A stretch of 64,000 nucleotides of DNA, taken from contig NC_134031.1 of assembly GCF_964204645.1 (NCBI RefSeq), forward strand, positions 18,039,307 to 18,103,306, written 5' to 3'. Origin of the DNA: Tubulanus polymorphus. Its lineage: Eukaryota > Nemertea > Palaeonemertea > Tubulaniformes > Tubulanidae. The notes beneath the pieces were generated by a model. It was not told the origin of the DNA. It searched no databases and saw nothing but the letters and a program-made list of their open reading frames with translations. The position numbers were made by a program, and so were the translations under genes. Shown here piece by piece: positions 1 to 64,000 of the stretch. Position 1 is the stretch's first letter. Every line of letters starts with the position of its first letter.

Positions 1-75
1 TACTACGTTAATGTACGGGGTTCGAACCCACGACCAGGCTCCCCAGGGTCGAACCACTCGCCCACAACGCTCCTC
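1..75 (-). repeat. tRNA-derived SINE-like fragment
   Basis: On the minus strand it has an A-box-like TGGGCGAGTGGTTCG and a perfect B box GGTTCGAACCC at tRNA-like spacing. It does not fold as a full tRNA, so a SINE head is more likely. Confidence 0.45.
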
Positions 76-270
76 AAAGCTTTTCCTTTTCTGTTTCTTT
101 TTTGTTTTCTTTATTCTTTCTATGAATATATTGTATTGAATGTTCTGCTCTGTGCAATGAGCTAATTGTGGAGCAATAAACTGAAACTTAACTTAAGATT
201 GTAGGGGGGCACATTTTAAGAATGGACACAACTTCAATGCATTCAATTGTCAGTTATGACAGACACTTAC

Positions 271-7791
<7,521 letters not shown>

Positions 7792-8300
7792 GCTTGAAAG
7801 TTTATCCTTCGGTTATAGCATAATATGAAACTTTTTAACCCTTTTCGTAGAAAAATATGAGAAGTAAATTGTTGCGTCGATTTTCGAAATTTACTTCCGG
7901 GTTTGGCCTCGCTTGCCAGAGCTAAGAGTGAGGATCCGAAATGGTCTACGATTTTGTTTTTAACGTTTAATCTGTATCATAGAAATCTTTATTTCCTACC
8001 GCTATATCGTTCTTATGTTATTTCTTATATGTTTTCATATTGTTTATCTGTTTTCCTATAAGTTCAAAATTTCTCGTTGCATTATCTTCAACCATTATAT
8101 TGTTCGAAATTCGGTATATATGCAAAAGATATTTGTAGAATTCATAAACAGTATGCTAAATATAGGTTCGAAGTTCCAAGTTCAAGCGTACCATCAGGTC
8201 CAATGAAAATATAATTTAATTGAATTGAATCGCTAAATCGACGCGACACGACCTCCGCCAATGTCAATGACGTCACGAAAGTAAACAGCGTAATGTCAGA
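7792..8300. promoter_or_regulatory. Shared head-to-head promoter region of Cip4 and the FAM124-like gene
   Basis: Only 509 bp separate the two divergent start codons. The FAM124-like side has CCAAT at 8258-8262 and a perfect cAMP-response element TGACGTCA at 8268-8275, 25 bases before its ATG. No TATA box is placed suitably for either gene. Transcription starts are not known, so the boundaries are those of the coding sequences. Confidence 0.5.
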
Positions 8301-11300
8301 ATGGCGTTCTTGGCGTACAAGGAGGTCGACGGAATTCTGATCAACGATACGACGACGTCGGACGCTGTGGACGGCGTGCCGGAGCAGGTTCTGCACGTAT
8401 CCCACGATGTTGACATCCCGGCGCGCTATTACACGCAAACCCTGTTCTCATCGACTCCCGCCACCGCCGAAAATCAGAGACAAAATTCTCGTCGACTCTC
8501 CGAAAAATCTGCTCGATACAGAATGGTATGGTTGTGGTATATTTTGCCACTATATTCAAATTTCGCAAATTTCTGTCATTTCTGTGTGGAACTGTAAATT
8601 CAGTGTAGCTTTACTGGTAAAAGTGCAGATCCGCACCTCTCCGCGTAAACGGTTCAATCAATTACAAATATCATTGTTTCAGATTTAGATGTCATCAGCA
8701 ATTCAGTACATTGCCATTGGTTAATTTTAAATCTTCACTAGAAAGATTTAAGCCTGGATTCTGTCATTCAGTAGATTGCGTCAATCACGAGAGGTGCGGA
8801 TCTGCACTTTTACCTAGCTTTACTTGATGTGGACGTAATCCTTTTTGCTTCATTCACTGTGTGTGTACTTCTGCTACGGCCACTAAGGCCGTGAGTCTGG
8901 CTGGGTGTTGTATGAATTTAGGAAATTTAGCATTATTCATTGGCGGCTGATATTATTTTGCCAATTCGGCATTATTTCCGTTAACGCTGTTTTGCGATAA
9001 CTCATTCTGATTGGCTAATTTATACCGCACTGCGATGCACAACTTTTCAAGAAAAGTGTAAAATCAGAGAGAAAATAGAGCGGATTCGAAACCCAGTCCC
9101 AGGCAGTGAACTGCTAGCATAGCATCTTATCGCTAGACCACCAAATACATTCAGTCGATATAGCTGAGTATGTGCGCTAGTGCAATATCCTCCCCTAGCT
9201 GTAGATCTCAAAAATTCATTAACTAGGCCTTAAACCTCCAAATAACACTTAAATCGAACCCTAATCCTTACCCTGTAATCTTACCTTTATTAAAAGACTT
9301 AAATTTTTTAATTGTGTTCATGTGTATCGGCAAAATGGTGTTTACACAAACAATGCCAAATTGGCAAAATAGGCACTAACCAGTCATGCCTACTCCCAAA
9401 TTATTTGCTAGAAATTGTGTGCTTGTTTGTTGTAGGTTCATGTGGATTGGGGTAAAGATTTCGGTCAGCTCGACTACACGAAAAACATGTTAGCTTTACT
9501 TCAAGTTCAGAACAATCCGATCACCGAAGAAAAAACTAACAGCATACAGCAATTCTTGAAAAACCATTTGTGTTGCCTAGTCAGGTAATAATGAAGATAT
9601 TTATTAGAATGAGAAATATGAGATATCTTGACAACGGTGACTGTGAACCAGAAATATGGGTATATCTCAAAAGTGGCAATGGTAGCTGAACCAGAAATAT
9701 ATTGCATATCTTGCTCTACGGATCTTGGTTTCCCAAGACTAACCCTATTTGATTATTCATTTAACCTTGCGATGGGACTGGCTTTAAAGTTTTGCACTGT
9801 GTAAGCAGTCAGCAGGATTCAAACCCGCTCGACACTCGGCACTGATGGTGAATACAACAGCATTCTCCTTATCCCATTGAGCAACCGAGACCACATTCAG
9901 ATATATGAGATATCAGAGTTATATCTGAACCTGAAAATATGAGATATCTCATAGTGGCAGAATCAGAAATATGTGAAGAGTTGATGACTTAATTTATGAA
10001 AACCCCCTGCAGTTTCAATAGTATTCAAACTAACTTTAAATCAAACAAAAATTCATGCGAGGCAAGGAACGTTTGTGTTTTTCCCAAACTGCATACCTGG
10101 TACGTATGTTATTTGGGGTTCCCCTTCTGCGATTTACGACCTTTCATTGACTCGGCAAACAAATAACTTTCATACTTAAAGCATTAAGTGTCTTCTAGGC
10201 TGTTTACTCGGTACAGAACCAAACAAAACTTTATATCGACAATATAGAATTTCACTAACACCAAATTCATTGACTTCATTTAAGATCAGACCAAGCAGGC
10301 CTTTGTTTCGCATTTCTTCACATTTGATATATATATTTTAGGAGTTATAGTTTATAAGTTAGATTCTGTTGGCCTATGAAGTACAATGAATGACGGTCCA
10401 TCGCCGTTTAATTGTTGTAGGTGGGATTCGAAGCATCTGTTAGTGCAGCTGCCGGATGACGATGCCAGTCAGGCGCTCGGTCAGGCTTTCCTCGATGAAA
10501 GGTTGGATGACATCGACGGATACAAAGTTGAACGCATCGATCGTAAGTGAGAATTATTTTCAATATTTGTCCGAGTTATTAATTCACTCACGCGAATTAA
10601 TGGCATTAGCAAGGGCTTTTCTCGTGAACTAGTGTTAATAATGCACTATTCAATTGCTTATGGAGCTATTTATTTAGTGTAAAAATGGTCTCGCAGAACC
10701 ATGATTCATGAATGATTCTAACCAAATGTATGAACAAGAAAACTAACTTGAAAGTTTATCGGTGCCTTGAAAAATAACACATACATTGCTTAATATTGTC
10801 AACTATATTGTATTGTAAATAGTATAATATCAAGGGTCAATTATGGATTTGAGTATCGATAATTGAATTGAATTAACTGGCAACCAGTCTAGCCCCAATA
10901 TATTGATGACGTAGTGCAGGTCCTCTCAAAAATTGATTATTAGAATATATCAAAAATAGAATAAGAGTACAAAATATATTTAACCACAAAATGAACGCCA
11001 AAATCGATGACATAGTGCACATCGACTCACGCAGAACCCCTTAAATAACAAATATTAGGTATCAATGTATAGTAAACATTAGTGTAAGGGATTTTACTGC
11101 ATCAAAAAGAAAAGAATCGTAATCCAGGGGTATATTTGGGGAAACTTTATGTGCCAGCCCAGTTTACTTCATCACAAATTTCGATTTTGCATTTCAGCTT
11201 CGGTTCTGACGAACCCGCCGAAAGTTCTGTTCGAAATCGACACGAATCAATCGGATAAAGTATGCCAGTGCCTCAGCGAAGTGATCGCGCCGTTCGCCGC

Positions 11301-11892
11301 CAGATTTACGTATATCGTAGTTAGACAAGTCGATTCTATAATGCCCGATCAGGATTTGATTCCCGCGTTGATCGTCAGTTTACTGTTTCACGGCCGCAGT
11401 CAAGGGAACGCCGAACGCGCCGTACAACATTTGAACGAATCGCCGTGGTTAAAAGTATCGTTGCCGAGCGGCATCGCTTCCGAACTGGACTTCCCGTTGG
11501 TTTTGTATCGCAACGGCCGGTTCAACGTGCCGATGATCGGTATCCAAACGGGATGCGTACAATCAGGGATACAGCTAACTCTTCTAGTCCAAGATTCTCA
11601 AAACTTCCAGTCGATGGAGAGCTTTTATTGCAAAGTTACCGGGCTCGTACCGTTGAGGCGTAGTAGCCACGAATCGGCGATGCGCTATTGTACGTTTCCG
11701 CTGTCTTCTCGCGCCGAACTCGTGATCGCGTTTTATCCGGAATTCGCCGCGAAATCGTTGCGCAACGCTGCTATTTATATCCAAGTGTCCGAAGTCAACC
11801 ATATCGATAGCCTGATCAGACTCAGCGAGGATCACTGGCACACTAACGACCCCGAAGGAAACCGTGTTGTTTTATATATGCCGCTGAAATGA
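8301..11892 (+). CDS. FAM124-like protein (glyoxalase-fold family), four exons
   Basis: Exons 8301-8525, 9436-9584, 10421-10542 and 11198-11892 join with matching phases (0, 2, 1) to 396 residues. The ATG at 8301 is chosen because the nearby ATG at 8292 opens a frame that stops within 16 codons. The last exon (residues about 166-396) resembles the FAM124 domain: a proline-rich start (LTNPPKVLFEID), then QNFQSMESFYCKVTGL, a FPLSS-AELVIAF strand, and the closing HWHTNDPEGNRVVLY. The latter resembles the RWQTEDYDGNKILLQ end of vertebrate FAM124A/B as I remember it. FAM124 proteins are poorly characterised and no reaction is assigned. The first 165 residues are not recognised and exon 1 (Ser/Thr/Arg-rich) is the least certain part; its donor is GTATGG. 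A CCAAT box and a CRE lie just upstream. The AATAAA begins five bases after the stop. Gene structure is likely right; the family call is moderate. Confidence 0.65.
8606..8824. mobile_element. MITE with 26-bp perfect terminal repeats and 10-bp target duplication
   Basis: The element is 8616-8814 (199 bp). Its ends, 8616-8641 and 8789-8814, are perfect 26-bp inverted repeats starting GGTAAAAGTGCAGATCCGCA. It is flanked on both sides by TAGCTTTACT (8606-8615 and 8815-8824), a perfect 10-bp target-site duplication. A 9-11 bp duplication is characteristic of Mutator-like (MULE) transposons, so this is probably a non-autonomous MULE. It has no coding capacity and sits in intron 1 of the FAM124-like gene. 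The intact ends suggest a recent insertion. Confidence 0.85.
9080..9150 (-). repeat. tRNA-derived SINE-like fragment
   Basis: On the minus strand TGGTCTAGCGATAAGATGC (A-box-like) is followed by GGGTTTCGAATCCGC (B-box-like with an extra T). It is in intron 1 of the FAM124-like gene. Confidence 0.5.
9806..9893 (-). repeat. tRNA-derived SINE-like fragment
   Basis: On the minus strand CGGTTGCTCAATGGGATAAG is followed by GGGTTTGAATCCTGCTG at tRNA-like spacing. It is in intron 2 of the FAM124-like gene, and the arrangement is the same as at 9080. Confidence 0.5.
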
Positions 11893-11896
11893 ATTC

Positions 11897-11902
11897 AATA
11901 AA
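11897..11902 (+). terminator. Poly(A) signal of the FAM124-like gene
   Basis: AATAAA begins five bases after the TGA stop at 11890-11892, implying a 3' UTR of only about 25-30 bases. Confidence 0.6.
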
Positions 11903-12080
11903 TATCTCTTTTTGCGGGGTCCCTACAACTCCTTGATTCCCGACTTAAAAAATCTTTTTTTAACCAAAAATCTTTTTTAAGGTCAATGAAACTTCAAAAC
12001 TAGAAATGTCTGTAATTGTACAGTAGTAAACTATGCCTTAATTGGGACCCGGATTTTTTTTTTTATTGAGATAAACAGTT

Positions 12081-12196
12081 CCGATTTAGGAGGAGTCTAC
12101 CGTAATTGGGATATGAAAGTGATGTAGACACTTCCTCTAAATTTGTAAGTTTCTCCTTTAAAACTCCTTACATTCAGGAATGACTGATCTGCAGGG
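12081..12196 (-). repeat. Dispersed repeat copy, inverted relative to 3769-3884
   Basis: The reverse complement matches 3769-3884 closely. It lies downstream of the FAM124-like gene in a cluster of related fragments (11918-13041). Confidence 0.7.
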
Positions 12197-12667
12197 ACCC
12201 TGTTTTGGTCGGTACATTTCGAATAAATGCATGAGGTCACACGCGCATCTGTATCAGCATCTGTATCAGCGTGTGTTTTTATCATCATATTTGCTTTTCA
12301 AGGTGCTTTGAAGGAATTTTATTTAAAACCATAGGAATCATTTAAAACCTGTTTTCGGCTGGGCTGCATTTATCGCCGGGAAATATCCCAATTTTCTTGT
12401 GTTACGTTAAATATTTATCAACCGAAAATCAAAACCAAGGAAACAGTATCGATAATGAATATTTTAGTCAATAATACTTTATCGTGTATATACGGTCTTA
12501 AATATATTTATTTGAATTCGAACATTTTTTGTAAAATTTTACGATAAATTAATGTAAAACGCAGAGATATTGTTCTGTGAGATACATTGTATGTATTGAT
12601 GATGAATATGTATTAGAAATAAATTATTATTCATATGAATCTGTCTGTTTGATATATCTATACACAA

Positions 12668-13041
12668 GGGTCCTACAATTCCTGGTATCCAGAATTCAAG
12701 GACTTTTCAAGGAATTTTCAAGGAGTAATTTTCAAAATTCAAGGAGGTTTTCGCGGTCATATAGGCCTATAAGGAATATTCAAAAACAAAATCCATGTTT
12801 TTCTCAAATTTTGATCAGTTGTTGTGTGTGCCGTTTTGGTTTTACAGTTTAAATGTTTTAAATCTCAAAGTGAAACAACTTTCACAAGTCACACAATGAA
12901 GAATAATAGAATACACTGTCTTCTGAAAAGGACCTTTTGAAAATTTTTAATAGGACTTTCCTTTTAAAGGATTTTCAAGGACCTTGAAAAATATATTCAA
13001 AAATCAAGGAGTTTTCAAGGATTCAAGGAGTTGTAGGGACC
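12668..13041. mobile_element. Dispersed element with GGTCCCTACAACTCCTTGA ends
   Basis: The left end reads GGGTCCTACAATTCCTGG and the right end is its complement, CAAGGAGTTGTAGGGACCC. The interior contains many TTTTCAAGGA words. Another end of the same family is at 11918-11941. Confidence 0.55.
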
Positions 13042-13419
13042 CTGATACATGGGATAGGCAATTCAACGAATGTACTGCAAGGTAACCACTTTTTATTTGA
13101 CTTCCCTCACGATTTCCTGACATGCACGTTTTTCCAAAGTTCATCTGCTTAGAATCCAATCAAAATACGTAAGATATGTAGTTCACGATTAACAGACCAT
13201 CCGACATTCAGAGATAAAAGTTCAGAAGAAGTCGTACAATAACGTTTGATGTTCGACATAAATGATAATTTATTAACCTACTTCCACATACAACTAGAAG
13301 TTACAATGTCAATAATCTATATTTTAAGAAAAACATAAATTCGTTTGAATAAACACCATTTCATACCGTTAGTTATAGATTTAACTGTTTTTGATTTTCC
13401 CTGCAAGAACCCGTTTGAA

Positions 13420-13512
13420 TGTGCTTCATAATTTACACGATTGATTTCCACTGTTTCATAATTCACACAACTGATTTCCACTTTTTCAAAATTCACATGA
13501 CTGATTTCCACG
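13420..13512 (+). repeat. Three to four 30-bp tandem repeats
   Basis: TGATTTCCAC(T)-TTTCA-AATTCACA recurs every 30 bp. Because the period is a multiple of three it leaves an open minus-strand frame (VEISxVNYE repeats) that is not evidence of a gene. Confidence 0.75.
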
Positions 13513-14127
13513 GTCTATTTTAGTTTCATTTCATAGAGTCAATCATTTCAAATACAATCTTATAAAAGGTACAAATTAAATATTACAAATATTGGTAGAC
13601 ACTTATTTAATACAATGGTTAAAATCATTTTCAACAGTCTAGACCAGTCTTTCTTTCAGAAACCGCAGAAAAAACTGAGCATCATAAAGCCCACTAGACA
13701 CCATTTAATAATATACTCGATGAGAATAATGGCAGTTGCAGTATGTGCATTATATAGCTGCGATCACACAAGAGATGGTTTGACCCCGCCGAATTGACGC
13801 AGATCGGGCCCCGCATCAAATTTGGCCTGCGCCTGATTAAAAAGCGTGTTCTCACTTGATACACTACACAATACTCGAACAACTCGATGTGAGTCACTTT
13901 CGAAACTAGTTGTCATTCACACGCAATAATTTGGTGCATGATAAAATTTGGCTTGGGCCTGGTCCGACGTATTTAGTCAGGCCCGGGTCCATTTGGCATC
14001 TGTGCGAACAGTTGTTCCCGGCCAAAAATTCTTGTTTGATCACAGCTTTTTTTGTCTCTCGTTAAAATCAACGTGTGTTTAATTTATGACACATTTGCTA
14101 CCTGAGATAAATGTTCAAGTAAATTTC

Positions 14128-17100
14128 TCAAAACTGGCACGTCGAGAAAAGCGGCAGACTATCGTCTTCCGGCAAAAAGCTTTTATCGGTATTCGCGCAG
14201 TCACTACTGATACTACTACCGTCATTGTCTAACTGATCAATCATTGCAATGTTATTAGTCAATTCAGTTTCCGTATTTTGCTGATATTGCGCGCGATCAT
14301 CGGCTTTTTTACGATTGGAATCCGCCGCTTTTCGTTTCGCATTTTTCAGCGTCAGCGCTAAACCGCACATATCGCTGTTCATATGTTCGCGAAGATCGCT
14401 CGGTGTTTTGTAAACTTCTCCGCAGCCCGTACACATTTCGGGTCCGTTCTTTCGTGGTCTGCCGCGCTTTTTTCTAATCGTCTCCGGCTCCGAATCGTCT
14501 TCGACTTCGGATTTTATTACCGGGCCTTTTCGACCGGCGATGATCTCGACGTCGTCGTCTCTGCGACACGGATTTTCCATTTTCTCCATCGCGTGTTGCA
14601 GAAGCTTTTTCATCGAGTGGAACTCCCTCCCGCAGTCGTGGCATTTCGGACTGCGTCGTTGTTTCGACTTACCCCCGGCGGCGCTCGTGTGCGTGACCAT
14701 GTGCATTTTCAGATTTCCGCCCTGCGAAAACGAACGCCCGCAAATAATACACTTATACGGCTTGTCGCCGGTGTGCAGACGGACGTGCGTTTTTAAATTC
14801 GAAGTGTTCGTGAAACGTTTCTCGCAATGCGGACACTTGTACGGTTTTTCGCCGGTGTGAGTACGCGAGTGAATGATCAGTTTCTGACTCTCGCGGAATT
14901 GTTTTCCGCAGACGTCGCAGCGATAGCGCTTCTCGCCGGTGTGTATCTTCATGTGCAGCCGGTGATACGTCGGCAACGCGAACGTTTTTCCGCAGACGTC
15001 GCAGCGATGCGGCTTCTCGCCGCTGTGCAACTGACGGTGCACGTTCATGTTGTTGACGTGGCGGAAACCGCGGCCGCAAATATCGCACGAGTACAACGTG
15101 ATGTTTTTGTGCATCTGCATGTGCAGACGGAATTTACTGATCTCGACGAATCCTTTGCCGCACAAATCGCACTTATGCGGCCGTTCGGCGTCGCTGTGTA
15201 TTCGCTTTATGTGACGCTGCAGGTAGGATTTCCGCGCGAAATGTTTCCCGCAATCGGCGCACGTAAATACAGACAGTTCGACTTTCGGTACAACTGAAAT
15301 ATCATGAACAGAGAGAGTTAATCATCGTTATCCGAGTACAGTGAAACTAGCTAATGTCTAAAACCATTGTATACGGAGTTTAAAAGGATGATCTCCAGTT
15401 CGAAACGTAGTACCTTCATTTCAATTTCTTATGAAGAAAATTAGCTTTTAATCTTTTAAACTTTGCATATAGTGGATTTTAAACTAATTATCTATTCTTC
15501 GAGTCTACGGGCTAGTCACCTTTTAGGTAAGGTTGTTGTGCTTGGGCCATCATTACGTTGACAACTTATTCAAATGAGGACTAGAATTAGAAATCGGGAC
15601 AAAAAAACCGGTATGACTTCAGTGAGTTTGACTCTACTCTTCACTATTGGTATAGGTACTTACTTTTAACGTCACAGCTATCATCCTCAGTAACTCCTGT
15701 GGTCGCATGAATACTTCGCCTATCTAATTTTGATTCATCTTTACAGCTGGAAGACTCTACAACTCGTCCTTTACTATCTATATGATGTTCTACAACTAGT
15801 AAACATAAAATGATCGGTTATTTTATGCAATGTATTGTTTTCCTGGGATGAAAACAAATAGATGGCCTTCTTACTCGTTTCATCGGAGCTGTTACCTTGA
15901 AGCACTTCTGAAGTCGAATCATCAACCATTGATTCATCTTTGCTAAAGGGTTCTAAAACTGGTTCCGTATTATCCGTTTGTTCAACAGCTATTAAAGAAG
16001 ATAATCACAGCCAATGTCAAACGCCAATCAAATAGGAGATCTGGTTTCTGCACAACTAGACGACCATACTAACATTGAACCCAAGTTTCACCAAAATCGA
16101 CCCACTATTAACAAAGCTAAGAAGCTGAAAGACAGACACAGACAGAGACTTGTAACGGAAACCAGAGGAACAATACTCACCATCATCTTCAAAACTGCTC
16201 CATGGTGTTCCTCGTTCACACTTCCATGATTCAACCTTTACAATTTTTATGAATTCACTTTCCTCCTCCTCCTGTTTCGCTTGAAATAAGAAATTCTCTA
16301 CGATAAAAAGAAATCAACGAGATTAATGTCAGTTCATATCACAGATACGACGTTAATAAGCGCAGCGAGTACGAACCATCGACTTTCAATTCTCCTTCTT
16401 TGATTTCGTGATCAGTTTTGAGGATTATATTGCCTTCACCGGCATCCCGCGCGCCATTTTCTACAAGAAAACAGAAACTTCGGTTCAAAACGAGTCATTC
16501 AGTGCTCACACTAGCTGGTCCCCAATTTGAGGAATTTTTGAGAGCGTTCAAAGAGAAAATCATAAAAATGTGATGAACCGTTAAATGAGTTTAACCCTTT
16601 CAGTGCCAAGTAATTACTTCCTGAATGTTCTGGAGACAATTTGAAAATTTATAAAAATTCCACCTAAGCGAATATTGTATAATGGGCATACCTCTATGAT
16701 GGGCATGACCTTGACAAGTGCTGCCATCTTCTAATAGAGATATAAACTAATTACTAATTGCATGAATACACTGCGGTACGGTGTACTAGCAAAGTCCATC
16801 ACCGATTTTTACACTGCATTGCGGTGGAGATGCGATGGAAGGGTTTAGAGTGGAAGAGTTTAAAATGGATATATAATGGAGCGACTGCAGTTCAGGTGTC
16901 CCTTATGGTCAATATGTACCTAACCTAACAAAAACCCCAATACTCAGTAGCACAAGTGCTACAGACCAGAAAAGTGACCTAAACTGCAGTTAGACCGAGT
17001 TGAAAACAGTTTATCCGAGTATACAGGAATACCGTCGGTGTGTTGATGATAATTATAATCATTGCTATCATTGACTACATTCTCCTTATTATCACCTTCA

Positions 17101-17393
17101 TTATTCTCCTCAGCTTCATCTTCAAACTTCATTCGATCGACATCTCTATTCGATGTGTCGCCATTGAACGTTTTGTTCTCATGAGCTGTAAGAAAAAAAA
17201 CGGAATGAAAATATGTTAATTGCGCCGTTAACACCATCCTCGCTTGCCAGGGTTAGATTGCCTCCCGACCGAGGATACGCTCTCACGCGTAGAAATCAAC
17301 TTTTATTCCACCACCAGATTTGAACTTACCATTAAAACCTTCTCCAAAGTCCTCAGCATTTCCAGATGAATCCGGTTTGATTTTTCTGCTCAT
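14128..17393 (-). CDS. C2H2 zinc-finger transcription factor with acidic N-terminus and AT-hook-like motif
   Basis: Seven exons on the minus strand: 17330-17393, 17033-17185, 16377-16460, 16181-16279, 15875-15988, 15664-15795 and 14128-15293. All six introns are phase 1 and the sum is 1812 nt, 603 residues. The start MSRKIKPDSSGN is the first ATG. Residues 1-215 are acidic and low in hydrophobics, apparently disordered. The last exon carries seven canonical C2H2 fingers in tandem with TGEKP-type linkers (for example CDVCGKTF, CDVCGKQF, CPHCEKRF, CIICGRSF), then two degenerate C2HC-like fingers (CHDCGREF...C and CTGCGEVY...C). Between these two is KKRGRPRKNG, an AT-hook-like basic motif; a Ser/Asp-rich tail follows. 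This indicates a nuclear DNA-binding protein; target and orthology are unknown. Donors at 16376 (GTTCGT) and 17032 (GTATTC) are weaker than the rest. No KRAB, BTB or ZAD domain is seen. Extra phase-1 exons could be hidden between 16460 and 17033. Confidence 0.9.
16591..16847. mobile_element. Degenerate TTAACCCTTTCAGTGC MITE (piggyBac-like)
   Basis: It starts TTAACCCTTTCAGTGCC and ends with the decayed complement (GGAAGGGTTTA). The interior shares AATTTGAAAATTTATAAAAATTCCACC-type sequence and the short palindromes around CACTGCGGTG with the copy at 22208. It lies in a zinc-finger-gene intron. Confidence 0.6.
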
Positions 17394-18306
17394 TATTCCA
17401 GTCACCTATTGATAAATTGAAGAAAAATATTTCAGCTGCGTTGTTGTGTAGGGAATGTTGTTGTACCGTAATTATATGGATGGAACGGAGATTGACGAGT
17501 TCATTGTTGTTCACGGGGCCTGACCTGGCGCAAATAGTACTTAGGATGATAGGGGATCAAGAACTTTCACAGTACCATGTCGGCTGTTGTGGTGTGGATA
17601 TTATGTTATCTGGTTATTGACGACGATTATTGTTGGATGTTTAAATTTGTGAACGATTAGTGACATTGATTGACTGATGTTGAGGTGGTCGTTGAAGAAG
17701 GAAAAAAGTGGAGCCAGTCATTGTTCAGCAGAACCTGTAAATCGAAGTAAAAATAATTGAGTGTGCATTTGCAAATGAACGTACCCTTTTGGCGCTGTCT
17801 TTTGCTATTTTTTCGATTGATGTCTGTCTGCAGAGTTTCCAGAACCTGTCATGTCAGGTCTTAAGACCTGACATGACAGGTCTGACCTGTCATGTCAGGT
17901 CCCGAAAAAACCCAAACTCATGACAATATTTGACGAAACGGCGAAATATCTAGGCATGTGCTAGACGAATGGAAGAACATTTTGAGTTGAATGAATATTC
18001 TGACCCGTCGTTAATATCGAAAATGATTCAACAATAACGATAAGGAAAATGTTCTGACAAATAATTCATTTGAAAGGTTGATTTATAAGAAGAAAATATT
18101 TATGTGTAAACTATGACTTATTTCTGTATTAAAGGGAAAAAATAAGTTTCAGGCATAGATGAATTGATTAATGTAGAAGTAAGAGCACATTATAAGAGAA
18201 TATTTTCGCTAGATGAATCGAGGTCTTGATATTTCGTTTCCGCAATAAGACACTGAAAATTATCTGCTCACTATCACAGCTCGGCAACACTCCTCACTGT
18301 CCTGAA

Positions 18307-18452
18307 GTCCTGGGCCCAGTTCCATAGTCATGGCTTAGACTTAAGACCAATCTAAGACCATCTTAGTACTATAACCAATCTAACAACTTAAGACCAGTCT
18401 TAAAATTTGAGACCATTTTTTGACTTAAATCTCAACTGAGGAACCAGCCCCT
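18307..18452. repeat. Dispersed repeat, CTTAGACTTAAGACC family, nested in the 2.5-kb element
   Basis: It begins CCCAGTTCCATAGTCATGGC and runs through the family words to GAGGAACCAGCCCC. Its presence inside the 17822-20329 element shows either nested insertion or shared origin. Confidence 0.7.
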
Positions 18453-18589
18453 GAAGTCTCACTATATACATTCATTGTCTTTATGATGTACATGTAAAAG
18501 AGCCGAATGCACTATAGAGACTGATTTTATTGAGACTGATTTTAAATCAACTCATCAATTTAAAGCATGAAGTTTTTTTTCTATCTATA

Positions 18590-19715
18590 TCAGTTTTAAT
18601 GCAGACCTGTCGCCATTATATAATACTCTTTACTATAAAGAGACCATAGAAATTAATGTTTTCCTTCATTTCATCAGTTTTAATGCAGACCTGTCACCAC
18701 AGGTCTCGAAAAGCTCTGCAAAATGGCGCGAGCTGCCGTGTGAGGTCTCGCTTCATAATTATTGTTTTATAGTAACTTAAGATTAATTCTATCCATGGTT
18801 AGCAATTCATATAATACTCTTTACTATAAAGAGACCATAAAAAGTAAAGTTTTCCTTCATTTCATCAGTTTTAATGCAGACCTGTCACCACAGGTCTCGA
18901 GAAGCTCTGCAAAATGGCGCGAGCTGCCGTGTGAGGTCTCGCTTCATAATTATTGTTTTATGGTAACTTAAGATTAACTCTATCTATGGTTAGCAATTTA
19001 TATTATACTTATTACTATATAAAGGTTATAAAAAGTAAAGTTTTTTCCATTTCATCAGTTTTAGTGCAGACCTGTCACCACAGGTCCCGAGAAGCTCTGC
19101 AAAATGGCGCGAGCTGCCGTGTGAGGTCTCGCTTCATAATTATTGTTTTATAGTAACTTAAGATTAATTCTATCCATGGTTAGCAATTTATATTATACTC
19201 TTTACTATAAAGAGACCATAAAAAGTAAAGTTTTCCTTCATTTCATCAGTTTTAATGCAGACCTGTCACCACAGGTCTCGAGAAGCTCTGCAAAATGGCG
19301 CGAGCTGCCGTGTGAGGTCTCGCTTCATAATTATTGTTTTATAGTAACTTAAGATTAACTCTATCTATGGTTAGCAATTGATATTATACTCATTACTATA
19401 AAGATACCATAAAAATTAAAGTTTTCCTTCATTTCATCAGTTTAAATGCAGACCTGTCACCACAGGTCTCGAGAAGCTCTGCAAAATGGCGCGAGCTGCC
19501 GTGTGAGGTCTCGCTTCAAAATTATTGTTTTATAGTATTTCAAGATTTAATCTATCTATGGTAAGCATACAATTTTACATTCACCATTAGATAGAGATCA
19601 TAAAAAGTTCAGGTTTTTCTATTTCATCAGTTTTCAAGCAGACCTGTCACCACAGGTCCCGAAGCTCTGCAAAATGGAGCGAGCTGCCGTGTGAGGTCTC
19701 ACTAATTAATCACAG
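18590..19715 (+). repeat. Tandem array of 190-191-bp units (six full copies plus one truncated)
   Basis: The anchor CAGACCTGTCACCACAGGTC recurs at 18686, 18877, 19067, 19258, 19449 and 19639, spacing 190 or 191 bp, with a truncated unit at about 18602. Each unit contains GACCTGTCACCACAGGTC, a near-palindrome related to the element's terminal hairpins, and AAAATGGCGCGAGCTGCCG. The central copies are more than 95% alike; the outer ones have diverged. The short frames starting at 18762, 18953 and 19143 are just the same unit read repeatedly. Confidence 0.95.
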
Positions 19716-20911
19716 TTTTGTCTAATTTATCCTATGTCAACTTATGAGCTTGGACTGAAATGTTTTTAAATTATATGTGCACTTGGTGAATTAATTATAT
19801 TGCGAGTAATTAATAAAAATATGTAAATATATAGGGCCTAATCATAATGAGTATACTGATTGTTATTAATACTGATTATGAGTACATAAGGCACTACCGG
19901 TACTGGTATCATTGCCTGATCTTGATATTTTCATGTTTCATGTTACAAAAAAATTAATAAATTGTAAACAATTCTTTCAATGTTCTCAAATCATTCACCA
20001 TCATTGCATCTTTATTATATACAAGGCGATATAGTTCAACAACTTTTTATAAACGGACCAACATAAATTCTTAAATGAATTCATAACACATCATAGTTTG
20101 TTTTTTGTTTTTGAATAATATATTCAGAAAGCACTAAGATATGTTCTTTTTGTTTCTTATCGGCTATCATTTGTTCTAAATCCGCGCCTATCATATCTTC
20201 TAATCGACTATCATCGGTTCAGTCATAACGATTTTCATTTTAGCGAATCGACCTGTCACCTGAGGTCCCACCTGTCATGTCAGGTCTTGGGCCCTGACAT
20301 GACAGGTTCTGGAAACTCTGCAGACAGACCTAAATGATTTTTTCACCACTTCTCAGTTGTTTTTCAGGTCGTTTACGAACTCGACCAGATGGTGGCAGCA
20401 CTTTCCGTCGAAGAAGGTTTTAAATACACACAGGGACGCGAGTAATAAACGCTCCGGGGGTAGCTCCGAAAACAATCAAGCACGCGGGCGCCGATTATTT
20501 TTCCTGTCAAATAAAGTTCAAGTATCAGAGATTTTAATAGTTTGCAACCTATCGACTTCATATTTTGATTCGTCAATTTTCAATTGCTAAAATGTACTTT
20601 TGATCCTTACTAATCGTCTGTTAACGTTACATAAATGTATATATTTTCTTTGTCTTCTTTCTTCTTATGTTTCAATCTATTTTCATGTCATTTGTCAATG
20701 TCTATCTCCGACTCGAGTTCAATCTGTTTCGTCTAGTAGAAACTTATTACATGTTAATTCATTATTGAGTCAAATAAGTTCAAGTTCATCAATAAATTTC
20801 AATTGAATTCAGACAACCCGGAAGTGGATGAAATTGTTACAGTACGTTTGCAGGGTACTTATTGCTTTCGGTCTAATTATCGGTGCTGCTTTCGTCTAGA
20901 ATTTCCAGATC

Positions 20912-21771
20912 ATGTCGAAGAAAACGTCGCCAGAAACTGCGTCGAGCGGTGCCGCATCTCACCCGTTGTTGTCGAAATTAAATGCCGTAGATATTGACAC
21001 GGGCAAAATGAAATACGTGCTCATCAAAGTAGTCGACGAAAAATCGAGTGAATACAAATATCTAGTCAGGGGCTATTGTTGGGCAGAATATCACGGTACG
21101 TATTAATCTTCACAGTGCTGATCAATTTCTCATATTTGATATCTTTTTTATTTCATATTTTATTGTGGAAATCTAATAATGTAATATTGCGGAATAATAA
21201 TACATTTTGAATTTTCTAATAATCACTTTCTTTTGGGGTTGAGGGTACCTTTCCGCTGTGTGACTCTGCTCAGCGTTACCAAATGATAACATATGATGTT
21301 ATGTAGGCCTAAGGAATAATGTTTTTAGGGTCACCACCGTTAGCGCTCCGTTTGACAAGTAATTATCTATTACAGGTATATTTTTAAAATGTGATTTGTT
21401 TTTACCTATTTTCAGCCGATATCTATGAAAAAGTGGAGCCAGAGATTACGAGTAGGGAGTTGGATACCGAGTGTGTTGGTGGCGGTAGAATTGAACATGA
21501 ACCTGCATCTAAAAAAATTAAAGTTTATGGCTATTCGATGGTACGTGTATTTTCTAAACACCCCTGGTAGCTAATGAGCACACGCTTCAGTATATCCCAA
21601 TTCTCGAAAAACCATGAATAGCTGGACTTGAAAGTATTTTCAGAAAATTCAACAGATCCGTCCTCTTTTTTTCAGGGCTATGGTAAAGCAGACCATTCCA
21701 TAACTACGGCGGTACTTAAACAGAAATTCAGGGATTACAAAGATATTTCGTTCACCAATTCGGGCTATTAA
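20912..21771 (+). CDS. PHPT1: 14-kDa phosphohistidine phosphatase (Janus/PHPT1 family)
   Basis: Exons 20912-21095, 21416-21540 and 21676-21771 encode 134 residues, close to the 125 of human PHPT1. The enzyme removes phosphate from phosphohistidine in proteins and is cytosolic. Family landmarks are all present: KYVLIKV (residues 34-40), RGYCWAEYHADIYE with the catalytic histidine at H61 (equivalent to human H53) at the exon 1/2 junction, GGGRI (83-87) with the phosphate-binding arginine R86, VYGYSMGYG spanning the exon 2/3 junction, and a C-terminal GY. The ATG sits three bases after a splice acceptor (AG at 20907-20908), so an upstream non-coding exon is implied. The first 25 residues (Ser/Thr/Ala-rich) are a short lineage-specific extension. 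Candidate poly(A) signals are at 22089-22094 and near 23466. The gene is divergent from the zinc-finger gene. Confidence 0.95.
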
Positions 21772-22207
21772 AAAACCTGCCCTTTGCTGATTTTCAGCTA
21801 TTGTTGTGAAAAATGCTCTTGGTGCTTTTTATATGTTGCAAGTGCTGAATGAATTCGACGAACTTTTCAAAATCATCATCTGAATCTCCTCCGGTGTCTA
21901 AAAAATCCTGTTTACACCTACGACGTAATATGATTATTATCGGGTCATTCAGTTATTACGTACGCATTAGGGGAGGGGGAGGGGTCGGGGCAATTGCCTA
22001 CTGTAATGCTTAATGTATATGAAAGAATGGCTGATTTTGCGTACAGAGTGCGAGAGGGTATTGAAAAATTCAAATTTTATGCGTACGTAATAAATGAATG
22101 ATCCCTATGTAGTTTGTAGCAGTATTACTATTCATTGTTGAAGACGTAAACGTTTCTTACGCTGAGATTGAAAGAGTTTTATACTACCTCGTGTGCTCTT
22201 AATAATG

Positions 22208-22503
22208 TTAACCCTTTCAGCGCTGACTGATTAATACCCTATAGTGCTGGAGATTATTTGAAAATTTTAAAAAATTCCACCCTAGTGTGTTGAATAACGG
22301 GAATACCGCTATAGTGCATCTACACCGCGGTGCAGTGTATCGTTAGTTACTAGTATTTCACTATGTTTGACACGTGCTGCCATTTTTCAATAGAGATAAA
22401 AACTTATTACTAATGACATCTGTACACCACAGTGCGGTGTACTAGCAAAATCTATCACTGATTTATACACTGCACTGCGGTGTAGACGCACTGAAAGGGT
22501 TAA
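22208..22503. mobile_element. TTAACCCTTTCAGCGC MITE (piggyBac-like)
   Basis: A 296-bp unit whose ends are TTAACCCTTTCAGCGC and GCACTGAAAGGGTTAA. The CCCTTTCA terminal repeat bounded by TTAA on both sides is the piggyBac pattern. The interior has several short palindromes of the form CACCGCGGTG. It is non-coding, in the 3' flank of PHPT1. Confidence 0.7.
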
Positions 22504-23569
22504 AACTGAAGAATTAGTAATAGATTGGGGTTTTTTTTAACAAGCCGTACTGTATTTAGGTATTAACCATAGCGTAATTTGTAGAATTTAGAGTTAGATT
22601 ATGACTATTGGAGAATAGATATTATCTAGTCATTATTTGCATTCAATTTCCAATTTTGCTGTCTTAATGTAGAGCAGATTCCACCTTCATCAACATCTCT
22701 TTGATAGAATGAATATCATGATTTTTTGCATGTAACTTTCTTGACCGTTGTAGACTGTAGTCACCTCTAGGCACAAACTGCGGACACAAATTCTTGAAGA
22801 AAGTAGAAATATCTTGTTGTAACTCACAAAACGCTCAAATACGTAATTCTAAGAAGTTATATGTACGATTAGTCACTAAATTTTGCTCACTGTTTCTTTC
22901 CCACTACGGTGTTCGGGTCAGTATTAAATGTCTAGAAGTTATCCTTATCAGACACTGGAATAAGCGGTGCAATGAATAGATCTCACAAATATCACCGGGC
23001 CAGAAAAATGTTACTAGGTCGAAAACTGGACAGATTGAAGTTGTTGAGCAAATATTTTACCGGCTTCGGTTGGGTCCAGTGTATCGGGCAATTTGGGGCT
23101 AGCTTACGAACCTGTTTTCATCTCAGTGTTTCTATAATTCATGGTTTTATTCGAAATTAATCTTTTTAAAAACGTTTGGTGTGATGCCTGTGTGTGTACA
23201 TTTATAGTAAGTACATGTATATTGTTATTTGTAAGAATTGTATAAATTGATCGAATGCTTTAGTCGCAGCTATGAGTTTCATACAAGTGGTGTAAGTGAT
23301 TTAGAAACGTTGGTTTTTCGAGTGCGACTGACCATTGGCTGTTTGTATCAATGCCGGTTGTTCTTAGAATCCGATGAGTTATGTTAATTATTCCTATCAC
23401 AGATGGAGAGAGAATGATTAAATTTAACCACACTAGAATTCATATGATGATATATCCTATGAAGTGAATAAAGCAAACGTTACTAATTGCTATATATAGT
23501 ACGTACAAAGGAAAGTTCTCCGGTGCTTTTAGTTTCAATTAGCGATAGTGAATCATGCGCTTAGTTCAT

Positions 23570-23596
23570 CCATGGACGTATAAACTACGTCCTTGG
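23570..23596. repeat. CCATGGACGTA hairpin
   Basis: The stem CCATGGACGTA/TACGTCCTTGG (one mismatch) is around a TAAAC loop and shares its stem with the palindrome at 2296. Confidence 0.8.
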
Positions 23597-24661
23597 TTCT
23601 TCCTATGCTCGAACCCCTTGACCAGTACTACTGAGCCTGTGTTCCACCCGATGCAATGGCCCCGCTTGTTGTTATTATTATATTGTGTGTATTTATGAAA
23701 ACGAAAAAAAAAAAGAAATATTTTGAAATACAAATTTTCTCTGCATTTATTACCGTTGTTTGTGTTAATATTGGAGTTGATATGGAACTTCCCGCTGAGT
23801 CTAACTGGACTAGTTGGTAAATATGCCACGGTGTTAGCCTCCGGGTTGAAGATAATACCAGTCTATAACACCGCCTCTTAACGATACTGCTGTAATTTTC
23901 GCTTCACGAAGCTGTTGTATGTAAGTAGTACTAGATGTAGGGTTGAAGGTATCATCTAATCGTAACAATCGAGAAAATAAAGCAGAACGAAAGTACGTGT
24001 AATTTGAGGTGATAATAATTTCTATTTTATTGAAGTCGAACTGCAGAAACAGGTATCGGGGTAAAATGGAGGGGAAGTAACATTAACATTCCATTTATTA
24101 CCAGCTTCAGCTGATCTATACCATACCAACTGCGTTAGTCTTACAGCCGTCTCGCCTGGCAGAGAACCCAACAAATTCAAAAGCATTTCTCGAAAACCAA
24201 GCAGACGATCCCTTCAAAACCTTGAGATGGATCACAACGTAGTTTCTGGACCCCTTGAAAAAGAAAGGTATCAACGAGACGCTCGATTTAGATTTCCTAT
24301 TAAAATATTGGACTACTAAAAAATGTAAATTTGTTCTCCCGCAGAATAAGAATCCACCGCCTCAAAATGTTTAAAAGTGTTATATACACGTGAACTACAT
24401 TATCACCTCCTTTATAACGCATTCCCTGATTTTACCTATCATAATTGCGCCTGCGTTTACATCCATCATGAAAAAATATCCGGCAGAAGCGCGTCGCAAA
24501 TCTCCTGAAAGTCGTCACTGTTTTTCTTTATGACAATAACGCCGTGAGCATGAGTCACTAAGAACTACTAATTCGGTCATATCGTTTAGATGTCACCTTT
24601 AAAGGCACATACAAGTATGTATTGGCAGATTGCCCTAGTGAAACACTAAATCCTTAATCAA

Positions 24662-24671
24662 ACCATATTCG
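24662..24671 (+). promoter_or_regulatory. CArG-like site upstream of actin
   Basis: CCATATTCGG matches the serum response factor consensus CC(A/T)6GG at all but one position. It lies about 130 bp upstream of the TATA box. CArG boxes are common in animal actin promoters, but one mismatch leaves this speculative. Confidence 0.25.
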
Positions 24672-24793
24672 GTATGAATCATAACCGGTGTGTATAGTTA
24701 AAATAGTTAAAATGTCTTTATTTTAAAGAAAGTTACGACACCACATACGTGTTAATCATATTCCATTTCGGGAACTTCGTCAAACCGTCTGCG

Positions 24794-24800
24794 TATAAAT
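24794..24800 (+). promoter_or_regulatory. TATA box of the actin gene
   Basis: TATAAAT lies about 85 bases upstream of a good splice donor (GTAAGT after 24880) that would end a short non-coding first exon. The matching acceptor is at 25064-25065, 29 bases before the ATG. This arrangement of TATA box, untranslated exon and intron is usual for animal actin genes. Confidence 0.65.
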
Positions 24801-25094
24801 ATGATGCGTCGGGTTATGTTTGACCAAAAATCCACCGAAGAGCTCCGAGTGAAGAACAAACATTTCAAGATTACTTTCAAGTAAGTTTGTATACCGTATC
24901 TATGATTAAGCGCTATGAATTATGCAAGTATATTTCGCATTTCTCGAAGGTTTTTACGCTCTGTTGCGCTTCTTCAATTTCCTTTTACATTCATCTCGCT
25001 TTTGACAAGCAATACCTAAACTAAACAAAACAAAACGCTCAATTTCCTTTAATTCATCATTTCAGGAAGAATCAATTTGCACACTACAAACATC

Positions 25095-27043
<1,949 letters not shown>

Positions 27044-27217
27044 TTCATCCGAGACATTTTCAGGCGATTCTATTTTCTACTGTAAATTTGATTTGTTAAT
27101 AGACGATTCCGAAATGAATCTCCGTTTGTAAGCTTTATTAATATGACTTCACGACGAAAATGAACCCTGCAGGACGGGCATTGAATTGATAACAACGTTT
27201 GTAATGAATACTAGTGC

Positions 27218-27223
27218 AATAAA
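27218..27223 (+). terminator. Poly(A) signal of the actin gene
   Basis: AATAAA about 175 bases after the actin stop codon, followed by a T-rich stretch. Confidence 0.65.
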
Positions 27224-29060
27224 GTATGTTTTTTTAGATAAAAATGACTAATTAGTTCGACTTACATTGCCATATCCTCTCAGAGAAAAAACACCTTTTC
27301 TCCCTTTTGTCGATGTGAGCTGGGGATTTGCGTTCTTGAACTATTCTACTATGAACTGCTGCTAGACCTACGAATCTAAGATGGTGAACGCGACAGTGGA
27401 AACGACCAAGATTTTGGTTCGATCCTTTCCAATATTCTTCATCAGATTCAAGAGGGATTTTTGATCGGATTGATTTTCCGAACACTCCCAAAAATGTTGA
27501 TGATGAAATTTTTCAAAATTCTTTGTCAGTCGATGACGGTAGATTTTTTTTTGATATATATGAATTTATTTGACAAAAAAAATTATAATGTTAAAGGTTT
27601 GCTCAGGTAGAAAGTACATTAATAGCAACACCGTCGATGACGGTCGATCGCGACGATATCTCTTACCTTGTCGTACCAGGACCTTACCATTCTAAGCGCA
27701 AATATAATACGCTGGGAACCTGTTATTAAGTGTAATTACTATAAAATCTTCGAAAAGATGATACTTTAAATGACGTCTGGAATAATTCGTCCACGTAATC
27801 TGATTCATATTGATGAGAGGATACAGATAACTGATACCGTGTCCGCGAGCGGCGAGGTCCACACCTGGGTCACAAAATCACACCATTACTGATCGATTAT
27901 CTGTTTTAGCAGTATCGTATTATTCTACAGTTTATTGATAGAAAATAGTAATTATATATAGCAAAGCAAAAATACAGTAATTTCTCATATTTATGAAAAT
28001 GAAATATAGTTTTATGAAATGTAGCAGAACGGACATTAAAAAACATCGCAAATGTTAGGGTTTGTACGAAAGCGACCTGGGGAAATCTTTAGAATTAATT
28101 CGACGTTTTTACCTTGAATAGATTTGGTTTTCTCAGTTAAAAAAAGATAATTTCGAGTTAGCTAAGTTAAAATAAACCACTCCGGCAAGATCACTTTTAA
28201 CGGAGAAAACTAGTTTATTCGGAATAAACTCGGAATAAACCTCCATATCTTTTTCATTTTATTTTTTTTGTCCCCAGCTTGCTTCCCGGGTTTTATGGTT
28301 TCTGTGTTCGATGCATGCACGAGGAAATCTGAGGTATTATAATCAGACTTAACTTAGCAATGATTTTTCAAAAAGATTATGCAAATATTCATGCATTGTG
28401 TGATGTAACACGACAACCTTTCGCCAAATTTTGTAATACGTAAAGCAATTCAGTTCATTCTGACGACACAACGCAGGCCGTAACGTTCATTCCATATAAC
28501 CATGGACTCCTAGAGAGTCCATGGTTCTTTCTTGGACTCTTAGAGAGTCCATGATCTAACCTGAAATTTTTCCTAACCTGGTAACAAAAATTAGATGGTA
28601 CGGTAGATATTACCTCAAAGGTTGGCATGAGAAAGATCATGGAAAATTTTAAAAAGTCATATAAAATAAAGAAATGGAAATGGTTTTCAGAAAACCAAAA
28701 CGAAATAAAACTCATAGAAAAGACGTTGAATAAAATCTAAACGTAAAATCTTAGAAACCCTTTGTGATTAATGGAATTAATGGATTTCGTGGGATTCGCG
28801 TTAACTGTTCTTGTTTATTCTGCCCATAGTTTCTGAAAAATGGCGGAAATTAACTTGTTTGTGGAAATCTAATTTCAATCAACATTTTTTTTCTTGTGCG
28901 GAGTGGTTTCGTGACCGATTTATCGAGGTTCGTTAACATTCAGTCACTGAAACCGACTCGACCTGAGAGCTCGGTAAACAGCGATTCGAAGATCCAATAT
29001 TGCTTTCGCCAGTAGCATCCAGCGTCACTTAACAGGCCGGAATGATAGAAGTCGGACGCG
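27224..29060. other. Intergenic between actin and the first receptor
   Basis: Only the paired hairpins at 28500-28553 stand out. Minus-strand frames at 27252 and 28455 lack recognisable features. Confidence 0.55.
28500..28553. repeat. Two adjacent CCATGGACTC hairpins
   Basis: 28500-28524 has a perfect 10-bp stem (CCATGGACTC/GAGTCCATGG); 28531-28553 repeats it as TTGGACTC/GAGTCCATG. Only six bases separate them. Confidence 0.85.
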
Positions 29061-30095
29061 ATGCAGACAGACGGTGTTCCGAACGACACATCCGCTGAAA
29101 ACAACTCACGAATCGACGGCTTCTTGAGCTACGGTCCGACCTTAGTTCAGGTATTTCCCGTTCACCCATCGAGCGAATTGTCGGCACAGTTATTCATGTA
29201 CAGTTTCGGCGTAGTCTTTACGTTCGGTTTGACCGGTAACGTGCTGTCATTCGGAGTTATGTGGACTCGTCGAATGAGGAGGAAATCATATTCGTTATAT
29301 CTGGCGACGTTAGCCTGTTACGACACTGGATTCTTATGTATTAATTTACTAGCTTGGATAAACGTCGTAAGCTTTCGTACTGTTGGGCACATCGTCATAA
29401 TTTTGGATAACATATCCAAATGTATCGCTGTTGAGTTTATTCACGATATCTGTTTTCAGGGCAGTTCGTGGGCTATAGTTATAATCACATTAGAAAGGTT
29501 AGTCATCGTTAGTTCGCCGTTACGCGGTCGCCAGTTCTGCACGAGGAAAGCTGGGCGCATCATCACCTTGCTTCTCATTTTCGGAAGCGTAGTAAACTCG
29601 ACATACACGTCCTTAGTAACCAGTTATCGCGACGACATCGGCTGTTATCACAAGTTGCAAATTTACAAAATAATCGACTGGCTTTATCAGATAACGTTCT
29701 TCGTCTATTTACCGCTGATACTCGTGTTCGTAATAAACACATCGCTTATCATTTTGATGTGTCGCAGCGCAAATCTCGGACAAGGAGGCGATAAAAATGC
29801 CAAGACCCGCAAAGTCACAGTCACAATGCTGACGGTATCGTGCGCGTTCCTCGTATTTCTTCTTCCGATGAGCATCACCGGGGTTCTCGGCGCGTTTTGG
29901 CCGGACGACGAAAACGTGCTGGCAGCCTACGACTGGATTCGTAGTTTTCTAGCCATCAACAACGGTATCAATTTCTACCTGTACGTGTTGACCGGTGCCG
30001 AAATTCGACTGGCTGTCAGGGAGATGTTTAGAAGTTGTTGTTTCGGCGACGTTGGAGCCTCTTCTACCGTTCCGGCATCAACTTTCACCGATTAA
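29061..30095 (+). CDS. Rhodopsin-class G-protein-coupled receptor (orphan), intronless
   Basis: A single ATG-to-stop frame of 344 residues with seven hydrophobic segments. Class A landmarks are N60 in TM1 (GLTGNVLSF), D88 in TM2 (LACYD), C121 at the top of TM3 paired with C195 in the second extracellular loop, E145-R146-L147 in place of DRY, FLLP in TM6 (P269), and N304-F-Y-L-Y308 in place of NPxxY. The N-terminal 40 residues are extracellular with N-glycosylation sequons; TM3 follows SSWAIVIITLERL. The style fits the large invertebrate families of peptide or orphan receptors related loosely to FMRFamide-type receptors. The ligand cannot be inferred. The receptor starting at 63559 shares the SSW-IV--T-ERL signature and is probably a paralogue. 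The poly(A) signal AATAAA is at 30420-30425. Confidence 0.87.
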   Translation: MQTDGVPNDTSAENNSRIDGFLSYGPTLVQVFPVHPSSELSAQLFMYSFGVVFTFGLTGNVLSFGVMWTRRMRRKSYSLYLATLACYDTGFLCINLLAWINVVSFRTVGHIVIILDNISKCIAVEFIHDICFQGSSWAIVIITLERLVIVSSPLRGRQFCTRKAGRIITLLLIFGSVVNSTYTSLVTSYRDDIGCYHKLQIYKIIDWLYQITFFVYLPLILVFVINTSLIILMCRSANLGQGGDKNAKTRKVTVTMLTVSCAFLVFLLPMSITGVLGAFWPDDENVLAAYDWIRSFLAINNGINFYLYVLTGAEIRLAVREMFRSCCFGDVGASSTVPASTFTD

Positions 30096-32043
30096 CGCGT
30101 TATTGTGCAGTTATTTTGATCGAGAAGTTATCTTACCTTTAGATGAGCCCTGAAAAATAGTTACTGACTTGTTGTAGGGAATGGTTATTCTACACGAAGG
30201 TGACTTGTCGAAAGCTACCGAAATGAATGTATGTAGTGAACATGGTGTATAATTGAAACAACAGAAGCTAAATTCCTGTAGAGTTTTCATATTTATGTGT
30301 TGTAAATATAAAACAAAGCAAATAATTTAAATTTTGTAACTAGTCAATCTATTTGCATTGAGGCATCGATTTAACGTTCTCTTGATACATTGGAAAATAC
30401 GATCAAAATATATTCAATCAATAAAACTGCAGACGATATAGAAAAAAAGAATCAACCTTTCTTATCCAAATAACTGATATTGTAATATATGGCATCCAAT
30501 TTAGAAAATGGATGCTTTCTGCCAGACACCAATTTAAGCTAAATTTGCATCCATTTGCATCTACATTCACCTTTGAACACACTCGCTGGCATCGCGCTCC
30601 ATACAAGCTTAAAAAAACATGCATAATTTACCATTCTTCATGAACTCACTGAATAAGCTTTTGCCTGACCATTCCGAAAATTGATTGAACAGCCACAGAG
30701 AGGCCGAGAACTTTTCTAAACCTTTTTCTTTGCCGATCATCTTTTTTAGATTTCAATACACATACTTTCGTGATGGTTTACATTTGCATGTTGGGCAGCC
30801 ATTTTAACCAGGACCATATCCATTACAGCAATAGATTTCGCAAGCTTGGCCGCATTCGTCAACTGAGAAAAAGCATATTTTGCCTTCTTAGTTTCCAAAG
30901 AGAGACGCCACACCATTTATTCTTCATTATTTGTATGACACAGCCTCATAGATGTTCAGATAAATCTAACATATCGTATCTCGAATATATTTCAAAACAT
31001 TTTGAACAAGTAACGCAGAAACTTTCTTAATTTGCATTCACATGTAGGGCAACCCTATTAATCTAGAACATTCCTGTACGGACAGAATATTTGACAAACT
31101 GGCCCACGTGAGTTTGTATTATAGCCGGAAGTGAGATGCTCTCTGTAAATGGTTCGTCAATCTCATCTCCCTGCATATCGTACGACGGATGACTGAGAGT
31201 TAATTTCCACAGTTAGAATTATATAATACCAATTTTCCGTTTTGGTGCCCTGGCCAAAACTACGAAACATGTCAATTTTCTCTAAAAATGCAGAATTATG
31301 TTTTTGTGGGGAGCACCAAAACGGCTTTCAAGACAAAATCAGGTTGTTTATTTCGTTTTGGCGTTCTGGCGTTATCACTTTCATTCTATCGGTATTGATA
31401 ATTAGTTTCCATAATCACAATAACTGAACGTTACATCAAGCATTGTACTGCAGACTAGCTTAACTTTCAGTTAGCAACAGAAGCCGGTTGCGTACGGGGC
31501 TTAGACCTTGACCGGCCCAGGGCCAACTTAGTTCTATAGCCTATCTAACAACTTAAGACCTCGCGTTCTTACGATATAAGTCGACGTAACTGGATATTTT
31601 CTAACAGATAACCGACTGTGGACAAAAAATTATTCTGCACCACGCAATGCTTATACAGTTCCCTCATTGGTAATCTAAACGGCGTATTTAATTGGTGAAG
31701 CTTGAAACTCTAAAATAGCCTGGAGCATCGTCAGCTGATGTATTCTATTTCTTGTCACACAGTCGTGCGCGCAACGCAGTATTTTGACTCGAGAGTTAGG
31801 TCGCTCATTGATAACACTGTCAATACTTGCGAGAAAAACGCCAAACACCGATGTTTTCGGTTTGCATGAAGAGCGATTTATGGATTTGGAAGCTTAAAGT
31901 ACGTAGTTTGCTGTGTACAGACTGACATGATGTCTTGTTGCCTTTCACACTCAAATTCCAACTCCATATCTACTAATTAGCCTGGATATTAGACTGTAGA
32001 GTCCTGCTTTCGATTATCACCCAAGTTGTTCAAGCCGAAATAA
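30096..32043. other. Intergenic between the two receptors
   Basis: It contains a decayed CTTAGAC-family copy at about 31496-31590 and an inverted repeat CCGTTTTGGTGC/GCACCAAAACGG (31236-31325). No gene is seen. Confidence 0.55.
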
Positions 32044-33024
32044 ATGTTGGTGAATGAGACATCAAAGGGTTTCCGATGCCCGATCATTGAAAACCAAGTT
32101 TATAAGCAGTACTGGAGAGTATACGGTATCCTGGCTACCAGTGTGATAGGTGTATTCCTGAACATGTTTGGCATCTTCGTTTTTCGAAAAATTACCGAAA
32201 GTGGGCAAGCCATCTACTTACTGACCGTATTATCGATAGCTGATATTATATATCTGGTAAATATATCCTTGCATATTCCAATTCGTAAACTTGTTTTCCA
32301 AGCTTTTTACGGAGACGAAGTCTTTCGTCGAAAAGAATACGGAGTATTTCCAATGTGGCTCTGGATCAGCATCGCCTCTTACAAGTCAACGGTAACAATA
32401 CGTAATTGGATTGTCGTTTTATCCGCTGTTGTTCGGTGTCTGCATATTTTCTTTCCCCTGTGGTCTCGACGAGTTGTCGATAGAAAACTAGTAAATATAA
32501 ATATAGCAGTAATTTTCATTGTATCGATAGTTATTTACATTCCCCGTTATTTCGGGATTAGTATCGTCCTTTACACGTGTCCGGGAGCTCCATTGTTGAG
32601 TCGTCCTAGTTATCCTGTAATCAAGAAAGACAAAGCGATGGATCTGAGTTCGACGTGGATCTATTTAGTCGTAACGGTAAGCTCACCGATTGTAATTCTC
32701 CTATTAGCCAATATGGTACTAATATGGTCCATAAGTCGTAGCAGGACACGTCGAAAATCCATCACGGCATCGCGGTCAAATTCGGATACGAAGGCGACTC
32801 AACTGGTATTCATAGCGACAATTGTCTATCTGGTCTGCGAGTCAGCAACTGTCGTGTCAAGGATATTCAACTATTTCGTCGACAACGAAGTCTCCGATCT
32901 ATTGAAGAAACTATTCGATGTTTTAGACTACTTAACTCCTGTCGATTCGGCTGTTAATTTCATCATTTATATGATCGCCAGTAAAACTTTCAGACAAGCC
33001 ACGTATAGATTATTAATCGTCTAA
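32044..33024 (+). CDS. Rhodopsin-class G-protein-coupled receptor (orphan, divergent), intronless
   Basis: One uninterrupted frame of 326 residues with seven predicted membrane segments. Seen: N40 in TM1 (FLNMFG), D67 in TM2 (LSIADIIY), NW then VVRC (129-132) at the end of TM3 where DRY is expected, a basic third loop (SRSRTRRKSITASRS), and D301-S-A-V-N305-F-I-I-Y309 in TM7 in place of NPxxY. There is an N-glycosylation sequon at N4. The TM7 ending NFIIYM--KTFR and the RNW at the TM3 start are typical of the invertebrate FMRFamide-receptor-like group, so a peptide receptor is the best inference. TM6 lacks the usual CWxP. It is only distantly similar to the receptor 2 kb upstream, so the pair is probably not a recent tandem duplicate. 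Confidence 0.8.
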   Translation: MLVNETSKGFRCPIIENQVYKQYWRVYGILATSVIGVFLNMFGIFVFRKITESGQAIYLLTVLSIADIIYLVNISLHIPIRKLVFQAFYGDEVFRRKEYGVFPMWLWISIASYKSTVTIRNWIVVLSAVVRCLHIFFPLWSRRVVDRKLVNINIAVIFIVSIVIYIPRYFGISIVLYTCPGAPLLSRPSYPVIKKDKAMDLSSTWIYLVVTVSSPIVILLLANMVLIWSISRSRTRRKSITASRSNSDTKATQLVFIATIVYLVCESATVVSRIFNYFVDNEVSDLLKKLFDVLDYLTPVDSAVNFIIYMIASKTFRQATYRLLIV

Positions 33025-33590
33025 TTAATGTCTTAATTGATACCAGTTAGAAATCTATACTGTCGATGCTGGGCCTGTAGAGCATAATGCAATAAGATAT
33101 TGTAATATGATACCTGATCTATTCTATTTTATTCACAGAAATTATTCCTAAGATGTGTTGCAAAATTCCAATAGATGGCGATTATGTTGTAGGAAATATA
33201 CCAATAATCTTATTCTTTTTATTCTTGCTTCAAATATTTCAAGATAGATTCAAATATTTCATTATTCTCAGAAAGACCTGGGCGTATTTCAGAATCATAA
33301 TCATCTTTTAAATCCAATTTCAATTCAATCCAATCCAGGGATAGATACTGATATGAGAGTAAGGAACGCGTGTTCCCGTCCGTTCCCGTTCCAGTGCCTG
33401 TCTTTGAAAAACGAACGACAAACAAATTTCGGGCCCGTTATTCCCACCCATGAACTAATAAATCAACAGAATGTACGCGACTCTGAAATATCACTCAAAA
33501 ATTGATGGCGATAATGTTAACCGGCATGAGTTAAGATACAATTTTTATATCATAAAATCCCACGCTTAGACCGGAAAAGAGCGAATGCGA

Positions 33591-33785
33591 GTCACGTGAC
33601 TAGCGTTGGCCCGACGATCGCGGGAAGAGTTGCTGCAACGAGGCGCGCGAATAGCAACTGACAATGAAATACATAACTCACTCTTCCCCCACTGCTAGTA
33701 GACGGTTTTCTCTTACAGAGCAGATTAACGCACGGATTAACGGGGATTAACGATAATCATCAACCCGGATTAATCGATTATGAGG
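33591..33785 (+). promoter_or_regulatory. Candidate promoter/enhancer: palindromic E-box and clustered GATTA sites
   Basis: GTCACGTGAC at 33591-33600 is a palindromic E-box of the MITF/TFE/USF type in locally CpG-rich DNA. Between 33723 and 33782 the core GATTA occurs five times, three of them as GGATTA, the preferred site of K50 (Otx/Pitx/Goosecoid-type) homeodomains. The block ends in a plausible splice donor (GTGAGC at 33785) two bases after an ATG. No coding exon downstream could be linked, so the transcript, if any, is unidentified. Confidence 0.35.
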
Positions 33786-34407
33786 TGAGCTATAATGATT
33801 ATTACCCAGCAGTCGTCGGTCAGAATTTGACTCTCGATCAGAAAAGTTAAAACTTAAACAGTTTCGACTCAAAAAAGTCAGATTGCACTCGCAACTGAGT
33901 TGGACCTGCTATTGTTAACATCCATCAAAATTATGCATCAAATAAGAAAAGTTTGTTTATAGGCATAATTTGTTAGAGTTTCAAGTGATTGAAGTTCTGG
34001 TAGTAACGTGTGTAGGCCGGCGGATGGGGGGGGGGGGAGGGTTTGGGGCGGCGTTAAACAGTTTCTCAAATGAAATTTGTCCCGTCTAATGTAAAACCTT
34101 GACCTAAACCACATTTTCCACCATATATTTCGTAGTCACTGAAAGTTACATAAAGCATTTGTTTCATATTGTTTCTTACTCGTTTATTGTTGAGAAAATA
34201 AAAATGAAAATACAGAGGAACGAAAGATAAAGCAAATTTCTTTTTTTAGGCCCAACAGTTTTCAATTTTTACCAAGAGCAAACCCTCGAATCTTGTCTTC
34301 CCAGAATCGAAGGAAATCATGAACTATTCTGACAAATCGTGTAGTGCGTTGATGAAGTTTCGACGAATACAACTTTCACTTTCAACGCTCTTTACGCAGC
34401 GTACACG

Positions 34408-34593
34408 GTCACATGATCACGCGCGAACCACGTGATCAAAACAAACTTGGCCTTTCTTCGTTCGTCAAGGTCGATGGTTTGTGAAGAGTGCGAGTCCATT
34501 TAGTTGACAGTTGGTGACCGGAAATAAAAATGCATTTTCTTTCGTAATAGTTTTTCCGAGAATTTTGTTCGATGATTGATTATTATTTTGTAC
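34408..34593 (+). promoter_or_regulatory. Second E-box cluster with possible non-coding exon end
   Basis: CACATG (34410-34415) and CACGTG (34429-34434) lie 14 bases apart in a CpG-enriched stretch. A strong donor (GTAAGT after about 34593) follows without an open frame before it, consistent with a 5' untranslated exon. No gene is assigned. Confidence 0.25.
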
Positions 34594-35582
34594 GTAAGTG
34601 TCGCTGGTCAGTCGATGACCTTGACCCGAGCGGCCAACACCAGGTACTGTTCTCGTCTGCGCGGCCGAATTCCTCGCGCACCTGCATCATCAATCAGATA
34701 CAATGATTACATCGATATGGGTTTCTGCTATCCTGTAACAGGTTGAACTCGCATCGGTGGAGACAAACACCGTGTAAATCACTGATTACCTTCCCCCTAT
34801 CCCCTCCCCTCAACACCCCTTCCACCCTCACAGAGCTTCTGTGGATTATCAACTGATAAGTCTGATGAACTCTTATCTTATACGTGTATCTTTCACGTAC
34901 GGGATGCATTTGTAAACTTGTCGAAATCAGCATCATCAGCAGCTTCAATATCATCGATGTCGCTCCTTAACTTTCTGTCCATACCACCAAGAAGTATTTA
35001 CCCCCAGCTCCAGGTAGGCCGTAGGCAATTCGCGCTTGCTGTTTGTTTCTCCCTTTGTTTGTTTGTTACGTGAAATTTACTTACAGCTTAACGAACAACT
35101 AACAACGGATCTAAGATTCTAAATTCAAATCACCGTAACTGCCAGTGTAAATTCAATGAAATTATATTTGTCACGGAAACGTCGATTAGTCGACTACGGT
35201 TTACGATTCGATATAAGTTTACGATGAATGAATTTTATTCTGAAAACTGCGCGAACCTACTCGTAAAAACCTCGTATAATATTTATGTCTGGAATTGAGT
35301 CATATTTTTGATGGGGAATCGAGAGGGAATATTCGTATCAGGTTCAACGTCTGTCGATGATAAAACTGAGTTATGTTTGAACAAGACAACATGTGTTCAG
35401 CGCTGAACCGGTTCAGATGTGAGATTGACTTTTAGTAATTGCCTGTCTAAACGAAGACTATTTCGTTTCTTCTCTTCTCTTCACATCTCAACTTAGAACC
35501 ATCATTCAGACTCTAAATACAACTAATACAAACAGTTTTTACGCACAGCAAAATATGCGTTATCGGAATATAGTTCAACAGT

Positions 35583-35770
35583 TTAAGTTTTCTGGACCAA
35601 AGTTCCACAGTTGTTGGTCCGTGAACCCCTGGTTCCACAGTCGTAGTTTTCTGGACTCAGGTTCCACATTTATTGTTCCGTGAACCCAAAGTTCCGAAGA
35701 TACTGTTCTGTAAACCCCAGTTCCACAGTTGTGGGTCTCTGGGTCTGAGTTCCACAGTTGAATGTGGGTT
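35583..35770 (+). repeat. Irregular GGTTCCACAGTT repeat
   Basis: The word GTTCCACAGT (or close variants) recurs six times at 30-45 bp spacing, interleaved with TTTTCTGGAC and CCGTGAACCC. It is a loose, older relative of the array at 51655 in opposite orientation. Confidence 0.6.
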
Positions 35771-38700
35771 TGATTTGCTCAAGGAAACATTCCGGACTTA
35801 TCTTTACTTTCTTAGTCTTAGATCTTTTTATAATATCGGAACAACACGGATTCAGCGTGTCCCAACAATGTTGGTTAGACTGGTTGTAGGGGTTTGGAAG
35901 GTAGCCATTTTCTTTAGGGTTTATTTTATAGTTTGAAGAGTTGCCCTGGAACGATAGCGAAAAGAATGTCTTCGATGTTGTCAAGGTCGTCGATGCTGGA
36001 AAGGTGCCCTTTTAACAGACCTGCATAAATAATCCGTTTTATCACTATACTTTTCTCTGTACCTAAGTTTGAGCCCATCTAAAATTGCCCAAGATGTTTC
36101 CCATTGCAATCCCTATACCGACATTGAGTAGAGGCCAGGTGAGATAGTGTTGAGTTATGAGTGATTTGGGTTATATGAATAGACCTCGGGTTACAATCAA
36201 TGTTTGTCAAATAGCTGTAGGTAAAATATTGCTGCCGAGCTTGATAAACACATTAAGCAGGGATCGAAATGCTTAAGCTACAAGAGCTAAGCTAATATCA
36301 AGGCGGGACACGCAGGTGAAGGCGCTGCGCTAGTGCCCGGTACAACGGCTTCATACCACCACAGAACCCACACACCGTTCACCCTGTCATCATCATCATC
36401 CACAACGATTTCATTGAAAACCGCAACAACATTCATAGAAATCACAGACGCGTCATCTGTGAACCTTACATAACACTCGATCTCAACTTCTGTTTGTGTT
36501 CGACCTGTTTGTCAAGAACCGGACCCTGATCCACAGTGTTATCAGTTGAACTTAGTTCATTTTTGATCTCAATAATGGGTCCTGGCAACTGTGGAATTGT
36601 GGGGCTGAGTCCTAGTAACTGTGGAACGGGATCCTTAAAATTACAACACTCAGTGTTAGCTAATTTTCAATAAAGAGCAAGAGTAAAATTCCGAGTTCTA
36701 CAATATTTGGTTAAATGTGTATCATCAGATGGTTTAGTTCTTTTTCAAGGTTAAATCTTTACTGACTAACTGTTGAACTGGGTCCTGAGCTGTGGAATTG
36801 GACAGTGGTTGGACGCAATAAGTAATTTGCAGTTTTCCAGATCCCCATATTTATGATATTGTTATTATTTTTGGCAACTGACCAAGTGTGATGGTCAAAC
36901 AAATTACGACGTCACAACTACAGTCTCTATGAGTCAGTCTACTTTCATTTCGCAGTGGTATTTCAGCATGATGACCACTTCGAAAGTGAAGTAAATGTAC
37001 GTACATGCAGTCTCTGTAGAAGCAATATTGTAGAAAATTCAAGTTTAGATTGTGAGGAGGTTTTTTCTCACCAACATTTTGCAAAAGCTTCCAAACAGAA
37101 GCTGTCAAAAATATTTCACTAATAATCTATCTAACACCTCCTCTCCCCTCTCTCCCTTCTCCCTAACATCTATCATGATTAATGTAACAATGAGAGTTGC
37201 TCGGCCGTACTTGCTGTTTCTAAACATCTTAAATATTTTTAAAAACAAAAATAAACCGTCCTGTAACAAACTTGTTATTTTCATTGTTTGCCGAGTTTGA
37301 ATTCAAATACAACTGTTACGTTATTAAGGTTAACGGTTTGTTTCACGCTATCAAATGCAAAAATTTCTTCACAACTTCAAATATTTTACAAATTACTGCG
37401 CAAATTTTCAAGTGCAACTTCAGATTATTACGACTCAATTCCTCGAACAAATGTGCACATTTAAACTCTTGGAGTCAAAATTAACTGCAAGTTTGGTAAC
37501 TTTAGCCTGATTTTGGGTCCGAAACCCAGTTCAGTCCAGAAATTACATATCACGAAACCAGGCTGTTGCTCTTTACCTGACCTTGGATAAAACATATTTC
37601 CGCTCCCACTGGTCGATATTTCAGCTGTATATATCATATTGTTATTGTTTGTTTATAAATGTGGCTACCAGCATTTTTATAAGCCCGATACCTGGCGATC
37701 AGAACCGCTATAAAAATATCATCGAATCGAAAAAGAATTCGAAATCGGTGTGAGAATATATACCAGATGTGGACGACATATCAGAGAGGGGTTGAGTGAG
37801 CTGGAATGAGCCGTGAGCTCGGCGTTAAAAAACCAGTTCAACAGATCACATTCTTCACAATCAATTAGTCAGGAGTGTTACTGCACTTTATATCGTTATC
37901 ATATCATTTCTAGGATCTAGTTTTCAACAGTTATCAGGTTCAAATAACGGTTGCTATACGTTGGTCCTGGAGAAAAGTTAGACCCACGTAACAGTGGAAC
38001 TGGATTCGGACTTGTAGATTATACCCGGATCCAGAGTCAAAATAAACCCGCAAAACTGTCAAATTGAATTTACACAACTGTGGAACTGGGCTCAGAGTCA
38101 GAATAAACTGGGGCCTGGTTTTTAATTGAGATTCTCCATGTTCCATAAAGTGATATATTTATACGCCAGTCAGTATAGAATGATTATTAATGACGTCACC
38201 CGTGATGGTGTCGGATGTATCTGTGTCTCGTTTTATTGACTTGAAGTCTTTCGATCAAATAGACTCAGTCGGTTTAACCTTCACATAGATTAACATTCAG
38301 TCAATAATCCGATATGAAGTAAGAAACTGATTCAAAATACACTTGAAAAAATTGCCTCGTCTTGAGACCCACAAGTCACGGAGTCCGGAGTCAATTGTCG
38401 AACTCAGATCCAAGATCCGGTTCCACAAGTTCTGATTTTGAGTTATTTCGGTATTAGAATCAGTTGCATTATCCTGTAGAGTCAGATTGCATCAAAGAAT
38501 ATATAGAATGTTTCCAGGACCTTGTTCCGCTGTTTTGAACCCAGTTCGACAGTTCAGTATCCAGTTCCACAGTAACAGATACAGTTCCACATTAATCAGA
38601 TGCAATTCCACGGTTTTCGTTTATATTTGATTCATATTTTGTTCATTTTCGATGTTTTCAAAGTCTAAACCCTACAAAGTCGGTTTTTAACCGAGACCCG

Positions 38701-39822
38701 TGGAACTGGGTTTAGGATTCAGGAATAAAAATCATATTTTGAAAGGAGTGTCATGTAATATGGTAATGGATTGATTGCGTCCTCGTAATGAAGAAAAAAC
38801 ATCTTATGTTCAACTTGTCGAGCGAAGTCATCGGCACTTTTTCTAATCATTCAACCAGCTACAGTTCAATGACTTGTACGTTGACAGCGGCAAAGACCAG
38901 ACACTACACTCAAACCGTCTCGACTTTCACAAAAACCATCAAAACCCTTTCCTACTTCACTTGATTTTGACATATCTATTATTTTTCATTGACTACTCGA
39001 TAAACTGCAACATTAGCACATTCTCCTCTCAATTACTGACAATTCAAAACCACTTTACACTCAGTGTAAGACGCTCAGACTACGTATCTACGCATAATAT
39101 GTGTTTAGAGTAACATGACTTGTTAACGCAGAAATGAGTGCGCGTCTCGATTAAATTCGATCTTAGTTTGATATCATAACAGTTTTTTGAAGGGTGTATA
39201 ACACAATATTGCGTGTTATACTCGACCGATAGAAAATATCTGAATTTCCAAGTTAATTATTGAAATTCTTACACGCAAGTTTACTAAAAATAATTTGTAA
39301 GATGATAAACAAGTCAAAACTCGGAGGAAGCTATATTGAATTGTGAATCTAAATGATTCAATTTTGTAAAAAGAAATACCATAATAAGTCGTTTATGACA
39401 AGGGACTCGAACCTGGTTGTGAATCAGGCAGTGACTGTTGAAGGGCTGGTGTAGCACGTTTGAATCATTATTTCTAATCATTATTATACTAATGACTTTA
39501 AATCATTATTAAATCCCACAATGATAACGAAAAAGAGTTTGTATCACTTCAGATTGCTTTATCAGCCTCTTTGTTCTGGATTGTATATATATTTCATAAT
39601 TTCTGGAGTTAAAAACGTTTCATGCCGTATATTTTGTTAGCACGATTTGAATTTCACCCAAGAGTCCAAGTGAACCAACTGTGGGAATAAGATCTACATC
39701 GTGAAGACAATCTATTTATGTATCAGTTCATTTCTAAAACGAAACCGCAATAAATCACTAAAACCATGTTTTTATTATTTCCGTTAGAACTGCGTACTCT
39801 GAGAGACTGCAATATTACATAA

Positions 39823-40077
39823 CAGTTCGGTAACGAACAAAAAAAAAAACGTTATTTCTTGCTTCCGCGATGTTATTCGGTTTTGTGGAGATGTTTTATT
39901 TCTGTTTTATATTGTGCAAATATTTTTGCGGGGGTTATACCTGAAGATAAGGAGCCGACCGTGATATTGCGTGATAAACGCAGTGTGCGTTACGCACGCG
40001 GGTTAGGTCTATATGCAACCGACAAAGTGTTATCAAGGGGCCCTCGACCTCTTATCAGGGCTTATCATGAAGTATGA
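39823..40077 (+). CDS. Doubtful secreted-peptide-like frame without an in-frame ATG
   Basis: A frame open from after a stop at 39820-39822 to TGA at 40075-40077. It contains a hydrophobic stretch resembling a signal peptide (CFISVLYCANIFAG), then VIPEDKEPTVILRDKR with a dibasic site, and SVRYARGLGLYATDKV to the stop. An AATAAA follows within 50 bases (about 40123). No ATG lies in this frame. ATGs at 39870 and 39891 are in another frame that is also hydrophobic and stops at about 39942, so either an upstream exon supplies the start, a frameshift lies in the T/G run near 39925-39935, or the frame is chance. The composition suggests a prohormone, but no known peptide family is recognised. Low confidence. 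Confidence 0.22.
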   Translation, partial: QFGNEQKKKRYFLLPRCYSVLWRCFISVLYCANIFAGVIPEDKEPTVILRDKRSVRYARGLGLYATDKVLSRGPRPLIRAYHEV

Positions 40078-40481
40078 TATCATTAATGTAATATGATGTA
40101 AACAATAGAATAACGTGTCGACAATAAACGCTTTGTTTAAAATGAATCTGTACTAAAAACTGCTCGAGTTGAGGTTTCGTTCAGATGGTATTCAAGTTTC
40201 GTGAACCCTGCGATTCAGAGATCAAAGGCTTTTGACAAATCACAAACTCGCTTCAGCTTAAGCAATATTCGTGTTACGTATTTTCCAAGGCGACAATAAA
40301 CTTTCCAGTTAGTTTTCTTGTTACTTTAGGTCAATATGTATTAAAAGATTTGTGTACTTTTGTATCAACTGTTATGAAAACATTCGCTTGAATTTCCGGC
40401 CATCTGTAAACATACATGTACCATTTTTGGTCTCTCTTGTAATTTTCTTGCATTACGCTCTAATTGTCATGTAAATGACCT

Positions 40482-40591
40482 GGGTCCAGTTCCACAGTTC
40501 TGAGTTAAGATTTGACTCTGAGTTAGCTAATTGAAAATGAACTAACTTTAACTCAGAGTTAACTCTAACTCAGAACTGTGGAACCGGGTCC
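40482..40591. mobile_element. Short fold-back MITE with TTCCACAGTTCTGAGTTA ends
   Basis: It starts GGGTCCAGTTCCACAGTTCT and ends with the near complement AGAACTGTGGAACCGGGTCC. Inner parts (AACTCAGAGTTAACTCTAACTC against GACTCTGAGTTAG) also pair, so most of the 110 bp can form one hairpin. A related, more decayed copy is at about 43617-43712. Confidence 0.6.
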
Positions 40592-41035
40592 TGAGTTTAT
40601 CGTAAATAAAATAAAGTAAAGTAAATAAAGGTTTTTTTTAATGGATTTCAGATGTATTTTTAAATAATGTGCAAAGTTTACTTTTTATGGTTACTTGCGA
40701 GTAAATGCATCCAAACCAAAATATGCAAAACAAAAAAATATCAAGAATGACATGATCTGTAAAAAGTTCTACCCAGTGACCCCCTTCCTATCATCGCTAT
40801 ATAATTACTTTAGTGATGACTATTTTGTTTTCTGGGTTTATTGTTCATAAACGAAATGATAATCAAACAACTATTACATGGCAGATTTATGGAGACAAGC
40901 ATATTTTCTAGATTGCTGTCTTCATGACGAAATAATTAGACGGTAATCTAATGTTGTACTATTACTATGGAATTATGGATGACGCCGTTTTTTTCCTGGA
41001 CGAGTCAGTACACTGTATAGATAAGAAAATCGTTG

Positions 41036-41415
41036 GACATTTCGATGATGTCATAGGGGGATTTATGGAAGCTATCATCCTCTTTCAAATTTGGTGACGT
41101 CATTGGAATCACTGTCAGGGAATCCATGGAAGCAGCCATCTTTTCTCGATGTTCCTACATATGTATCACCTTATGGATTCGGTGAGGTCATGTGGGGATA
41201 TTCAACTCATTTCATGATAAATAAATCATTGGACATTCCAATGATGTCATAGGGGGATTTATGTAGTCGGCCATCCTTCCTGGACATATCTATGTCATCT
41301 TTTGGTGATGTCATATGGTGATTAATGGAGCAAGTCCCCGTTCTGGAAGAGTCCATACCGAATCGTTAGGGATTTAGACGATGTCATAGGGTGATTTATG
41401 TAGTTAGCCATGTTT
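41036..41415 (+). repeat. Degenerate repeats around GATGATGTCATAGGGGGATTTATG
   Basis: Variants of GATGTCATAGGGGGATTTAT occur at about 41045, 41100, 41188, 41234, 41304 and 41375, each followed by GCCATC-TTTCT and CTGGA-GAGTC words, giving a unit of roughly 70-90 bp. A related fragment on the other strand is at 54505-54650. Confidence 0.6.
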
Positions 41416-41764
41416 TCTAGAAGGGTCAGAACTATGTAAAATGCTACAAACCCGAATTCAACTTTTGCCCCCCTTGTTAACTATCAGTAGTTCATACTAA
41501 ACGTTGATTGAAGATCGTTGTAACTCGTCTGTGTTGAGAACTGTCTCAAGCAAAACAGTACATGCATTCCCAAGGTGTGTAGGTAAGTATAACTGGGAGG
41601 TTTGAGGCTCTGGGAACTGTTAAACACAATCGTGATGCCCTCCACCTGATTGATTAACGAGTTTTAATCGATATCAAAGGCAAATATTTATCTTTAGAAT
41701 ATCTTCTAATTTCGCAGATGAAAAATCAAATTCCCATGAAAAAGATTGTTGAGAATCTGGCGAA

Positions 41765-41832
41765 ACCTCCTGGGTCGAACCCGGGTGTCGTACGCGGACG
41801 GCTGGCGTGCTAACCAGTCAACCAAAGGAACT
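41765..41832 (-). repeat. tRNA-like sequence (pseudogene or SINE head)
   Basis: On the minus strand TTGGTTGACTGGTTAGCACG and CCGGGTTCGACCCAGG give a good A box and T-arm. The T stem has one mismatch and the acceptor stem does not close, so it is not a functional tRNA. Confidence 0.55.
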
Positions 41833-42705
41833 ACCGTACTTGTCCATGTTGGCGATTATACAATTTGATATCTTTGTATCACATCGTAGCGGCCATCTTG
41901 GAAAACGTGAGATTTGGATGGAATCATTCGAGACTGCTGGAAGAAATGCAAGTTGCTCGATTCAAGATGGTTTATTTTATCTGAAATTTCGAATCCATAG
42001 AAGCGCATTTGTAAAAAATACCATATCTAAACGGTGCGCGTATTCTGACGTGTATCAAAAACGAATAAGTCATTAGATTCACTCAGAAAACGAATTCGTT
42101 AATATTTGCATTGATGCCGCAAACATAGCAACTTCCTGTAATCCAAACTCATTCATTCATCACTTGATTTGATTTTAAGGTTTTTTTCATGTTTCACTTT
42201 GCCACGAGCTCGTGCAATCTCGTGTTTGTGGTTGGCTCCTTTGTTTCGTAACAGATTTTCAATATCTGTATCTCTCCCTCCTTCCCCTCTCCGTTCCTCC
42301 CCTTCTCTCCTGCCTCTCAATTCTGCAAACAATGGTGTGACAAATTAGACAACAAATATCATTGCATACAAATTTACAATTTCAACCGTGCCACAACTGA
42401 GTTCTTGGAGAAACTGAAATGATTAGTCAACCTGTTTGTACTGCCTGAACATCGAATTGAGAAGCAGGGAACTCAGTAGCGTGCAGACTGCCGGAAATAT
42501 TTCACCGACTTAAGATTCAGGAAAATAGAAGTTTTCTTTCCAAAATAAACTTTAATAAAATCCAGAGATAAGAGTGTCTATCATACTGACATATCTTCAA
42601 AATACCGAAATTATTTTCATTGCCTTTTCATAACAATTCCTATCAACATTCTATACCTCACACACGAGTTACAGTTTGTTCCTTATTCTGGGAACTCCCT
42701 CCCCT

Positions 42706-42739
<34 letters not shown>

Positions 42740-42909
42740 GCCCTCCCTCTCTCTCCCTCTGATATTTTCTTATCTGCCGGCAATAAAAACAATGTAACTA
42801 CATCGAGCTTATTATTACTTGCCGATGTTACCTGACAATATAAACTTTGTGTTCAGTTAGTTCTATGTTTGGTAGAATAAGATACAAGACGATTAGGGTT
42901 TACTGTTTT

Positions 42910-43145
42910 TCAGATCCAGGGGCCAGTTGCGCCGTCAAGGCTTAGGTTTAACTCCAGTCTATAGCCTATCCAACCTAATTTACCAGCTCGTTTTGCTTCT
43001 GCAGCCAATCTAACAACTAATGACCAGTCTAAGCTCATTTTGGTTCTATAGCCAATCAATCTATCAATTTCAGTCCAGCCTAAGCTGCTTTCGGTTCTAA
43101 GGCCACGAAAAGTCAATGCGCCAATCTAACAACATCACGTCCAGT
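42910..43145. repeat. Dispersed repeat, CTTAGACTTAAGACC family, internally duplicated
   Basis: Words such as TTCTATAGCCAATC and CAATCTAACAAC occur several times, so this copy is an expanded version of the unit at 1803. Confidence 0.6.
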
Positions 43146-43616
43146 TTTGAAATCTAAGAACGTCTTTGACATATTTGAACGTTACCGTATATCTGAGCTC
43201 TTACGTCGTTTTGAAAAAGGTTATTAGAAAATCGCTACTTTTCTGACTCTTCTGTATGGACATCTTCTGTCCGTTTGAAAATTTCAAAAAAGCTTAGGTG
43301 TCATAGGGGGATTCAACCAGGTGGCGACAATATTCCCTGAAAAGGCCTAGTATATCTGTACGTATGGATGATATCATATTCGCCGATTGGTTCAATTAAA
43401 CAGGAAACGTGTTTTTCTAAGGACAGAAATTGCCATAAACAAAAAATGCATAATCAGATTGTAAAGTGTTGAGTAATGTGGAGTGAGTCACTAATGGAAA
43501 ATTGAAAAAACGAGATGTATTTGATTTATCTATTTTTTTTTCTAACTTCCAGGACATTAAACTCAAAACGATGCATTTGATTTAACAGTTTTTTTTCTGA
43601 CATTCAGGATGTGGTT

Positions 43617-43712
43617 CAACGATTCTGAGAACTAAGACTCGATTCAGAGTTAACCGATTGAAAATGAACTAATTTTAACTCTAACTCACAACTGTGGAAC
43701 TGGAGATCTTTT
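43617..43712. mobile_element. Decayed copy of the TTCCACAGT fold-back MITE
   Basis: It shares AGAGTTAACCGATTGAAAAT and TTTTAACTCTAACTCACAAC with the unit at 40482 and ends in CTGTGGAACTGG. Confidence 0.5.
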
Positions 43713-45142
43713 ATGTTTTCATACTGGAACTGTAGAAATGCAATTTATACCCATTTTAACGTGAGCTGAACTAAGTCAGGTCGCGAGAGATAGGTGACAG
43801 TTTTTAGTGTGAAGAGTATAAGAGTGGTAGTAACAGGTAATAGGCAATGATTCTGTATTCAGATCGGTTTCGATTTACTACGCTATATAAGATTAGCTTA
43901 ATTGGAATTCTATTCTACTTAATAGTTTACCATGCTATACGCATTCCCTAGCTAGACTCCCCTCTGCCCCTCCCCTACCCCCATCCCCCCGACCCACCTG
44001 GTTTCATTGACTCGTTGTGAACTACACAGGTGCTGAAATAAACAATGAAATAAATTACTTACGAATTAAATATTAAAGACTGATTATTTTCTGCTCTACA
44101 TAATTTCGACGCATGGCTTCAACTTAACTTAGCCATGTGTATTGTATCGTCCACAACGCGTCATATTGGACGTAAACTATCAGCTTTCACTTCGCCGTTA
44201 CTTGGGCAGTTTTAGAGACGGCTTACAATTCCATCAGTGTTGTATGGATAATCACAGTTATAAGTTGTAATGTGGCCCATGCTCGTGAACTTGAACTATT
44301 GACCAATGATTTAAAGTTTTAAATCATTTCCCCCGCCCTACCACAAGTCGAAGGGGACATGGGGGGGGGGGGCTAGATTCAAGCGAGGCAAACATTTGAC
44401 CTCTTTTCCCAGAATGACAATTGAATGCCCTGTTATGTGTTAGGATTAGCAACCGTTTCTACTGGAAATTTCCATACGTATGAGTAGTTAATAAGCGCGG
44501 TGATTATTGTTCCAGGAAATTCGAACACTAGTCTCTCGCTGATCCGCAGTGGTACTAATTATAACTATGAACGTGGTTTATCACATGAAATCACCAGAAA
44601 TTCTTACTATTAACTATAAACCCGATTCTAAGGGCGATATTTAATTGTATGACCAGAAAACTGCAATAATAGTGACGTCATAGTAATATCAGCCTCGAGT
44701 GGCAGTAAAAGGTACTTAGAAAGCTGGTTTTGACGAGCAGTTTCCTGTACTTGCAGGAAATAGGCTTACTGGAAACCAATCGTCAACACCAGTTTTAAGT
44801 CACGATTGACGGTCACTTGACGGCCAATATGACATGAACAGTACATTTAATGTCCGATATTTCAGCACGGTATCACAATTTATCGATACAAATCACCTGC
44901 ATTTCAGTAAATCTAAAAAAAACTCTGATATTTTCTTTCTATCTCATTTCTCTTCGTGTTATGTTGATTATTTACTCCCGAGGGTCGTTACCCTTCAGCC
45001 CCCCTCTTCCAGCTCCCTCCCCACTCCCCTCTCCCCCAGCGCAGACAAACTAATGTACATTTGATAAGATTAAAATCTTGTGTTGTTGTTTCGGCTGCAT
45101 TTGCTAAAACATCTCAGACAAAATAGATAGAAACGAAGTTGA

Positions 45143-45302
45143 ACTTATATATAAATGCACCGCACTGCACGCGAGTATTGTACTAGCTATAGAAACAGCC
45201 GCGCGCCCCATTCGATCGATTGAGGACCCGTAGTTACCCGTGACCCTGGCACCCATACTTCTCAAAACAGCTTATTTTCGGAAGGTATCCTAAAGAAACC
45301 AG
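45143..45302 (+). promoter_or_regulatory. Possible TMEM26 promoter and 5' non-coding exon
   Basis: A TATATATAAATG run near 45145, a CpG-rich stretch behind it, and a donor (CCAG|GTAATG, near 45302) could form a non-coding first exon joined to the acceptor AG at 46118-46119, 29 bases before the TMEM26 ATG. This is inferred only from spacing and motifs. Confidence 0.3.
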
Positions 45303-46148
45303 GTAATGAGCGACCAGTTACTGGGAAAGTAGGACATCCACCTTTATTCTCGCTAGAGATTCTCAGAATATAACCTAATCCACTCCCCTTCACGGCATAG
45401 GGTATAGGGATTCAATGGATTCTTACAGGATTTAATGATCTATATTTCAGGTCACTCTTCCTCCTCTGCTCGCCGTGTTTCTGTAAGGTATAGCGAGGGT
45501 ATGGCTATTTTATTGATTGTGAAACCGTGGGTTTTTTACCGCGTGTATACGGAGTACCGTACATATATAATAGTTTAAGAACCTAATGAACTACTCTCAA
45601 ATAACATAATAAACAACCCTCCTTCCGATATTACACCCACCCCCGACAGTTGCAGTTTCAACCACCACAGTTACAAATTTTATTACCAACTCGTTTCCTC
45701 AAACCAGATCTTTTTCAAGGGGATAGAACCGTGACGTCATTGTGTTTCAGAAACGGGTGTAAATGGCTACATTAGACCAGAGCCGAGTTTCGACAAAAAA
45801 TTATCAACTCTTAATAAGCGATTTCAGATAAACGGAATTTTAATGAAGAAATTAAATCAATAGGTAAAATCAGTAGATGATGAAATTGGGCCAATGAGAG
45901 TGCCGAGAACTGGCGGAACCTTCCCCTAAACCCAGTTCCCAGTTAATGGTTGGCTAAATTTGTTCATATTCCAATATCTAACTGTGTTTCTACCGAAAAC
46001 TGTGTGGAACTTGATACAGAACTGTGGAACTGGAAAATGAACTTTAGAACCGTGTCCTCTATTTGTCGATAGGTAATTCGTTGAAAAGTAAAATTTGATT
46101 GAATTATATTTTTTCACAGATGATGCAGCAGCGGTTGGTTGAGACATT

Positions 46149-49100
46149 ATGGGCTGTTTCACAGTAATCAGAGCCTTACTCGTTCGTATCCTATTCGCCC
46201 TCCACGGAGTGCTGGCAATATGGCGTCTAAACGTGGCCGCCAAGGACATCAGATATTGGTACCTATCACTGGCAATAGGGGGCCTCTTCATCGAAACGCT
46301 GGTGACGCTGTGCAAGAAGAGAGGCCAGGAATGGAAATGGTCAGTATACCGATCAGGTTCCAAAAGTTTTTGAGAAATCAGGGGCTAAAATTCAGGAAAG
46401 TTTTCTAAGCCTGGTTGGATGCAGAGTCATTAGCGTTGTAAGGTTGTATATACAGCAGCTGAATAGGTCTAGATAGTTTCCGTACAATATGTTTGTTTTA
46501 CGTATAACCAGTCTAACGTATTAAGACCATTTTTGGTCGGATTTTGTTTATTTCTGATGATCGTATTTCGTCTGAATTCAGGTTTTGTCCCAGTGTACTG
46601 TTCTATCTGCTCAGCGTCGTGCCCGCAATTTGGTTCCTAGAGTTAATCGAACTCGACAAACGCATCAGAAACCTGAAAAACGGACTGAACAATACGGACG
46701 GCGACATGAACAAAACCGAATCACCGGAACTTCTGTCGGCCGTCATCAAAACAGATATAGGGGTAAGACAAACGGGCGCAGACGGCGGAATATAAGGTTT
46801 CCGTGTTTTGACCGCAGACAATCAGTCGTAGATTATTCTAGAAAATCGTTACCAAAAAGATGAGCACAGCATAGTTACTTTTAATTTTTTTCGTATCATC
46901 GGATTGGTCGGCAAAATTAGATTAATCCTTCTGGATAGATCGTTCTAGAGTGTCTGCACTTGAAAAGAAATAACCGCAATATGGTTTCAGAATTTGGGTG
47001 AAATTATCTCCATAATTATATTTAAAGCATTTTGCAAGAAGGCTCCTGAAAATTGAGAAATGACAAATAACCACAATATGGTTTCAGTCTTGGTCGGTTT
47101 GTTCAGTTAAATTATATTAGAGCTTTTAGAGGAACATTCTAGAAAGTCTAGATGAAGCAAGAATACGATATGGTTTCAAATTTTAGCGTTTGGGCTTTCT
47201 TCGTATCAAAGATAAAATGTTTTACGAAATCAAGTTTTATAAAGACAGAAATTAATGTCATTAAATGGCGCAGAGTTTAACTGATATGATAATGTAAAAT
47301 CACAATCTGAGATTTAAAAAAGTCTTAAAAAGTTAAAATAAATCTATTCGACTTCATCTTCGTCAGTTATCTTCAAGAAAACTGGAATATAGGGAGAGTA
47401 CGTAAGGACTAGTAGCTTTACGTACATATTCAGAAGATGACTAGGCTATAGTTGTAATGTAGAATGAACTGCTAGCTCAAGCAATCACTTTTTATTCTGG
47501 TGTGATTTTATATCATCTTAAAACACGGACTCGGGTGTTTAGCTATAATGTGAATAGCATTAGTATTTTTGAAGATGACTATTAGGATATAATCAAAATG
47601 TCAAATAATCTCTTAGCTCAAGGAATCATTTCGGACTCTTTATTCTTGTGAGATTTTATATCATCTTTACAACACGGACTCATTATGTTTCTTCAATACT
47701 TAGGCTAAACAGAAAATGATACCTTGTTTCTCCGTAGCGGCCGGGTCATTTTTGTGAAAAATAATGAAATAAGTAATTTAGCTGCTGGATCTGTTATGGT
47801 AAAATAAATCACGATTTAAAAAAAAGTAATGTACAGGGTAGATCAGCGGCCGGCCGGTGGGTCAACTTTTAAGCTCAACAGAAATGAGAAACGAGGTATC
47901 AATCTTTTTTAGCCTTATTCTACGTTCTTAAATGTATCACTGATTTCTACCACCCTAACATTACTCTGTTCTCCGATTTTAAACGTATATTTTATTGGTC
48001 GTATTTTTTTCACTCTTCTTTACAGTGGAAGTTAACGATACGTATTCCTATTCTGTTATCTTCAAACCAATGGATCAAAACTCTAGAGCAGGTAAATAAA
48101 TACTAAACATCGTTATCTAAACCTCGACAGCGGCTCAGCTTCAACAAATAAATTGATCTCAACCGATTTTTTTCAATCCCTTCTTACATTCCGGGCTGGG
48201 ACTTTTTCAGCGTGAATAAAAATAATCATTTTTTAAATTATCTTTATTCACCGCAGTAAACGTAGATTGTTGTATCCAGCAGTAGCAACAACTTGATGAA
48301 AATATTTTACATTCATGTTTTTTTTTCTGAGGGACAGGAGCGCGTCCATAGTGAGATTTAACAGCCTTTGTGGCTATGTTCAAACTCCTATCATCAGTTC
48401 TCTTGAAATCTTTTTAAATTGATTTTTATGTAATACGTATTTTCATTATTCTTTAAAACTGGGGCTTAGTGCGGACTATAGCATATTAGATGACGATTCC
48501 CGGGACAAGGGGCCCAATGATTCCCCATACAACAAAGTCCCTGGTGGTCTGGCCCCATAGAGGATCCCACCACAGTTACCTGATACTGATACACACGTAC
48601 ATTCAACACAGCCCCATGTCGACGAACTCGACGAATTTGATTCGCTTTAAACTCTTCTGTTATTTCAGGTTTTGCTGCTCTTGTTAATAATCGGAAGATG
48701 GCTTCTACCGAAAGGTACGTCACTGAACACTTTAAATTGTATTGTGTCGCATAATGCTCACATGTCGTACGAAAACGTTCCGTATTTGAAAAAAAAATCG
48801 ACGTTTAGGGCCTATTTCGAGTTAGCTTACCCTGAACGAATCTCTAATGAATATGTCTGTTTCCTAACACGCGTGATAGTTTATTCTGGGGCTAGTTCCA
48901 TAGTCATGGCTTAGACTTAAAGTCTAAGACCATCTTAGTTCAATAACCAATCTAACAATTTAAGACTAGTCTCAACTATGGAACTGGTCCCTGATGATTT
49001 TCTCCGATTATTTTCAGGTAAACTGACGCATGATCAACTTTCTCAGTTATTACTAGTGTATATCGGAACGGCTGCCGATATCGTTGAGTTCTTTGACGCT

Positions 49101-50440
49101 TTCAAAGAGGAAAAAGTACGTTCAAAATCCGTTCAACATTTCTATTGATTCAGGGCCGTGCATGCAGTCAAGTCGCGCAGTCATGACGTGGTCTTAAATC
49201 TTAAGACTATTATATTGGTTAAAGACGATGAGCTTAGACTGATCGGAAATTGTGTTGGATTAATGATCTAGACTGGTATTTTGTCGATTCGAACCAATTC
49301 GGTCTTACGTAGATTTTGGTGTAAAATCGAAGCCATGACTGTGCAACTGGTCCCTGCATTTCATCACTACAATACCGGTATATATGAAAATTCTATATGT
49401 TTTATATTTCACAGGTTCGCTACAATCGGAAGCTATGTACGATAATTCTAGCGATTTGGTCTTGGAGTTTGTTACAATTCACGATGGTCTTAACAGCTAC
49501 GCGAGCCCGAAAGGACCAATCAGGGTTAATCAATCGCGTTGGCGATGATAAAAACAAAGCCTGCTGCACCCCAGACGTGTATGGCATCGTTATTTCCATT
49601 TTCATGCAAGATGCTCCGTTTCTAGTCCTACGTCTGTTGCTGATATTCAAATACGAAGTGGTCAGTTATACGAATATGTTTTTCACGTCGAAAAATACGT
49701 TAGTGATAATACTGTTAGTTTACAGATTGATAGTAGTGCAGTGTACACTGCGAAAACAGTACAAAAAACAACAGCGCGAAGCTCGAGGCGAAATCGATCC
49801 TAAAGAGAGGAAGAAAAAGAAGAATATTCGATTAAAAGAGAGTTCTAGTCGTCAGAAACTGATACACAGCTACAGTTTGAACGACGCGGTCGCGGTCGGC
49901 TCCAAAAACGCGTCCAAATCTCCGAACGGTATCAAGAAAAACTCACGTAGCTACAACGGCAAAAATAACGGAAACATCCGATACCTTCCGAAGAAAACTT
50001 CGGCGCCGTCGTCGCGTTACGACGAGTTACGAGTTCTCCCGAGGCGGAGTCGGAACCGTCGATACGGTTACCCGAATGATCGCGATTCGTGTTATATCGT
50101 TTCGGAAACTGGATCGGACCGGTTGGATAGGCGAAATATGCGAAAGTCGGACTCGGCTGTGAACCGGATGGGTCATTATCCTCACAACTTCGATCGCTTT
50201 TACACTCCACAATCAACGCCCCCTGTTGACCATTTTCAAACGCCCGCTACCTCACCGCGTCTTTCCCGTTCCGATCTATGGCGGAATGCTCCGACGTCAT
50301 CCGGACCGTCGGAGCGCAGGTTTCCTCCGGATCCGTATGATAATCCTCACAGAACCGATAAACAACCGAGTCGTTTACGACCTCAGAGTGTTAACGTGTC
50401 CGACCCGTGGACCAGTAGGAGGGCGCTATTTGACCGGTAG
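46149..50440 (+). CDS. TMEM26: Transmembrane protein 26 (TMEM26) with long basic C-tail
   Basis: Exons 46149-46339, 46582-46762, 48026-48091, 48669-48714, 49018-49115 and 49415-50440 join in phase to 535 residues. The pattern of short exons and hydrophobic blocks matches TMEM26. Seen are RILFALHGVLAIWRL, RYWYLSLAIGGLFIETLVTL, KWFCPSVLFYLLSVVPAIWFLEL, LLLLLIIGRWLLPKGKLTHD, LLLVYIGTAADIVEFF, IILAIWSWSLLQF, SIFMQDAPFLVLRLLLIF and a final YRLIVVQC segment. These align block by block with the vertebrate protein as I remember it. Human TMEM26 is about 368 residues; the excess here is a tail of about 215 residues (from residue about 320), rich in Arg, Ser and Pro. In-frame TGA just upstream fixes the ATG. 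Function is poorly known; it is a multi-pass membrane protein. The exon 1 donor is GTCAGT, weaker than the others. Poly(A) signal at 50892-50897. Confidence 0.92.
47433..47690 (+). repeat. Tandem pair of decayed GAAGATGACTATTAGGATATA units
   Basis: Two units (about 47433-47545 and 47568-47690) share GAAGATGACTA, a TAGCTCAAG-AATCA block, a CTTTTTATTCT-GTG block and TTTTATATCATCTT-ACACGGACTC. The start matches the arms of the palindrome at 4255-4480, so these are remnants of the same family. They are in TMEM26 intron 2. Confidence 0.6.
48891..48993. repeat. Dispersed repeat, CTTAGACTTAAGACC family, with both ends clear
   Basis: It starts CTAGTTCCATAGTCATGG and ends CTATGGAACTGGTCCCTG, giving inverted ends of about 14 bp. 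It is in TMEM26 intron 4. A decayed copy follows at about 49154-49354 in intron 5. Confidence 0.7.
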
Positions 50441-50891
50441 AACAACCCCTCTCCCACCCCGCATTATATAGATTTCATTCAGTCATTCGTTGTCTTGATT
50501 TGCATGTTTGCCTGTGAGCGAAATAAGAGTAACGCTTTAGTTATTGCTGCTGGATTTGGTCATCTGATATCGTGCTTATTCATTCTGAAGAGCTCCCTCC
50601 CTAGCGGTTCTACAGTTCCTCGTTCTGTGTTTCAATCTGTACTCGCCACAACTGTAAAATTGGATCCTTCAGTCACGTTTTGAATGTTGTGGAATCGTCA
50701 CCTGAGTCACACGCTGACTCCACAATTGAGAAATTGTTCATAGTGAACCTCTCCTACTGAGTGTGGTGCCCCCTGGTGAACCCCCTACCCCCGAATGACT
50801 CAAGAAATTTCTGATGATATTTTCCATCGTTGTAGATACATATATCGATCGTTACTCGGGTGTTTGTAAAATGTGTTATGATAATATTTGA

Positions 50892-50897
50892 AATAAA
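50892..50897 (+). terminator. Poly(A) signal of TMEM26
   Basis: AATAAA about 450 bases after the TMEM26 stop. The converging Ly6-type gene has its own likely signal (AAATAAAA on the minus strand) around 50997-51004, so the two 3' ends may abut or overlap. Confidence 0.5.
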
Positions 50898-51163
50898 GAC
50901 CACAATTTGAAATAAATCCACATAAATTCGTGTTTTTTTTTGTTCTTCATGCTCGATGAGAAAAATCAATGCTATCAATTCAAGAACTGAGAATGTTTTA
51001 TTTGATGTATATTTTGAGCATCCGTTCAATGTAATGGTACATGAATTTTACAATGGAAAAATGTGTGTTTAAATGAATTTATAAATCGAAAACTAAAAAA
51101 AAACAGGTTTAGAAAATTTATGATTTACAAAATTTATGTACAATTTTATTCTTAACCGATTCA

Positions 51164-52624
51164 TCACCGCATTACGAAAGTTGTGGTTAACGCTATCAGC
51201 AGGATAGATAAACCAGTAATTGTCCGGTGTCCGCTGTTGCAGTAATTCCATCTGTTGCAGCAATGTTGAGTCAGTTGCATCAAACCAAACGACATCTTGA
51301 TATCGGGTTCGCATTTGAACGAGCATTTGTGATAAGAAATAGGGCGACCATCTCTCGTAGTACCGACAGCTTTCTGTAAAATAATAATACAACAACAAAA
51401 ACTATAGAACTTTAAAAAAGAAAGAAATTTAAACAATGGACATGAACAGATGGCACAAACTGAGGATCCAGTTTTGCAGTTTGCAGGTTCATGGTTCAAT
51501 CTGACAACGTGAACGTCGCCTAACTCGGGACAAACTGGAATCGGCAAAATTGATTCGAGTTGAAGATAGGAAACTACGTCAGGAAACGAGAAAATGATTT
51601 ATTTTTCGTCCAGGTTTCACAAAAGACCTAGTTATGCATGGTACTGCAGAGGAACGAACTGTGGAACTGGGTCCAGAACTGTGAATCTCAGTGCTGAACT
51701 GTGGAACTGGGTCCTGAACTGTGAAACTCAGTGCTGAACTGTGGAACTGGGTCCTGAACTGTGAAACTCAGTGCTGAACTGTGGATCTGGGTCCTGAACT
51801 ATGGAACTCAGTGCTGAACTGTGGATCTGGGTCCTGAACTGTGAAACTCAGTGCTGAACTGTGGATCTGGGTCCTGAACTATGGAACTCAGTGCTGAACT
51901 GTGGATCTGGGTTCTGAACTGTGGAACTCAGTGCTGAACTGTGGATCTGGGTCCTGAACTGTGGAACTCAGTGCTGAACTGTGGATCTGGGTCCTGAACT
52001 GTGAAACTCAGTGCTGAACTGTGGATCTGGGTCCTGAACTATGGAACTCAGTGCTGAACTGTGGATCTGGGTACAGAACTGTGGAACTCAGTGCTGAACT
52101 TTGGTACTGGGTCCAGAACTGTGGAACCGTGGAACAAGATCTTACCAGACAATATCTGCCATAATCACATTCGCCCTCTCTCTGTCCCGGTTGTTGTGTT
52201 GCGTAACATTTTTTCTTCCACCAGTTGAATCCTCCCTTACACGTCATATCGTAACATCTTAAACCAGACACATCTTAAACCAGACACATCATAATCATAG
52301 ATTCATAGATTATATAATCAGGGTAGAAATTTAATACACAGAAATTCAATGATTTTATAAATCAAGAAATTTGCGAGGAGCGAAAATCATAATAAGAATC
52401 CTTGAATATTTGACACTGGGGATTATTTGGTAATCAATCAATTGTTCGGAAAGAAAGTAGAAATGTAGTTAGTGTAAGTAAACAAATACATGGTTAGCAG
52501 TCACTGACAGCGCGGTTCCGTATCTATTGATATTATGAAGAAAATACATTACGATCCTACCTGCGACAAACGTCAACGCAAACAAACAGCCAAACAATCC
52601 GTAAATTGAAACTTTTCCGATCAT
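51164..52624 (-). CDS. Ly6/uPAR-type GPI-anchored three-finger protein
   Basis: Three exons on the minus strand, 52561-52624, 52146-52273 and 51164-51373, encode 133 residues. Exon 1 is a signal peptide (MIGKVSIYGLFGCLFALTFVA). The mature part starts VSGLRCYDMTC and has ten cysteines in the Ly6 arrangement: LRC, TC, KKC, GEC, YC, HKC, FKC, HCC and the diagnostic final YCN. A hydrophobic tail (TITGLSILLIALTTTFVM) with a preceding NSG is a good GPI-attachment signal, so the protein should sit on the outer cell surface. The LRCY start and CC...CN end are hallmarks of the three-finger fold. The one-exon-per-segment structure with a phase-1 intron after the signal peptide is typical of the family. 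The specific partner is unknown. The exon 2 acceptor is weak and lies in a 16-bp direct duplication. Intron 2 holds the 20/40-bp tandem array. Confidence 0.88.
51655..52135 (+). repeat. Tandem array of a 20-bp word organised as 40-bp dimers (about 12 dimers)
   Basis: Two alternating 20-mers, GAACTGTGGAACTGGGTCCT and GAACTGTGAAACTCAGTGCT (with variants), repeat in strict 40-bp register for about 480 bp. It fills most of intron 2 of the Ly6-type gene and begins 11 bases from the exon 2 donor. The minus-strand frame running into it is intron read-through. Confidence 0.96.
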
Positions 52625-54289
52625 TTTATCTCGATCGGAATTTGACTGAGATTCCGGAAACTCCCCTCTGTATATTTGCTAATGACGCTCAAATTCGAGT
52701 TCGGGTCTAGTATAATGAACACATGTAGTATATACGTATATATATATATATAAATGTATATAGTTATATATAGGAACGTACTGTAATAAAAGAGTTGATC
52801 TTCAATCTACTTCAAAAGAATGTTAGTAAAACTTGTTTCTAAAATGGCCATTGAAATCGGGGCTATACGCGTGAGCGAGTACCCGTGACGGGTGCCGTCA
52901 CCGTGCTGAAAATAATCACAGTACTGGTGTTTACAAGAGCCCCTCACAGAACACTAGCGAACTTACCGCAGACGTCCCGTAGCTATATTATGTGATATTA
53001 CGATTATTAGCAAGGATAATTAAACCGTTTATTGAAACGAGACCTATGACCAAAAAGCGTTATCTTTTATACTAATGATATTGAGCTAACCAGTATCCTG
53101 GGTTTCCACAGAAGCATTTTCAGTTCATGATCTGCGTGTATTTACTCGACGAAAATCTCTCTGAACTTAACGTAAAGGATCAATTGTTATTCTTCTTCGA
53201 TGGAAATCCACTCGATGGGTAAAGCACTGGAAATACCCCTTAGACCCTACAGAAAACTTCTAAAACTTCCTAAAATCATTCAAACAGTGTTTAAGATATA
53301 TAATATCTACGAAATCGAAACGTATTAACATTACTCATAGATAAGTTAATAAGGCAGCGTAATTATTTGTGTAACGCATTTGAACTTATTTAGAAACGAC
53401 TGTCGCTGAATCATCGACATCCAGCATGAATTGGTTATCACGCAACAATTGTACAGTCGTTTCTAAATAAGTTCAATAACGTTAGACAATAATTACGTCT
53501 ACTAGTTAACAAAATTACAAGTAATTTGAATATGTTTTGATTTAATAGACGTAGTTGAAACAATGTGTGCTTTCATTTCGGGAGGTTGTAGTAACCTTCT
53601 GTGAGGTCCGAGGCGTATTTCGACGTTTAGCCCCATCTATGAGATTTTCGGTGAACCAAAATAACAAACATCTTTTGTGTGAATTCCCATAGGAATTTTA
53701 AATACAATTTCACCTACATAGGGAAAAAAACGGGGTATCCTGGGTTCGAACCTAGTAACTACTGACGCTGTTTCTGAGAATGGTCCTGATGCTGAATCAT
53801 CGAAGAAGATACACGGGAGAGTCCCAGGTTCGAAGCCACTTCCACGGTATCCAATATTGAGAGAAAGGACGCAGTTTAACAGTTTTAATTAAGTGAGTTT
53901 GGATTGATCGATCTAATTTGAAATCTAACAGAAAACCGTTGCACAGGCACCACATAGATATCTGAGACAAAAAACTGTAAAATTCTAAATTAATCTCTAT
54001 ATTTCAGTAACTATATAATAAATTCTGTGATAAATGCTGTCGGTGCCGTTGTTGTAACGTCGATTAAACTTCTTCCTGAAATCCTTTTAGCCAATCAGAC
54101 AGTCGTATGCGTACACTCAACGACCTCTTTTAGCGGAATTTCACTTTCGTTCGGTTTCCTTTTCGACCTAAATTCACAAAACGCGATATTTACTTAAAAA
54201 CATTTTAACGAATATTTAAAATGCATTGAATTCAAATTATTTTCCTTTGTCATTAGAACAAAGATAACTGTTGAAAATTCCACCAAAAC
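52625..54289. other. Intergenic between the Ly6-type and SLC22 genes
   Basis: Two B-box-like words (GGGTTCGAACC at about 53748 and AGGTTCGAAGCC at about 53827) suggest SINE remnants. A near-complementary pair around 53385 and 53455 (TGAACTTATTTAGAAACGAC) forms a long-armed inverted repeat of about 20 bp. No gene is seen. Confidence 0.5.
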
Positions 54290-57200
54290 TTACTTTCCGA
54301 AGTTCTCTCCATCCTCGAGGGTTTCCGGAAGTTGTTTCCCGTGTGTTTCCGGTAGACGGGTATTCAGCATTCCAACAGCTATTGCAGAAGCTCCGAATAT
54401 AATTGTGGGTAATGGCGCCCAAACAGTGTTCTGGAAATTATACAGATCAAAATATCCAATCAAATAACTGTAGACCTGACCAGAAAACATGGTTCCTCTC
54501 CTAAAAATCCCCTATGACATCATTGAATTGCCAAGTGAGCCTTTAGAAAAGATGTCTGCATCCATCAATCTCCCTATGACATCATCAAATAACCAACGAG
54601 CAAAAATCCTACTCAAAGATAAGACATGTTTTTTTAAGGACGGGCACAATTTATTGCGAATATACGAACCAGCCTAGCGACCTGTGGAGCGACTAGACCA
54701 CCGAATCGCGCAAACATCGAACCAGCACCGACCCCTACATTCCTAACAACAGTCGGGAATAGTTCTGCTGAATACAGATAGACGATCGTAAATGCGACTG
54801 AATCTGCTAGTTTTCCGATCGACGATATCGCGATTAGAAGCCACGTTAAATCTGAAAGGGGAAATTTAAAAAAAAGAGTTTTATTATAATCGGAAAACAG
54901 AATGGAGGGGTATTATGCAGATATCAATCAGTTTAAAAAAAATGTGCTAATAGAATGTCTAATATCTAGTGTTTGTAGTTCATGTCCTATTAAAAATGTC
55001 TCAGGTATAGTACTGAACACATGTAAAGTGTGGACGATCTATCTTTGAATGAGTGCTGATAAAATTTCCAATGCCTGGCGTTTGTGGTTCATGTTAAATT
55101 GAAAATTTCTCGGGTGAAGTTCTGAACGCATGAGAAGTGTGGATGATCAACAATTGGAACAAAGGTGATTAAGTATCGAAATTCTGAAGGGTGCAGACTG
55201 ATAGGGGTACAGAGTCCAGGTTGAGAGGTGCAGGTTCCAGGCGATTATTGAGTAAAATGTTCTTACTTTTAGTATCAAGTAAAGCTATACAGCACAGTAA
55301 CATCGTCCCAGCAAGAATGAATGCTCCAGACATCGTCCATCGTCTACCGACTCGATTCAACAATAAAATACACGTGACGTACGCTCCGATTTCCATAACT
55401 CCCGTTAACGCCGTGTTCACGTAAACATTGTCACCAAGACTTTTAGAACTCAACAATAGACCGTAATACAACAAACTAGCGACAAACCTGCAGCAAAAAA
55501 TAACAAAACAATAGAATTAACGTACACTTAGAAATAAGATATTTGAATTTAAAGCTAAATTAGATGGTCGGATGGCTGGGTTGTTGGGTGTAGTGGTGAT
55601 TGGGAGAGTGTGTTGGGAGAAGGGTGGTGGGCAAGAGGAGTTGGGTAGGGCTGGATTAGATAAGTCATAGTAAAGATCAAACAGCACTAACAACAAGAAC
55701 GACGTTCCTATACGACGTTCCTTTGATTTAACGGTTCCTAGATTTAAATTTTAAACATATCATCAGGTGTTAGAAAGAATGAAAATCCCATGGAATTGAT
55801 ACACGTACCAACTGGCGAATATGTTCAGCGAAGTCTTTCTCAGGTTTGGAGTTTTGAGCAAATCGAAGAAATTCGCTGACGATACATCATGACTCTCTTC
55901 TTGTTTCTAGAAAGAAAAAACCAGGCAGACGTCTTTACTTCCAAATCTAATTCCAAAATAACTTCCTGGCCTTATAGAGCTTAGGGTGCGGAGTCGAGCT
56001 TAATTCCAAAGGTGGTCCTAAAACAAAGGCTGCTCTTAAGTTGTTGGATTGGTTATACAATCTACGTAGATCCAACGGAATCTTAAGCCTTGTGTGCAGA
56101 TGACCTCAGATGATTTGCCTAATGCGTAAGGTTTTGGGACGCATGGTCCAACTACGTTGAAATCTCTGACTGCTTACCTTGCCGGATAAGACTGAGAGAT
56201 AGGTCGTCGTTCCATCGTGTTTACCATTTACAATAGCGATTTTCTGTATGACGACTTCAGCCTCGACAAATCGTTTCTTCTGTATCAACCAACGAGGAGA
56301 TTCCGGAACCAGCCTTAGAATATAGACAATCATATCATTTCTTATCGAAAATATAGAAAACTATTTGAACTTCCCGGTCCCCAGTTCCACAGTCATGGCT
56401 TATATCTGAGACCATTCAAAAACCATCTTAGTTCTATAACCAATATGACGACTTAAGGCCAACTTAATCTTAGTTCAATTGCCAATCTAACAATTTCAGA
56501 CCAGTCTAAGCCCGTCTAAGTTTTATAGCTTATAGTTTTAAGTTAATAACAGCCTAATATTTAAGACAACTTGTGAACTTAAGTCACAACTGTCATATGT
56601 AAAACTGGTTAAAGTCGAATCCCGTTCAATCTAATAAATAAAACTTAGAAAATTATTTCTGAAAGTGAATTCTTACCAGTAACAAGCGAGGAATGGAACG
56701 GCAGAAAGGGCGATGAACAGTTGGAAGTAAATATGATCCCGGATTAACCAAGCTACACCCGGAGCAATTATAACACCGAAACAGAAACCCCACTGCGCCA
56801 ATACTCCGGCGTACATCCGGTACTTCTGACCCGTTATTTCTAAAACTAAAAAAAGGAGCAAAAATATATGTATTATTCTAAAAAAAATGTCTATTGTGTG
56901 TTTACTGAACCTGACAGGGTCTTATAGATTCGAACTTTGTTCCACAAATTACAGAAAGTTTTCGTAATAAAAAAGGTAGCAATACACTGTGTAGGTTACC
57001 TAGATTTTATTGAAATTACGAGCTTTCGTTACTGGTACATCGTTTATATATAAGACTTTGAAATCTTTATTACTCCAAGATATCAGGTTGATAACTTGTT
57101 TCACCTTCAAATTAGACAATTTACAGGGTCAATCCCTCTTAAGATAAAAAAGGAATAACTTCTCTAACAAAATCAGTTAACCTACTACCAGTTTTCACAT

Positions 57201-58465
57201 TTACGACTTCTCTACAAATCGAAGACAAAGGTTTTTCGGAAATGAACTTACTGATAACGAAAGCGGTCGTGTAGGCGGCACCTGAGGTCGCCCCGATAAG
57301 AAATCGGAAAGCGACGAAAACGTAGTAGTTTCCGACGAATGGTGAAATCACTCCGGTGACGATCTCAAGAACTATCGATATCATAAAACATTTAAACCGT
57401 CCATATCTGGAATATCACACAGACAATCAGAACATGAACATCTACCATGGTTCAAAACGATAACATTTTCTAAATATTTCTAAGGTCAGAATAAAGCTCA
57501 GTTAGCTCAAGTTAAACGTGATACAATAAAACTCGCGGTTAAGTCGTCATCTGATAAGTCATCACTTCACTCAAGTCCATCTTTATTTCTCAGTCACTAT
57601 TTGTATTTTCCAAATGAGTTGTATTGAGTGTATGTCGTCATTTGGATCAAGTCTACAACAATGATCCGTCACAACTTCAGCAGCATAACTGTATGCGTCT
57701 TAACACGTGGGCTTGAAATCGTAAAACTTGTTTGATCGTTTGATGACGCTATTTCATGAGAATTGTGAAGTCAATATCGTTAATTGTTGCCACGTTAATT
57801 CAGACTCACTATCATGTATGGATTCAAGTTTGGGCGGCTCCCAGATAGGGGTCGAAAATTACCTGTCGGACAGCGATCCGGACACAATGACACCGACAAA
57901 AAATCCAGCAAAAAACATCGTACGAACCATCGAAACGAACCATTCCCGTTCGCAGAACAGAGAATACTGGAAAATACAGTATAATAACATTTAGAAGCAG
58001 ATTCTATAGAACCAGGTCCCGGCTGGAGGGAGGGGGGAGATTACGCACTCTCACCTGTACGAGTATAGTATTCCCATTCTCAAACTCCCATTCCTCACAA
58101 CGCCGAGTTCGATTCGACTGAAACCTCACCGACGATCGATTCCAATGCATCAAATCATCCACAGTCATTCGATCGTAATCATAATCATAATATTCACATT
58201 TACTATATTTCGATTTACCGGACAGGTCGATCTCCATGGGAACGAAAATATCTCTCAGCGATTGTGTATTTTGATTGGTCAGTTCGGCTGACAGATTTAC
58301 CAATCGTTGGATGCGACACCAGTACTGCTGCTGATCCCCTCCGATGAACACTAGTGTTATAGTATGCCATGCAGTGGGGATTATAGCCACACCCAACAGG
58401 ATAAACATACCCAGCTGGTATTTACCGAACTCCCCGACTCGCACTAGTATGTCGTCCAGCGACAT
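54290..58465 (-). CDS. SLC22 family organic ion transporter (major facilitator superfamily)
   Basis: Nine exons on the minus strand: 58055-58465, 57863-57966, 57252-57406, 56677-56845, 56178-56313, 55809-55906, 55267-55487, 54682-54851 and 54290-54430. Phases agree and give 534 residues, normal for SLC22. The start MSLDDILVRVGEFGKYQLGMF is the classic N-terminus. A long first extracellular loop (residues about 43-140) has C50, C90, C123 and C142 and glycosylation sequons at N57, N109 and N118. The MFS motif GSLSDRYGR spans the exon 2/3 junction (R172), EITGQKYR is in exon 4, PESPRWL is at 283-289, TPNLRKTSLNIFASW ends exon 6, and AELFPTVVRN is at 460-469. The protein moves organic cations, zwitterions or anions across the plasma membrane; which of these cannot be told from sequence. 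The exon 8 donor is GTCGCT. The last exon ends ENFGK-stop, with the stop overlapping a donor-like GTAAGT. Confidence 0.94.
54505..54650 (-). repeat. Fragment of the GATGTCATAGGGGGATTTATG repeat family
   Basis: TCCCCTATGACATCATTGAA and CTCCCTATGACATCATCAAA are two copies about 75 bp apart, inverted relative to 41036-41415. It is in the last SLC22 intron. Confidence 0.55.
56380..56612. repeat. Dispersed repeat, CTTAGACTTAAGACC family
   Basis: It starts CCCCAGTTCCACAGTCATGG, with the family words repeated two to three times. It is in the SLC22 intron between exons 4 and 5. Confidence 0.6.
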
Positions 58466-58954
58466 GATTTCACCGGCGTCCGCTAGGTGTCGCTGATCAC
58501 CAGGCCCAGGGATTCTTCAGAACGGTCTGGAATTAGACTTTAGATTTTAGATCTTTTGGAATTTACAGGGGTCATGGAAAAGTATGTCGCGGTGGTGGTC
58601 AGGTTTGGTTCCACAACTTCCTATCGTTTGGTCACGTTTGGCTACCGATCTTAGTCCCCTGGCGGGATCTTATTTCAAAACGAGATTCCGTGTAAAATAA
58701 AATGTTCGAAATTCGGGATGGGTAAAATTGATTGTTGAAACATAACCAGTGGATAACTTACGTTACTTGACCCCAGAACATTTTCCTAATTTAATGATTA
58801 AGTCATTGGGGGAATAAGTCTAGATAATCGAAGACGAATGCACTGTTACTAAACGTGACCTATAAAGTCAAAAACCGACTGTAACAGACACTCATGTATG
58901 CTATTTTTTTATTTCTATCAACTTTTTGCCTTTCCCATGAGAGAATGATTACCT

Positions 58955-59330
58955 AGATTTAGGTTGTTAGATTGGTAATAGCCGATAATAGCTTAGACTG
59001 ATCTCAAGTTGTTAGATTGGTTATAGAACCTATATTATCCTAGACTGTTGTTTGGTCATAGAAGTAAGAGTTGTTAAATATGCTTTAGAACCAAAATTAG
59101 CTTAGACTGATCTTAAGTTGTTATATTGGTGATAAAACCAAAATGAGATTAAACTGGTCTTAAGTTGTTAGAATGGATATAGAACTAAAATGAGATTAAA
59201 TTGGTCTTAAGTTGTTGGGTTATAGACATAACATGAGCTGTTAAATTTGTTTTAGAACCAAAATAAGTCTCATGATAGAACCAAAATGGCTTAGTCAAAT
59301 TTTAACCAACAACTGTGGAAGTGGATCTTG
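58955..59330. repeat. Dispersed repeat, CTTAGACTTAAGACC family, five to six internal copies
   Basis: In reverse orientation, TTAGACTGATCTTAAGTTGTT-like units of about 60 bp recur through this stretch and end in CAACTGTGGAAGTGGATC. It appears to be a local expansion of the family. Confidence 0.6.
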
Positions 59331-59752
59331 GTTCTAGCTACTGATAAAACACAGCCTAATAATTCCCCCATAGGGCCTTTCCCTACGATTTAGTAAAACT
59401 ATTGATACAAGTCAAAGACTTTCTTACCACCACCAACTAGCCGCTAGTATATAAACAATGATTGTTGAAGGAATGCGCGTCTAAAAATCCACCACATTCA
59501 CAGAACAGCGTCATAATCGTGCACAGATTTGGGGCCAAATAAACACAACACATGATACGCTACGTTACAAAAATCTTTTTTTTAATCCAACGACCTTCCT
59601 AAGTTTTTTCTCTGTGCGCCGTGTGTTATAATTTGTTAACGTAAAGAGCAAATCCTGGATGAAAAAAAAACATGAACTGATATCTCTGACCTTAAGCATC
59701 AGATCAAAGATTCTATCAACGAACTAGCACCCTTTACTCCCCATCCCCATCA

Positions 59753-60033
59753 AGATAATACCAGTCTATAAAACTGGCCCTTGGGCTCAGCTGTACAGAT
59801 TTGACTCGTGTCCAAAATTGATATAGACTGGTATGAAACTTAACCCGGGTGTTAACTCAGTGCCCAGGTTAAAGATAATACCAGTCTTTAAAACTGGCCC
59901 TTGGGCTCAGCTGTACAGATTTGACTCGTGTCCAAAATTGATATAGACTGGTAAGAAACTTAACCCGGGTGTTAACTCAGTGCCCGGGTTAAAGATAGTA
60001 CCAGTCTATAAAACCGGCCCATGGGCTCAGCTT
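59753..60033 (+). repeat. Tandem repeat of a 120-bp unit, 2.3 copies
   Basis: The unit starting AGATAATACCAGTCTATAAA repeats with an exact 120-bp period (59753, 59873, 59993); the first two copies are nearly identical and the third is partial. The words AGATAATACCAGTCTATAA also occur once at about 23850. Confidence 0.9.
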
Positions 60034-60634
60034 GTACAGTCGTGACAAACCTCAGAAATATCCGACCCCATATGAGCTCAGTTGATGAGTTTTGATTTTG
60101 AGTATGTTACCTGTATCCTACCGGTGGCAGCGATGGCTGGAGTGAGAGTGAGGCAGTGGGCCTCGGCGATCAGCTCAGTCCGAGTTAGATCGAATTACAC
60201 TTTGAACCAATCTCAGATAAAACAAGTTCATAAATCGAAAATTATTTTTTGATTCCGACGACAACTTCTTGAACTTCGTACTTTATAATAATTTCCTTGT
60301 CGTGATTTCAAAACAAAAACCTGTCTGACCGAAGTCCACGATTATATATTTTGAATATTCCAGGAATGATCAATAAACTCGGCCGCCATTCAAGTCGATC
60401 AATCAGTTTCTAAATTATATCCTTTGTGTTTGTTATCGAATCTAGTAGACCGAGTTCTAGGTGAAAATCTGTTGACGCTTAGTTTCAAAACGAGAAACTG
60501 TTTCTAATTGTATCGCGATTGCATTTTTAAACAAGAACTGTGTGAATCGATTTATCCGCAAATTCAACCTAAATTCCTCACCCAGTCCTGGAAGTGGTTA
60601 TATCCACAGTGATCTCCGTCGCTCTACGGTCCTA

Positions 60635-60901
60635 ATGTATCTGTGGTACTTGGTGTCTTGTGGTAATACGGTTCTTGGCGAACCTCCATTCAAGTTGATC
60701 AGTATCTACAACAATTACATAAACTTTCTTTCGAATTTAGTTCAGTCTTGGTTCAAATCTAAGCTTTGGGTTGATCGAACCATCGAAAATAAACAGAATC
60801 TTAGTGATGTGAAATTGACCCTTAGATCTGTGAAATCGGATCCAGAACTCAATTCCACGGTTGTTGAAATCACAATTTTAGTTTCCGCGGACAACAAGTG
60901 A
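60635..60901 (+). CDS. Uncharacterised short open frame
   Basis: ATG at 60635 gives 88 residues. It begins with a hydrophobic stretch (MYLWYLVSCGNTVLGEPPF), then a mixed aromatic and basic region and a polar end (VVEITILVSADNK). The frame is open upstream to 60476 without another ATG. The length is longer than most chance frames in this AT-rich DNA and the start could be a signal peptide, but no family is recognised, no splice partner is apparent and no poly(A) signal is close behind. It is listed only as a possibility. Confidence 0.18.
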   Translation: MYLWYLVSCGNTVLGEPPFKLISIYNNYINFLSNLVQSWFKSKLWVDRTIENKQNLSDVKLTLRSVKSDPELNSTVVEITILVSADNK

Positions 60902-61384
60902 CTGTTTGACATTAGTGAAGTAAAAACTCACGAGAATTCGATATTTCGTCCCAATTTTATGGCCTAGGGTTTACTTTATCATTAAGTATATTTCATAACT
61001 CTTATTCTATATTTGATCAATTTCAATAATTGTTTTTGAGAAGATGTGATTATTTTGATATTTTGTGATTCACAATATACGTGATATTTTTCAAGGCGTC
61101 TTCAAACTTTCAAGTTGAAAATGGAGAATTATCGTTTATAATGTACTAGGTCTGGGTTGGACGATCTAGCTACGGGTGTCGAACGCGTTCACTTTGGATT
61201 GAATCTAAAATTACAATTCTGATTAATTCGACCCCAGTCCCTTTAAACCTTCAAAACAATGACAAAATTCGAAGTAAAGCTGAATTTTATTGTAAATATA
61301 ATACTAAGCATAGTTTATTTGATTATGTATTTACAAATTATACAATTCGGGATCCAGTTCCACAGTTTCTCAGTTTTACTTACT

Positions 61385-61696
61385 CTAAAGCCAGGCGTAG
61401 GTCGACCTTGCGATGCGACGTGATCGTCGCATCGCGTCACAAGTGGCCGCGCAAGTCGGTTGCGATGCGGTTGTCAGCGACTGTGTGCGACTAGTTGCTG
61501 CCAGTCGCAACAGCACGCAGGTCGGTTGCGACGGTCGCCTCGCGTCGCAGAAAGTAGAACATGTGTGACTCATTGCGACTGGCGTCGCTGGCAGTCGCAA
61601 GGTAGCGCAGGTCGGTGAGTCGTTGCGACGCGATCGTCGCTAGCGGTCGCAGTGAGTTGCAAGCCGTCGCAAGGCCGACCTACGCCCGCCTTAAGA
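61385..61696. mobile_element. CpG-rich inverted-repeat element built from GTCGCA-like words
   Basis: About 310 bp with imperfect inverted ends of about 30 bp: AAAGCCAGGCGTAGGTCGAC on the left against AAGGCGGGCGTAGGTCGGCC read inward from the right. The interior is packed with GTCGCA/TGCGAC words on both strands and is far richer in CpG than anything else in the window. The 71-codon minus-strand frame here is a product of this composition and is not a gene. Confidence 0.65.
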
Positions 61697-63165
61697 GTTC
61701 AAATTAGTTCTTCATTTTCAATGTTTTGATCCTAGCGGAAATTAAAACACGAGACCTGTGTTTGGAACTGGATCCTGATGATCATTCACAATATCACCGA
61801 TGGCAGGTTTAAAAAGAATACTTTATATGTTTTGGAAGTTTAAAACGAAAACAAAAATACATCGTTTCATTTGGCAAACACAGCAACAATATCTGAACCA
61901 TATAAGTTTTTTCAGTTCCATAATCGAGACTTACGTGAAAAAAAACCACTTTTCACACGGAAAGAACGTCCCTCCGATCATTTGTCTATCATCCAGTTGA
62001 CCGAGTTCCCAGTTTCTCAATTACATAACATTCGGGAATTGGTTTTTCGTAAAAATTAAACGATGCCGAAATTAATAGATTTCTCTTCCACTCGTCTCTC
62101 AGCAGACGATCGCGAGAGATGAGTTTGAATAATAATCTTCAACGTCGTTTCGCTTGATACTTGACACGGTTTATCATAACAAGTGGAAACTGATTGAATG
62201 AAAATTTATACTATTTCTCCTCTCCCTCTCTCCCTACCTCTCCTTCCTCTTTTTACTCTCTCCCCTTTTTCTCTCCTCTCTCTTCCTTCTTCCCTACCTC
62301 TCACGTCAATGATCGAGTTTCGTTGGAACCGTAGCGACTGCAGCGGCGAAAGCCGTGGCAATAATTTACTGTATGACGTTTTTTTTCTTTCTATACTATG
62401 TTTTTTACGAAATTGAAGTAAATTCGCCGCGGCAATAAATGGAAAAATCGGCAATTTGCCGCGGCAATCAAAAATTACTTCCAACGCGCCTGAGCACCCC
62501 TCTTCCTCCCCTTCCCCTATCTTCTCCCCTCCCCTCTCTCTTCTCCCCTCTCATGCCCTCAAATATCAGGAGAAATAACACTTTTTTTTATATAACTAGC
62601 AAAACGTCGTAACATTTGAAATAATGTCTCTCGATGAATTGACACAAACATGGAATGTTAACAGCATGGCGGCATTCTGATGGGCGTGGCATCCGTTCAG
62701 TCATCAGACGTTTCACGTACAATCCCGCGTATTTATGAAGCAATTGTTTAGCGAGAACCTGAAAAGGAAAATAGAAGAATACATTAAGACTAGAATGATG
62801 ATTCATCTTTCAGACAATTTGAGAATATCCCTGAATGCAAATCACCGCATGATCTGAGTAAAGTTCAGTCTACAGTTCAAGTTTAGTGATTTACCAAATA
62901 CTTGAAGCTTTTTGCTCAGAAAGCTTCCAGGTTAAAGTTATGAAACACCCTTCCAAATTCACGAGGGGTACGGGGTGTCTGTGCACTCCAGCCAGAACCA
63001 GCCACGAACGCAGCTATGGTCCATTTTTAACCAGTGGGGACGATTATCACTGTCCAAAAATCCCCTTATTCATACGCCTTTACAATAGATCTCCGAATTA
63101 TGGGTCGGTCAGCAGCCCCATTATGATTCTCCACTTGATATGCCAATCGTTGTGGGCATCTGATA

Positions 63166-63196
63166 TCGGGCGGGGAGGGGAGGGGGGGGGGGTGTG
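63166..63196 (+). other. G-quadruplex-forming run
   Basis: GGGCGGGGAGGGGAGGGG followed by further Gs has four or more G-tracts with 1-base loops on the plus strand, about 370 bp upstream of the receptor at 63559. Confidence 0.6.
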
Positions 63197-63558
63197 GAGA
63201 CATTTGTTTCTACGATCAAAGTTCAAAATTACTCCGTGCGGTCGTGACTTACATCATGATTATATTCTTGAATCGGGTGAATTGACTCAGAGAGCTGTTT
63301 CTAACATAATCTAGAACTTGTGCATTCGCGATAATATTAACTATTTTGACAATTGGCAAACCATGTATTACCAACGTGACAAAATAAACACTTCATTCAG
63401 CAGTTGAACTTTTATGCAATCAAGTTTTGATTGTATAAGAATCCTGAATAGGCGAATTACATTTCAATGTAGTTCACTGCACACTAGTTTCATTTACTGG
63501 ATGCGTGGACGAATTAACTTTTGAGTTTAAACGTCGATGCTTGAAGACGACATTTTAA

Positions 63559-64000
63559 ATGTCTCAAGTCATGGATAATACAACGAAACAATATGAAAGC
63601 GTCTACTGGCCGGCACAAATTGAAAATGCGTTTATAGCTGATATAAGGAATATGAGAGCTACTCAGTACTGGTTAACGCTGTTAGTTCTGCCCGCTGTAG
63701 TTTTCATTGGTATTTTCGGCAATTCCATGACACTGTTCATCATGCAGATGAAGCTGCGCAATCGAACCTATTCGGTTTATTTCTCTGTAATCGCCGTCAC
63801 CGATTCGGCCATACTCGTAGCCAGACTTCTATTTTGGGTGAATTTTGTGTTGAGGTGTTTAGGAAGAGATATCGTTATCACGTTTCGAAGCACATCGGCG
63901 TGCATTGCTATCAGCAATATTATGCATATCTGCCAAACTATATCTTCATGGTTTATCGTCGTTGTGACCGTAGAGCGTTTAGCCTGCGTATCACATCCGT
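63559..64000 (+). CDS. Rhodopsin-class G-protein-coupled receptor, 5' part (runs off the edge)
   Basis: The frame from ATG 63559 stays open to the window end (147 codons). It shows an N-terminus with a glycosylation sequon (DNTTK), TM1 with GIFGNSMTLF (N55), TM2 with D82 (VTDSAIL), C115 before TM3, and SSWFIVVVTVERLACVSHP with E139-R140-L141 in place of DRY. TM4-TM7 lie beyond the edge. The signature in TM3 and the KLRNRTYSVY cytoplasmic loop closely resemble the receptor at 29061 (RMRRKSYSLY), so these two are probably paralogues that have not stayed adjacent. Ligand unknown. Confidence 0.86.
   Translation, partial: MSQVMDNTTKQYESVYWPAQIENAFIADIRNMRATQYWLTLLVLPAVVFIGIFGNSMTLFIMQMKLRNRTYSVYFSVIAVTDSAILVARLLFWVNFVLRCLGRDIVITFRSTSACIAISNIMHICQTISSWFIVVVTVERLACVSHP

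Follow-up and report, generated by a model that had tools for sequence, protein, structure and literature searches.

A probable terminal-inverted-repeat transposon family with a satellite core of unstable length in the nemertean Tubulanus polymorphus

Introduction

Tetris, a foldback transposon of Drosophila virilis, is known from only three structurally complete copies according to the sections of its description drawn on here (PMC4079207). In the excerpted literature, rolling-circle elements insert without target-site duplication, and duplication lengths are given as 7-8 bp for P elements, 8 bp for hAT, 8 bp for Zisupton, and 8-10 bp for foldback elements, which are thought to belong to Mutator. 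The target motifs of Drosophila transposons are stated, in the relevant part of one study, to be always palindromes (PMC3276498).

The window analysed here is a whole stretch of 64,000 nucleotides from Tubulanus polymorphus (contig NC_134031.1, positions 18,039,307 to 18,103,306, forward strand), and it contains one copy of what is very probably a family of non-autonomous terminal-inverted-repeat DNA transposons with a length-unstable satellite core. The family provides a test case for the spread of satellite DNA, since one element has been caught carrying from 1 to 31 units, and among these are siblings with little difference beyond the number of units.

Structure of the element

The complete, non-autonomous element covers 2522 bp on the forward strand (17815..20336), with bounds set by termini common to many copies. 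An earlier note correctly recognised an element here but placed it at 17822..20329, and the true ends lie 7 bp farther out on each side. Immediately outside these true ends lie the two copies of an exact duplication of 8 bp, ATTTTTTC (17807..17814 on the left and 20337..20344 on the right, 8/8 matching), which contradicts the statement in that note that no target duplication is present. The window copy begins with GATTGATGTCTG on the left and CATTTAGGTCTG on the right (reverse complement), both of which recur in many copies; read farther inward, the left terminus is GATTGATGTCTGTCTGCAG and the right terminus, reversed, is CATTTAGGTCTGTCTGCAG.

The left terminal inverted repeat (17815..17901, forward strand) and the right terminal inverted repeat (20250..20336, reverse strand, recurring genome-wide) contain arms of 86 nt that are 86% complementary (17816-17901 versus 20250-20335), so that the inverted ends had been seen correctly but are longer than the roughly 60 bp first estimated. 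Each end is itself palindromic, as had been described: inverted-repeat scanning and folding identified a perfect 38-bp palindrome at the left (17844..17881) and a hairpin with 15-bp arms and an 8-nt loop at the right (20270..20307). Folded as single-stranded DNA, the left end (91 nt) had a z-score of -6.28 and the right end (92 nt) a z-score of -5.00, with 0/200 shuffles as good in either case, while a 91-nt stretch from the satellite unit did not stand out from its shuffles (z -1.43; 20/200). In agreement with the earlier reading that there is no coding frame, a stop-to-stop scan of the window found no open reading frame of at least 120 aa overlapping the element. Nothing in the window reached Rfam gathering scores, and no exact copy of the element end was found in viral contigs.

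Between the ends lies a satellite array on the forward strand (18616..19700) with six unit anchors and a period of 190-191 bp, matching the six tandem units reported before; the tandem-repeat scan gave a period of 191 and 5.7 copies. Alignment to the copy at C9:15623161 revealed an extra partial unit of 88 bp in the window copy (18585..18672, forward strand; a direct repeat with a spacing of 84), and also a 141-bp segment (18309..18449) that is missing from C9:15623161 and, on this one alignment, looks like a nested insertion. Three further copies, C7:8328202, C3:10074834, and C3:13295704, have left regions that are likewise long (858 bp in the last) and match that of the window copy at 99.4-99.9% identity; from these lengths and identities they probably share the 141-bp segment.

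Elsewhere in the window, a minisatellite of 40-bp units (11.8 copies) occupies 51656-52127, and its word CTGTGGAACT, partly as AGTTCCACAG, also occurs in short arrays near 35600, 38542, and 46003. A tandem 120-bp unit (2.4 copies, 95%) lies at 59752-60039.

A dispersed family with target-site duplications

The genome searched comprises 267.8 Mb in 77 contigs. Allowing for 3 mismatches at most, the end pattern had 111 matches, compared with 0 for the reversed-pattern control; 100 of the 111 places were listed, and 38 pairs were formed by adjacency among those listed. Exact 8-bp target-site duplications (TSDs) flank 32 of the 37 pairs for which both flanks were read, and one more pair matches at 7/8. 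The four pairs without a clean duplication are C1:24873277, C5:2934797 (included in the 18 fully read copies discussed below), C4:18580281/18598004, where the two ends are taken to belong to separate insertions, and C3:4032473, whose flanks match if one base was lost. The remaining pair, C3:12916899, consists of two right ends with one flank unread and stands outside the 37.

Inverted termini common to dispersed copies and a duplication of fixed length (8 bp) are two of the marks of a terminal-inverted-repeat DNA transposon, and both are found in this family. This bears out one of the two options that had been left open, a separate inverted-repeat family, and the genome search that had been suggested, for the same ends with varying unit number, recovered just that: 111 end matches (100 listed) and 1 to 31 anchors among 18 copies. 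Among 40 copies scored out of 114 candidates, 31 have a right end that is 100% identical over a 78-bp query, which suggests recent activity of the family. Copies beginning with GAATGATG are more diverged than the others.

Change in unit number among copies

The 18 fully read copies contain 13, 8, 3, 9, 9, 11, 19, 1, 31, 7, 2, 13, 5, 7, 6, 7, 9, and 10 anchors; because the anchor search tolerated no more than 6 substitutions, diverged units may be missed. One further copy, on C11, was fully read and has 1 anchor, but was left out of the 18 because of a foreign repeat inside it.

Sibling copies reveal how the arrays differ. The window copy, C7:8328202, and C3:10074834 have 6, 5, and 19 units, respectively, although identity among them is 99.8-99.9% in the left region and 99.1-99.7% in the right; relative to the window copy, the first edge segment has 4 and 0 differences in C7:8328202 and C3:10074834 and the last has 1 and 3. 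C7:13298178 and C9:15623161 have 7 and 9 units with 99.9% identity on the left and 99.8% on the right. Unit-by-unit comparison in three groups showed whole-block duplication of inner units, most plainly in C3:20081924, where a block of units is repeated in the same order. Edge segments have 0-4 differences in two of the three groups; in the group of C4:24274965, C3:5424656, and C3:20081924, only the last segment is conserved (1-2 differences), the first having 32 and 40.

Of 152 monomers cut out, the 142 with lengths of 180-200 bp were compared. Mean identity was 93.1% within copies and 92.1% between copies, and 78/142 monomers had their best match within their own copy, so most of each array seems to be passed on with its element, local duplication playing a modest part.

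A module common to satellite units and element ends

The earlier observation that the unit core echoes the terminal hairpins is well founded. When as many as 3 mismatches are allowed, the motif ACCTGWCATGWCAGGT has 12 matches in the window, all within the element, against 0.46 expected, and CTCTGCAAAA and GTCACCACAG are among the most strongly conserved parts of the unit. When the ends were aligned to the unit, the reversed left end matched over 34 columns, comprising the palindrome followed by CTCTGCA (score 31; maximum 24 in 500 shuffles). The palindrome alone was aligned for the right end (score 30; shuffle maximum 23) and for the forward left end (score 29; shuffle maximum 24), and the reversed right end was at chance level (score 22; shuffle maximum 26).

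The GACCTGT..ACAGGTC plus CTCTGCA module in units and ends may be a transposase-binding module, and its presence in the satellite unit would then be a copy of the putative binding module of the end. It is possible that the satellite derived from the element ends, as the earlier note proposed; the likeness of unit and end on which that proposal drew is real (score 31 versus a maximum of 24), and either direction of descent fits it.

The 8-bp duplications point to cut-and-paste movement by an outside transposase. A putative transposase supplied from elsewhere would bind the palindromic ends, excise the element, and join it across an 8-bp stagger. The whole-block changes between siblings suggest that the array may grow and shrink by unequal exchange, or by template slippage during repair of the excision break.

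A one-sided target motif

The sequence GGAA[AG]T begins exactly 10 bases outside the element in 15/66 flanks, the next best offset having 2, and in an enlarged flank set it is at a fixed place in 18/44 distinct sites. The longer word ACCCGGAAGT, matched at no fewer than 8 of 10 positions, occurs in one fixed register and on one side at 17/44 sites, compared with 2/2460 at control offsets; because the motif was derived from these very sites, the offset control is the fair test. Exact ACCCGGAAGT is present at 7/44 sites versus 0.00024 expected from its 1469 genome copies. At the 17 sites, the TSD starts between GG and AA of the word, which is left intact on one side after insertion, and variants include ACCCGG|AAGT, ACCAGG|AAGT, ACAAGG|AAGT, ATCAGG|AAGT, ATGCGG|AAGT, and ACCCGG|AAAT. 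The motif points toward the left end at 7/17 sites and toward the right end at 10/17. The other 27/44 sites, including that of the window copy, lack the motif at 8/10.

Empty sites were inferred from the duplications of inserted copies by joining their flanks. Among these joined sites, 14/33 have the motif; it is confined to one side, and the opposite half agrees with it at 0-3 of 6 positions. Dyad symmetry in the remaining 19/33 was not above the null (palindromicity 0.281 versus 0.312). A palindromic target motif is not supported by these two results, within this small sample. The same 19 sites lean toward G at -2 (0.45) and A at +2 (0.58) with both strands pooled, a possible weak two-sided preference.

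The target word ACCCGGAAGT resembles what we take to be an ETS-factor site, and its range of variants presumably fits that of ETS sites. The transposase, or a partner, may directly read the ACCCGGAAGT-like word. On a tentative reading, which we hold at somewhat below even chances, the transposase has a one-sided target like that of a transcription factor: it would cut ETS-type promoter sites at GG|AA, leave the site intact on one side, and so place satellite arrays in regulatory sites of the host. Satellite seeding would be linked to gene control if ETS-bound promoters are what the motif marks. No description of ETS targeting by any transposon was found in the portions of the literature searched, a scope mostly outside subscription journals. 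A one-sided target motif, if true, would be an exception to the palindrome rule as stated for Drosophila in the available part of that source (PMC3276498).

Alternative readings

A Helentron-associated "pearl"-type element moving by rolling-circle transposition, the affiliation mentioned in the earlier note, would share the general layout of a short satellite array in a modular element, as partial accounts of oyster Helentrons and pearl/DTC84 describe it. That reading fails, and is now extremely improbable, because the 8-bp TSDs in 32/37 pairs are not expected of elements that insert without duplication, and because long terminal inverted repeats are present. It is rather unlikely, though by a much smaller degree, that the satellite is an older independent repeat captured by the transposon and not grown from its ends. 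Such a capture would suit the short span of the likeness between unit and end, which covers only about 34 of 191 positions, and the two copies with old-type GAATGATG ends (C11 and C5:2934797), whose 1 and 2 anchors indicate that arrays may have been short at first. Against it, in a comparison by eye of the unit matches listed from a total of 472 (40 of 72 candidates scored) with 100 of the 111 ends, the arrays at C6:10.389-10.390 Mb were the only ones with no listed end within or beside them. The one-sided target motif, in turn, might be a by-product of insertions being kept mainly at open promoters where ACCCGGAAGT is common, and the word does occur about 8 times more often in the genome than its reversed control (1469 versus 188), a frequency that a regulatory word might have. 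This is improbable, since the motif is held to a single base register relative to the cut and chromatin preference alone gives no register; moreover, GC content and CpG ratio are not raised in the flanks of motif sites (0.38 and 1.11, versus 0.412 and 1.26 at other sites).

Membership in the P, hAT, Mutator, or KDZ superfamily is compatible with a non-autonomous terminal-inverted-repeat family and is judged moderately probable. The 8-bp TSD agrees with the lengths given in the excerpts for hAT (8), P (7-8), Zisupton, and Mutator/foldback (8-10), while the palindromic target of P-type elements was not seen in the joined sites. A KDZ transposase was rejected as the driver, as none of its 20 genome matches lies between paired ends in a comparison by eye with 100 of the 111 ends. 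A gene at C4:18582980, which we take to be hAT-like from its sequence motifs, lies between two young ends 17.7 kb apart, but the flanks of those ends are unlike (2/8), and no other match to its first open reading frame comes within 15 kb of a listed end, the nearest being about 16 kb away (107 matches; 120 of 181 candidates scored; by eye). The link to hAT through this gene was dropped for these two reasons. Pfam and PDB gave nothing relevant for the gene, so the hAT label rests on these sequence motifs.

Long copies and candidate drivers

The hAT-like gene (C4:18582998-18584699) was read in part; the stretch covers portions of three exons separated by GT-AG introns and contains no stop codon, and its first open reading frame is 100% identical at C5:13141466. 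Also on C4 (L094 862-2999) are LTR-retroelement open reading frames for gag (below cut-off), a zinc knuckle, and an aspartyl protease.

The 11.4-kb copy on C11 was considered as an autonomous form and rejected: its TSD is exact, but 20 open reading frame pieces gave only weak Pfam hits below curated cut-offs, and two interior stretches, when searched, proved to be part of an abundant repeat (40 scored of 198 candidates for one and 40 of 716 for the other). The repeat covers C11:11171400-11175640, and its scored placements are mostly 84-99% identical; many of those shown seem to be near contig ends. The same satellite-to-repeat junction occurs in three old copies, C11 (read whole), C55, and C2:22500456 (about 1.5 kb read of each of the latter two), and a composite of satellite and abundant repeat may therefore have moved as a unit.

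No transposase for the family emerged from the KDZ search, the hAT-like gene, or the C11 copy. The 12.2-kb copy at C3:6635794-6647983, with an exact duplication AAGTAAAT at an ACCCGG|AAGT site, is the best lead to the driver.

Comparison with known systems

Several described elements share features with this family, and the comparisons below are drawn from parts of the published accounts. Dada, a DNA transposon, targets particular sequences strongly, and CTGCG is common to four of five zebrafish sites; it differs in having 6-7 bp duplications and small RNA gene targets, and the sections drawn on mention no satellite array (PMC3706591). The pearl/DTC84 tandem-repeat MITEs and the oyster Helentrons likewise carry a short satellite-like array in a dispersed element (PMC5139131, PMC8268682), and DTC84 has a palindrome near the repeat junction. 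The oyster elements, compared by description only, are assigned to Helitrons/Helentrons, whereas 8-bp duplications and long inverted ends are found here.

Tetris resembles the family in being non-autonomous, with inverted ends, internal tandem repeats of about 220 bp in variable number, 8-10 bp duplications, and an autonomous partner that was not found (PMC4079207). Its repeats are inside both long inverted arms, in contrast with the one central array between short ends in T. polymorphus, and the likeness is by description only, with no target motif mentioned in the part of that account drawn on (PMC4079207). Galileo, of the P superfamily, has 7-8 bp duplications, inverted ends of labile structure, one copy with tandem repeats, and a clear target motif; that motif is a 15-bp palindrome (PMC4168063), whereas the motif of the T. 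polymorphus family is one-sided.
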